From Gammaproteobacteria bacterium (GTDB lineage: Bacteria > Pseudomonadota > Gammaproteobacteria > Xanthomonadales > Rhodanobacteraceae), in the NCBI GenBank assembly GCA_004295005.1, contig SHNG01000182.1, positions 1-49,732 on the forward strand: a stretch of DNA of 49,732 nucleotides. Reading direction: 5' to 3'. Below, piece by piece: positions 1 to 49,732 of the stretch. Numbering within the stretch: position 1 is the stretch's first letter; each line of letters opens with the position of its first letter. The notes under the pieces are model-generated. The model ran no database searches. It was given only the letters and a program-made list of their open reading frames with translations, and was not told the DNA's origin. The translations under genes were made by a program, and so were the position numbers.

Positions 1-617
1 GCGCCGAGCGTCTCATCGGATTCGCGTACCAGGCGCACCACCACCGGCTCGATGTGGCGCGGCAACAGCGCATGGATGCGTTCGACCAGCAGGTTCCAGT
101 CACGCAGCAGGTAGAACGCAGCCACCGGCACGATGACCAGGTTCAGCAGCCACGCCACTACCGCAAAGCCGGATTTGGACACCTTGGCCACCAGGGTTCC
201 GGCCAGACCGCCGGCTTCACGCCAGTGGTTCTGCAACAAGGTGACCACGCCCTCGCTGTCAAACATCTCAAAACTGAAGCCGAACCGCTGCTCAAGCCAA
301 GGCGCGGCGACATTGCGTGCCCATGCAATCCAGTTGGGCAACTGCTCAATGAAACGTGTGACCTGCTTCTGCATGAAGGGAACCAGCACCAGCACGATGC
401 CGACCAGGGCCAGGGTCAACACCAGGAACAACAGGCTGACGCCGAGAGATCGCCCTATCTTGTGCCGCTCCAGCTTTTCCACCAGCGGATTGAACAGATA
501 GGCAAACAGGCCGGCGACAATGAATGGCGTGAGTGCCGATCCGAACCAATAGAACACGGCACCGAGAATGCTCACCAGGAGCAACCATCTGATGCGGATG
601 TCGAGTGCCGCAGCCAT
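1..617 (-). CDS. PerM/AI-2E family inner-membrane permease, 3' end outside window
   Basis: Translation of the minus strand from the ATG at 617 gives an open frame running off the window edge (about 205 residues visible). It begins MAAALDIRIRWLLLVSILG and continues with hydrophobic segments near residues 10-40 and 55-80, then a long amphipathic stretch with PNWIAWARN, and another membrane segment ending VIVPVAAFYLLRDWN. That PxxxFYLLRDW signature is typical of the AI-2E transporter/PerM family (PF01594), polytopic inner-membrane proteins of mostly undefined substrate. An in-frame TGA just upstream fixes the start, and an AAGGAG box lies about 8 bases before it. It follows the phosphatidyltransferase gene by three bases, so the two are probably co-transcribed. 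In related bacteria a PerM gene often lies close to purM. The C-terminal half is not visible. Confidence 0.85.
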   Translation of the reverse strand, partial: MAAALDIRIRWLLLVSILGAVFYWFGSALTPFIVAGLFAYLFNPLVEKLERHKIGRSLGVSLLFLVLTLALVGIVLVLVPFMQKQVTRFIEQLPNWIAWARNVAAPWLEQRFGFSFEMFDSEGVVTLLQNHWREAGGLAGTLVAKVSKSGFAVVAWLLNLVIVPVAAFYLLRDWNLLVERIHALLPRHIEPVVVRLVRESDETLG

Positions 618-620
618 TCA

Positions 621-1190
621 TCATTCTCCTTGCTGCAAGTGCCGGCGTGCGGCCCACGCGCGGCGCGCGCGCATTGACCACACCAGCACGTAGTGAACGC
701 CGCTGGCAACCGTGAGGACGGCGGTGAACATCAGCAACGCATCCAGACCCGGCAGTTGAGGAAGCCAGCTCAGGCGCAACAGCTCGGCCAGCACCAGCAG
801 GATCTGGAACAGCGTGGTTGTCTTGGAAAGCCGGGTTGGACGTGCGTCGAATGCCCCGATCAGGTTGTGGTAGGCCACCGCGCCGGAAACGATCAGCAGG
901 TCGCGGCCCACGATCAGACCCAAGATCCATGCCGGCAACACATCCACCATGGTCAATCCGGTGAACGCGGCAAGCAGCAGCAGCTTGTCGGCCAGCGGAT
1001 CCATCAATCCACCGAGCCGGCTTTCCCAACCGAAATGCTTGGCCAGCCAGCCATCAACCGCATCGCTGCCGCCGGCAATTGCGGCCAGGATCAGGGCCGA
1101 TTCGTACTGCCCTTTCGAGATCTGCCAGTAGACCGGCCACACCAGGGCCAGGCGCAGCAGGGTGATCAGATTGGGCAAATGCCGCAGCAT
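621..1190 (-). CDS. CDP-alcohol phosphatidyltransferase (PgsA-like)
   Basis: This 189-residue polytopic membrane protein begins MLRHLPNLITLLRLALVWP, the usual N-terminus of phosphatidylglycerophosphate synthase-like enzymes (PF01066). The catalytic motif lies at about residues 43-69: D-A-V-D-G-W-L-A-K, then G-G-L-M-D-P-L-A-D, matching the DX2DGX2AR...GX3DX3D metal-binding signature except that the Arg after Ala is Lys. The family transfers a phosphoalcohol onto CDP-diacylglycerol in the inner membrane; glycerol-3-phosphate is the likely acceptor but the substrate is not proven by sequence. Four or five further hydrophobic segments follow. It lies between the DUF2066 gene (five-base gap) and the permease gene (three-base gap), suggesting one minus-strand operon. 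A second PgsA elsewhere in the genome cannot be excluded, so no symbol is assigned. Confidence 0.85.
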   Translation of the reverse strand: MLRHLPNLITLLRLALVWPVYWQISKGQYESALILAAIAGGSDAVDGWLAKHFGWESRLGGLMDPLADKLLLLAAFTGLTMVDVLPAWILGLIVGRDLLIVSGAVAYHNLIGAFDARPTRLSKTTTLFQILLVLAELLRLSWLPQLPGLDALLMFTAVLTVASGVHYVLVWSMRARRAWAARRHLQQGE

Positions 1191-1195
1191 GGGAT

Positions 1196-1927
1196 TCAGG
1201 GTTGCAACACCAGGGTGGCGTCGATGCCATCAATCGGTGGGTTGGCACTGTTCACCTGGAGCACGGCTTCCTCGCCGAGCCGGACAAGCCAGCGCGAAAA
1301 GTCGCCTGCCACGGCAACTTTGACCAGTATCCCGTCGCCGCGTGCCTCAAGTGGCCAGGCCTCGCGCACCATGGCCTGTCGCGTGAGATATCCCATCCCG
1401 CGCGCATAGTCCTCGGCGGAATGGATCCCGCTGATCCAGATCCTGTGATCCACCGCAGCGGCACTGACGGGCGTGCTGGTTTGTCCTGATCCCAATCCCA
1501 GGCCGTCCAGCATGCGATCGACCGCGGCGCGATCAAACTCGGCGACCAGGATCAGTTGCATGCCCGCAGCGTTGCTTGCCGGGTCTACCACCGCATCGCG
1601 TCGATAACGATACTGAAGGACATACTGCTCGGCCTTGGCCACCGCCTTGGCGACCTCATCACGCGCCAGAATGCCCGCATCTCCGCTGCGCTCGATCACC
1701 ACCTTGGCGAGCGCGTTCTTGATGGCTCCGGAGCGCTCTGCTTCGGATTGACTGTTGACCGGCGACTCCCCGGTGTAGGTGGCCGGCGCGGCTGCGAGCG
1801 GCGTCGCCATGCACAGCAGGGCAAGAACCAGGAGCACGCACGCGCAGGCGGCGTTCCACAAATCATTGCGGACCTTGGCCCAGGTCAGGGCAAACAGGCT
1901 TGGCGCATTGAGGACGGGGACTCGCAC
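1196..1927 (-). CDS. DUF2066 domain protein, probably exported
   Basis: The 243-residue product has a long, strongly hydrophobic N-terminal segment around residues 28-46 ending PLAAAPATY, consistent with a signal peptide cleaved after Ala. The mature part has the pattern of DUF2066 proteins: [23 protein letters not shown] early, then an alpha/beta region with [22 protein letters not shown]. The family has no established biochemical function; its members lie next to purM in many gammaproteobacteria, as here, where the gene is divergent from purM with about 108 bases between start codons. The first 25 residues before the hydrophobic core are unusually long for a signal peptide, so a start further downstream is possible. 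It is followed closely by the phosphatidyltransferase and permease genes. Confidence 0.75.
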
Positions 1928-2035
1928 GGATCGGGTTCCACGGTGGCACGGACGGGTTCAAGTCTGCACGAACGGCCGCTATCCCGTCCATCCGACTGCT
2001 ATCATGTGCGGCCCTGCAGAGCCGATTTGCGCACC

Positions 2036-3073
2036 ATGTCGAACGAACCCGAGGCCCTCACCTACCGCGCCGCCGGCGTCGACATCGATGCGGGCAACGC
2101 CGTGGTTGATCGCATCAAACCGCTGGTGGCCCGCACCTTCCGCAAGGAAGTCATGGCCGGCCTCGGCGGGTTTGGCGCACTGTTCGAACTGGGTGCGCGC
2201 TACCGGGAGCCGGTGCTGGTATCGGGTACCGATGGCGTCGGCACCAAGCTCAAGCTGGCGCAGATTCTCGATCGTCACGACAGCATCGGCATTGATCTGG
2301 TCGGCATGTGTGTCAACGATGTGCTGGTGCAGGGCGCCGAACCGTTGTTCTTCCTCGACTACTTCGCCACCGGCAAGCTCGACGTGGAAACCACGGTTTC
2401 CGTGGTCGGTGGAATTGCCAAGGGTTGCGAATTGGCGGGATGCGCCCTCATTGGCGGTGAAACCGCCGAGATGCCGAGCATGTATCCGCCCGGCGAGTAC
2501 GATCTTGCTGGTTTTTGCGTCGGTGCCGTGGAAAAGCGTGCACTCATCGATGGCACCCGCATCCAGAGCGGTGACGCCATCATCGGCATTGCCTCCTCGG
2601 GTGCGCATTCCAATGGCTACTCGCTGATTCGCCGCATTGTCGAGCGTGCCGGCAACCCGTTTGACCTTGATCTCGGCGGCATCTGCCTCGCCGATGCGTT
2701 GATGGCACCCACCACGATTTACGTGAAGCCGATCTTGAAGTTGATGCAGCAACTGTCGATCAACGGCATGGCGCACATCACCGGCGGCGGCTTGCGCGAA
2801 AACATCATCCGCGTGGTGCCCGACTCGCTTGGCATCGAACTGGACAGCACAGCGTGGAAGGCGCCGGCGGTATTCGACTGGTTGCAGCGCGAAGGTCGCG
2901 TCGAGCAGCAGGAAATGTGGCGCACCTTCAATTGCGGCATCGGTTATATCCTGATCGTTGCCCACGACCAGGCCGGGGCCACCCTGGATGCACTGGAAAC
3001 GCTGAACCTCCAGGCATGGACCATCGGCGAAGTCGTTGCCGCAGGCTCCGGCGACCGCGTCCATATCCGCTGA
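2036..3073 (+). CDS. purM: phosphoribosylformylglycinamidine cyclo-ligase (AIR synthetase)
   Basis: PurM closes the imidazole ring in de novo purine synthesis, converting FGAM and ATP to AIR. From the ATG at 2036 the product is 345 residues, the usual family length. It starts [20 protein letters not shown] and carries the family hallmarks: the glycine-rich segment [16 protein letters not shown] (ATP/substrate binding), [34 protein letters not shown] and the C-terminal [16 protein letters not shown] and [10 protein letters not shown]. The reading frame extends upstream, but the homologous start is the ATG after CGCACC. purN follows 16 bases after the stop in the common purMN arrangement, so the product AIR pathway steps are co-expressed. 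It is divergent from the DUF2066 gene, and the promoters for both must lie in 1928-2035. Confidence 0.97.
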
Positions 3074-3089
3074 GCGCACGGAGTCCGGC

Positions 3090-3764
3090 ATGCGCGTCGT
3101 GGTTTTTGCCTCCGGCCGTGGCAGCAACCTTGCTGCATTGATCGAGGCACAACAGCGCAATGAGTTGCCGATCCGCATCGTCGGCGTGTTTTCCGACCAC
3201 GCCGACTGCGGCGCCATTGCCCTGGCGCAGGCTGCCGGCATTCCGGTTTCCACGCTGGATGCCCGTGATTTCCCGGATCGTGCCCAATTCGACCAGGCCA
3301 CATTCTCCCAAGTGACGGCGTGGCAGGCCGAGCTGATCGTGCTGGCCGGCTACATGCGCATTCTCGATGCACGGGCCATCGCGCCCTGGCACGGACGCAT
3401 CATCAACATCCACCCTTCCCTGCTGCCCAAGTATCCAGGCCTGCACACGCACAAGCGCGCCCTGCGTGCGGGCGACAGGATGCATGGAGCCAGCGTGCAC
3501 TTCGTGACTGCCGAACTGGACGGTGGTCCGGTGATTGCGCAGGCACGCGTCGAGGTTCAAGCCGACGACACTGCGGAGACTCTCGCCGCACGCCTGCTCC
3601 CCAGCGAACATCGTCTGCTTGTCGCCTGTGTTCGAGCCTTGGCCAACCAGGAGCTGCGCTGGTCGGACTGCGGAATCCGGTTCGGCGACGATCGCTTGCA
3701 GCAACCGTTGCGGCTGGCCGAGGACGGATCGCTGGTTGACGCGGACAGCATGAAAGCACCGTAA
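3090..3764 (+). CDS. purN: phosphoribosylglycinamide formyltransferase
   Basis: PurN transfers a formyl group from 10-formyltetrahydrofolate to GAR in purine synthesis. The ATG at 3090, preceded by a GGAG box, gives 224 residues. The N-terminus MRVVVFASGRGSNLAALIEA contains the phosphate-binding loop, and the folate/catalytic region is intact: VLAGYMRIL, then IINIHPSLLPKYPGLHTH with the catalytic Asn-His pair, and GASVHFVTAELDGGPVIAQ carrying the catalytic Asp. It lies 16 bases behind purM. The C-terminal 40 residues extend slightly beyond the core domain, within normal variation. A 7-bp hairpin follows the stop codon. Confidence 0.97.
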   Translation: MRVVVFASGRGSNLAALIEAQQRNELPIRIVGVFSDHADCGAIALAQAAGIPVSTLDARDFPDRAQFDQATFSQVTAWQAELIVLAGYMRILDARAIAPWHGRIINIHPSLLPKYPGLHTHKRALRAGDRMHGASVHFVTAELDGGPVIAQARVEVQADDTAETLAARLLPSEHRLLVACVRALANQELRWSDCGIRFGDDRLQQPLRLAEDGSLVDADSMKAP

Positions 3765-3769
3765 TCGCA

Positions 3770-3788
3770 CGCTTGCGTTCAGCAAGCG
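3770..3788. repeat. short hairpin downstream of purN
   Basis: CGCTTGC and GCAAGCG form a perfect 7-bp stem with the loop GTTCA six bases after the purN stop. No T-run follows on the plus strand, so it is not a convincing intrinsic terminator. It may be an mRNA 3' stabiliser or a weak barrier between purN and the DUF3108 gene. Confidence 0.45.
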
Positions 3789-3828
3789 CGGGCCAGAATG
3801 CTGCGCCCCCTTTTCCGGAGCCCGCCGA

Positions 3829-4551
3829 GTGAATAGTTCCCTCCTTGTTGCGTTCTTCCTTTGCATGCCAGTGCTTGCCGCCGCCGAGGAAGCGCCAATA
3901 AAACCCTTCACTGCGCAATACCAAACCCTGCGCAACGGCAAGGAGCTGGCCAGCACCACGCTGGAGCTGACCCGATTGGCGGACGACACCTACCGCCTGC
4001 GCACGAACACACGCGGCACCTCGGGACTGGCGAAGATGAGCGGACTGGATGTGCTTGAGGAATCCAGCGTGCGCTGGATCGATGGCAGGCCGGAAACACT
4101 GCGCTACGAGTTCACCCAGGAAGTTGCCTTCGGCGACAAGCATCGCCTGGGTGAATTCGACCATGCCAGCCAACAGGTTCACATGATTGATGGCAAGAGC
4201 GACGCACGCTACCCGCTCGTGCCCTGGACCATCGAGCGCCACGCGCTGACCCTTGCCCTCGCCGCTGACCTGTCACGCGACGCGACGACCTTCGAGTACA
4301 AGGTGGCCGGCAAGAAGGGCATCGAGGATGTCCGCTACACCCGCTGCGGAACCGGCAAAATCAGCGTTCCTGCCGGCAGCTTCGAGGCAAGTTGCCTGGA
4401 ACGCGTGCGTGAAAAACGCACCTCGCGAAGCTGGTTTGCACCCTCGCTGGGCTGGCTGCCGATCGTCATCGAGCAGGTCGAGAAGAAGGGCGACACGGTC
4501 ACCCTGAACCTGGTTTCCTTCCATTCGGCAGCGCAAGTGCCGACTCCCTGA
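3829..4551 (+). CDS. DUF3108 domain exported protein
   Basis: This 240-residue protein starts with GTG, about six bases after a GGAG box. The N-terminus [23 protein letters not shown] is a standard signal peptide with likely cleavage after Ala-Ala-Ala, so the mature protein is periplasmic or envelope-associated. The body matches DUF3108 proteins: [21 protein letters not shown] near the mature N-terminus, a central [13 protein letters not shown], and the C-terminal [23 protein letters not shown]. The family is predicted to be a beta-rich barrel or sandwich and is often found beside purN; its function is unknown. It is transcribed towards murA, with only 30 bases between the two stop codons and no obvious bidirectional terminator. 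Confidence 0.8.
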
Positions 4552-4581
4552 GCAAGCCCCAGGCGGGTCGGTGAGGTCGAA

Positions 4582-5889
<1,308 letters not shown>

Positions 5890-5918
5890 TCAAGCGCGGA
5901 ACGCAAATGTCCGAGGAA

Positions 5919-6155
5919 TTACTGCCGTGCCGCTTCTTCCGGGGTCAGGGTGCGCAAGGCCAGGGCATGGATGGCATTACCCATGTGCTCGCCCAGGGTT
6001 GCATAGACCATGCGATGGCGTGCCAGTGGCATCTTTCCGGCAAATGCAGCACTCACGACCAGGGCCTCGAAATGCACGCCATCTGCGCCATGCACGGTGA
6101 TTTTTGCATCCGGCAAACCGCTCTGGATGAGATTGTGAATGGCCTGGCTGTCCAT
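5919..6155 (-). CDS. ibaG: BolA-family protein IbaG (YrbA)
   Basis: The ATG at 6155 gives a 78-residue BolA-fold protein. It carries the IbaG pattern ITVHGADGVHFEALVVSAAF, then KMPLARHRMVYATLG and AIHALALRTLTPEE. BolA proteins pair with monothiol glutaredoxins to handle [2Fe-2S] clusters; in E. coli IbaG is acid-inducible and encoded next to murA, as here. The His in the ARHRMVY helix is the conserved candidate cluster ligand. The frame continues open upstream for hundreds of codons, but that extension overlaps kdsD on the other strand and has no family similarity, so the short form is chosen. It is divergent from kdsD, with 160 bases between starts. Confidence 0.92.
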   Translation of the reverse strand: MDSQAIHNLIQSGLPDAKITVHGADGVHFEALVVSAAFAGKMPLARHRMVYATLGEHMGNAIHALALRTLTPEEAARQ

Positions 6156-6315
6156 GAAATGGCGGAATCCTGTCGGCTCGATGGCGGAAACGGCAGCCCT
6201 GTCCTGAGCGTTCGACGGGGGTTGCAGATACAATAGGGAGCGCGAATGGTACTCAAAATGCGGGTTCGTCGAAATCACGAACGGGTCCATCCAGCATTTC
6301 CGCTCCTGAAATCCA

Positions 6316-7344
6316 ATGCCCATGAATGCCCAACTGACCAATGCGATTCCAGCCCAGGCGGGCCCCGTTCTGGAGGAAACGACCATCCGCAACAGCGCCT
6401 TGACCGTCATCGAAACCGAGGCGCGCGCCATCGATGCCCTGCAGCAGCGCGTCAATGGCAGCTTCCTGCAGGCCTGCCAGCTCATGTTCCTATGCCAGGG
6501 TCGGGTGGTGGTGATCGGCATCGGCAAGTCCGGCCACATTGCGCGCAAGATCGCGGCAACCCTGGCATCCACGGGAACCCCGGCCTTTTTCGTGCACCCG
6601 GCCGAAGCCAGCCATGGCGACCTGGGCATGATCACGCAGAAGGACGTGGTCCTGAGCCTCAGCAATTCCGGTGAAACCGATGAACTGCTGACCATCCTGC
6701 CGCTGATCAAGCGCCAGAACGTGCCCCTGATTGCAATGACCGGCAACGAGTTCTCGACCCTGGCCAAGCTCGCCGACGTGCACCTGGATGTCTCGGTTTC
6801 CGAGGAGGCCTGCCCGCTCGGCCTCGCGCCCACTGCCAGCACGACCGCGGCCCTGGTCATGGGCGATGCGCTGGCGATTGCCTTGCTGGAAGCACGCGGC
6901 TTCACATCGGAAGATTTCGCACGCTCGCATCCGGCCGGCAGCCTCGGACGACGCCTGCTGGTTCACATCAGCGACATCATGCACTGTGGCAAACAGATTC
7001 CGGTGGTCGACCAGAACGCCTCCTTGACTACCGCCCTGGTGGAAATGACGCGTACCGGCCTCGGCCTGACCGCAGTCACCAACGATGTCGGCGAGTTGCT
7101 GGGCGTGTTTACCGATGGTGATTTGCGCCGCGCCATCGACGACAGTGACATCGACCTGCGCGATACCCCGGTGGCGCGCTTGATGACCTCCAATCCCAAG
7201 ACCATCACTGCCGACAAGCTGGCCGTGGAAGCCGCCCAGGTCATGGAAGCCCACAAGATCCATGCCCTGCTCGTGGTCAACGAACAGAATCATCTGGTCG
7301 GGGCACTCAATATCCACGACCTGCTGCGGGCAAGGGTGGTTTGA
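6316..7344 (+). CDS. kdsD: D-arabinose 5-phosphate isomerase (KdsD/KpsF family)
   Basis: This enzyme interconverts ribulose 5-phosphate and arabinose 5-phosphate, the first step of Kdo synthesis for LPS. The 342-residue product has an N-terminal SIS domain (about residues 45-180) with VVVIGIGKSGHIARKIAATL, TPAFFVHPAEASHGDLG and SLSNSGETDELL, then two CBS domains (about 210-265 and 275-335) ending VVNEQNHLVGALNIHDLLRA. Position and composition match KdsD of the LPS cluster. The ATG at 6316 is used; a second ATG two codons later is equally possible because neither has a strong ribosome site. It would normally be transcribed with kdsC and lptCAB, but 264 bases of repeat-rich DNA separate it from kdsC. 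Confidence 0.95.
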   Translation: MPMNAQLTNAIPAQAGPVLEETTIRNSALTVIETEARAIDALQQRVNGSFLQACQLMFLCQGRVVVIGIGKSGHIARKIAATLASTGTPAFFVHPAEASHGDLGMITQKDVVLSLSNSGETDELLTILPLIKRQNVPLIAMTGNEFSTLAKLADVHLDVSVSEEACPLGLAPTASTTAALVMGDALAIALLEARGFTSEDFARSHPAGSLGRRLLVHISDIMHCGKQIPVVDQNASLTTALVEMTRTGLGLTAVTNDVGELLGVFTDGDLRRAIDDSDIDLRDTPVARLMTSNPKTITADKLAVEAAQVMEAHKIHALLVVNEQNHLVGALNIHDLLRARVV

Positions 7345-7608
7345 TTTTCGGGACGCGGTGTTCGGAACTCGGGGCTCGGGCTGTTCGTATTCCACGAAAT
7401 CCGAATCCGTCAGCCGCAACAAAGAGCTCCCCTCTCCCGCTGGCGTACCCAGAGGCATAGAGGAGAGGGTCAGGGTGAAGAGGGTGCAAAACGCAAGTGG
7501 AAGACTTCGAACCATCGGTGGCTCCACCCTCACCCGCCGCTGCGCGTCGGCCTCTGCCGCCGGCGGGAGAGGCGGAAAAACCGAAATCCGAATCGCGAAT
7601 CCCGAACA
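7345..7608. repeat. repeat-rich island between kdsD and kdsC
   Basis: No gene is evident in these 264 bases. They contain two opposed copies of a dispersed module: CCCCTCTCCCGCTGGCG followed by GAGAGGGTCAGGGTGAAGAGGG near 7430-7490, and CCACCCTCACCCGCCG followed by CCGCCGGCGGGAGAGG near 7525-7572. Degenerate CCGAAATCCGAATC and GAATCGCGAATCCCGAAC motifs lie on both flanks, the right one ending at the kdsC start codon. Related CCCTCTCCCGC and CCCGAATCCC motifs recur at 22866, 30968, 31087 and 46528, so this is dispersed repeat DNA, not a unique regulatory region. The inverted halves could fold into a long hairpin in the kdsD-kdsC transcript. Confidence 0.7.
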
Positions 7609-8151
7609 ATGCCAAACACGATTCCCGCTGAAATCCTCGAACGCGCCGCACGGGTCAAGTTGGCCGTGTTCGACGTGGACGGCGTGTTGACCAACGGCCA
7701 CATCATCTACACCGAAGACGGACATGAGCTGAAGGCCTTCCATGTCCATGACGGCCTCGGGCTCAAGGCCCTGCGTGCACACGGCATCGAGGTGGCCATC
7801 ATCAGTGCGCGCATCAGCCACCTGGTTGCCCGGCGCATGGGCGAACTGGGCATTCTGCATGTCTACCAGGGCCAGGAAGACAAGCTGTCCTGCTTCCGCC
7901 AATTGCTCGATGCCTTGCACCTCACTGCAGGCGATTGCAGCTACACCGGAGATGACCTGCCCGATCTGGTGGTCATGCAGGAAGTGGGCTTGTCCATCGC
8001 CGTGGCCAATGCGCACGCATGGGTGCGCGAACGCGCGCACTGGCAGACGCAACAGGAAGGTGGCCAGGGCGCGGCGCGTGAGGTCTGCGACCTGCTGATC
8101 GAAGCCCAGGGCAAGGCAGGCTCGTTGCGCTCGCGGTATCGCGTGTCGTGA
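7609..8151 (+). CDS. kdsC: 3-deoxy-D-manno-octulosonate 8-phosphate phosphatase
   Basis: KdsC is the HAD-family phosphatase that releases Kdo from Kdo-8-phosphate. The 180-residue product has motif I FDVDGVLTNG with nucleophile Asp22 and Asp24, motif II in AIISARIS, the Lys in the QGQEDKLSCF region and motif III in SYTGDDLPDLVVM. There is no cap domain, as expected for this tetrameric subfamily. The ATG at 7609 immediately follows a dispersed repeat (CCCGAACA-ATG) and has no Shine-Dalgarno sequence within 15 bases, so initiation may be weak or coupled to unusual leader structure. lptC follows 54 bases later; kdsD lies upstream beyond the repeat island. Confidence 0.95.
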   Translation: MPNTIPAEILERAARVKLAVFDVDGVLTNGHIIYTEDGHELKAFHVHDGLGLKALRAHGIEVAIISARISHLVARRMGELGILHVYQGQEDKLSCFRQLLDALHLTAGDCSYTGDDLPDLVVMQEVGLSIAVANAHAWVRERAHWQTQQEGGQGAAREVCDLLIEAQGKAGSLRSRYRVS

Positions 8152-8205
8152 AGCCTGGTCCAGCACCGGCCGGCGCACGCAGGCAATCACCGGGAAGGTT
8201 TGCGA

Positions 8206-8787
8206 ATGCCCATTGATCGACGATTCGTGGCCATGGTCGTTCTGCTCGCCGTGCTGGCCGCAGCGACGCAGGCCATGTTGTGGCTGATCCGGCCGGCATC
8301 GCCAGGACCCACGTTCAGCGGCCCGCCGCGATCCGGTTACACGCTCGACAACTTTTCCATGAATGCGCTCGACGAGAACGGCAAGCTGAGCTTCACCGTA
8401 AGCGGCCCACGCCTGACCCGGCGCGGAAATGATGGCTCGATCTTTGTTTCGACCCCGCAGTACCTGATCACCGACAAGGATGGCAATCCGTGGATTGGCA
8501 GCTCCGAATCGGCCTGGGTCAATCGCAACGGTTCGCTGATGAAGCTGGAAGGACGGGTGGAAATGCAGCGCCAGCCCACGGCATCGGTCCAGCAGGTGAA
8601 CATACGCACCAGCGACCTGGTGATTCATCCAAAAGACAAGACTCTGGAAACACCGGCCCCGGCACAGATCACCGAACCGGGCTCTATACTGCGGGGAACC
8701 GGCCTGCGTGGCGACCTCAACAGCAAAGTCCTGGAGCTGCTCTCCGATGTGCACCACACCTTCGAACCCAGTCGTCGCAAGCGCTGA
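8206..8787 (+). CDS. lptC: LPS export ABC transporter periplasmic protein LptC
   Basis: LptC is the bitopic inner-membrane component that receives LPS from LptBFG and hands it to LptA. The 193-residue product starts MPIDRRFVAMVVLLAVLAA, a short cytoplasmic tail and one membrane anchor (about residues 8-28), followed by a beta-jellyroll periplasmic domain with YTLDNFSMNALDENGKLSFTV near its start and [13 protein letters not shown] at its end, matching PF06835. The ATG at 8206 is preferred over an in-frame TTG two codons earlier because a GGGAAGG box lies seven bases before it. Its 3' end overlaps the proposed lptA start by 41 bases, indicating translational coupling. Confidence 0.93.
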   Translation: MPIDRRFVAMVVLLAVLAAATQAMLWLIRPASPGPTFSGPPRSGYTLDNFSMNALDENGKLSFTVSGPRLTRRGNDGSIFVSTPQYLITDKDGNPWIGSSESAWVNRNGSLMKLEGRVEMQRQPTASVQQVNIRTSDLVIHPKDKTLETPAPAQITEPGSILRGTGLRGDLNSKVLELLSDVHHTFEPSRRKR

Positions 8788-9331
8788 TCCGCAGCGTGCG
8801 CTCACACTTGCATTCACCCTGTGCGGACTGCTTGCCACCGGCTCGGCGTTTGCCTTGAGCAGCGATCGCGACAAGGACCTCGAGGTGCGCGCCAACTACA
8901 ACCAACTGGTTACCACCACGCCTTCCCATGCCTTGTTCCGCAACAACGTGCGCATCGAACAGGGCTCGCTCAAGGCGAGCGGTGACGAGGCACGCGTCTA
9001 TGATGCTGCCGGGGGTTCCGATGGCGGGCGCCGCATCGTGCTCACCGGCACTCCGGCACAGCTTGAGCAGATGCAGGACAACGATGGCGGGATGATGCGC
9101 GCGCGCGCCAATTCGATCGACTACAACGACGGCACCGGCGTTGCCGTGCTCACCGGGGATGTGGTGGTCGTGCAGGAAGGCAAGTCCGAGTTCCGTGGCC
9201 AGCAGTTCACCTACAACACCCAAAGCGGTGCCATGCAGGGAGGCAGCGAGGCCCCGGGCAGCGAAGTGCACATGACCTTCAAGCCAAAACCGCGCCCGGC
9301 CGGCAAGACAGAACCGGAACCCAAGCCCTGA
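8747..9331 (+). CDS. lptA: LPS transport periplasmic protein LptA
   Basis: LptA forms the periplasmic bridge that carries LPS from LptC to LptDE. From the ATG at 8747 the protein is 194 residues with a signal peptide around residues 19-37 ([19 protein letters not shown]), followed by the OstA-like domain: [33 protein letters not shown], then [13 protein letters not shown] and [22 protein letters not shown]. The last 15 residues are Pro/Lys-rich. The start lies inside lptC; a GGAG box 10 bases before it supports it, and no later start would keep the whole signal peptide. The stop overlaps the lptB start by one base (TGATG). Confidence 0.93.
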
Positions 9332-10050
9332 TGCTGCACGCGGAAAACCTGCGCAAGGCCTATGCCGGCCGCACGGTCGTTCATGACTTCGGCTTTTCCC
9401 TCAAGCAGGGCGAGGTGGTGGGCCTGCTGGGGCCCAATGGCGCCGGCAAGACCACCTGTTTCTACATGGTGGTCGGACTGGTTGCCGCGGATGCCGGCAG
9501 CATCCGCATCGACGACCGAGTCGTCACCACCTTGCCCATGCACGAGCGGGCGCGACTTGGCGTTGGCTATCTGCCGCAGGAACCTTCGATTTTCCGCCGC
9601 TTGAGCGTCACCGACAACGTGATGGCCATTCTCGAGCTGCGCAAGGATCTGGACGCCGCCGGCCGCGAACGCGAGCTCGAATCGCTACTGGAGGAGTTGC
9701 AGATCACCCATATTGCCCAGAGCAAGGGCGTCAGCCTTTCGGGGGGCGAGCGCCGTCGCGTGGAAATCACCCGCGCGCTGGCTGCCAAACCCCGGTTCCT
9801 GCTGCTGGACGAACCCTTTGCCGGCATCGACCCGATCTCGGTGGTCGATATCCAGCGCATCGTGCGCCAGCTCAAGGCCCGCAACATCGGCATCCTGATC
9901 ACCGACCACAATGTGCGCGAGACGCTGGGCATCTGTGATCGCGCCTACATCATGAACGCAGGCGGCGTACTCACCCAGGGCACTCCGGCCGAGGTTCTCG
10001 CCAACGAGCAGGTCCGCGAGGTCTATCTGGGTCGCGAGTTCCGCATGTAG
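9331..10050 (+). CDS. lptB: LPS export ABC transporter ATPase LptB
   Basis: LptB is the cytoplasmic ATPase that powers LPS extraction by LptFG. The 239-residue product has Walker [10 protein letters not shown] at about 34-42, the Q-loop region [15 protein letters not shown], signature [15 protein letters not shown], Walker [17 protein letters not shown] and the switch His in [20 protein letters not shown] and the IDPISV D-loop are characteristic of LptB rather than other ABC proteins. Its start codon overlaps the lptA stop, so the three lpt genes are tightly coupled. rpoN follows after 150 bases, the arrangement common in proteobacteria. lptF and lptG are not in the window, as usual. Confidence 0.98.
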
Positions 10051-10200
10051 CGCAGCGCGCCGTGCGCAGCGGATGGCGTCATCCCGCCATGGCCACACCC
10101 ATCGAGAGTGAACCCGGTTCGCGGCCCCGTCAAGGCCTGCCCCTGCTGGTCGATTGGCGCTAGGATTGACCCAAGGCGAAAGGTGAAATGATCCCCGGGC

Positions 10201-11646
10201 ATGAAACCCGCACCGCAACTTCGAATCCAGTCACAGCTCGCTCTGACCCCCCAATTGCAGCAAGCCATCCGGCTGCTGCAATTGTCCAGCATGGAACTGG
10301 AACTCGAGCTCAACCTGGCACTGGAATCCAATCCCCTGCTCGATATCGAGGAGGAAGATCCTGCTGAAGCCGAGGATGAGGAATTCGCACCACCCGAGCT
10401 GACCGCAAGCGCGCCGGTCGAGTCCAGCCAGGATTCCAGTTCCGATGTGCACGATGCCACGCCGGAGTTGGACGACCGCCCGCTCGACCTGGGTGACGAC
10501 CTTCGCGACTATCGACCCGCCACGGGCGATGAAGAAGAGATGGAAAAGCAGGATGCCGCGCATGAGGACCTGCGTGACCACCTGCTCTGGCAACTGAACC
10601 TGACTCGCTTGTCTGCGCAGGACCGCGCCATTGCCACGGCGATCATCGAAGCCGTCAATGAGGACGGTTACCTCGACGAAAGCAACGAGGAATTGTGCGA
10701 GAGCGTGTCCGGGCTGTTCCAGGTCTCGACCGAACAGGTTGAAACCGTGCGTCACCTGATCCAGCGCTTCGATCCACTCGGCGTCGCCTCGCGCAACCTG
10801 GCGGAATGCCTGGGCGTGCAACTGGACGGCCTGAGTACCGATACGCCGGGGCTTGATCTCGCGCGAATGCTGGTTTCCGAGTGCCTAGAACTGCTTGCCC
10901 GCAATGATCGCAGCCGAATTTGCCAGGTACTGAAGGTCCGCGACGCCGATCTGGACCCCGCCATCCAGCTCGTGCGCTCGCTGGCTCCGAAACCCGGCGC
11001 AGGCTATTCCAACGCACCCGCGGAATATGTTGCCCCGGATGCCTACGCGCAAAAGGTCAACGGTCGCTGGCAAGTATTCCTGTCGCCGCGCTGCCAGCCC
11101 AGGCTTTCCATCAACGAGCACTATTCCAACCTGATTGCGCGCGCACAGCGCGACGACGCCAACTACCTGCGTGGTCAATTGCAGGAAGCCCGCTGGTTGA
11201 TCAAGAGTCTCAAGACGCGTGCGGAAACCGTGCTCAAGGTGGCCCAGGCCATCGTGCGTGCCCAGGCCAATTTCCTCGAATTCGGCGCCGAGGCCATGCG
11301 CCCGCTGGTACTGCGCGATGTGGCCGAGGAAATCGAGATGCACGAATCCACCGTCTCTCGGGTCACCACGCGCAAATACCTGCACACACCCCGCGGCACC
11401 TTTGAATTCAAGTACTTCTTCTCCAGTGGCGTATCCACGGTGGATGGCGGCGCGGCCTCGGCCACGGCAATCCAGGCCATGTTGCGCAAGCTGATCGACG
11501 AGGAAAAGGCCGCACGTCCATTGTCCGACCAGGCTCTGGCCGTGGAACTCAACCGCCGCGGAATCAGCGTGGCACGACGTACCGTTGCAAAGTACAGGGA
11601 GGCGCTCAACATTCCATCTTCGAACGACCGCTGCCGACTCGATTGA
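10201..11646 (+). CDS. rpoN: RNA polymerase sigma-54 factor
   Basis: RpoN directs RNA polymerase to -24/-12 promoters that need an AAA+ activator. The 481-residue protein has the Gln/Leu-rich region I (LRIQSQLALTPQLQQAIRLLQ...SNPLLD, residues 5-45), an acidic region II (about 48-115), the core-binding domain, and the C-terminal DNA-binding part with DVAEEIEMHESTVSRVTTRKY and the RpoN box ARRTVAKYREAL near residues 460-471. All regions are complete. It is followed by hpf, ptsN, hprK and rapZ, the standard nitrogen-PTS cluster. I did not find a clear -24/-12 promoter upstream of any gene in the window. Confidence 0.98.
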   Translation: MKPAPQLRIQSQLALTPQLQQAIRLLQLSSMELELELNLALESNPLLDIEEEDPAEAEDEEFAPPELTASAPVESSQDSSSDVHDATPELDDRPLDLGDDLRDYRPATGDEEEMEKQDAAHEDLRDHLLWQLNLTRLSAQDRAIATAIIEAVNEDGYLDESNEELCESVSGLFQVSTEQVETVRHLIQRFDPLGVASRNLAECLGVQLDGLSTDTPGLDLARMLVSECLELLARNDRSRICQVLKVRDADLDPAIQLVRSLAPKPGAGYSNAPAEYVAPDAYAQKVNGRWQVFLSPRCQPRLSINEHYSNLIARAQRDDANYLRGQLQEARWLIKSLKTRAETVLKVAQAIVRAQANFLEFGAEAMRPLVLRDVAEEIEMHESTVSRVTTRKYLHTPRGTFEFKYFFSSGVSTVDGGAASATAIQAMLRKLIDEEKAARPLSDQALAVELNRRGISVARRTVAKYREALNIPSSNDRCRLD

Positions 11647-11784
11647 CCCACGGCCCGGATCCGCAGGGAACGCCCGGACTCGAACGAGGTCAAACGAATT
11701 CAGCAGTCAACATCATCGGAAACCGCGCAAATGCGGTTTCAAAGCGGGTCGGCACGCGCCGGCCCACCCACGAAGGAGGTAGTC

Positions 11785-12105
11785 ATGCAGATCACCATCA
11801 AGGGCCATCAGATCGACGTCACACCCGCGCTGCGCCAACACGCAGAGTCGAAGATGGAACGACTGACCCGCCATTTCGACCACCTTCATGAGTTGTCCAT
11901 CGTGCTTGGCGTCGAGAAGCTGCTGCACAAGGCGGAAGCCACCATCCACGTTTCCGGCAGGGATCTGCATGCCGATGCGGTTGCGCCTGACATGTACTCC
12001 GCAATCGACGCCCTTGCCGACAAACTCATCTCCCAGGTACGCAAGCACAAGGAAAAATTGACCAACCACCATCCAGCCGAAGTGCGTTCCGCGCGATACG
12101 AATAG
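11785..12105 (+). CDS. hpf: ribosome hibernation promoting factor
   Basis: HPF binds the 30S decoding region and helps form inactive 100S ribosomes in stationary phase. A strong AAGGAGG box eight bases before the ATG at 11785 fixes the start and gives 106 residues, the short type without the long C-terminal dimerisation domain. Sequence hallmarks are MQITIKGHQIDVTPALRQHAESKM, VEKLLHKAEATIHVSG and DMYSAIDALADKLISQVRKHKEKL. It lies 138 bases behind rpoN and 120 before ptsN. The strong ribosome site contrasts with its neighbours and predicts high translation when transcribed. Confidence 0.96.
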   Translation: MQITIKGHQIDVTPALRQHAESKMERLTRHFDHLHELSIVLGVEKLLHKAEATIHVSGRDLHADAVAPDMYSAIDALADKLISQVRKHKEKLTNHHPAEVRSARYE

Positions 12106-12225
12106 CTGGCAGGGGGCATGCCGCATGCGCCGAAAGCCGCGGCACCCGAAAACATTTTGATCGGGATTGGGCTGGTCGGTGCGATACTGCACCGACCTGT
12201 TTCGCTGAAGCCGCGGCCCCAGCAA

Positions 12226-12705
12226 ATGCCCTTCCTTGATCTGCTGTCTCCCGATCGTGTGCACACGAACTTCAAGGCAACCAGCAAGGGCGACTTGCTG
12301 CAGCGACTGTCCTTGCTGCTGGCCGCGGATGCCAGCGAAGCCGGTCTGATTCTGGATGCCCTGGGCACGCGCGAGGCGCTGGGCTCAACCGGTCTCGGCC
12401 GCGGCGTAGCAATTCCGCATGGCCGCATCGATGGCCTGTCCCGGGCGCGAGCTGCGTTTGTCCGCCTGGCCTCGCCGCTGGACTTCGACGCCATCGATGG
12501 GCAGCCGGTCGATCTGGTTGCCGCCATTGCGGTGCCTGCCCGGTTCAACGACCATCACCTCAAGCTGCTCGGCGAGCTGGCCGAGATGTTTTCCGATGCG
12601 GTGATGACGAACGCCCTGCGCGAAGCCGCAGACGGCAGCGCATTGCACGCTAAACTGGCAGAATTTGCAGGCACCAGATTGCGGGACTCCGCGTGGACAG
12701 ACTGA
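12226..12705 (+). CDS. ptsN: PTS IIA-like nitrogen regulatory protein (EIIA-Ntr)
   Basis: EIIA-Ntr is the terminal acceptor of the nitrogen PTS and regulates potassium uptake, sigma-54 functions and other targets by its phosphorylation state. The ATG at 12226 gives 159 residues starting [22 protein letters not shown]. The active-site His lies in [12 protein letters not shown], and the [14 protein letters not shown] segment precedes it. The frame is open 36 codons upstream, but that extension is unlike the family. The 3' end overlaps hprK by 13 bases. The presence of kup in this window is of interest because EIIA-Ntr regulates potassium transport in E. coli; a link here is inference. Confidence 0.94.
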
Positions 12706-13643
12706 CCTCACGCCAACTCTATGACGCCGTCGGCGAGCGCATGCAATTGCGCTGGGTGGCGGGCATGCGTGGCGAAGGACGTGCCATCGAGCCCGGCGAC
12801 AAGCATTCCAGGCGTCCATCCGAGATCGGCTATCTCAACATCATCTATCCGAACAAGGTTCAGATCATCGGCACCGAGGAGTTGAACTACCTGGACGGCC
12901 TCGATTCGCGCCAACGCTGGGAAACCATCGAAAAGATCATGGCCTACCAGCCGATTGCCCTGCTGGTGACCAAGGACCAGGCCATCCCCGGCGACCTGCG
13001 GCAAGCAGCGGAGGAATCCCGGACGCCCCTGTGGATCAGCCCCAAGCGCGGCCACGAATTGCTGACCTACCTGCAGTATCACCTGGCGCGCGGGCTGGCC
13101 CGCCAGATCACCTTGCATGGCGTGCTCATGGAGGTGAATTCCATCGGTGTATTGATCACGGGTGAGAGCGGTACCGGCAAGAGCGAACTCGCCCTGGAGC
13201 TGATTACCCGTGGTCATCGCCTGGTCGCCGATGACGCCCCCGAGTTCACCCTCATCGCACCCGACGTGATCGATGGCACCTGTCCCGAAATGCTGCGCGA
13301 CTTGCTTGAAGTACGCGGACTGGGTGTGCTCAACGTGCGCGAGATGTTCGGTCACACGGCGGTAAAACCCTCGAAATACCTGCGCCTCATCGTGCATCTG
13401 CAACCCATGACGCAAACCGGTTGGGACGATGCAATGAAACGGCTGTACGGAGATGTCGGTTACCGGGATGTGCTGGATGTCGCCATCCCGCAGATCGTCA
13501 TTCCGGTCGCATCCGGTCGCAACATCGCGGTGCTGGTCGAAGCCGCCGTGCGCAGCCACATGCTGAAGTCCAAGGGCCTGGATCCCGCGCAGACCTTTGT
13601 CGACCGCCAAGCCCACCAACTGCGCCGCCTGCCTCCCTGGTGA
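12693..13643 (+). CDS. hprK: HPr kinase/phosphorylase
   Basis: HprK/P phosphorylates and dephosphorylates HPr on the regulatory Ser46. The 316-residue product starts with GTG inside the end of ptsN. It has an N-terminal domain (about 1-130), Walker A GESGTGKS at 157-164, [11 protein letters not shown] with the catalytic Asp region, and the family signature [15 protein letters not shown]. The HPr encoded 1.4 kb downstream has the matching Ser46, so the kinase has a substrate. Proteobacterial HprK/P usually occurs with a regulatory PTS lacking sugar permeases, as seen here. It is followed four bases later by rapZ. Confidence 0.96.
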
Positions 13644-13647
13644 CGCC

Positions 13648-14532
13648 ATGAACGCCACTGTCGAGGCTGATTCGAAATCCCGCCTGGTCGTTGTCAGCGG
13701 ACTGTCCGGCTCCGGCAAGTCGGTGGCCTTGCGCACGCTCGAAGACCTGGACTTCTATTGCGTGGACAACCTGCCCAGCGCGCTGATGCCGGCGTTCGTA
13801 CGCGCTCTTTCCGAAGATGCGGGCGGCTTGCCGCCGCGCCTCGCGGTGGGCGTGGATGTACGCAATCGCGCCAATTCCCTTACCCGCCTTCCGGCAATCC
13901 TCGCTTCACTCGCGGAAACCGGCATTGCCTATGAACTGGTGTTCCTGGATACCCGCGACGAAGCCCTGATCAAGCGCTATTCGGAGACCCGCCGGCGCCA
14001 CCCGTTGTCTGCCGACGGCCTTGGGCTGGCTGATGCCATCGGCCTCGAACGCAAGCTGATGAAGCCGGTCGCAGCCATTGCCGATCGCGTCATCGACACC
14101 AGCGAGTTGAACGTGCATCAGTTGCGCCGGCTGGTCATTGCCGAACTGGGCATGAAGACGGGAACGATGACCGTGCTGTTTGAGTCATTCGCCTTCAAGC
14201 GCGGGGTACCGCCCGATGCCGACTTCGCGTTTGATGCACGCTGCCTGCCCAACCCCCATTGGACGCCACGCCTGCGCCCTCTTTCCGGACGCGATGCCGA
14301 TGTGCGCAACTGGCTTGAGCAGCAACCCGACGTCATCCGGTTCCGCGACCAACTGCGTGGCTTCCTGGAAACCTGGCTGCCGCATTTCCGCGATGATGGG
14401 CGCAGCTATGTCACGATCTGCGTCGGCTGCACGGGTGGCAGGCACCGCTCGGTGTATCTGGTCGAACAACTCGCCGAATATTTCCGTGAAAACGAAACCC
14501 AGGTATTGAGCTACCATCGTGAACTCGAGTAA
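13648..14532 (+). CDS. rapZ: RNase adapter / nucleotide-binding protein RapZ (YvcJ family)
   Basis: The ATG at 13648 gives 294 residues. The N-terminal P-loop is GLSGSGKS (18-25), followed by ALRTLEDLDFYCVDNLP, typical of RapZ. The C-terminal part carries SFAFKRGVPPDADFAFDARCLPNP and VTICVGCTGGRHRSVYLVE, the conserved RNA/GlcN6P-binding domain. In E. coli RapZ guides RNase E to the GlmZ small RNA and senses glucosamine-6-phosphate; whether GlmYZ exist in this organism cannot be seen here. It lies in the ptsN-hprK cluster with four bases between it and hprK. A 9-bp stem-loop separates it from the EIIA-Man gene. Confidence 0.96.
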   Translation: MNATVEADSKSRLVVVSGLSGSGKSVALRTLEDLDFYCVDNLPSALMPAFVRALSEDAGGLPPRLAVGVDVRNRANSLTRLPAILASLAETGIAYELVFLDTRDEALIKRYSETRRRHPLSADGLGLADAIGLERKLMKPVAAIADRVIDTSELNVHQLRRLVIAELGMKTGTMTVLFESFAFKRGVPPDADFAFDARCLPNPHWTPRLRPLSGRDADVRNWLEQQPDVIRFRDQLRGFLETWLPHFRDDGRSYVTICVGCTGGRHRSVYLVEQLAEYFRENETQVLSYHRELE

Positions 14533-14573
14533 TTGCCTTCATTGCAATCTGCTTGCCGGGGAATTCCGACGCG

Positions 14574-14609
14574 CCAATTCGGGTTCTGGATCCGGCGAAA
14601 CCGAATTGG
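14574..14609. repeat. intercistronic stem-loop between rapZ and the EIIA-Man gene
   Basis: CCAATTCGG (14574-14582) and CCGAATTGG (14601-14609) form a perfect 9-bp stem, extendable past one mismatch by two more pairs, around an 18-base loop that contains GGATCC. No T-run follows, so termination is unlikely. A ribosome site (GGAG) for the next gene begins just downstream, so the hairpin could be an mRNA processing or stability element. Confidence 0.55.
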
Positions 14610-14628
14610 TGTCCCTGGAGCAGCAGGC

Positions 14629-15021
14629 ATGAGCGTCGGCGTCTTGTTGATGACCCACGAATCCATGGGTGCGGCCCTGGTCAGTGCCGCGCGCCACGTA
14701 CTTGGAAAGCTGCCACTGCCGCTCAAGTTCATTGAGCTGGACGCAGGCGCGGACCCTGATGCCACGCTCAGCGTGGCGGCAAGGGAAGCGCGCGCCCTCG
14801 ATCACGGGGATGGCGTGCTGGTGCTGACCGATCTCTACGGAGCCACGCCTTGCAACGTGGCCCATCGCCTGCCTTCGCTTGGGCTTCACATGCACTGTGT
14901 TTCCGGTCTCAATCTTCCCATGTTGTTGCGTGTACTCAATTATCCCGAGCAATCCCTTGACGAACTGGCGCAAACCGCTGCGAGCGGAGGACGCGGAGGA
15001 ATCTTCATCGACCATGCTTGA
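14629..15021 (+). CDS. PTS mannose-family EIIA protein
   Basis: The ATG at 14629, with GGAG eight bases upstream, gives a 130-residue stand-alone EIIA of the mannose (Man) family (PF03610). The active-site His9 lies in GVLLMTHESMG; VLVLTDLYGATPCNVAHRL is the second family signature, and the C-terminus ends GGIFIDHA. There is no fused EIIB domain and no EIIB or EIIC gene nearby, which suggests a regulatory role instead of mannose uptake. Proteins of this type in proteobacterial PTS-Ntr clusters are sometimes called PtsM or ManX-like. Its end overlaps the ptsH start by eight bases, so the two are translationally coupled. Confidence 0.92.
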   Translation: MSVGVLLMTHESMGAALVSAARHVLGKLPLPLKFIELDAGADPDATLSVAAREARALDHGDGVLVLTDLYGATPCNVAHRLPSLGLHMHCVSGLNLPMLLRVLNYPEQSLDELAQTAASGGRGGIFIDHA

Positions 15022-15283
15022 ACGCCAAATCACCATCAGCAACAAACTCGGTCTGCATGCCAGGGCATCGGCCAAGCTCGTGCAAACCCTGCATGGGTAC
15101 CAGTCCAGCGTTTTCCTTGTTCATCGTGGCAAGGAGGTCAATGCCAAGAGCATCATGGGAGTCATGATGCTGGCTGCCGGCCTTGGCTCGGTACTGACCT
15201 TGCGCGCCGACGGTGCGGACGAGGAATCCGCCCTGCAAGCGCTTGTTGATCTGTTCGAGCGCAAGTTCGACGAAGGCGGGTAG
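15014..15283 (+). CDS. ptsH: phosphocarrier protein HPr
   Basis: HPr shuttles phosphate from EI to EIIA proteins. The 89-residue product has the catalytic His15 in NKLGLHARASAK and the regulatory Ser46 in NAKSIMGVMMLAAG. Both sites are consistent with use by EI and by the HprK/P encoded upstream. The start lies within the last codons of the EIIA-Man gene. In most organisms ptsI follows directly; here 340 bases without a recognisable gene intervene, so EI may have its own promoter. Confidence 0.97.
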   Translation: MLERQITISNKLGLHARASAKLVQTLHGYQSSVFLVHRGKEVNAKSIMGVMMLAAGLGSVLTLRADGADEESALQALVDLFERKFDEGG

Positions 15284-15623
15284 CCTGCGTCACATCGTCA
15301 ACCTGCATTATTCATGAACGGGCGTGGATGATCGCGGAAGATTTTGTGGCAAGCGCAAGACGCGCGGAGCCGCAATGGTGGTTCCATTGGGGCAACAAGC
15401 AACGCAGCGATTGGGACAAAAGGGCCGGCAGGAAACTGCTCCTTGCGTTTCCTGAACTTCCGCCATCCATGGCGGTCGCGTCAGCAGAAAAACGCCGGCG
15501 GACACCTTGTTGAAACGGCAGAGTTCTGGAATACGTTGTCAGATCAAGGCTTCGGGCGTTTTCCTGCGACGTTCGTGAGTAATGCAGGTTGAATCGCAGG
15601 GGTATCACGCATAAGGAGTCGGC
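15284..15623. other. 340-base gap between ptsH and ptsI, no recognised gene
   Basis: Small open frames occur on both strands, but none looks like a known protein or has a convincing ribosome site. The stretch contains two short palindromes: GGAAAC/GTTTCC around 15431-15452 and CCGCCAT-CC-ATGGCGG at 15460-15475. Codon bias is not that of the flanking genes. It may be dispersed repeat DNA, a degraded gene or the ptsI promoter region; I cannot tell which. Confidence 0.5.
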
Positions 15624-17360
15624 GTGCGGCATCAACTTGAAGGCAGCGGTGCATCACGCGGCATGGCGCTTGGACGCGCTCGCCTCGAACAACCCAGCCG
15701 CTTCCTGGTTGATGAGACACCGCTCGATCAATCCGAAGTCGCCGGGGAATTGCAGCGACTGGACAATGCGCTCGCCAGCGCGCGCAACGAACTGCGCGGC
15801 TTGCGTGACAAGCTGGCGGGACCGTTGGCCCGCGAGGTCGCGGAATTCATCGACGCGCACAGCCTGATCCTGCAGGATCCCGAATTCGTCAACGGCCTGC
15901 ATGAGTTGATTGAAACGGGGCGCTACCATGCCAGTGCGGCGCTCAAGCTGCAGCGTGACAGCCTGGTTGCGGTTTTCGAGGCCATGGATGACCCCTATTT
16001 GCGCAGTCGCCGCGAAGACATCGAACATGTCATCGGCCGCGTGCAGGGTGCGTTGAGCCGCGAATCCAGCGTCGAGGAACGCAAGCTGGCCTCACGCGTT
16101 GGCGAGATTCTGGTCAGCGACACCGTAGCACCCGCTGAACTGGTACCGCTTGCCGAACACGGTGTACTCGGCTTCATCCTGACTGCCGGCAGTGCCCTGT
16201 CGCACAGCGCGATCCTCGCACGCTCGTTGCGCCTGCCCATGGTGGTGAACTCGCATGCAGCGCTGTCGCACCTGCAGGACGGCGACCTGATCCTTATTGA
16301 CGGCGACAGCGGCAAGGTGATTGTCCACCCAACCGCCCAGGACATTGCCGGCTATCGCCAATGGCAGCGCGAGGTTGCCCAGCAGGATGAGCGCCGGGCG
16401 CGCTTGCGCGGGGTTGAAACCCGCACTGTCGATGGCACCGAAATCCGCCTGTTCGCCAATGCCGAGCTTGCCGCCGACGTTGCCCAGGCACGCACCAATG
16501 GAGCGGCCGGTATCGGACTCTACCGAACCGAGTTCCTGTACCTGCAACGCAATCAGGTACCTGGCGAGGAGGAACAGTTCCATGCCTACCGCGACCTTGT
16601 CCTGGGCATGGGCGGATTGCCGGTCACGATCAGAACCCTGGACCTTGGCGCCGACAAGGCGGACAGCGCGGGCATCGTGCTGGACGAGGAGCCCAATCCT
16701 GCCTTGGGCGTGCGCGGCGTGCGTCTCTCGCTGCGCAAGCCACAACTCATGCACACGCAGTTGCGGGCGATCCTGCGCACAACCTGTTATGGCCCGGTGC
16801 GCATCCTGGTGCCCATGATCAGCTCGGTGGAAGAAGTCGTCACCATCCGCCGCATGATTCTGGAAATTGCGCGCGAACTGCGCACCCAGGGCTACGAAAT
16901 AGCCGATTCATTCGAACTGGGCGCCATGATCGAGGTGCCGGCCGCCGCCATTGCCCTGCCGAGCATGATCCGCAAGCTGGATTTCGTGGCGATCGGAACC
17001 AATGACCTGGTTCAGTACACACTCGCCGTGGATCGCAACAACAGTGAACTCGATACCCTTTACGATCCCCTGCATCCAGCCGTACTGCGCCTGCTCTCCC
17101 AGATCATCGCCGTATGCACCCGTGCCAACCGGCCGGTTACGCTTTGTGGCGAAATCGCCGGCGATACGCGCTTCACCCGCTTGCTGATTGCGTTGGGCCT
17201 GACCGATCTGAGCATGCATCCGGCGCTGTTGCTGGAAGTCAGGGAGCTGATCAACACGTTGGATCGGTCGGCCTTGCGCAAACACGCACCCGCCTTGCTG
17301 CGCGCCACCGATCGGGCAGGCGTGCGTCGCGTCCTGACACGCCTCGAAGACGCATCTTGA
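15624..17360 (+). CDS. ptsI: phosphoenolpyruvate-protein phosphotransferase (EI)
   Basis: EI takes phosphate from PEP and passes it to HPr. The GTG at 15624 follows AAGGAG by five bases and gives 578 residues, normal for EI without a GAF domain. The N-terminus reads EGSGASRGMALGRA. The phosphorylated His is residue 194 in SALSHSAILARSLRLPMVV. The PEP-binding C-terminal barrel is complete: GIGLYRTEFLYLQR, TIRTLDLGADKAD, NPALGVRGVRLSL, VAIGTNDLVQYTLAVDRNN and the catalytic Cys in VTLCGEIAGD. It is therefore classical EI and not the PtsP (EI-Ntr) form, and it completes the chain EI-HPr-EIIA encoded here. Confidence 0.97.
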   Translation: MRHQLEGSGASRGMALGRARLEQPSRFLVDETPLDQSEVAGELQRLDNALASARNELRGLRDKLAGPLAREVAEFIDAHSLILQDPEFVNGLHELIETGRYHASAALKLQRDSLVAVFEAMDDPYLRSRREDIEHVIGRVQGALSRESSVEERKLASRVGEILVSDTVAPAELVPLAEHGVLGFILTAGSALSHSAILARSLRLPMVVNSHAALSHLQDGDLILIDGDSGKVIVHPTAQDIAGYRQWQREVAQQDERRARLRGVETRTVDGTEIRLFANAELAADVAQARTNGAAGIGLYRTEFLYLQRNQVPGEEEQFHAYRDLVLGMGGLPVTIRTLDLGADKADSAGIVLDEEPNPALGVRGVRLSLRKPQLMHTQLRAILRTTCYGPVRILVPMISSVEEVVTIRRMILEIARELRTQGYEIADSFELGAMIEVPAAAIALPSMIRKLDFVAIGTNDLVQYTLAVDRNNSELDTLYDPLHPAVLRLLSQIIAVCTRANRPVTLCGEIAGDTRFTRLLIALGLTDLSMHPALLLEVRELINTLDRSALRKHAPALLRATDRAGVRRVLTRLEDAS

Positions 17361-17435
17361 CCGATCTGCGAGAATCGCGGGCTTTGCGGGCGTGAATGCC
17401 CTGCGTGTCCGACCAACCCTGCCGAACCCACCACG

Positions 17436-18383
17436 ATGTCGCAAGCCAAGCCAGACCAACTCATCAATCCGCAGGTTCGCGATCAAGTCGCGCTGCTGGC
17501 CAAGCGCTTCCAGCAGCGCGACCCGTTCCGCCATCTGGTCATCGATGACTTCCTTGACGCCGGATTCGCCAAGCGTCTGCTCGATGGATTTCCTTCATTC
17601 GAACGTGGCAACGCGCGCAACGAAGCCGGCGATCTCGGACAAAAGTCGAGCGTGGAGCGGGTACAGCAATTGGGTGCTCCCTGGCTTGAGCTGGATGAGC
17701 TGGCCAAGTCGCAGCCGTTTCTCGACTTCATTGGCCAGCTCACGGGTATCGAAGGCCTGCTCTATGACCCCTGGTACTTTGGTGGCGGAACTCACGAGAA
17801 CCGCAACGGCCAGGACCTCGATCCCCACGTCGATTTCAATCGGCATCCGGTCGAGGGATGGCATCGACGCCTGAACCTGATCGTCTACCTCAACCAAGAG
17901 TGGCGCGATGAGTGGGGTGGTTCGCTCGAATTGCATACCGATCCGCGCGCCGACGACAACCGGGTCAGCCTGGTGACACCGCTGTTCAACCGGGCGGTGA
18001 TTTTCGAAACAACGGAAACGAGCTGGCATGGCTTCAGCCGCATCAACCTGCCCGAGCAACAGCGGCACCTGAGCAGGCGATCCGTTGCGCTCTACTTCTA
18101 CTCGCGGGATCGTCCCGCCGACGAACTGGCGGCCACGCATTCCACGATCTACGTGGATCGCGCCCTTCCGCGGCATTTCTGCGAAGGCCGTATCCTGAAT
18201 GCTGCCGACGTGCAGGAATTGCGGGTACTGCTAAAGCGCCGCGACCAGCACAACCAGCGTCTGTATCGGGACATTTCGCAGCTCACCGCACAGCTTGAGC
18301 AGGCCCAGCATGCCCTGTCCGGCGGGTCCATTGGCCGTTTGCAGCACCTGGCCCGACGCGTGTACGCCCGCTTGCGACGTTGA
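17436..18383 (+). CDS. 2-oxoglutarate/Fe(II)-dependent oxygenase
   Basis: The 315-residue product has a prolyl-4-hydroxylase-like double-stranded beta-helix domain (about residues 30-222, PF13640 type). Iron ligands are visible: His131 and Asp133 in LDPHVDFN and His198 in TSWHGFSRI, with Arg214 or Arg215 in RRSVALYFYS as the likely 2-oxoglutarate anchor. The substrate is unknown. Residues about 253-296 form a Leu/Gln-rich coiled coil, followed by a basic tail ending ARRVYARLRR, which could mediate membrane or partner contact. The stop codon touches the start region of the next gene, so the two are probably co-translated. Related oxygenases often sit in surface-glycan loci; that role is inference. 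It is separated from ptsI by 75 bases. Confidence 0.85.
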   Translation: MSQAKPDQLINPQVRDQVALLAKRFQQRDPFRHLVIDDFLDAGFAKRLLDGFPSFERGNARNEAGDLGQKSSVERVQQLGAPWLELDELAKSQPFLDFIGQLTGIEGLLYDPWYFGGGTHENRNGQDLDPHVDFNRHPVEGWHRRLNLIVYLNQEWRDEWGGSLELHTDPRADDNRVSLVTPLFNRAVIFETTETSWHGFSRINLPEQQRHLSRRSVALYFYSRDRPADELAATHSTIYVDRALPRHFCEGRILNAADVQELRVLLKRRDQHNQRLYRDISQLTAQLEQAQHALSGGSIGRLQHLARRVYARLRR

Positions 18384-18385
18384 CC

Positions 18386-20284
18386 GTGGCTACCCTGAGA
18401 AATATCACCCCGTCGTCCCTTGCCGTAACTGAATCCGAGACGAGCACGGATGTGCAGCGCACGCGACCTGCGACATGGAGACCGTTGGCCTGGCTGGCTT
18501 CCTGGCTGGTCAGCCTGGCACTGTTGGCGGCGGGTGCGGTTTTCCTGCTCAGCGGATTGGCCGCATTCTTCAACTTCGCCTGGCCACAGCCGATGTTCGA
18601 CCAGTACCGGATGTATCCGGACTTGTTTCGGCCATTTCCGGAAAATGTGCTACAGGCACTCAATGGACATCGGCCGATCCTGCCCAACCTGATTCGGGTG
18701 GGCGAGATGGCCTGGTTGGGCGGCAACCAGGGATTGCAGAAGGCCATCAGCGTGACTTGTGCGACCTTGCTGGTCTGCCTGGTTGCAGTCACCGCTTGGC
18801 GCAATCGGGAACTCTCGCGCCCGCTGCGGGCCGCATGCATGGCCGCCGCAGCCGCCAGCGTGTTTTGGATGGCCAACGGGCGCATGCTCATGCACGCCAG
18901 CGAAGGTTTGCATGTCTATCTGCCGGCAACGCTGCTGCTGTGCGGTGCTGCTGCGGTCCACCGCGCCAGCCACACCTCCGCCATGTCATGGATGGGCGCA
19001 GCCGCAATCTGCGCCACGGCGGCGACGTTCTGCTTCGGCAGCGGTATCGCTGCGTTCCCCGCACTGATTCTGCTGGCCTGGATCAGCCGTGTTCCGATGC
19101 GGGCCCAGGCGATCCTGGTGGGCGGTTTGCTGTTGGCCCTGGTCCTCTATCTGGGCATCCTGCCAGGCGACAACGAGGTCCGCAGCGTGCTTTCGCTGCA
19201 ACCGCTCGAGTCGATTCGCCTGGCCGCGCGCTGGCTTGCCTCACCTCTGGTTCAGGCCTGGATGGGTTTTGCCGATCCAGCGTTTCATGACTGGATGGAC
19301 AACGCACCCGACAAACTCGCGCAGGTGGCTTGGCTGCGCAGCTCCGCGCGTTTGGGCCAGCAGCTATTGCACATCGAAGGATTGGGTGCTGGTGCAACCC
19401 TGATGGGCAGCATGGGCTTGCTGATTCTCGTGGTGGCTGTACTGCGACTGCTGCCGCGACGACGCATCCCGTCGTTGCTGGAGATGATGGCTCTCGCAAT
19501 GGCGCTGTTTGGTGGCGCCTGCGCCCTGTTGATTGGCCTCACACGCCTTGACTATCTGGCCCAGGTTCCGGATCAGGTGTTCGCCACGCGCTATCTGCCT
19601 TGGTCCTGCCTGTTTTGGCTCGGTATTGGAATCCTGCTGGCGCAAAAAGCCAATCGCATGGGCCGACCTTCACGCGCTTTTGCGCTGCTCACTGCGTTCG
19701 CAGCCATGCTCCTGCTGATACCGACTCACCTGCAGTGGACGCGCTGGGCGGAAGCGGCCCATCAATCCAGTCTCATGTCGGGAACGGCTGCGCAATCAGG
19801 AATCTTCGATCCAGCGGTTTTCTCGGCAGACGAATCGCGCTCGCGTGAGGACATCCTGCGCACGCTCGAATTGTTCCGTCACCACCGACTGGCCATGTAT
19901 TCGAGCGGCGAATTCGAGCGCCTCGGCACCACCGCTATGGTATCCGCACAAGACACCGACTCCCTGGTGGTCCTGGGTCCGCTGCGCATGGCAGTCGATG
20001 GACTGGACGACCAGCCATTTGCCCGCTTCCATGGCAAAGTGGTGAGTGGCATCCGTCGCATCCATAGGGAAGGCACTCTGGCCGTGCTGGATGGTGATGA
20101 TCGCGTGGTGGGCTTCGCGCATTGCGGCACCATCGAGGACACGGACAGCGGGTTTCGCTTCAACGTTCCAAGAAAGCGCGGGTTCGACGGTTATATCCGC
20201 AACTACTCCGCGGCAACACGCTACCGGCTGGCGCTGCTTGATCTGAACAGCGGAATCGCCCGCATCCTCATGCCTATCCAGTAG
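18386..20284 (+). CDS. large polytopic membrane protein, function unknown, possible GT-C-like fold
   Basis: The product (about 632 residues from GTG at 18386; a TTG two codons earlier overlaps the previous stop codon) has roughly ten hydrophobic segments between residues 35 and 445. The first external loop carries PMFDQYRMYPDLF and ALNGHRPILPNLIRV. An acidic residue in that loop is reminiscent of GT-C glycosyltransferases, but no family motif is clear. The last 190 or so residues are soluble, with LVVLGPLRMAVDGL and a beta-rich tail ending ARILMPIQ. Pairing with the upstream oxygenase suggests a shared role, perhaps in modification of a cell-surface glycan. No ribosome site is obvious, in line with translational coupling. 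I do not recognise a named family. Confidence 0.75.
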   Translation: MATLRNITPSSLAVTESETSTDVQRTRPATWRPLAWLASWLVSLALLAAGAVFLLSGLAAFFNFAWPQPMFDQYRMYPDLFRPFPENVLQALNGHRPILPNLIRVGEMAWLGGNQGLQKAISVTCATLLVCLVAVTAWRNRELSRPLRAACMAAAAASVFWMANGRMLMHASEGLHVYLPATLLLCGAAAVHRASHTSAMSWMGAAAICATAATFCFGSGIAAFPALILLAWISRVPMRAQAILVGGLLLALVLYLGILPGDNEVRSVLSLQPLESIRLAARWLASPLVQAWMGFADPAFHDWMDNAPDKLAQVAWLRSSARLGQQLLHIEGLGAGATLMGSMGLLILVVAVLRLLPRRRIPSLLEMMALAMALFGGACALLIGLTRLDYLAQVPDQVFATRYLPWSCLFWLGIGILLAQKANRMGRPSRAFALLTAFAAMLLLIPTHLQWTRWAEAAHQSSLMSGTAAQSGIFDPAVFSADESRSREDILRTLELFRHHRLAMYSSGEFERLGTTAMVSAQDTDSLVVLGPLRMAVDGLDDQPFARFHGKVVSGIRRIHREGTLAVLDGDDRVVGFAHCGTIEDTDSGFRFNVPRKRGFDGYIRNYSAATRYRLALLDLNSGIARILMPIQ

Positions 20285-20332
20285 TTTTCTTTGTACTGGG
20301 AGCACGTACCCCGGCCCGCACACGGACTGGCA

Positions 20333-20467
20333 GGTTGTTGAACAGTATTGACGAAGCGGCCAGGGCAAGACAAAAACAGGCGAAAAGCGCAGTTTACGGT
20401 TGTGCAAATGAGCATTTGAGCCTGCTCTTGACGCAGCAATGGCAACGCGGCTGGTTCTTCAACAACC
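20333..20467. mobile_element. 135-bp MITE-like element with terminal inverted repeats
   Basis: The element begins GGTTGTTGAA and ends TTCAACAACC, a perfect 10-bp terminal inverted repeat. It has no coding capacity. The interior contains CAAATG-AG-CATTTG (20405-20418) and a run AGACAAAAACAGGCGAAAAG. It fills most of the 198 bases between the membrane-protein gene and tsaB, whose coding directions converge. From memory, closely similar sequences occur between genes in Pseudomonas and other gammaproteobacteria; this was not checked. No clear target-site duplication flanks it. Confidence 0.65.
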
Positions 20468-20482
20468 CGCTGGTGCGTCGGC

Positions 20483-21175
20483 TTACCCTGCCAGCTGGCG
20501 TTCGGCCGTGGTCAGGGCCACCTTGTCGCGCAGATAGACTGGCAGCGCATGCTCGGCGGACACGCCCTGCCCCATTGCCAGTTCCTGCAATGCCAAGCGG
20601 GCAACGGCGGCCGCCTGCGGATAGCGTGCGCCATCAGCAAACAACGGCTCCTGGCCAAGACGCAGACGCAACATTGGTGCATAGCTGGCCCAGCCGGTGC
20701 CCACCACGCTCCATGACGCCTGAATTGGCAGGGCCAGGCGCTCTGCCGTTCCAACGGTCTCGGGTCCGAGTGCTTCAAGCCGCGATCCTGCATGGCGACG
20801 AAATGCAGCGCTGTAGACTTCGCCCATGCGCGCATCGATCACCGCGAGGATGGTCCGGCTGTCCGCAGGCGCATCTTGTGCCAGCGCCGCCAGAGAGGAA
20901 ACCGGAACGACGGGAATATCGAGCGCCAGGGCGATTCCCTGTGCCGCAGAAATGGCCAGACGCACGCCAGTGAATGCCCCGGGGCCGCGACCCACGGCGA
21001 TTGCATCAAGTTGGCGCCGCACCACTCCCGCTTCGGCCAGCACGGCATCGCACATCGGCAACAGCAGTTCGGCGTGCCGTCGCGGGACCACTTCACTGCG
21101 CACGATCAAATCGCCGCCACAGACCAGGGCCACCGAGCAGCATTCCGTTGAGGTTTCAATGGCAAGCAGGTTCAT
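20483..21175 (-). CDS. tsaB: tRNA threonylcarbamoyladenosine biosynthesis protein TsaB
   Basis: TsaB partners TsaD and TsaE to install t6A at position 37 of tRNAs reading ANN codons. The 230-residue product begins MNLLAIETSTECCSVALV, an ASKHA-fold phosphate-1 motif, and has AIAVGRGPGAFTGVRLAISAAQG, the family signature, then ILAVIDARMGEVYSA. It lacks the metal-binding His pair of TsaD, as expected. Its ATG overlaps the creD stop codon (ATGA), indicating coupled translation. The tRNA-Lys(UUU) gene 1.6 kb upstream encodes a t6A substrate, which may be coincidental. tsaB ends 15 bases from the MITE-like element. Confidence 0.95.
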   Translation of the reverse strand: MNLLAIETSTECCSVALVCGGDLIVRSEVVPRRHAELLLPMCDAVLAEAGVVRRQLDAIAVGRGPGAFTGVRLAISAAQGIALALDIPVVPVSSLAALAQDAPADSRTILAVIDARMGEVYSAAFRRHAGSRLEALGPETVGTAERLALPIQASWSVVGTGWASYAPMLRLRLGQEPLFADGARYPQAAAVARLALQELAMGQGVSAEHALPVYLRDKVALTTAERQLAG

Positions 21176-22509
21176 GACTGCATTCTACCTGCGGGCACAT
21201 CGGCTATGACGCCCATGGCGTGCCAGTCAATGCGCCGGGTCAGGTACATCAGGCTTGCGATGGCGGCCAGCAGCGCAAGCGATCCGATCAACAGCGAGTA
21301 CTGCTCGCTGATCAGCAATCCGTAAAGCAAGGCGTAGAGCAGCCCCAGCATACCGCCCAGCATCATGCCTGCCGAACGCCGTCGCGCTGCGGCGGCGGCA
21401 TAACCTCCGGTCATGGCAACCAAGGCCGTAGCCGCCAACAGGTACGCCCAGCCGAAGCCGATCTGTTCCGACAGCGCAAGCAACACGACATAGAAGGTGC
21501 TGAGCGCCAGTCCGATCAAGAGGTATTGCACCACGTGCACTCGCCAGCGCCCCATTGCCTCGAACAGGAACAGGGCGACGAAGGTAAGTCCAATGAACAG
21601 AACGCCGTATTTTCCGGCGCGTTCATTGCGCTGGTAGGTGCCCACGGGCTGAAACAACTCAAGCCCGAATCCGGACTGATACACGGCTTGGGCATCCAAC
21701 GCATCGAGCGCGCCGGCCTGTCCGTAATTCCGGTTGAGGTCGAGTGCCTGCCACTGCGCCGTGAACACCGTCCCGGCAACGGAGTGACTGGCAGGCAGGA
21801 CTGCTCCGCTGTATCCGGGATCGGCCCAATTGCCACTCAGCTCGACGTCAGTCTGGCGCGCCAGCGGCAGAAACGTGATGGTTTCCGTTCCGGCCAGGTC
21901 CATGCTGAAGGAAAACGACGCGGATGCCAGGGCATCCGCGTTCAGCGGCCATGCCACTTCGGGAGACGCGAGCCCGGCAAAGCCACCCGAACCTGGACCG
22001 AAGGCCATTTCCGCGGCATCGATCTTCAATGGTGAAAGGCGCCGAATGCCACCGACATCCGAGATGGGAACCCTCAGCACCGCCTTTGCCCAGATCGGTT
22101 CACCCTTGTCTGCCGCAATGGCAGCAATGGCCTTGCGCTCGAATTGACCGGAGAACGCCAGGCCTGCCGTGTAGATGGGCGTCGAATAGATCCCGTAGCT
22201 GCGCGTATCCGTCGACAGGCTTCCCGTTACATGCAGTGACTCGGGCAACAGGAATCGTTCCCGCTCGACGGTCACCCAATTCTTGTCCTGTTGCACCTGA
22301 TAGCGGACGGGAACGACCAGAACCGGTCCCCCGATGATCTGCGCATTCCCCCAACGCTCACCAATGCGGGTTCGCGCATCAAGCTCCAGTGACTGTCGCT
22401 CTGCCACCAGGTCATGCACCTGCGACAGCGGAATCAACATCAGCAGGGACAGCAGCGCCACACCCAGGATTTTGGCCGTCACCCCCTGGCTCCACGAACG
22501 CATCTGCAT
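21172..22509 (-). CDS. creD: inner membrane protein CreD
   Basis: The ATG at 22509, seven bases after GGAG, gives 445 residues; the frame is open further upstream but that part lacks family similarity. The N-terminal membrane segment is residues 9-30 (KILGVALLSLLMLIPLSQV), followed by the large periplasmic domain with IGGPVLVVPVRY and RERFLLPESLHVTGSLSTDTRSYGIY-type elements, then AFSGQFE. Four or five membrane helices follow YGVLFIGLTFVALFLFEA. This matches CreD/CET family (PF06123). In Enterobacteria and Xanthomonads creD is controlled by CreBC-type two-component systems and influences envelope and beta-lactam resistance; no creBC genes are seen here. It overlaps tsaB by four bases. Confidence 0.93.
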   Translation of the reverse strand: MQMRSWSQGVTAKILGVALLSLLMLIPLSQVHDLVAERQSLELDARTRIGERWGNAQIIGGPVLVVPVRYQVQQDKNWVTVERERFLLPESLHVTGSLSTDTRSYGIYSTPIYTAGLAFSGQFERKAIAAIAADKGEPIWAKAVLRVPISDVGGIRRLSPLKIDAAEMAFGPGSGGFAGLASPEVAWPLNADALASASFSFSMDLAGTETITFLPLARQTDVELSGNWADPGYSGAVLPASHSVAGTVFTAQWQALDLNRNYGQAGALDALDAQAVYQSGFGLELFQPVGTYQRNERAGKYGVLFIGLTFVALFLFEAMGRWRVHVVQYLLIGLALSTFYVVLLALSEQIGFGWAYLLAATALVAMTGGYAAAAARRRSAGMMLGGMLGLLYALLYGLLISEQYSLLIGSLALLAAIASLMYLTRRIDWHAMGVIADVPAGRMQS

Positions 22510-22743
22510 CTTGGCTCTCCGGTTGGATCTCCACCGGAATTGCAGCGCAAGCGGCTGGCAATTCACGGGCAGACTGCGCAATTGCGCTGACGCGTTGGGG
22601 CAGAGCGCGGCCAAGGGAGACGCGGCAACCGATTTGTGCCACCGCGGGCCGGGGAATCCGTTGGGTGTGGGGACCTCGCGGGGACTGGCGCAGGAATCAA
22701 CTCGCGAAACCGGAACCCAGGAAGCGGGAATCATGGTCTGGAA

Positions 22744-22818
22744 TGGTGGGCCGTGAAGGATTTGAACCTTCGACCAATGGATTAAAAGTCCACTGCTCTA
22801 CCGCTGAGCTAACGGCCC
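22744..22818 (-). tRNA. tRNA-Lys (anticodon UUU)
   Basis: Read on the minus strand, the gene starts GGGCCGTTAGCTCAG and ends ACGGCCCACCA. The acceptor stem GGGCCGT/ACGGCCC is perfect, the anticodon arm is GTGGA-CTTTTAA-TCCAT with anticodon TTT, the T arm contains GGTTCAAATCC, and CCA is encoded. It lies between queC and creD on the same strand. A tRNA-Lys gene downstream of queC also occurs in pseudomonads as I recall, which suggests conserved synteny. Confidence 0.97.
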
Positions 22819-22865
22819 CCGCTCCAATCAAATACCGCTGTCGCGTGCAGCGCGACGATCACTCC

Positions 22866-22889
22866 CCCTCTCCCGCCTGCGGGAGAGGG
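22866..22889. repeat. CCCTCTCCCGC palindrome between tRNA-Lys and queC
   Basis: CCCTCTCCCGC and GCGGGAGAGGG form a perfect 11-bp inverted repeat with a 2-base spacer, followed by GCAAGCGGTGAGGGCC. It is the same module that occurs in the 7345-7608 island. It could also act as a barrier between queC and the tRNA gene. The rest of 22819-23038 and the stretch 22510-22743 show no gene. Confidence 0.75.
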
Positions 22890-23038
22890 CAAGCGGTGAG
22901 GGCCGCTGTGCGATACCGCCAAACGAAGCCCTGCCCTGATCAATCCGGCATCTCTCGTTCAGTGGGTGAACCTCTGTTCCACCGAGATCCCGCAACGACC
23001 GGAAATTGCGAGCCGCGCAGTTTAACGGCATTGGCCAA

Positions 23039-23716
23039 TCAACGGTAGCGGGTCGGGTCGCTCACGCCCGCAGCAACAAAGCCTTCCGCACGCAAGCGGC
23101 AAGCATCGCAGTGGCCACAGGCAAGTCCATCGGCGTCCGCGCTGTAGCAGGAAATCGTTGCGGAGAAATCAACGCCGAGGCGCAAGCCTTCACGCACGAT
23201 ATCCGCCTTGCCCATGGCCATCAGTGGTGCATGGATGCGCAAACCCCGCCCCTCAATGCCGGCCTTGGTCGCCACGATTGCAAGCCGTTGGAACGATTCG
23301 ATGAACGCAGGTCGACAATCCGGGTAGCCCGAATAGTCCACTGCGTTGACACCGCAGAAGATGTCATTGGCACCGAGCACCTCGGCCCAGCCCAGGGCAA
23401 TCGAGAGCATGATGGTGTTCCGCGCCGGCACATAAGTGACCGGAATTCCAGGTCCACCGTGCTCCGGCACCTCGATGTCGTCGGTCAACGCCGAACCACC
23501 CAGTGAGCGAAGATCGACCTGCACGGTCTTGTGCGAAATCGCGTCAAGCTGTCGCGCCATCACCGCTGCGGCAATCAGTTCCGAGGAGTGGCGCTGACCA
23601 TAGGCCACACTCAATGCGTGGCACGCAAAGCCAAGCTCGCGCGCCATGGCCAGGGTGACCGCCGAGTCCATGCCACCGGAGACGAGCACAACGGCTTTGT
23701 TTCGGGAATTGCCCAT
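23039..23716 (-). CDS. queC: 7-cyano-7-deazaguanine synthase
   Basis: QueC converts 7-carboxy-7-deazaguanine to preQ0 using ATP and ammonia in queuosine synthesis. The 225-residue product has the PP-loop [12 protein letters not shown] near residues 10-22, [12 protein letters not shown], and the [17 protein letters not shown] signature. The C-terminal zinc site shows Cys residues in [21 protein letters not shown] spaced as in the family. queE lies 46 bases upstream on the same strand, giving consecutive pathway steps. The tRNA-Lys gene lies downstream. Confidence 0.97.
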
Positions 23717-23762
23717 TCAATGCGTCACAGCTGTGGATTGGTGAATTCGGCCCATGGGCAAC

Positions 23763-24452
23763 TCAGCGCCCGGGCTGGTTGCCCCAGAGAATCTTGTGCA
23801 ATTGCAACTGGAAACGAACCGGCAGGCGATCGGCCAGGATCCACTCGGCCAGCACGGCTGGCTCAAGTTGGCCCTGGACCGGGGAGAACAACACGGCACA
23901 CCTATCGGCAAGTTCGTGCTCGCGTATGCGCTCGACCGACCAGTCGTAGTCATTGCGGTCACCGATCACGAACTTGACCTGATCCCGCGCCCGCAGATGT
24001 TGCACGTTGCTCCAGAGATTGCGTGCGACTTCGCCCGAGCCCGGCGGCTTGAAATCAACGACCCGTCGCACCCGCGCATCGACCCTGGAAATGTCCAAGG
24101 CACCCGAAGTCTCCAGCGAAACCTCAAGCCCCCGTTCGCACAACGACTCAAGCAATTCCAGGCAGCGCTTCTGTGCCAGCGGCTCGCCTCCTGTCACGCA
24201 CACATGGCGGGCTGCATGGACTGCGACCTTATCCACGATTTCGTCGATGCCCAGCCACTGCCCGCCATGAAACGCATACGCGGTGTCACACCAGCTGCAA
24301 CGCAGCGGACATCCGGTCAGGCGAACGAAAACGGTCGGCCAGCCAACGCTGTCCGATTCGCCTTGCAGTGAGTGGAAGATTTCCGATATGCGCAGGCGAC
24401 GGGCGCTATCCGACTCGCCCTGCGCTTGTGCTGATTGGGTTGCAACGGCCAT
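23763..24452 (-). CDS. queE: 7-carboxy-7-deazaguanine synthase
   Basis: QueE is the radical-SAM enzyme that contracts 6-carboxytetrahydropterin to CDG. The 229-residue protein has the CX3CX2C cluster motif at Cys48, Cys52 and Cys55 (TGCPLRCSWCDT), preceded by ISEIFHSLQGES, and further conserved pieces VTGGEPLAQ (SAM binding) and LSLETSGA-like VSLETSGA. The ending WILADRLPVRFQLQLHKILWG is typical of the gammaproteobacterial type. It follows cpoB by 26 bases and precedes queC, continuing the tol-pal-cpoB-que gene string. No preQ1 riboswitch was recognised. Confidence 0.96.
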   Translation of the reverse strand: MAVATQSAQAQGESDSARRLRISEIFHSLQGESDSVGWPTVFVRLTGCPLRCSWCDTAYAFHGGQWLGIDEIVDKVAVHAARHVCVTGGEPLAQKRCLELLESLCERGLEVSLETSGALDISRVDARVRRVVDFKPPGSGEVARNLWSNVQHLRARDQVKFVIGDRNDYDWSVERIREHELADRCAVLFSPVQGQLEPAVLAEWILADRLPVRFQLQLHKILWGNQPGR

Positions 24453-24478
24453 CGACAGGCGTGAAGCAGAGGGGTGCC

Positions 24479-25423
24479 TCAGCGTCGATTCTCGAGACTG
24501 AGCGCGCGCAGCCGTCCCTGGGCGAGACGCGATACGGTCGTGTCCGGATAACGCTCAACCACCTGATTCAGCGTGGACTGGGCAGCATCCCATTGCTTGA
24601 GCTCGTACTGGCAATAGCCCACCTTGAGCAATGCATCCGGGGCCTTCTGGTTGTCCGGAAAACGCGTCAGCAATGCATTGAAGGTATCCAGCGCCACCCG
24701 ATAGTTTTGGGTGACATAGTAGGACTCACCCAGCCAGTAGTAGGCGTTGCCGGTGAGATCGGCATTTGGATACTGATCGATGAACGCCTGGAAACGACGT
24801 GCGGATTCGGCATAACGCCCATCCTTCAACGCCGAAAATGCCTCGTCATAGCTGCGCATTTCCGCGGCAGGATCCGCGACCACATCAGCCGCTGGCGCAG
24901 CGGAATCCGTTGTGCCACCTGTCGCCGGATCTGCGGGCGGGACCAGGCCTTCATCGGCCGGGGTCAGGCTGCTGCTGGCAGAGGTCGCCTCGGGAGCCAG
25001 TGACGTGTCGCTGGCGGGCGCGGGCGATGAGCCCAGTTGAATATCCTGCAAACCCGGATCGCTTGTGGCAGCCGCCGAATCAGCCGCTGCCGGAGCTGAC
25101 CTACCGCTACCTTCGAGCTTGCCGATTCGTGAATCCAGATCGATGTACTGGTCCCGGGCGAGGCGCTTGCTCTCGGCAAGCTGCTGGGTCAGCACTTCAA
25201 CCTGCCCCTGCAACTCCTGCACCTGGCTCTGCAAGGCCTGGATCTTGTTGACGAGGTCGACTGCCGACTGTGATCCGCCGGAGGATGCCTGTTGTTCAAG
25301 TCGTTCAACCCTTTCGGACAGGCTCAATCGTCCTTGCCCCCAAGCGGGTGCAGAAACAGCCACAGCGATCACGAGGATCGCCGTGGCTCGAGCAAAGCCC
25401 AATCGGTACGACTGGTTCGCCAT
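24479..25423 (-). CDS. cpoB: cell division coordinator CpoB (YbgF)
   Basis: CpoB is a periplasmic TolA-binding TPR protein that couples peptidoglycan synthesis by PBP1B with Tol-Pal constriction. The ATG at 25423 overlaps the last base of the pal stop (TGATG) and gives 314 residues. A signal peptide (about 1-29, ending SAPAWGQ) is followed by a coiled coil (about 33-90, ERVERLEQQ to LAESKRLARD), a low-complexity Ala/Pro/Ser/Thr linker (about 95-190) and C-terminal TPRs starting YDEAFSALKDGRYAESARRF, with GNAYYWLGESYYVTQNYRVAL. The linker is longer than in E. coli. Confidence 0.94.
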   Translation of the reverse strand: MANQSYRLGFARATAILVIAVAVSAPAWGQGRLSLSERVERLEQQASSGGSQSAVDLVNKIQALQSQVQELQGQVEVLTQQLAESKRLARDQYIDLDSRIGKLEGSGRSAPAAADSAAATSDPGLQDIQLGSSPAPASDTSLAPEATSASSSLTPADEGLVPPADPATGGTTDSAAPAADVVADPAAEMRSYDEAFSALKDGRYAESARRFQAFIDQYPNADLTGNAYYWLGESYYVTQNYRVALDTFNALLTRFPDNQKAPDALLKVGYCQYELKQWDAAQSTLNQVVERYPDTTVSRLAQGRLRALSLENRR

Positions 25424-25932
25424 CAGTTGGCAGTGGTGTAGACGATCTCGACGCGGCGATTCTTCGACCACGCGGATTCATCATGACCGCGGTCGACCGG
25501 ACGCTCTTCGCCGTAGCTGACGACATTGAGCTGGCCACCGGAAGCGCCTGCGCCACTGAGTGCGGACTGCACGGCCATGCCACGACGCTCGCCGAGGCCG
25601 AGGTTGTACTCGCGGGTGCCGCGCTCATCGGCATGACCTTCGAGGGTCACGCGGGCATTCGGGAACTGGCGCATGTATTCGGCATGGCAGGAAATCTGCG
25701 CATTGAATTCCGGCTTGATTTCGGTGCGGTCAAGATCGAAGTACACAACGCGCTGACGCAGGCAGGCATCGGTATCCAGGTCGCCGACCTGGTAACGACC
25801 GGCATTGTCGGCAGGCTGGGAGACCGCCGGAGTGGTATCTGCGGGCTCGGACGGCTTGACAGCCTTCTTTGCACAGGCGGCAACGCCTGCCACAAGCAAA
25901 ACGGAACAAAGAATACGGAATGTGTTGTTCAT
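25423..25932 (-). CDS. pal: peptidoglycan-associated lipoprotein Pal
   Basis: The ATG at 25932 gives 169 residues. The signal peptide ends in the lipobox VAAC, so Cys21 should be lipidated and the protein anchored to the outer membrane. The OmpA-like peptidoglycan-binding domain is intact: VVYFDLDRTEIKPEFN, then VTLEGHADERGTREYNLGLGERRG and VVSYGEERPVDRGHDESAWSKNRRVEI, including the Asp and Arg that hold diaminopimelate. It lies between tolB (104-base gap) and cpoB (one-base overlap). The gap could hold an internal promoter. Confidence 0.97.
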   Translation of the reverse strand: MNNTFRILCSVLLVAGVAACAKKAVKPSEPADTTPAVSQPADNAGRYQVGDLDTDACLRQRVVYFDLDRTEIKPEFNAQISCHAEYMRQFPNARVTLEGHADERGTREYNLGLGERRGMAVQSALSGAGASGGQLNVVSYGEERPVDRGHDESAWSKNRRVEIVYTTAN

Positions 25933-26036
25933 GGATGTTCCCCTCAAGCTAAAGGTAAAGGTCACGGTTGAATCGGTTGGACAGTTCAAATATTCACTGG
26001 AGCCGGTTTTCCGGCTTGTTCTTTTCGACATCCGCG

Positions 26037-27344
26037 TCAGCGCTGGCGAAACGGCCCCCAGGCTGGTTCACGCACGTCACCATCAGCGAGGACAAGCCGC
26101 TGCCTCACCCGACCATCTGCGGAAACCGCGTAAAGCACGCCACGGGGGCCTTCCGTTGCCGCGTACAGAAGCATGCTTCCGTTGGGTGCGAAACTCGGTG
26201 ATTCGTCGACGTTACCGGGCGAGATCTCGCTGTAAGTCGTTGTTGCACGATCCAAAACCGCAATACGATACACGTTTCCGGTACCTTGTGCCATTGCGAT
26301 CTTCTTGCCGTCACAGCAAATCGTGGCCCGCGCATTGTACTGGCCCTGGAAGGTCAAGCGGGAGGCATCCCCCCCGGAAGCGGGAACCTCGTATAGCTGC
26401 GGTTTACCTGAGCGATCGGAAGTAAACACCAGACGTTGGCCATCCGGTGTCCAAACCGGCTCGACGTCGATGGCGAAATGGCTGGTGACCTTGCGGGTCT
26501 TGCGGGTAGCCAAATCCATGACATACACGTCCGGGCTTCCGCCAAAGGACAGGTTCATGGCCAGTTGGGTGCCATCCGGGGAAAAGGCGGGACCGCCATT
26601 GATGCCCTTTTGCGACGAGACCAGTTCGCGCGAGCCGGTGGACAGGTCCTGCAGGTAGATCGACGAGTTGCCGCGCTCGAATGACACGTAAGCGAGGCGA
26701 CGCCCGTCCGGCGACCAGGCCGGGGACATCAAGGGCTCGCGCGATCGCACGACAACCTGCGGATTGAAACCATCCGAATCGGCAACCATCAGTGCGTATT
26801 GCGTGTTCTGGCCGAGGCCAACCGAAGTGACATAGGCAATACGCGTCCAGAATGCGCCGCGCACGCCCAGGATCTTCTCGTAGACAAGGTCGGCAATCTG
26901 GTGGGCGACATCGCGCATGGCGGTACGCTGGCCACTGATGGCCAGACCCATCATGCGGCTCTGGCGCGCCACATCGAACAATTCGAACTCGACCCGCAGC
27001 GCACCGTCGCCGGCGTCCGCGAGGCGTCCGACGACCAGGTAGTTCTGCTTGAGCATGCGCCAAGTCGCGAACTTGACTTCGGATTCGCGGGTGGGAAACT
27101 CGATGATGTCGCGTCTGCCCAGGGTGAAAAACTTGCCGGACCGGGCCAGATCCGCCCTGACGCTCTCGGAAACGTCGGTCTCCGGCGGCAAGCCGGCCCC
27201 TTCAAAGGCAAAGGGCACCACCGCAATCGGATCGGCTGTACTGCTGCCATCGGTGATGTCGATGCTCAGGCCCTGGGCAAATGCCGAACCAACAAAAGCA
27301 AGCAACATGGCCATCGCGAAGCAACGCAAGGAGAGTCTGTTCAT
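26037..27344 (-). CDS. tolB: Tol-Pal system periplasmic protein TolB
   Basis: TolB binds Pal and is recycled by TolQRA during outer-membrane constriction. The 435-residue protein has a signal peptide cleaved after GSAFA (about residue 23), an N-terminal alpha/beta domain with IAVVPFAFEG and SVRADLARSGKF, and a six-bladed C-terminal propeller with repeats such as SPAWSPDGRRLAYVS, GPAFSPDGTQLAMNLS, EPVWTPDGQRLVFTSDRSG and SPSFAPNGSMLLYA. The N-terminal residues after cleavage carry the TolA box region. It lies six bases after tolA. Confidence 0.98.
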   Translation of the reverse strand: MNRLSLRCFAMAMLLAFVGSAFAQGLSIDITDGSSTADPIAVVPFAFEGAGLPPETDVSESVRADLARSGKFFTLGRRDIIEFPTRESEVKFATWRMLKQNYLVVGRLADAGDGALRVEFELFDVARQSRMMGLAISGQRTAMRDVAHQIADLVYEKILGVRGAFWTRIAYVTSVGLGQNTQYALMVADSDGFNPQVVVRSREPLMSPAWSPDGRRLAYVSFERGNSSIYLQDLSTGSRELVSSQKGINGGPAFSPDGTQLAMNLSFGGSPDVYVMDLATRKTRKVTSHFAIDVEPVWTPDGQRLVFTSDRSGKPQLYEVPASGGDASRLTFQGQYNARATICCDGKKIAMAQGTGNVYRIAVLDRATTTYSEISPGNVDESPSFAPNGSMLLYAATEGPRGVLYAVSADGRVRQRLVLADGDVREPAWGPFRQR

Positions 27345-27350
27345 CGGTGT

Positions 27351-28247
27351 CTAGTCCTGCCCGTCATACTTGAAATTGAAAGTGACTTCGCGCGCAAAAA
27401 CGTCTTCGAAGCCCTGGTACGGCAGCGGCGCAGCGCGCATCACCGCTTGCTCGATCGACAATCGCGCGCTGGCGTCCGCATTGCAAGGCGAGGTCACGCT
27501 TGCAGACAGCACTTCGCCGCCCGGGATCTGCACGATGCGCAAGGTGCAACGCAATCCGGGCGGCACCGATTCCGGACGATTCCAATTGCGCGTAACGGCA
27601 GCCTGGATTGCCGCCGCGTACTGCGCCGCCAGATCGTTGTCCTGACCGCCGGCACCGGTTTGTGCCTGCTCGGCCTCCTGCTCGACCATCTGATTGAGCC
27701 TGTCCTGCTCGGCCTTCTTCTGCTCCGCCAAACGCTTGTCCTGCAACTGCTGCAACCGCTCCTTCTCCAGATTCTTCTGTCTTGCGGCTTCGGCCAGTTG
27801 TTTGCGCACTTCATCGAGCTGGCGCTGGCGCTCGACTTCCAGCTTTTCCTGTTCCAGCAGGATCTGTTCTCGCCGCCGCTTTTCTTCCTGCTCTTTTTTC
27901 GCCAGCTCGGCCTTTTGCTCGGCCATGGCGTCGACGCGTTGTTGCTCGACCAGATCCTGCTTCGGCGGTTCGGGCACGGGCGCCGTTTCCCGCTTGGGTG
28001 GCACAGGCTCCGGTTTTTCCTGCGCCGGCCTTGGCGGCGTCGGCTTCTGCGCCCTGGGTTTGCGCGAAGAAGGTTTCGGCGCAGCCGTAGGTCCCACCAG
28101 GCTGGCTTCGATCACCTGCCCGGGCAAGACCACCACGCGCGACTCCTGCGTCCACCACAGCCCGAACACCATGAGCAAGACCAGGATCCCGTGGAGGAGC
28201 AGCGAGTAGACCACCGCCCGCAAGTTGATGAGAAAACCGTCCTTCAT
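27351..28247 (-). CDS. tolA: cell envelope integrity protein TolA
   Basis: TolA links TolQR in the inner membrane to TolB/Pal. The 298-residue product has one N-terminal membrane helix (about residues 10-30, AVVYSLLLHGILVLLMVFG, containing the SHLS-like His), a Pro/Lys-rich stretch (about 55-90), a long charged coiled coil (about 95-200, rich in Glu, Lys, Gln and Arg) and a compact TonB-C-like domain III with AAAIQAAVTRNWNRPE, CTLRIVQIPGGEVL and SIEQAVMRAAPLPYQG. Domain II is shorter than in E. coli. The gene lies between tolR (five-base gap) and tolB. Confidence 0.96.
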   Translation of the reverse strand: MKDGFLINLRAVVYSLLLHGILVLLMVFGLWWTQESRVVVLPGQVIEASLVGPTAAPKPSSRKPRAQKPTPPRPAQEKPEPVPPKRETAPVPEPPKQDLVEQQRVDAMAEQKAELAKKEQEEKRRREQILLEQEKLEVERQRQLDEVRKQLAEAARQKNLEKERLQQLQDKRLAEQKKAEQDRLNQMVEQEAEQAQTGAGGQDNDLAAQYAAAIQAAVTRNWNRPESVPPGLRCTLRIVQIPGGEVLSASVTSPCNADASARLSIEQAVMRAAPLPYQGFEDVFAREVTFNFKYDGQD

Positions 28248-28252
28248 GCCGA

Positions 28253-28696
28253 TCAGCGTTTGCCCGGCGGCGGCGTTGGCTGGCTCATGAGCCCGACCTT
28301 TGGCGCACCGGCCTGCTGCAGCAAGACCATCACTGCATAGATGCTGCCGTAATCGACCCGCTCATCACCACCGATCAATACCGGAACCTGCGGATTCTGG
28401 CGCACGAATGCCGAGACCTTGTTGACCAGCACCTCGGCATCGACAGGCTCTCGCTCGCTTGCCCCGAGGGTGAGGAAATAGGCGCCATCCTTGTCGACAC
28501 TGACCACGATGGGTTCCTTGTCGTTCTGGATCGCCGTTGCATTGGATTTGGGCAATTCGATATCGACACCAAGGTTCATCAGCGGCGCCGTCACCATGAA
28601 GATGATGAGCAATACCAGCATGACGTCAATGTAGGGAACCACATTGATCTCGGCCTTGAGTTTGCGTCGCCCACGGCTGCGAATTCTGCTCTGCAT
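28253..28696 (-). CDS. tolR: Tol-Pal system protein TolR
   Basis: TolR forms the proton-driven motor with TolQ. The ATG at 28696 has GGGAG seven bases upstream and gives 147 residues; another ATG two codons earlier lies too close to that box. The single membrane helix carries VPYIDVMLVLLIIFMVTAP with the conserved proton-path Asp, followed by a periplasmic ExbD-like domain with VVSVDKDGAYFL and VLIGGDERVDYGSIYAVM. It is 90 bases after the tolQ stop, a somewhat larger gap than elsewhere in the cluster. Confidence 0.96.
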   Translation of the reverse strand: MQSRIRSRGRRKLKAEINVVPYIDVMLVLLIIFMVTAPLMNLGVDIELPKSNATAIQNDKEPIVVSVDKDGAYFLTLGASEREPVDAEVLVNKVSAFVRQNPQVPVLIGGDERVDYGSIYAVMVLLQQAGAPKVGLMSQPTPPPGKR

Positions 28697-28786
28697 CAGC
28701 ATGCTCCCGCGGCGATGGGCGTGACAGCCAGACTGCCGCACCCGTTCTGCAACGCGGCCTCGTGCTGACCGGGGTTGCTGCGTTGG

Positions 28787-29467
28787 TCAGTCATCGACGT
28801 GTGCCTGCCGCTGCAGGATCGAGGAAAATTCCTCAAGGAAGGTTTCGTAGCGCAGGGCCACGCGCTCAACCCGGGTGGCAAAGCGGTTGTAGGCCCACAC
28901 GGCGGGAATGGCGGCAAACAGGCCCATCGCGGTGGCGATCAGGGCTTCGGAAATGCCCGGTGCCACCATGGCAATGGTGGCTTCCTTCACGTTGGCCAAG
29001 CCCTGGAATGCAATCATGATGCCCCACACCGTGCCGAACAAACCGACGTAGGGGCTGATCGAGCCCACGTTGGCGAGAAACTCGAGATTCTGCTCAAGTC
29101 GCTCGACCTCGCGCGATTGCGAAACCCGCATGGCGCGCTGCGCACCCTCCAGCAAGGTGCGCGAGTCCACGCCGCGACGCTGGCGCAGGCGTGCGAATTC
29201 ACGGAATCCGGATTCGAAAATGGCCTCGATTCCGGCGATGCGTTCCCCGCTCGAATTCACATCCTTGAACAGCGCCGCCAGATCCGAACCGGACCAGAAG
29301 CGCTCCTCGAAATCATTGGCGCTGGCATTGGCCATGTTGATCATCGCCATCTTGCGGAAGATGATGATCCAGGAGAGCACCGAGAACAGCACCAGCATCA
29401 GCAGGACGACCTTGACCGGCAGGCTGGCGCCCCAAACCAGGGCGAAGACATTCAACTCATGATTCAT
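28787..29467 (-). CDS. tolQ: Tol-Pal system protein TolQ
   Basis: TolQ is the three-helix stator protein of the Tol motor. The ATG at 29467 overlaps ybgC by 11 bases and gives 226 residues. Helix 1 is about residues 14-38; helices 2 and 3 lie in the conserved block LANVGSISPYVGLFGTVWGIM and SEALIATAMGLFAAIPAVWAYN, the MotA/ExbB signature. The cytoplasmic loop between helices 1 and 2 has the usual length. An open frame 33 codons upstream exists but is inside ybgC and unlike the family. Confidence 0.97.
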   Translation of the reverse strand: MNHELNVFALVWGASLPVKVVLLMLVLFSVLSWIIIFRKMAMINMANASANDFEERFWSGSDLAALFKDVNSSGERIAGIEAIFESGFREFARLRQRRGVDSRTLLEGAQRAMRVSQSREVERLEQNLEFLANVGSISPYVGLFGTVWGIMIAFQGLANVKEATIAMVAPGISEALIATAMGLFAAIPAVWAYNRFATRVERVALRYETFLEEFSSILQRQAHVDD

Positions 29468-29882
29468 GTTTTTGGATCTCTTGGAGCAGAAAATCGGGGA
29501 TTGAACAGGGTTTCCAGCGCTGGCAATCAAGGCACGCAATGCGCACCGATGCTTCAACCAGCGCACTCGTGTCGCCTTCCCTGGTCAGCACTTGGTCCAC
29601 ACTGAAACTGGCGCTGCGCAAGGAACCCAACTGCACCGAGGCAACCAGCAAATCATCCAGCCTGGCTGCCTGGCGAAATCTCACCTGCATCTCGCGAACC
29701 ACGAAAACGATACCGTGCCTTTCGCGCAGCTCCTGCTGGCCGATGCCTTTTGCACGCAACCACTCCGTGCGCGCCCGCTCGAAAAACCGCAGGTAGCCCG
29801 CGTGATAGACCACTCCACCGGCGTCGGTATCTTCCCAGTACACACGCGAAGGCCAGATGAACGGCAGATCCTGTCCTTTCAT
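29457..29882 (-). CDS. ybgC: tol-pal associated acyl-CoA thioesterase YbgC
   Basis: YbgC is a hot-dog-fold thioesterase of the 4-hydroxybenzoyl-CoA thioesterase family that in E. coli hydrolyses short-chain acyl-CoAs and binds ACP. The 141-residue product shows VYWEDTDAGGVVYHAGYLRFFERARTEWL with the catalytic Asp and the YHxxY element in sequence, then VVREMQVRFRQAARLDDLL. It is the first gene of the tol cluster and overlaps tolQ by 11 bases. ruvB ends 37 bases upstream, so read-through from the ruv genes is likely. Confidence 0.96.
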   Translation of the reverse strand: MKGQDLPFIWPSRVYWEDTDAGGVVYHAGYLRFFERARTEWLRAKGIGQQELRERHGIVFVVREMQVRFRQAARLDDLLVASVQLGSLRSASFSVDQVLTREGDTSALVEASVRIACLDCQRWKPCSIPDFLLQEIQKHES

Positions 29883-29919
29883 CGGCAGGCAATCCGGCCC
29901 GGTCGCTCAAGCCCGGGAA

Positions 29920-30966
29920 TCATTGCTGCTCCTGGCTGAACAGCTCACCACTGCCTGGCACATCAGTCCGCTTTGGCGGGGACAGACCAAGATGGCGCCA
30001 ACTGCGATCAGTCACCATGCGTCCCCGGGCAGTGCGTATGAGGAAGCCTTGTTGGATCAGGAAGGGTTCGATCACGTCTTCCAGGGTGCCGCGTTCCTCA
30101 CTGAGAGCCGCCGCCAGCGACTCGACGCCCACCGGTCCGCCGTCGAAATACTCGATGATGGTGCTGAGCAGACGCCGATCGAGCGCATCGAATCCTTCGG
30201 CATCCACCTTGAGCATGTGCAGGGCGTCGCTGGCAACGGCCTGGGTGATATGGCCATCGGCCCGTATCTCGGCAAAGTCCCGCACCCGGCGCAACAGCCT
30301 GTTGGCGATTCGTGGCGTGCCGCGCGAACGCCGTGCAATCTCGGCAGCGCCTTGCGCATCGCAACTGACGCCAAGAATGCTCGCCGCGCGGCGCACGATC
30401 TGGGTCAGCTCCGCACTTGAATAGAATTCCAGGCGCTGCACGATGCCGAAACGGTCGCGCAACGGTGCTGTCAACAACCCGGCACGCGTGGTGGCACCAA
30501 TCAGGGTGAAGGGCGGCAGATCGAGCTTGATCGAGCGTGCGGCCGGACCTTCACCGATCATGATGTCGATCTGGAAGTCTTCCAGCGCCGGATACAACAC
30601 CTCCTCGACCACGGGCGAAAGGCGGTGGATCTCATCCACGAACAGCACATCACGCGGTTGCAGGTTGGTCAGCAAGGCGGCCAGGTCACCTGCCCGCTCG
30701 AGCACCGGGCCGGAGGTGCTGCGCAGGTTGACCCCGAGTTCATTGGCAATGACATGGGCCATGGTGGTCTTGCCGAGGCCCGGCGGCCCGAAGATCAGCA
30801 CATGATCGAGCGCACCCGCGCGACGTCGAGCAGCCTCGATGTAAATCGACATCTGCTCGCGCACCGCTTCCTGTCCGAGATACTCGGCCAGACGCTGCGG
30901 CCGAATGCTGGCTTCGATCTGCTCGTCTTCGCGATCGGCGCTGGCTGCGATCAGGCGGTCGGTCAT
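29920..30966 (-). CDS. ruvB: Holliday junction branch migration ATPase RuvB
   Basis: RuvB forms hexameric rings that drive branch migration with RuvA. The ATG at 30966 gives 348 residues starting [20 protein letters not shown]. Walker A is [13 protein letters not shown], Walker [16 protein letters not shown], sensor 1 lies in LIGATTRAG and the Arg finger region in APLRDRFGI. The C-terminal winged helix carries [29 protein letters not shown]. The bases immediately before the start codon belong to a CCCGAATCCC-type repeat with no ribosome site. kup separates it from ruvA, unlike the adjacent ruvAB of E. coli. Confidence 0.98.
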
Positions 30967-31126
30967 TGGGTTTGGGCAGGGATTCGGGATTTGGTTCAAG
31001 CAGATTATCGTTGGCTTTGAGTCTTATGGGTAATCTGCACGCTCTGGTCAACACATGCGATCAGTAAACCACGCGCTGCGTCGCTTTCCCGAATCCCCGA
31101 TCCCAAATCCCCAATCCCGGCCGTTC
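30967..31126. repeat. kup-ruvB intergenic region bounded by opposed CCCGAATCCC-type repeats
   Basis: On the plus strand 30968-30993 carries GGGATTCGGGATTTGG, and 31087-31119 carries the reverse-complement type (CCCGAATCCCCGATCCC, then AAATCCCCAATCCC). The two clusters face each other across about 95 bases without coding potential. The left cluster ends at the ruvB start codon and the right one seven bases from the kup stop. The spacer contains CAGATTA...TAATCTG, a short hairpin near 31012-31038. Confidence 0.7.
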
Positions 31127-33025
31127 TCATATCTCCACCTGGGTTCCGAGTTCGATCAGGCGATTGCCGGGAATGCGGAAGAATGCGGTGGCGGGCGTGG
31201 CGTTGCGCGAGAGGATCTGGAACAGGCGGTCGCGCCACAGGATCATTCCTGGTCGATCCCCCGCAACAATGCTCTCACGGCTGAGAAAGAACGTGGTGTC
31301 CATCATGTCGAACGGAAAACCGCATTGACTGACGGATACCAACGCGGCTGGCACATCCGGACTCTCGGAAAAACCATAGCGGACCCTCACCACGTAGAAT
31401 CCTTCGGTCAGCGGCTCGACCCTGACCCGATCGTCGGGATCGATGACAGGTTCATCGTGGATATCGACTGTCAGCATCACGTTGCGCTCATGCAGAACCT
31501 TGTTGTGCTTGAGGTTGTGCAGCAGGGCGTTGGGTACGCCCTCCGGGTTGGCGGTGAGGAATACCGCCGTGCCCGGCACACGCAAAGGTGGATGGGCACC
31601 AATTGATGCAATGAACGGCTCCAAGGCAAGTCCGGCACGCTTGATCTCGCGTACCACAAGTTCCCGTCCACGCCGCCAGGTGGACATCACCGTGAACATC
31701 AGGGCGCCCAGTACCAGGGGGAACCAACCGCCGTGATCGACCTTGTCGGCATTGGCAGCGAGGAATCCGAAGTCGACGAAAAGAAACACAGAACCCAACG
31801 CGAGTACCCGAACCCAGTTCCAGCGCCAGAGCCGGCGGAACACGATCATCACCAGCAATGCATCAATGGTCATGGTGCCAACCACGGCGATGCCATAGGC
31901 CGCTGCCAGGTTGCTGGATGACTTGAAGCCGATCACCACTGCAAGTGTAAGCACGAGCAGGATCCGGTTGACCCACGGCAGGTAAATCTGGCCGATGGTT
32001 TCGCGCGACGTGTGGCGGATCGCCATGCGCGGCAGGTAACCCAGTTGAATGGCCTCACGGGCTACCGAAAACGCTCCCGAAATGACCGCTTGGGAGGCAA
32101 TGACCGCGGCTGCCGTTGCAAGCAGGATGAACGGTATCAACAGGGCTTCCGGGGCCAGCAGGTAGAACGGATTCTCCACCGCTTCCGCATTCGAGAGCAG
32201 CAGTGCACCCTGGCCGAAATAGTTGAGGACAAGCGCCGGCATCACGAAGCCGAACCAGGCCCAGCGGATCGGCCGCTTGCCGAAATGCCCCATGTCCGCA
32301 TACAGGGCCTCGGCACCGGTGATGCACAGCACGACCGAGCTCAGGGCGAAAAACGCCGGCCAGCCCACCTCGGAGAAGAAGTTCACCGCATAGTGGGGTG
32401 ACAAGGCCTTGAGCACATACGGGTGCTCGACAATCTGGATGACACCCAGCACGGCGATGGTGAAGAACCACACGCACATGATCGGCCCGAACACCACGCC
32501 AACCCGGCCGCTGCCCCGTTTCTGGATCCAGAACAATCCGAGCAGGATCACCAGCGTGATGGGAACGATGAAGGAATCGAGCTGGGGAACCGCAACCTGC
32601 AAGCCTTCGACTGCGGAGAGCACGGTGACTGCCGGGGTGATGATGCCGTCGCCGAAGAACAAGGCCGCACCGAACAATCCCAACACGGTCACCAGCCACA
32701 AGACCGTGCGATTTCCGCGCACGCCACGCTGGGCCAATGCCATGAGGGCCATGATGCCACCCTCGCCACGGTTGTCAGCGCGCAGGATGAACGTTGCATA
32801 CTTGATGGAGACAACCAGCATCAGGGTCCAGAACACCAGCGACAACACCCCCAACACATGCAGTTCGTCCGACGGCAGGCGATGACTGCCGAAGGTTTCC
32901 TTCATCGTGTACAGGGGACTGGTGCCGAGATCACCGTAAACAACACCAATCGCCCCGAGTGCCAGGGTCCGCAGGCGCGCACCTGGGGTGCTTGTGTCGC
33001 GTGATTCACCTTGAGGCTGGGCCAT
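31127..33025 (-). CDS. kup: potassium uptake protein Kup
   Basis: Kup is a constitutive K+/H+ symporter of the KUP/HAK family. The 632-residue product begins after a 25-residue polar leader with LALGAIGVVYGDLGTSPLYTMKE, the family's first-helix signature, and has about 12 membrane helices up to residue 450, including GDGIITPAVTVLSAVEG and the GTGAEALYADMGHFG-type element seen as CITGAEALYADMGHFG. The soluble C-terminal domain contains VPGTAVFLTANPEGVP and ends ELGTQVEI. It lies between ruvA (12-base gap) and ruvB, embedded in the ruv genes. Confidence 0.97.
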   Translation of the reverse strand: MAQPQGESRDTSTPGARLRTLALGAIGVVYGDLGTSPLYTMKETFGSHRLPSDELHVLGVLSLVFWTLMLVVSIKYATFILRADNRGEGGIMALMALAQRGVRGNRTVLWLVTVLGLFGAALFFGDGIITPAVTVLSAVEGLQVAVPQLDSFIVPITLVILLGLFWIQKRGSGRVGVVFGPIMCVWFFTIAVLGVIQIVEHPYVLKALSPHYAVNFFSEVGWPAFFALSSVVLCITGAEALYADMGHFGKRPIRWAWFGFVMPALVLNYFGQGALLLSNAEAVENPFYLLAPEALLIPFILLATAAAVIASQAVISGAFSVAREAIQLGYLPRMAIRHTSRETIGQIYLPWVNRILLVLTLAVVIGFKSSSNLAAAYGIAVVGTMTIDALLVMIVFRRLWRWNWVRVLALGSVFLFVDFGFLAANADKVDHGGWFPLVLGALMFTVMSTWRRGRELVVREIKRAGLALEPFIASIGAHPPLRVPGTAVFLTANPEGVPNALLHNLKHNKVLHERNVMLTVDIHDEPVIDPDDRVRVEPLTEGFYVVRVRYGFSESPDVPAALVSVSQCGFPFDMMDTTFFLSRESIVAGDRPGMILWRDRLFQILSRNATPATAFFRIPGNRLIELGTQVEI

Positions 33026-33037
33026 GCTGGATCCTGC

Positions 33038-33628
33038 TTAGCGGAGCGCGGCCTTGAGGGCCTTGCGGATGATGTCTTCGGCGCTGTCGTCCGGCGCGCT
33101 GGCAAGCCTGATCAGACGCGCGACTTCAGCCGGCTTGTAACCCAGCGCCTGCAAGGCAATGCTGGCCTCGCTGGCCGCGTCCATGGCCGAAGCAGGAGCG
33201 CTCGCGCCCACTGCAGCACTGGGCAGCGCATCCATGCGGTCGCGCAGCTCGACAATCATGCGCTCCGCCGTCTTCTTGCCGATACCCGGAATGCGCGTCA
33301 GCGCGGCGATGTCATTGCCCTGCACGAAGCGGGTGAACTCGTCCGCAGACACGCTGGAGAGGATGGCCAGCGCAATGCGCGCACCGATTCCACTGACCTT
33401 TTGCACGGTACGGAACAGGGCGCGCTCGGACTCCTTGAGGAATCCGTACAGGGCCACCGAATCTTCCTTGACCGCGTAATGCGTGCACAGGGTCAGCGTC
33501 TGGCCAAGCTCGGGCAGGTCGTAGAACGTGGACATCGGCACTTCAAGCTCATAGCCCACGCCCGCCACATCCACCAGAATCCACGGCGGCTGCTTGCCGA
33601 CCAGGGTCCCTTTCAATCGTCCGATCAT
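33038..33628 (-). CDS. ruvA: Holliday junction DNA helicase subunit RuvA
   Basis: RuvA tetramers bind the four-way junction and load RuvB. The ATG at 33628 gives 196 residues starting with the canonical MIGRLKGTL; a start five codons earlier is possible but atypical. Domain I is an OB fold (residues 1-63), domain II has two helix-hairpin-helix motifs ([15 protein letters not shown] and [16 protein letters not shown]), and the C-terminal UBA-like domain III carries [16 protein letters not shown] for RuvB contact. The start overlaps the ruvC stop by four bases (ATGA). Confidence 0.97.
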
Positions 33629-34146
33629 CGACGCCTTCTCCATGCCGTACGCGGAATGCCAAGGCGCACCGTGCTTGCGCGCGTGTGTGCGTGGGTCAAG
33701 GCCACGGCCAGCGCATCGGCGGCATCGGCCTGAAGTTTTCCGGAAATACCCAGCAGCACGCCAACCATGTGCTGGATCTGGCTCTTGTCGGCGCCACCGC
33801 CACCGACCACCGCCTGCTTGACTTCCTTGGCCGCGTATTCGGCAAGATCCAGGCCTCGATTGACGACCGCGCAGATCGCGGCGCCTCGCGCCTGACCCAA
33901 TTTGAGCGCGGAATCCGGATTGCGCGCCATGAACACGCGCTCGATGGCCACCTCGGTTGGCGCGTGCTCCTCAATGACCTCACCCACCGCCTCGAACACC
34001 TGGCGCAGGCGCAGGTGGAAGCTGTCGTTGTCCAGCAGGTTGATGGTGGCGTGGAATACGTGCGTGGCCTTGCCGTCGGCGGCGACATCGATCACGCCGA
34101 TGCCGGTGCGCTGGCTGCCCGGGTCGATGCCGAGTATGCGGATCAC
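33625..34146 (-). CDS. ruvC: Holliday junction resolvase RuvC
   Basis: RuvC cleaves Holliday junctions symmetrically. A GTG at 34146, eight bases after GGAG, gives 173 residues, the length of E. coli RuvC, and is preferred over an ATG 28 codons upstream. The acidic residues are in place: Asp in [13 protein letters not shown], Glu in VAIERVF, and the pair in [31 protein letters not shown] is the conserved DNA-contact region. The gene is first of the co-directional ruvC-ruvA-kup-ruvB string. Confidence 0.96.
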
Positions 34147-34226
34147 CGTAGTGGCTCCGTTGTCGGCGCAGGATGACCGCTCACGCCCAGTGCCTTGCGC
34201 ATTCCTGATGCATGCGGGGTTGATGT

Positions 34227-34253
34227 GCAATGCAGGCCCAAGACCTGCATTGC
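34227..34253. repeat. 10-bp perfect hairpin upstream of ruvC
   Basis: GCAATGCAGG (34227-34236) and CCTGCATTGC (34244-34253) pair perfectly around the loop CCCAAGA. It lies between the hydrolase stop (34323) and the ruvC start (34146) on the minus strand. No T-run follows on either strand, so it is not a classical terminator, though it may separate the two transcription units or sit in the ruvC leader. The rest of 34147-34322 has no gene. Confidence 0.6.
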
Positions 34254-34322
34254 GGATTCACCGTGAGTCGATGCGAATGCATGGTGCATGGATTTTATCA
34301 GGCCGCCCTGGAATGCGTTCAT

Positions 34323-34958
34323 TCAGGCCGGTTCCGCCTGGACAAATTCGCCATGGCGCAGGTAGTTCGCCGCAAGCGTGGCGACCTCGCGTGAAAAGAC
34401 GAGGCCAGTGTGCGTGGAATCCACGATCCGGTGCGCGTGAATGCCGGCCAGGCGGGTTTCTTCGACAGCCACGGTGCCATCGTGCGCGCCCTGGATTCGT
34501 CCGAGGATCTTGCCAAGGCCAACCGGCTTGCGTCCGGCGACAACACCGATCTGGCGTGCGCCGGTCCACGCCGGCAACCCGTGGTGCAACACGTCGGCAC
34601 TCTTGCCCAGCAACCAGCGCGCGCCTGGCAGCTCGCGCATTCGATCAGCGACGGCGCTTCCGTTCAGGGGCGATCCCAGGCACACGATGCGCCCGTCCGG
34701 CAACTTGCCGAATTGCTGTGCAACATGCACTGCCAGCACACCGCCCAGACTGTGTCCGACGACGTGAACCTTGCCTGGACCCAGCCGCTGCCACCGCTTC
34801 GCAAGGTGCTCAGCGGATGCTTGCCAACTGCCGGCAACGGTCAGGTAATCGAGCGTAGATACGCGAAATCCCGCCGCACGCAGTCGCCCCGCCAGCAGTT
34901 GCATGGCGAAACTGCGCATCCACAAACCATGCAACACGATGACGTGCTCCCGGCTCAT
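34323..34958 (-). CDS. alpha/beta hydrolase (lipase-like)
   Basis: The 211-residue cytoplasmic-looking protein begins MSREHVIVLHGLWMRSFAM, with the oxyanion-hole HG motif. The nucleophile elbow is GHSLGG near residues 68-73; the likely acid is the Asp in AHDGTVAVEET and the catalytic His lies in DSTHTGLVFS, so the triad is complete and correctly ordered. Similar small hydrolases are annotated as triacylglycerol lipase-like or PGAP1-like; the substrate is unknown. There is no signal peptide. It lies 32 bases after aspS on the same strand. Confidence 0.88.
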   Translation of the reverse strand: MSREHVIVLHGLWMRSFAMQLLAGRLRAAGFRVSTLDYLTVAGSWQASAEHLAKRWQRLGPGKVHVVGHSLGGVLAVHVAQQFGKLPDGRIVCLGSPLNGSAVADRMRELPGARWLLGKSADVLHHGLPAWTGARQIGVVAGRKPVGLGKILGRIQGAHDGTVAVEETRLAGIHAHRIVDSTHTGLVFSREVATLAANYLRHGEFVQAEPA

Positions 34959-34990
34959 TGACTGATCAACCCGCGGTCCCGGCTGCGTGC

Positions 34991-36757
34991 TCAGTTGCCG
35001 TCGCGCTCGATCACCTGCACATGCAATTCCGCCAGTTGCGGTGGTGCAATCGGCGAAGGTGCTGCGGTCATCAGGTCCTGCGCGCTGGCCGTCTTGGGGA
35101 ATGCAATCACGTCACGGATGGACTCCGTGCCGGCCAACAGCGCGGCCATGCGATCGATGCCGAAAGCGATGCCACCGTGCGGTGGTGCACCGAAGCGCAG
35201 GGCCTCAAGCAGGAAGCCGAACTTGGCCTGCGCCTCCTCGGCACCGATGCCGAGCAGATCGAATACGGCGCTCTGCATGTCCGGTCGGTGGATACGGATC
35301 GAGCCACCGCCAATCTCGTTGCCATTGAGCACCATGTCATAGCCACGCGATACCGAATTCGCGGCGTTGGCACGCAGGTCGGCCACATCGTCGATCTTCG
35401 GCGCGGTGAACGGATGATGCAGGGCGACGAAGCGTTTCGCCTCACCGTCGTATTCGAACATCGGGAAGTCCACCACCCACAAGGGCTTCCAACTGTTCTC
35501 AACGAGGCCGAGGTCGCGTGCCACCTTCAGTCGCAGCGCACCCAGCACATCGCACACCGTCTTGTAAGCACCCGCGCCAAACAGCAGCAGGTCGCCTGCC
35601 GCCGCCGAAGTGGCTGCAAGGATTCCGTGCAGCGCCTTGGTATCCAGGAACTTGGCCACCGGCGAGTTCACTCCTTCCAGACCCTTGGCCGGATCCTCGA
35701 TGCGCATCCAGGCTAGGCCCTTGGCACCGTACTTGGCGGCGAGCGCGCCCAGTTCATCAATCTGCTTGCGGGTGAATACCGCACCACCGGGCACGCGCAA
35801 CGCTGCCACCCGACCGGTCGGATCATTGGCCGGCTCGCTGAACACCTTGAACTCGATCTGGCGCACGTGCTCGGCAATGTCGACCAGCTCCAGAGCGATG
35901 CGCAGATCCGGTTTGTCCGACCCGTAGCGCGCCATGGCCTCGGCGTATCCCATGCGCGGGAACGCACCGCCCAGATCGACATCGGCCACTTCCTTGAAAA
36001 CATTGCGGATCATGGCCTCGACGGTGTCCTGCACCCCCGCCTCGTCAATGAAGGCGAACTCCATGTCGAGCTGCGTGAACTCGGGCTGGCGGTCGGCACG
36101 CAGATCCTCATCGCGGAAACAGCGTGCAATCTGGTAGTAGCGGTCAAAGCCCGCCATCATCAGCAACTGCTTGAATAATTGGGGCGATTGCGGCAGCGCG
36201 TAGAACTCACCGGGATGAACGCGACTTGGCACCAGATAGTCGCGCGCACCTTCCGGGGTTGCCTTGGTCAGGATCGGCGTCTCGATATCCTGGAATCCAC
36301 GCCCATCCAGGTAGTGGCGCAGGGCGGAAACCAGCCGCGTGCGCATGCGCATCTTGCGCTGCATGTCGGCACGACGCAGGTCGAGATAGCGATACTTTAG
36401 GCGGGTGTCCTCGGCGGGATTCTCGTGCAGGGCAAACGGCAGTCCCACCGCCTTGTTCAAAATCTGCACGGTTTGCGCAAGCACTTCCACCCGACCACTG
36501 CGCAACTTGTCGTTGGCGCTGATGCGTCGGCGCACACTGCCCTCAACGCGCACGCAGAACTCATAACCCAATTCCGAGGCTTGCGCAAAGGCATCGGGAG
36601 ATTCGCGCTCGACGACGATCTGCACAATGCCTTCATGGTCGCGAAGGTCAATGAAGGCCACGTGGCTTTGCAGTCGAATCGTGTCCACCCAGCCGCACAG
36701 GGTCACGGACTGGTCGATCAGGGCCTCGTCGATGAGACCGCAGTAATGGCTGCGCAT
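34991..36757 (-). CDS. aspS: aspartyl-tRNA synthetase
   Basis: The ATG at 36757 gives 588 residues, the usual bacterial length. The N-terminal OB-fold anticodon-binding domain (1-105) includes [25 protein letters not shown]. Class II motif 2 lies in [22 protein letters not shown], the bacterial GAD insertion around residues 290-420, and motif 3 in [14 protein letters not shown] near the C-terminus. The loop after CGW (VDTIRLQSH) differs from the usual RRRDxGG form. Whether the enzyme also charges tRNA-Asn cannot be told from this window. A hairpin terminator for the upstream gene lies 56 bases before the start. Confidence 0.98.
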
Positions 36758-36812
36758 GGCAAGCTCCGGGAAAAGGCGCGGAATGCTATAGCCGAAATTG
36801 CTGCACTGCAAA

Positions 36813-36844
36813 CAACAACGCCCACCATGCGGCGGGCGTTGTTG
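36813..36844 (-). terminator. probable intrinsic terminator after the DUF3011 gene
   Basis: CAACAACGCCC (36813-36823) and GGGCGTTGTTG (36834-36844) form a perfect 11-bp GC-rich stem. Read on the minus strand it is followed by TTTGCAG, and it lies 18 bases after the DUF3011 stop and ahead of aspS. It should limit read-through into aspS. Confidence 0.7.
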
Positions 36845-36861
36845 AAATCATGGCGATGTGG

Positions 36862-37407
36862 TCAACGCCAGCGGCGGCTAACCTCAAATACTCCAGCACA
36901 TCCGCCGCTTACCCAGATTCCGGCGCGATTGGCACCCCAGGTGCGGCCTTCGATGCAGGCGGTCTCGGACAACTGGCGAACGATGCGCACGCCACCGCCA
37001 CGCCCAATGTCGACCGAACAGAACCGATAGCGATAGTCTTCGCTGCGGCAGGCAAGAGTGATATCCATATCCCAGTTCGGACCCGGATGCCAACCGCCGC
37101 CATAACCATCATCGTAGCCACCGCGACCACGGGCAAACACGCCAGCGCAGCCGCGATCAACCCATAACCCGCGTCGATCAATGCCCCAGGTTTGCCCCTC
37201 GATGCAACGTGATTCCGAAAGGCGCCTGACCAGATAGGCTTCGCGCCAGTTGACGTCGCAGCGGGTGAATCGATAGTCCCGGCTCTCGCAGCGCACCTCG
37301 CCACCACCACCGTAACCGTATCCATCATGTTGCGGGCTGGCGACTGCCGGTGAAACCAGCATCCACGCTCCGCAGGCGAACGCAAAACCGACCAGTTTCT
37401 TCAGCAT
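36862..37407 (-). CDS. DUF3011 domain exported protein with two repeats
   Basis: The 181-residue product has a signal peptide (about 1-23, ending SPAVAS) and two tandem DUF3011 units of about 60 residues. Unit 1 runs VRCESRDYRFTRCDVNW to WVDRGCAGVF; unit 2 runs LACRSEDYRYRFCSVDIG to WVSGGCAGVFEV. Each unit holds four Cys at matching spacing and a CIEG-TWG segment, suggesting two disulfides per unit. Gly/Tyr-rich linkers precede each unit. The family is common in Xanthomonadales and its role is unknown; an envelope location is inferred. A terminator follows the gene. Confidence 0.85.
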   Translation of the reverse strand: MLKKLVGFAFACGAWMLVSPAVASPQHDGYGYGGGGEVRCESRDYRFTRCDVNWREAYLVRRLSESRCIEGQTWGIDRRGLWVDRGCAGVFARGRGGYDDGYGGGWHPGPNWDMDITLACRSEDYRYRFCSVDIGRGGGVRIVRQLSETACIEGRTWGANRAGIWVSGGCAGVFEVSRRWR

Positions 37408-37473
37408 TTCCCTTCTCCTTCCAGTTGCCCATCGAGTTTAGACGAGCATATCGCGCTTTGTCCGCAAGGGGAC

Positions 37474-37794
37474 TCAGGAATCGACTGACGGGGCAGGTTT
37501 GGATTCAGGTTTTGCATTCGTTGACGAACCCGCCCCTGCGCTGTCCGTAGCCGGTTTGGCGTCCGCAGGTGCCGTCGATTCATTGCTGGCCAGGTTGCGC
37601 TTGGTATCCCCGTCCTTCTTGAAATCGGTTTCATACCAGCCCGACCCGGAAAGCCGGAATGCAGGCGCGGTCAGGCGCCGGCGCAGGCCTGGCTTGCCGC
37701 AATCCGGACAATCCACGGGGTCAGCGTCGGACAACTTCTGCAGGCGCTCAAAGTGGTGCTGGCAGGAAGGGCATTCGAATTCGTAGATGGGCAT
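37474..37794 (-). CDS. FmdB-family zinc ribbon protein
   Basis: The ATG at 37794 gives 106 residues beginning MPIYEFECPSCQHHFERLQ, with the second Cys pair in VDCPDCGKPGLRRR, the CxxC...CxxC zinc ribbon of FmdB/YdfB-type regulatory proteins (PF09723). The C-terminal half is low-complexity Ala/Pro/Ser/Lys. The family has been proposed to be regulatory but is not biochemically defined. In many proteobacteria the gene directly precedes aspS; here the DUF3011 gene lies between. Confidence 0.88.
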   Translation of the reverse strand: MPIYEFECPSCQHHFERLQKLSDADPVDCPDCGKPGLRRRLTAPAFRLSGSGWYETDFKKDGDTKRNLASNESTAPADAKPATDSAGAGSSTNAKPESKPAPSVDS

Positions 37795-37884
37795 GATGGC
37801 TGGATCAACTGGATCTTGGGATGGCGGATTGTCGCATTGTCGGACGCCGCTGCGATCACCGACCGGCAACCGCAGCAGCCCGCA

Positions 37885-40467
<2,583 letters not shown>

Positions 40468-40513
40468 GGCTGGAAACCTTTTCATCGGAGGGCCGATTGG
40501 CCGATGCGCCCTG

Positions 40514-40542
40514 AAATGGTAGCGGCGACACCCGGAATCAAG
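40514..40542 (-). promoter_or_regulatory. sigma-32-like (heat shock) promoter of clpB
   Basis: On the minus strand CTTGAT (40542-40537) is followed 15 bases later by TACCATTT (40521-40514). The consensus is CTTGAAA, 13-15 bases, CCCCATNT; five of six -35 positions and six of eight -10 positions match. The -10 lies 47 bases upstream of the clpB start, giving a short leader. Sigma-32 control of clpB is well known in gammaproteobacteria. Confidence 0.65.
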
Positions 40543-40575
40543 TTTCCGCAGGTTGCACCGAACCTGCCTGGCAGG

Positions 40576-42213
40576 TCAGCCCGGTTTTGCCGGTGCTCGT
40601 GCGCCGACGGCCGCCGCCGGCGAGAGGGTGATGCGGAAACACGCGCCGCCACCGGCTACGGGCACATATTCCAGCGTGGCCTGACTCGATTCGCACATCT
40701 GTCGGGCCAGGTAGAGTCCAAGACCCGTGCCGTACTCGCTGGTCGTATAGAACGGGTCGAAGATCTGCGCAGCCACCTTGGCTGGAATGCCGGGACCGCG
40801 ATCCACCACTTCCAGCAAGGGTGGCCCCTTGTCGGAAGCAAGCCGGGCCACCAACACCACGCGCGCCGCCGCGCCGGGTTCGCGCCCGTATCGAATCGCG
40901 TTCTGCACCAGGTTCCAAACGACTTGCTGGAGGTGCTGCGGATCGACCATGGCCTCGATCTGCCGATTCTGCGTGATGGCCCGCAAGTGATCCTGGCCGA
41001 GGTCGTTGTTCTGCTTGTACTCCTCGACAAACGACAATGCCCAGGCATTGAGATCGATGCTCTCCGGCCGCGAGCGCTCGCGTCGCGACAGTTGCAGGAT
41101 GTTCTCGACCACCTCGTTGGCGCGCGTGCAGTGGTTGTTGACGATCTCGACCAGGCGCCGGTCTTCCTCGTGCATGCTTTCCGATTCCGCAAGCAGTTGC
41201 GCGGAATAGCGGATGGCGGCCAGTGGATTGCGGATTTCATGGGCAATGGATGCGGACAATCGCCCCAGCGAAGACAGGGTCATTTCCTCGGCGCGACGCG
41301 AAAGCAGCGAGGTGTCGTCGAGGAAAATCAGGACATGCGCATCGTCGTTTGGCGACATGCGCGAAAAGCGCGGAATCACTTCCGGCACATCTGCCGCCAG
41401 CGCGACCGGATTCTGATCAAGGCGCCCGGAATGCCGCCAGTGATACAGGCGCCGGGACAGCTCCGGCGCAACCTGGCCCAGGTCACGCTGGTTGGGAGAC
41501 GGGTTTCCCATCAGATGCCATGCCGATTCATTGATGCGCAGGATGTGGTTGGCGTCGTTGACCAGCAACACGCCGGTCTTCATGCGCCGGATGATGAGGT
41601 CGTTGACCTGCTCGAGGTTGAGCAGATCTACGCCGCGCTGTTCCGCCAGCGCCTCGGTTTCACGCATCTGGCGGCCGAGATGTGCGCACAGCGCGGCAAC
41701 CGCGATGTAGGCCAGGCCAAACAGGATCGATTCAAGAACGCTGCGCTCGCTGACATCCGTAAACAACTGCGAAAACACGGATGGCAGGACAATGCCGATG
41801 GCCGCAAGGATCGCCAGTACCTGCGACTGGCGGAACGGCAACAACAGGGCGCTGACTCCGACATTGACCATGAGCATCATTGGAATCGAGCTGTGCCCGC
41901 CCGCGATGGAGAACAGCACCAGAGAAGCCGCAATCGAATCCAGGGTGAGGGCAAATCCGATGCTGGCGTTCATGTTGCGCCGCATGCGGTCGGTCAGGAA
42001 CAACAACACCAGCGCAGCGGCCAGGTAAGCGAGGGAAGCCACATGGCCGACCATGGGATGGCTGAGCTGTAGCCAGTTCACTGCAGCCGGACTGAACACG
42101 AGGCCGGTGTAGATCACGGCCTCGAGCAAGCGGTACAGGTTGAAGAAATACAGCTCGCGTCGGGTGATGTCCCCGGGTAGATCGCTCGCGCGCCGTGCCT
42201 GCCTCTCCGCCAA
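40576..42213 (-). CDS. PilS-like membrane sensor histidine kinase
   Basis: A TTG at 42213 preceded by GGAGG at seven bases gives 545 residues; the open frame extends upstream into sucC on the other strand and cannot all be real. The N-terminus has RRELYFFNLYRLLEAVIYTG and six hydrophobic segments to about residue 190, then a PAS-like domain (about 230-320, VLLVNDANHILRINESAW). The kinase core has the H box SASIAHEIRNPLAAIRYSAQLL, N box QQVVWNLVQNAIRYG, G1 VVDRGPGIPA and G2 GTGLGLYLARQ. It resembles PilS, the sensor for sigma-54-dependent pilin expression. No pilR follows; clpB does. Confidence 0.88.
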   Translation of the reverse strand: MAERQARRASDLPGDITRRELYFFNLYRLLEAVIYTGLVFSPAAVNWLQLSHPMVGHVASLAYLAAALVLLFLTDRMRRNMNASIGFALTLDSIAASLVLFSIAGGHSSIPMMLMVNVGVSALLLPFRQSQVLAILAAIGIVLPSVFSQLFTDVSERSVLESILFGLAYIAVAALCAHLGRQMRETEALAEQRGVDLLNLEQVNDLIIRRMKTGVLLVNDANHILRINESAWHLMGNPSPNQRDLGQVAPELSRRLYHWRHSGRLDQNPVALAADVPEVIPRFSRMSPNDDAHVLIFLDDTSLLSRRAEEMTLSSLGRLSASIAHEIRNPLAAIRYSAQLLAESESMHEEDRRLVEIVNNHCTRANEVVENILQLSRRERSRPESIDLNAWALSFVEEYKQNNDLGQDHLRAITQNRQIEAMVDPQHLQQVVWNLVQNAIRYGREPGAAARVVLVARLASDKGPPLLEVVDRGPGIPAKVAAQIFDPFYTTSEYGTGLGLYLARQMCESSQATLEYVPVAGGGACFRITLSPAAAVGARAPAKPG

Positions 42214-42250
42214 GGTCTCGCCTCCGTTTTCCTCGAAGTATAAGGGCCTG

Positions 42251-42317
42251 ACGGGCAATGCTACAGATTGCAGGCCTGCAGGTGCAGGAAACCCGATCCT
42301 GCAGGCAGCCCGTTTTT
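42251..42317 (+). terminator. nested hairpin with T-run in the sucC leader (terminator or attenuator)
   Basis: ACGGGC (42251-42256) pairs with GCCCGT (42308-42313), enclosing a perfect 9-bp stem GCCTGCAGG (42274-42282) with CCTGCAGGC (42298-42306). The outer stem runs into TTTTT on the plus strand only. It lies 140 bases before sucC and just upstream of the divergent pilS-like gene, so it could be a sucC leader attenuator, a terminator of an antisense transcript, or a chance palindrome. Confidence 0.45.
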
Positions 42318-42459
42318 GCATTCGCAGCACGCTTTGCCCAGAATACGCGCCCGCTTTGTCGCTCGATTTCCTGTCGACGCGAACCTTCCGCATTAACGGG
42401 ATGGCGCTTGGGGCCGAACTGACCAGCCTGCAAGCACATCCGCCCATCGAGGTGCCTGC

Positions 42460-43626
42460 ATGAATTTCCACGAATACCAAGCCAAGGAATTGTTCGCCGA
42501 GTACGGCATTGCGGTGCCGCCGGGCAAGGTTGCCTCATCGCCCGACCAGGCGGTTGACGCGGCCAAGGCGCTGGGCGGAACACAGTGGATGGTCAAGGCG
42601 CAGATCCATGCCGGCGGTCGCGGCAAGGCCGGCGGCGTCAAGTTCTGCAAATCGCTGGACGAGGTGCGTGCGGCAGCCAAGGGCATGCTCGGCACCCAGA
42701 TGGTCACCTACCAATCCGGCGGCCGCGCCCTGCCGGTGAACCTGGTGCTGGTCACCGATGCCACCGACATCGCCAAGGAACTGTATTTGTCGATCCTGGT
42801 TGACCGCGACAGCAAGGCGGTATCGTTCATCGCTTCGGCCCAGGGCGGCGTGGACATCGAGCAGGTGGCCAAGGAATCCCCGCAAGACATCCACACGCTG
42901 AAGATCGATTTCGTCGAAGGCCTGCAGCCGTACCAGTGCCGCAAGCTCGGTTTTGATCTCGGGCTCAATGCCAAGCAGACCGGCCAACTGGTCAAGATCA
43001 TGACCGGGCTGTACACGCTGTTCAACGAACGCGATCTCGCCCTGGTCGAACTCAACCCGTTGGCCATCCTCGCCTCCGGCGACCTGGCGACGCTGGATGG
43101 CAAGGTCAATTCCGACGACAACGCCGAGTTTCGCCATCCCAAGCTGGCTGCCATGCGCGACCTCAGCCAGGAAGACGCCGCCGAAGCGGCTGCCGTGCAG
43201 CACAACCTCAACTACGTGACCATGGACGGCAACATCGGCTGCATGGTCAATGGCGCCGGCCTGGCCATGGCCACCATGGACGTGATCAAGCTGGCCGGTG
43301 GCGAACCGGCAAACTTTCTCGACGTGGGCGGCGGCGCCACCAAGGAACGCGTCACCGAGGCGTTCAAATTGATCCTGTCCTCGGACAAGGTGCAGGCCAT
43401 CCTGGTCAACATCTTCGGCGGCATCGTGCGCTGTGACCTGATTGCCGAAGGCATCATCGCGGCGGTCAAGGAAGTGGGCCTGACCATTCCGGTGATCGTG
43501 CGCCTGCAGGGCACCAATGTCGAAAAAGGGCGCGAACTGCTGGCCAATTCCGGCCTCGCCATCACCCCGGCCGATGACCTCAACGACGCGGCGCAAAAAG
43601 CCGTGGCATCGGTCAAGGCCGCCTGA
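42460..43626 (+). CDS. sucC: succinyl-CoA synthetase (ADP-forming) beta subunit
   Basis: SucC forms the nucleotide-binding subunit of the TCA-cycle succinate-CoA ligase. The 388-residue product starts [20 protein letters not shown] with a GAGG box seven bases upstream. The ATP-grasp domain shows [16 protein letters not shown], and the C-terminal power-helix domain contains [17 protein letters not shown] and [14 protein letters not shown]. Its direction is divergent from the PilS-like kinase. sucD follows after 85 bases that contain a palindromic repeat. Confidence 0.98.
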
Positions 43627-43639
43627 ACCCGCAGGAATC

Positions 43640-43690
43640 GCCCCCTTCCGGCCTTCAGCCACCTTCCCCCGCGCTGCAGGGGAAGGGAAA
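43640..43690. repeat. palindromic repeat between sucC and sucD
   Basis: The segment begins GCCCCCTTCCGGCCTTC and contains ACCTTCCCCC-GCGCTGCA-GGGGAAGGG, a 7-8-bp stem. It resembles the 47-bp arms at 44603-44649 and 44735-44781 (same GCCCCCxTCCG...CACCTTCCCCCGC layout with a few differences). It occupies most of the sucC-sucD spacer. Confidence 0.75.
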
Positions 43691-43711
43691 GAAAATCCAA
43701 GGAACATATCC

Positions 43712-44584
43712 ATGAGCGTTTTGGTCAACAAGAACACCAAGGTCATCACCCAGGGCTTTACCGGTCAGCAGGGCACCTTCCATTCCGAGCAAGCGCTTGA
43801 ATACGGTACCAAGCTGGTCGGTGGCGTGACTCCGGGCAAGGGTGGCAGCTCGCACATCGGCTTGCCGGTGTTCAACACCGTGCACGATGCGGTCAAACAA
43901 ACCGGTGCGGATGCCTCGATGATCTTCGTGCCACCGCCGTATGCGGCCGATGCCATCCTCGAAGCAGCCGATGCCGGCATCAAGGTGATTGTCGCCATCA
44001 CCGAAGGCATCCCCGTACTCGACATGCTGCGCGTGAAGAATGTGCTCAAGCAGCATCCCGACACGGTTTTGATCGGACCCAACTGCCCAGGCATCATCAC
44101 CCCGGGTGAATGCAAGATCGGCATCATGCCCGGCCACATCCACAAGCCAGGCAAGGTCGGCATCGTTTCGCGCTCGGGCACATTGACCTATGAAGCGGTA
44201 TTCCAGACCACCAACGTCGGCCTCGGCCAGTCCACCTGCATCGGCATTGGCGGCGATCCGATCAATGGCCTCAATTTCATCGACTGCCTGAAGCGCTTCC
44301 AGGACGATGCGCAGACCGAAGGCATCATCATGGTTGGCGAAATCGGAGGCAGCGCCGAGGAAGATGCCGCCGAGTTCATCGCCCAGTACGTGAAGAAGCC
44401 GGTGGTCGCCTTCATTGCCGGCGCCTCGGCTCCGGCAGGCAAGCGCATGGGCCACGCCGGTGCCATCATCTCCGGCGGCAAGGGCACTGCCGCCGCCAAG
44501 TTCGCCGCGCTGGAGAAGGCTGGCGTGACCACGGTGAAATCACCAGCAGACCTCGGCAAGACACTCGCCGCGAAGATGAAGTAA
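43712..44584 (+). CDS. sucD: succinyl-CoA synthetase alpha subunit
   Basis: SucD carries the CoA site and the phosphohistidine. The ATG at 43712, preceded by AAGGAAC, gives 290 residues starting [21 protein letters not shown]. The Rossmann-like CoA-binding part contains [18 protein letters not shown] and the catalytic His lies in [33 protein letters not shown] is the conserved central segment. It is separated from sucC by a repeat, and another repeat pair follows its stop. Confidence 0.98.
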
Positions 44585-44602
44585 GACCAGCAGAAAAAGC
44601 TT

Positions 44603-44781
44603 GCCCCCATCCGCCTTCGGCACCTTCCCCCGCTGCGCAGGGGAAGGAAAGGTCAAGCGAAACAGGTTCTGCCATGCTTGGTTTGCCTAACGCCTCATCC
44701 TCGACAATCATCCCAAATAATAGCGGGTATGCTGTTCCTTCCCCTGCGCAGCGGGGGAAGGTGCCAAAGGCGGATGGGGGC
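44603..44781. repeat. 47-bp inverted repeat pair with 85-base spacer
   Basis: The left arm (44603-44649) begins GCCCCCATCCGCCTTCGG; the right arm (44735-44781) is its reverse complement with one mismatch in 47 bases (C versus T at arm base 16). Each arm also contains an internal palindrome CCTTCCCC...GGGGAAGG. The 85-base spacer has no gene. The right arm ends 21 bases before the DUF559 start codon. The layout resembles a bacterial REP doublet (BIME) or a MITE. Confidence 0.85.
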
Positions 44782-44802
44782 GCTTTGGACTGAAGGATGC
44801 CC

Positions 44803-45153
44803 ATGCGAAAGGACGCGAAAACAAGGTTTGCACGCAAGCTTCGCGCAACCATGACCAATGCCGAAACTCGACTCTGGTTTCGTTTGCGGCGCAAACAGCT
44901 CGGTGGGTTTCGCTTCCGGCGTCAACATCCCATCGGCCGATTCATCGTCGATTTCGCTTGCCCGGAAGCCTGCCTGGCCATTGAACTTGATGGTAGCCAG
45001 CATCTCGATTCCCACAGCGATCAGGATCGCGACTCTGCCATTCGCGAATCGGGCTTTCGCATCCTGCGCTTCTGGAATGACGATGTCCTGATGAACACCG
45101 ATTCGGTGCTCGATACCATCTTGGCTGCGCTATCCCCGAATATGGCCATATAG
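44803..45153 (+). CDS. DUF559 protein, Vsr-like nuclease fold
   Basis: The ATG at 44803, six bases after AAGG, gives 116 residues; an in-frame ATG two codons earlier is also possible. The sequence has RATMTNAETRLWFRLRRKQL, GFRFRRQHPIGRFIVDFACP, then LAIELDGSQH and GFRILRFWNDDVL, the DUF559 (PF04480) pattern. The family belongs to the PD-(D/E)XK/Vsr-like superfamily; the Asp in IVDF and Glu-x-Asp in IELDG are candidate catalytic residues. Its biological role is not established. It sits directly downstream of a pair of long inverted repeats. Confidence 0.88.
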   Translation: MRKDAKTRFARKLRATMTNAETRLWFRLRRKQLGGFRFRRQHPIGRFIVDFACPEACLAIELDGSQHLDSHSDQDRDSAIRESGFRILRFWNDDVLMNTDSVLDTILAALSPNMAI

Positions 45154-45202
45154 GATAAAGCTGCGCGGTCAGCAATGACCTGCTTGGCCGTAAACTACGC
45201 AG

Positions 45203-46864
45203 ATGACAATCCTGCGCATCGCCCTCGCCCAGTTCGATTTCCCCGTGGGTGCCGTTCAAGCCAATGCCTCGCGCATTGCCGCGCTGATTGCCGAAGCCCG
45301 CGATCTGCACCGCGCCGACGTGGTGCTTTTTCCGGAATTGTGCATCTGCGGCTATCCGCCGGAAGACCTGTTGCTGCGCCCCGGCTTTCTTGCCGAATGC
45401 AGTGCCGCCATCGAGCGCGTTGCGCAGGAAGTCCAGGGCATTGTTGCGGTGGTTGGCTGGCCACAGTCTGCTGGTGCTGTGGTGTACAACGCCGTCAGCA
45501 TCCTTCGCGACGGCGCCGTGGAAACCACATATCGCAAACGCGAGTTGCCGAACTACGCGGTGTTCGACGAGCGTCGCTATTTCGAGGTCGATCCGGACGG
45601 CGAGACCTGCGTGTTCGAGGTCAATGGCACGCGCCTGGGCGTGGTGATCTGCGAAGACTTCTGGTTTGCCGAACCCGCCGCTGCCTGCGCAAAAGCCGGT
45701 GCCGAACTGTTGCTGGTGGCCAACGCCTCGCCATTCGAACGCGACAAACATGCGCAGCGCGATGCCCTGCTCGCCACGCGCGTTGCGGAAACCGGCATGG
45801 GGGTGGCTTACCTGAATCTCGTCGGAGGCCAGGACGCCCTGGTCTTTGACGGTGCATCGGTACTCGCCGACGGCAATGGCCATGTGCATCCGGCGGCCCG
45901 TGCCTTCCAGGACCATTGGCTGGTGGCCGACTTCGACGCCTCCACGCGCACCTTCAATGCCGTGCACTGGCCGGTCGAGGAAGACGATGGTCGCGACGCG
46001 CTGGCTTGGCGCGCGATTGTGCGCGGTACCCGCGATTACTGCGCCAAGAATCGTTTCAGCCAGGTCTGGATCGGACTTTCCGGCGGCATCGATTCCGCAC
46101 TGGTGCTTGCTGTTGCCGTGGATGCACTGGGCGCAGACAAGGTGACCGGGGTGCGCCTGCCTTCGCGATACACCTCGGACTTGAGCAACGATCTTGCCGA
46201 AGCACAGGCGCGCGCCGCTGGAGTGCGCCTGCTGACCATTCCCATCGAGTCGCCCTTTCGCGGGTTCAGCGAGGCGCTGGCATCAACATTCGAAGGCCGC
46301 GCGGCCGATACCACCGAGGAAAACCTGCAATCGCGCTGTCGCGGCGCGATCCTGATGGCGCTGGCCAACAAGTTTGGCGGGCTGCTGTTGACCACCGGCA
46401 ACAAGAGTGAGTATGCGGTGGGCTACGCCACCATCTACGGCGACATGTGTGGCGGTTACGCACCGATCAAGGATCTCTACAAGACCGAAGTATTCGCCCT
46501 CGCCCGTTGGCGCAACGGCGCCAGCCAGAATCCCGAATCCCGCATCCCGAATCCCACCTCTTGGATCATTCCACCGCAAGTGATTTCGCGGCCACCTTCG
46601 GCGGAACTGCGCGAGAACCAGACCGACCAGGATTCACTGCCGCCTTATGAGGTGCTGGACGGCATCCTCCTGCGTCACATCGATCTGGAGCAGTCACGCG
46701 AGGAAATCATCCAGGCCGGATTCGATGAGGCGGTGGTCAACCGCGTCCTGCACCTGGTGCGCATCAGCGAATGGAAACGTCACCAGGCGGCGCCCGGGCC
46801 CAAGGTTTCGCGGCGTGCGTTTGGTCGCGAACGCCGCTACCCGATCAGCTCGGGCTGGACCTGA
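45203..46864 (+). CDS. nadE: glutamine-dependent NAD+ synthetase
   Basis: NadE amidates nicotinic acid adenine dinucleotide using glutamine. The 553-residue product has an N-terminal nitrilase-type glutaminase (about 1-260; Glu in VLFPELCICGY, Lys in TTYRKRELPNY, Cys in GVVICEDFWF) and a C-terminal synthetase domain with the PP-loop WIGLSGGIDSALVLAVA, then TTGNKSEYAVGYATIYGDMCGG. Within the synthetase part, residues about 439-455 (NGASQNPESRIPNPTSW) are encoded by a CCCGAATCCC repeat and look like an insertion between KTEVFALARWR and IIPPQVISRPPSAEL. The frame is intact. The gene ends eight bases from the convergent bamD stop. Confidence 0.96.
   Translation: MTILRIALAQFDFPVGAVQANASRIAALIAEARDLHRADVVLFPELCICGYPPEDLLLRPGFLAECSAAIERVAQEVQGIVAVVGWPQSAGAVVYNAVSILRDGAVETTYRKRELPNYAVFDERRYFEVDPDGETCVFEVNGTRLGVVICEDFWFAEPAAACAKAGAELLLVANASPFERDKHAQRDALLATRVAETGMGVAYLNLVGGQDALVFDGASVLADGNGHVHPAARAFQDHWLVADFDASTRTFNAVHWPVEEDDGRDALAWRAIVRGTRDYCAKNRFSQVWIGLSGGIDSALVLAVAVDALGADKVTGVRLPSRYTSDLSNDLAEAQARAAGVRLLTIPIESPFRGFSEALASTFEGRAADTTEENLQSRCRGAILMALANKFGGLLLTTGNKSEYAVGYATIYGDMCGGYAPIKDLYKTEVFALARWRNGASQNPESRIPNPTSWIIPPQVISRPPSAELRENQTDQDSLPPYEVLDGILLRHIDLEQSREEIIQAGFDEAVVNRVLHLVRISEWKRHQAAPGPKVSRRAFGRERRYPISSGWT
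46528..46555. repeat. CCCGAATCCC-type repeat inside nadE
   Basis: GAATCCCGAATCCC and GCATCCCGAATCCC lie in tandem within the nadE frame and encode N-P-E-S-R-I-P-N-P. The same motif occurs in non-coding DNA at 7590-7606 and 31087-31119 and, inverted, at 30968-30993. Confidence 0.85.
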
Positions 46865-46871
46865 TCCGCCT

Positions 46872-47744
46872 TCAGTTTTTCGGATCAGGCACGGTGAACG
46901 AATTGGTGCCACGGTTCGACAATGGCAGCAATTTCCACCAGTTGGAGCGCCAGTCCGGCCATTCCGATGCCAGCGCCGGGTGCTGCGGATAGTTGAGCTT
47001 GAGCACGCGCTCGGAATCGTCCGCGAGCTTTTCCTGTCCCAGGGCGCGATAGGACTTGACCAACACCGCCAGGGCATCGCCGGTCTGACGGGTCTGGTCG
47101 TAGGTTTCAAGAATGTGCTTGGCGCGGTTGGATGAGGCGACATAGGCACCCTGGCGCAGGTAGAACAAGGCCACATTCAGATCGGCCTGGGCCATGCCTT
47201 CGCGCAGGTAAATCATGCGCTGCCTGGCATCGGAGGCGTAGCGACTGTCGGGGTGGCGCTTGATCAACGCTGCAAAATCATCGAAGGACTGGCGCACATA
47301 AGCCTGGTCGCGCTGGGTCATGTCGAGTCCGACATAGCGTTCGAGCAAGCCTTCCTCGCGCCCGAAATTGATCAGGCCGCGCAGGTAGTAGGCGTAATCG
47401 ACATGCTTGTGCGCCGGGTAGGTCTTGATGAATCGGTTCACCGTGGAGTAGGCATCCTCCGGCTTGTTCATCTTGTACTGGGCATAGGCCTGATCAAGCT
47501 GCGCCTGCTCGGTATAGGGACCGAACGGGAATCGACTCACCAGGCGGTCGAATGTCTTGGCTGCATCATCGTAGCGGCCAGTCTCGTTGAAGTTCTTGCC
47601 GCGCTCGTAAAGCTGCTCGACCGAAAGGGTTTCCAGCGGATCGGCCTTCTTCTTGCCGAAGAACGAACAACCGCTGGCAAGGCCAAGCACCAGCAGCACA
47701 AGCAGGACGCGGGAAACAGCCCGCAGTGGACGGGAAACTCGCAT
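46872..47744 (-). CDS. bamD: outer membrane assembly lipoprotein BamD
   Basis: BamD is the essential TPR lipoprotein of the BAM outer-membrane protein insertase. From the ATG at 47744 the protein has 290 residues with a signal peptide ending in the lipobox LASGC (Cys26). Five TPR-like units follow: SVEQLYERGKNFNETGRYDDA, AQLDQAYAQYKMNKPEDAYST, then VDYAYYLRGLINFGREEG and further repeats ending YPQHPALASEWPDW. An ATG 13 codons earlier is open but gives an odd extended signal; neither start has a clear ribosome site. It is divergent from rluD, the conserved arrangement. Confidence 0.95.
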   Translation of the reverse strand: MRVSRPLRAVSRVLLVLLVLGLASGCSFFGKKKADPLETLSVEQLYERGKNFNETGRYDDAAKTFDRLVSRFPFGPYTEQAQLDQAYAQYKMNKPEDAYSTVNRFIKTYPAHKHVDYAYYLRGLINFGREEGLLERYVGLDMTQRDQAYVRQSFDDFAALIKRHPDSRYASDARQRMIYLREGMAQADLNVALFYLRQGAYVASSNRAKHILETYDQTRQTGDALAVLVKSYRALGQEKLADDSERVLKLNYPQHPALASEWPDWRSNWWKLLPLSNRGTNSFTVPDPKN

Positions 47745-47820
47745 GCGGATGGGGGCTCTGCGATGATGAAGAACGGCGATCATAACCCGAACCGATCAAT
47801 TTTCAGCACGATCCCCAGTA

Positions 47821-48789
47821 ATGAGCCAACCCGAACAACTGCTTAACGCCCGCATTCCGCTTGAGTATGCCGGCAGACGCTTCGACGCATCCCTGGCCGA
47901 GCTTTTCCCGGACTTCTCGCGCTCGCGTCTGGCGGCATGGATCAAGGATGGCGCCGCGCGGCTCGACGGCGAAACGGTGGCCCCACGCCACATCGTGCGT
48001 GGCGGCGAGCAGGTTGAGATCCTTGTGCGCATGCAGCGCGAAGTAAACGCCGATCCGCAAGCGATTCCGCTCGACATCCGCCACGAAGACGACGATCTGA
48101 TCGTGGTCAACAAGCCGCCGGGCTTGATTGCACATCCGGGCGCCGGCAATCCGGATGGCACCTTGCAGAATGCGCTGCTGCACCATGACCCGCGCCTGGC
48201 CGAAATTCCGCGGGCCGGACTGGTGCATCGACTGGACAAGGAAACCTCGGGCCTGATGGTGGTGGCCAAAACCCTGCGCGCGCACACCAGCCTGGTCGAG
48301 CAGATTGCCCAACGCAGCATGCATCGCCAGTACGAGGCGCTGGTCTACGGAAGCATGGTTTCCGGTGGCAAGGTGGATCAGCCCATTGGCCGCCATCCGG
48401 TGGATCGACTCCGGCAAGCGGTTCGCGAGGATGGTCGCGAAGCGGTGACCCACTATCGCGTGCGCGAGAAGTTCCGCGCCATGACCCTGCTTGAATGTCG
48501 CCTGGAAACCGGTCGCACCCACCAGATCCGCGTGCACATGGCCCATGTGCGACACCCGATCGTTGGTGACCTCTCCTACGGCAACCTGCGCCTGCCCAAG
48601 GGTGCCTCTGCCGAACTGATAGAGGCACTGCGCGGCTTTCGTCGCCAGGCATTGCATGCGGAACGCTTGCAGTTCCAGCACCCGGCAAGCGGAAATGAAG
48701 TCACCTTCGAGGCCGAACGCCCTGCCGACATGAGTGCATTGATCGACGTGGTACGCGCGGACACCCGCTCGGCCAGCGCGACGCGATGA
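47821..48789 (+). CDS. rluD: 23S rRNA pseudouridine synthase RluD
   Basis: RluD makes pseudouridines 1911, 1915 and 1917 in helix 69 of 23S rRNA. The 322-residue product has an N-terminal S4 domain (about 15-75, [20 protein letters not shown]) and a RluA-type catalytic domain with [13 protein letters not shown] and the catalytic Asp in [16 protein letters not shown]. The later [20 protein letters not shown] is also canonical. Genome context next to bamD and pgeF supports RluD over RluA or RluC. Its stop overlaps the pgeF start by four bases. Confidence 0.96.
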
Positions 48790-49532
48790 ACACGGCGTGG
48801 CTTGCTCCGCAATGGCAGGCTCGCACAGGCGTGCGTGCCTGCATCACTACCCGGCAGATGCCCGGTGTCTCGGAGCCTCCGTTCGAGCACTGCAATCTCG
48901 GCAGCCGGTGCGGTGACGCGCCGACGGCTGTTGCCCATAACCGTGCATTGCTGGCCACAACACTGAAGCTGCCATCCGCACCGGTCTGGCTGCATCAGGT
49001 GCACGGCACAGCGGTTCACCTGCCGGACCCGATGAACCTTTCGGGCGACACGGAGCCGCAGGCGGATGCTGCCGTGACCCGCCTTCCACGCGTCGTGTTG
49101 GCCATCCTCACTGCCGATTGCCTGCCGGTACTGTTTTGCTCCCGCGATGGCAGCGAAGTGGCCGCCGCGCACGCAGGCTGGCGTGGACTCAACGCGGGTG
49201 TGCTGGAGGCGACCCTGGCGCACATGCAAGCCGCACCTGTCGATGTGCTGGCGTGGATCGGTCCCGCCATCGGCGCAGGTTCCTACGAAGTAGGCAAGGA
49301 TGTTCACGATGCTTTCGTGGATTCCGATCCGAAAACCGTTTGCGCATTTTCGCCCTCACGCCCCGGCCACTGGCACTGCGACCTGAGCGCCATTGCCCAC
49401 CAGCGACTGCGCACCGCCGGCGTGGCCTCGATCAGCTCAGCCAATGTGGACACCCGCAGCGATGCGCGCTTCTATTCCTATCGTCGCGCTGCCCTGACCG
49501 GTCGGTTTGCCAGCCTGATCTGGCGCGAGTAA
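48786..49532 (+). CDS. pgeF: purine nucleoside phosphorylase / peptidoglycan editing factor PgeF (YfiH)
   Basis: The 248-residue protein belongs to the Cu-oxidase_4 (YfiH/LACC1) family. Metal-site residues are visible: His in WLHQVHG, Cys in [10 protein letters not shown] and His in [10 protein letters not shown]. Members have been described as peptidoglycan-editing factors, because they prevent misincorporation of L-Ser into the muropeptide, and as purine nucleoside-metabolising enzymes. The start (ATGA) overlaps the rluD stop. In E. coli clpB follows this gene; here it does not. Confidence 0.94.
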
Positions 49533-49541
49533 ACGCAATTT

Positions 49542-49559
49542 GTCGGGCTGAAGCCCGAC
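49542..49559. repeat. GTCGGGCT palindrome after pgeF
   Basis: GTCGGGCT and AGCCCGAC form a perfect 8-bp stem with a 2-base loop ten bases after the pgeF stop. No T-run follows the hairpin on the plus strand; on the minus strand it is followed by AAATTGCG. It may be a REP-type palindrome or a weak terminator of the rluD-pgeF unit. Confidence 0.55.
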
Positions 49560-49686
49560 CTGCAACCGCGCTTGGCAGGTTCCAACCCGACGCATCCGGC
49601 AATCCCGGAATGCGACAGGGAACATGCACTTCCGAGGCAAAAACAGCGTAGCCTGTTCCAATCTCTTGGCAGGCGGGAGGGGGCTC

Positions 49687-49732
49687 ATGAAGACAGTTGC
49701 CGGAATCCTGACGGGATTGGCCATCGCTGGCT
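49687..49732 (+). CDS. start of an exported protein, 3' end outside window
   Basis: An ATG at 49687 is preceded by GGGAGG and opens the frame MKTVAGILTGLAIAG, a typical signal-peptide start. Only 15 codons are visible, so no function can be given. The strong ribosome site supports a real gene. Confidence 0.55.
   Translation, partial: MKTVAGILTGLAIAG

Follow-up and report, generated by a model that had tools for sequence, protein, structure and literature searches.

Genes for DUF559 proteins, which databases describe only as of 'unknown function', lie beside or between dispersed, putatively triplex-forming repeats in several phyla, and DUF559 is therefore the strongest candidate for the enzyme, hitherto missing, by which these repeats are spread or maintained. 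In many bacteria, intergenic space is commonly populated by short palindromic repeats. By analogy, the arrangement described here would most likely pair repeats with an enzyme as REP/RAYT does, the enzyme being of Vsr type, and we think it probable, though by no means settled, that it is a single-gene element, with a Vsr/EDxHD-type nuclease encoded between inverted hairpin/triplex ends, with dispersed palindromes derived from it, and with maintenance and spread driven by the enzyme. The wider claim remains tentative and, in our estimate, falls somewhat short of an even chance, namely that these are an unrecognised class of minimal mobile elements, present in several phyla, in which a lone DUF559 enzyme with a homing-endonuclease fold recognises the triplex/hairpin ends and drives, besides the cassette that encodes it, hundreds of pairs without a gene; this would explain where the intrastrand triplex motifs seen in many genomes, TMECO with YcjD of E. 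coli among them, come from. The triplex class had no known mobility enzyme, and a link with DUF559 would give a function to both, would make repeat spread testable in E. coli K-12 (through ycjD), and would set a second partnership of repeat and enzyme, the enzyme being unrelated, alongside REP/RAYT.

The DUF559 locus of the window

The window (the whole 49.7-kb stretch of DNA analysed) carries a DUF559 (PF04480) nuclease gene of 118 aa at 44797..45153 on the + strand, with ATG 44797 or ATG 44803 as its start codon. Upstream lie two arms, at 44603..44649 (- strand) and 44735..44781 (+ strand), with 85 nt between them. They are inverted copies complementary at 46/47 bases, as the original prediction had said of a 47-bp pair with one mismatch, and they rank first among the window's 11 listed inverted pairs; the second-ranked pair (39 nt, 79%) includes the third copy described below, and the remaining nine are all 32 nt or shorter. 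Their near-identity may reflect a recent duplication or gene conversion, as the original prediction had it. Each arm contains the palindrome claimed for it, a CCTTCCCC-N9-GGGGAAGG hairpin, together with a small GCC/GGC hairpin. In the gene-proximal right arm the main hairpin occupies 44737-44761, the small hairpin (TGCCAAAGGC) 44762-44771 and a putative third-strand tract, GGATGGGG, 44772-44779, all on the + strand and with the tract facing the gene; the arm ends 15 bases before ATG 44797 and 21 before ATG 44803, the predicted spacing of 21 bases holding for the latter. The tract mirrors the purine arm GGGGAAGG with one A -> T change and can, to judge from its letters, supply the third strand for an intrastrand triplex, and the right arm meets the plan of the triplex motif, with GGGGAAGG as stem and GGATGGGG as mirrored purine third strand. 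The tract of the left arm (44605-44612, - strand) points away from the gene. A third, diverged copy does lie, as foreseen, in the sucC-sucD spacer at about 43639-43690 (- strand, hairpin at 43662-43686). Folding gave a z of about -2 for each arm and -1 for the third copy.

There is no arm or palindrome on the 3' side of the gene, in the interval 45154..45202 before nadE, so the window cassette lacks a second end; it retains the 5' end of the typical unit and an additional outward-facing copy, and is most likely a degenerate copy of the single-gene element. Elsewhere in the window a palindrome, CCCTCTCCCGC-CT-GCGGGAGAGGG (22866..22889), resembles the family of dispersed palindromes that is commonest in this genome. 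Rfam gave no match in 43500-45300 at E 0.5, and PADLOC and PHROGs gave only weak partial hits.

The DUF559 protein

The identification of the reading frame as a DUF559 gene was borne out by its match to PF04480 (3.7e-38; 130.2 bits against a curated cut-off of 20.6). The residues E21, D50, E61, D63 and H67 (numbered from ATG 44803) are present in the window protein and invariant in 77/77 aligned copies, E. coli YcjD among them as well as the window protein, and we infer that they form a putative catalytic core. In Foldseek, the AlphaFold2 model of the window protein (pLDDT 82, pTM 0.76) matched 3HRL, an uncharacterised endonuclease-like protein (E 1.7e-8, TM 0.89), the catalytic domain of I-Bth0305I (3r3p_B; E 2.9e-4, TM 0.72 by target length) and, weakly, Vsr (1vsr; E 0.099, TM 0.47 by target length); the profile search found 3HRL at 8.6e-43 and 3R3P at 7.9e-4. 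The predicted fold of DUF559 matches the type of the EDxHD homing endonuclease I-Bth0305I, and more weakly that of Vsr, but the DUF559 gene differs from both in being flanked by repeats, and a protein of about 110-140 aa has no room for the extended DNA-binding regions of I-Bth0305I, as far as these are described in the accessible part of PMC3943268. A cyanobacterial DUF559 gene has been assigned to the EDxHD homing family, according to the portion of that report available (PMC9403480). Distant relatives of the window protein in NCBIfam are ProA and Hhe, both large anti-phage proteins, and the profile search gave no match between the window protein and PF01797, the HUH/Y1 tyrosine transposase family.

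Linkage of DUF559 genes and palindromes

To place the locus in context, we surveyed 147 relatives of the window's genome, where a pyrimidine-arm palindrome lies no more than 250 bp from 102/112 strong DUF559 loci, and on both sides of 65; the same test scored none of the 30 Y1-transposase loci, none of the 29 sucD loci and none of the 13 weak DUF559 matches. This is the census of DUF559 genes against background for which the original prediction had called, and its outcome (102/112 against 0/72) supports the linkage; because the control loci score 0, the arms are not equally abundant beside unrelated genes, and the reservation that co-localisation could be chance does not hold. The strong loci comprise all DUF559 matches down to E 7.8e-22, three tandem matches being counted as one locus and not every match being proved to stand alone. 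The weak controls are 13 of the weaker DUF559 matches, 10 of them in frames of more than 1500 aa; the PF01797 controls are the 30 best-scoring loci (best match per genome), a mixture of IS200-type and RAYT-type; and the sucD loci come from a search of 60 genomes. DUF559 fragments, which were counted apart, have a palindrome nearby in 3/7.

The linkage is not confined to these relatives. Among named loci (the 80 best out of at least 575; most are from Proteobacteria, others from Nitrospirales, Phycisphaeraceae, Binatia and further groups), a palindrome lies near 67/80, on both sides in 46, and near 63/76 (43 on both sides) after deduplication, in which 4/80 named loci and 1/28 phylum-search loci identical to census loci were dropped. 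A nearby palindrome is absent at 10/112 strong loci of the relatives and 13/80 named loci. The further loci from the phylum search have a palindrome at 28/28, on both sides in 12, or at 27/27 without the one census locus. The Deinococcus psychrotolerans DUF559 locus has CCTCCCCC...GGGGGAGG on both sides, and the single DUF559 loci of Synechocystis, Azospirillum and Sphingomonas have a palindrome nearby too; that of Picosynechococcus is doubtful, and the nearest palindromes to the Neisseria locus lie 177 and 290 bp downstream. The palindrome class was first recognised by eye in 32 loci, and a count of hairpins of any sequence (stem at least 9, loop 3-12) is free of such sequence pre-selection. 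In the 80 named loci, hairpin density is 5.77/kb within 100 bp of the DUF559 match (92 in 15,954 bp), 2.56/kb at 100-200 bp, 0.83/kb at 200-300 bp and 0.35/kb beyond 300 bp (140 in 396,036 bp); in the 76 deduplicated loci it is 5.6/kb up to 100 bp vs 0.34/kb beyond 300 bp. We regard the linkage between DUF559 genes and palindromes as being as firm as sequence data allow. The predicted cassette of repeat plus nuclease, REP/RAYT-like with another enzyme, fits these results, with palindromes near 102/112 and 63/76 loci.

Architecture of the flanking ends and their dispersed copies

The palindromes are arranged about the gene in an ordered way. When the nearest palindrome on each side is compared together with 35 bp of context, the two copies stand in inverted orientation at 95 loci and in direct orientation at 13 (188 non-duplicate loci). 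A third-strand tract, defined by at least 85% G.G:C or A/T.A:T triads, is present on 260/351 palindromes near DUF559, where shuffled flanks give a mean of 13 and a maximum of 21, and among the nearest palindromes the tract is oriented towards the gene in 184, away from it in 21, both ways in 4 and absent in 64. Inversion and tract orientation together imply that the typical unit would read hairpin-(small hairpin)-purine tract-gene-pyrimidine tract-(small hairpin)-hairpin.

Cassettes and dispersed copies share the whole end in the four other genomes in which they were compared directly. In one of these (G433), a dispersed pair (L358) and the DUF559 cassette (L362) alike show CCTTCTCCCCTTGCGGGAGAAGG - small hairpin - CGGATGAGGGGTCGC; in G246 the cassette and dispersed copies are alike in ...GGGAGGGGGTCGGGC, and in G123 the likeness extends beyond the third strand. 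Over five genomes, that of the window (G000) included, 21/26 dispersed ends match DUF559 ends of their own genome best (p 0.0025); the five exceptions, for which ends of other genomes match better, come from G433 and G166, which belong to one genus. The most frequent family of G000 and of its closest relative (G003) is a 127-bp inverted pair (L229:1501-1627; G000:C5:59321 onward), with 63 blast matches in G000 and 53 in G003, partial copies and flank matches included. It has the same plan as the DUF559 ends and loops unlike those of both resident G000 cassettes, and in this assembly, which is 87% complete, it would count as an orphan family, one that would predict a DUF559 gene with CCAG/CTGG-loop ends in the missing part. 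The loops of the second G000 cassette (C36) occur, among the places listed, only at that cassette. Another palindromic repeat of about 115 bp (L003, 2429-2547) has dozens of nearly identical copies across G000 and G003, and a GTAGGAGCG...CGCTCCTAC-like repeat lies in the sucC-sucD spacer of G003.

The motif follows the protein lineage

Between genomes, protein distance and motif distance covary (rho 0.23; maximum of 500 permutations 0.11; 164 non-duplicate loci). For genes whose nearest relative sits in another genome and is not a paralogue of their own genome, the motif is closer to that of the closest relative elsewhere in 50, to that of the own-genome paralogue in 7, and tied in 1. Deduplication made little difference to the counts for inversion (97 v 14 before), tract orientation (189 v 22), tract presence (268/361) and closest relatives (51 v 6). 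Joint inheritance of flanks and gene explains part of this covariation between loci. A result less open to joint inheritance, because the whole genome is counted, is that 15 genomes with CTTC-type DUF559 flanks have a median of 49 CCTTCNCC (CCTTC) repeats and 51 genomes with other types a median of 9 (p 2.4e-5).

Co-occurrence in genomes

The palindromes were counted across whole genomes by the pattern CCYYCYCC-N3..9-GGRGRRGG, which occurs 84 times in the window's genome vs 0 for the reversed control; there, CCTTCNCC-N4..14-GGNGAAGG occurs 20 times and its reversed control 0 times. The 71 relatives with a strong DUF559 match (E below 1e-10) have a median of 84 palindromes, the 68 without one a median of 1, and at least 10 palindromes are found in 63/71 and 8/68, respectively (Fisher p 1.9e-21); the 8 relatives with weak matches only have 0-21. 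In 299 genomes of the phylum, an excess of at least 15 over the reversed control is found in 59/80 genomes with the gene, 7/191 without it and 1/28 with weak matches (with vs without, p 1.4e-33). Genomes with weak matches only (8 and 28) were excluded from the contrasts, and the two sets have seven genomes in common. These counts are not phylogenetically independent, except for the within-genus contrast, in which 11/13 genera holding both states agree with the prediction (sign test p 0.022, Wilcoxon p 0.0006). Exceptions occur in both directions: 8/68 relatives and 7/191 phylum genomes have many palindromes despite having no gene, and 21/80 gene-bearing phylum genomes have no excess. Certain types of stem and loop escape the pattern, as in G008, where it finds 2 palindromes and CCTTCNCC-N4..14-GGNGAAGG finds 158. 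At one DUF559 locus (L162, in G157), downstream palindromes of the form CCCCTCTTT-GCT/GTT-AAAGAGGGG are of a stem type to which the genome-wide pattern is blind, and some low counts in the phylum set are therefore misses of the pattern.

The Y1 transposase (PF01797), matched in 109/147 relatives, is excluded as the driver of these counts. Genomes with both PF01797 and the DUF559 gene (n=52) have a median of 78.5 palindromes and those with the gene alone (n=19) a median of 86, while PF01797 without the gene (n=51) and neither (n=17) both give a median of 1. In the window's genome (assembly 87% complete) PF01797 has no match.

The triplex motif and ycjD in E. coli

On sequence grounds alone, the ends flanking DUF559 genes belong to the triplex motif (TM/TMECO) class of Holder et al., with triplex formation being inferred here. 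The PIT elements of Hoyne and Maher reportedly are of the same sequence class. As far as the accessible text of Holder et al. 2015 goes, there are 23 copies of the triplex motif in MG1655, with five inverted pairs, triplex formation of the E. coli TM was reported in vitro, and remnants of transposases or integrases were never found around the E. coli copies (PMC4666352). TMECO no. 9 (1,351,204-1,351,239) lies between fabI and ycjD (1,351,407-1,351,760), and ycjD is a DUF559 gene; a degenerate triplex motif overlaps its stop codon, and there is none 5' of it. The word ycjD is absent from the main text of PMC4666352. A 500-bp ycjD query has matches in 3365/5426 E. coli genomes. At the alx-sstT and ygfF-gcvP pairs, the shorter alleles are deletions between the motif halves, and alx-sstT also has a longer allele class with unrelated sequence (1-3 strains per class in each case). 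The shorter alleles agree with Holder et al. and with nuclease action, but also with plain replication slippage.

Search for insertion events and prior reports

No insertion event was observed, and none of the loci compared in G003 and E. coli offered a clean empty site. The sucD-nadE region of G003 has neither DUF559 nor the arms, but its spacer defies alignment with that of the window and has its own, different, degenerate triplex-like motif. At the G003 locus orthologous to L003 the arm is present in both genomes, and for L229 there is no aligned G003 orthologous site beyond the repeat, other relatives matching on one flank only. E. coli strains without ycjD were also considered and rejected as empty sites: in the three examined (L077, L078-L080), an efflux operon adjoins sapF instead. 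By eye, no target-site duplication was seen in the dispersed pairs of four genomes. One tblastn query with the window protein matched only 44/72,556 plasmids, so DUF559 is not a promiscuous transposon. No link between DUF559 and repeats was found in the open-licence literature, mostly available as titles and the beginnings of abstracts, and a paywalled report cannot be excluded; the words endonuclease, DUF and triplex are absent from PMC12306157.

Explanations for the association

How are these patterns best explained? Hairpins at gene ends are common in general, and one might take the palindromes for terminators of transcription, or for GC-rich hairpins that lie near small genes by chance. 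This can hardly be entertained, since the controls (0/72) refute it, palindromes lie upstream (147 loci) as well as downstream (133 loci), they bear a specific triplex third strand, and the pattern count in G000 is 84 vs 0 for its reversed control. DUF559 might instead be a passenger, the palindromes being moved in trans by a RAYT or other transposase with DUF559 as cargo; REP-RAYT is a known pair of such kind, and PF01797 matches are present in most of the relatives. Against this stand the absence of palindromes at all 30 PF01797 loci, which were the best-scoring and included both IS200-type and RAYT-type, the lack of any effect of PF01797 on palindrome counts, with a median of 86 in the 19 DUF559 genomes that have no PF01797 match (only PF01797 having been compared), and the lack of a match in the window's own, 87% complete genome, and we give the idea very little credence. 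We hold no higher an opinion of a methylation-linked very-short-patch mismatch repair enzyme, to which the repeats would be incidental. The Vsr-like fold speaks for it, as do the genetics of Caulobacter, where VsrA, a protein with a DUF559 domain, was interpreted as a mismatch-repair enzyme in the part of the report available (PMC12907096), but repeat linkage and co-occurrence would stay unexplained.

The most serious rival, which we consider unlikely without dismissing it, is a host enzyme that removes or resolves hairpins and triplexes, so that motif-rich genomes keep the gene while the motifs spread by other means and the position of the gene amid them reflects regulation or selection. Repair nickases include Vsr and other PD-(D/E)XK relatives, and few plasmids carry the gene. 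The profile of YcjD picks up Vsr (Kosinski et al. 2005, PMC1189080) and Caulobacter VsrA causes SOS when the methylase is missing (PMC12907096), both within the limits of the excerpts available. A host enzyme alone, however, leaves unexplained the two-sided inverted ends with a gene-facing third strand, the dispersed pairs with cassette ends, and the motif types that follow the protein lineage.

The single-gene element, which we prefer, would work as follows. Each end would combine a hairpin, in many cases joined by a second small one, with a purine tract folding back as the third strand of a triplex, and the dispersed single and paired palindromes would be non-autonomous derivatives with the same ends, in which a short spacer replaces the gene. 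The enzyme would most likely recognise an end when it is extruded as a hairpin/triplex, for example in single-stranded DNA at the replication fork, and would nick or cut next to it. The ends would then be maintained by a repair or copying step that draws on another element, in the manner of homing-like gene conversion, and would occasionally be spread by it. Within this mechanism the process could be transposition-like, or homing-like with the pair as a gene-less allele. Cleavage, the strand concerned, the copying route and the enzyme as the cause of spread are inferred, and so is movement itself. Counting against this reading are the want of any observed insertion or target duplication, the orphan families, the genomes rich in palindromes that have no gene, the DUF559 loci without a nearby palindrome, the gene-bearing genomes without an excess, the five dispersed ends matched better elsewhere, the rarity of the gene on plasmids and the mismatch-repair interpretation of Caulobacter VsrA.

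Comparison with known systems

Like REP/RAYT, the DUF559 system has a chromosomal gene flanked by dispersed palindromes, often in inverted pairs, within the same genome, and in both the repeat type follows the enzyme lineage, as it does among RAYTs (a likeness drawn from sources available only in part). The RAYT gene is mostly kept vertically, and its mobile partners are gene-less. Own-genome DUF559 paralogues are distant (only 3/44 pairs fall below a protein distance of 0.4, with the tandem triplet of G037 left out) and plasmid copies are rare, and DUF559 therefore resembles RAYT in behaviour. The enzymes differ, DUF559 being a predicted PD-(D/E)XK/Vsr-type nuclease and RAYT an HUH transposase, and so do the repeats, since the DUF559 ends have pyrimidine/purine stems and a triplex third strand, none of which was seen at the 30 Y1-transposase loci. 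The DUF559 system is thus like REP/RAYT in kind but not a member, because it fails the enzyme test (HUH/Y1). With the triplex motif the ends share a pyrimidine stem, a purine stem and a mirrored purine third strand, but Holder et al., in the text available, name no mobility gene, whereas a cognate nuclease is proposed here (PMC4666352). Gene-less DUF559-type pairs resemble MITEs in sharing their ends with a gene-bearing copy, and differ in that the ends are a hairpin plus triplex tract and that there is no classical transposase; no target duplication was seen in them by eye.

CGTC-tagged palindromes, of Caulobacter among others, are said to have no associated transposase gene in the part of PMC3733652 available, and the enzyme of this further class of repeats could be sought likewise. 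One DUF559 locus (L288; G037:C3:275814-277118) is a tandem triplet of copies with a 501-bp period. In 11/24 aligned DUF559 proteins the sequence terminates in translated repeat (...PHPNPLPxGER...), and reading frames that enter the downstream repeat with the C-terminus PHPNPLPxGERE (e.g. L017, L024, L031) may be annotation artefacts, a warning for annotators.
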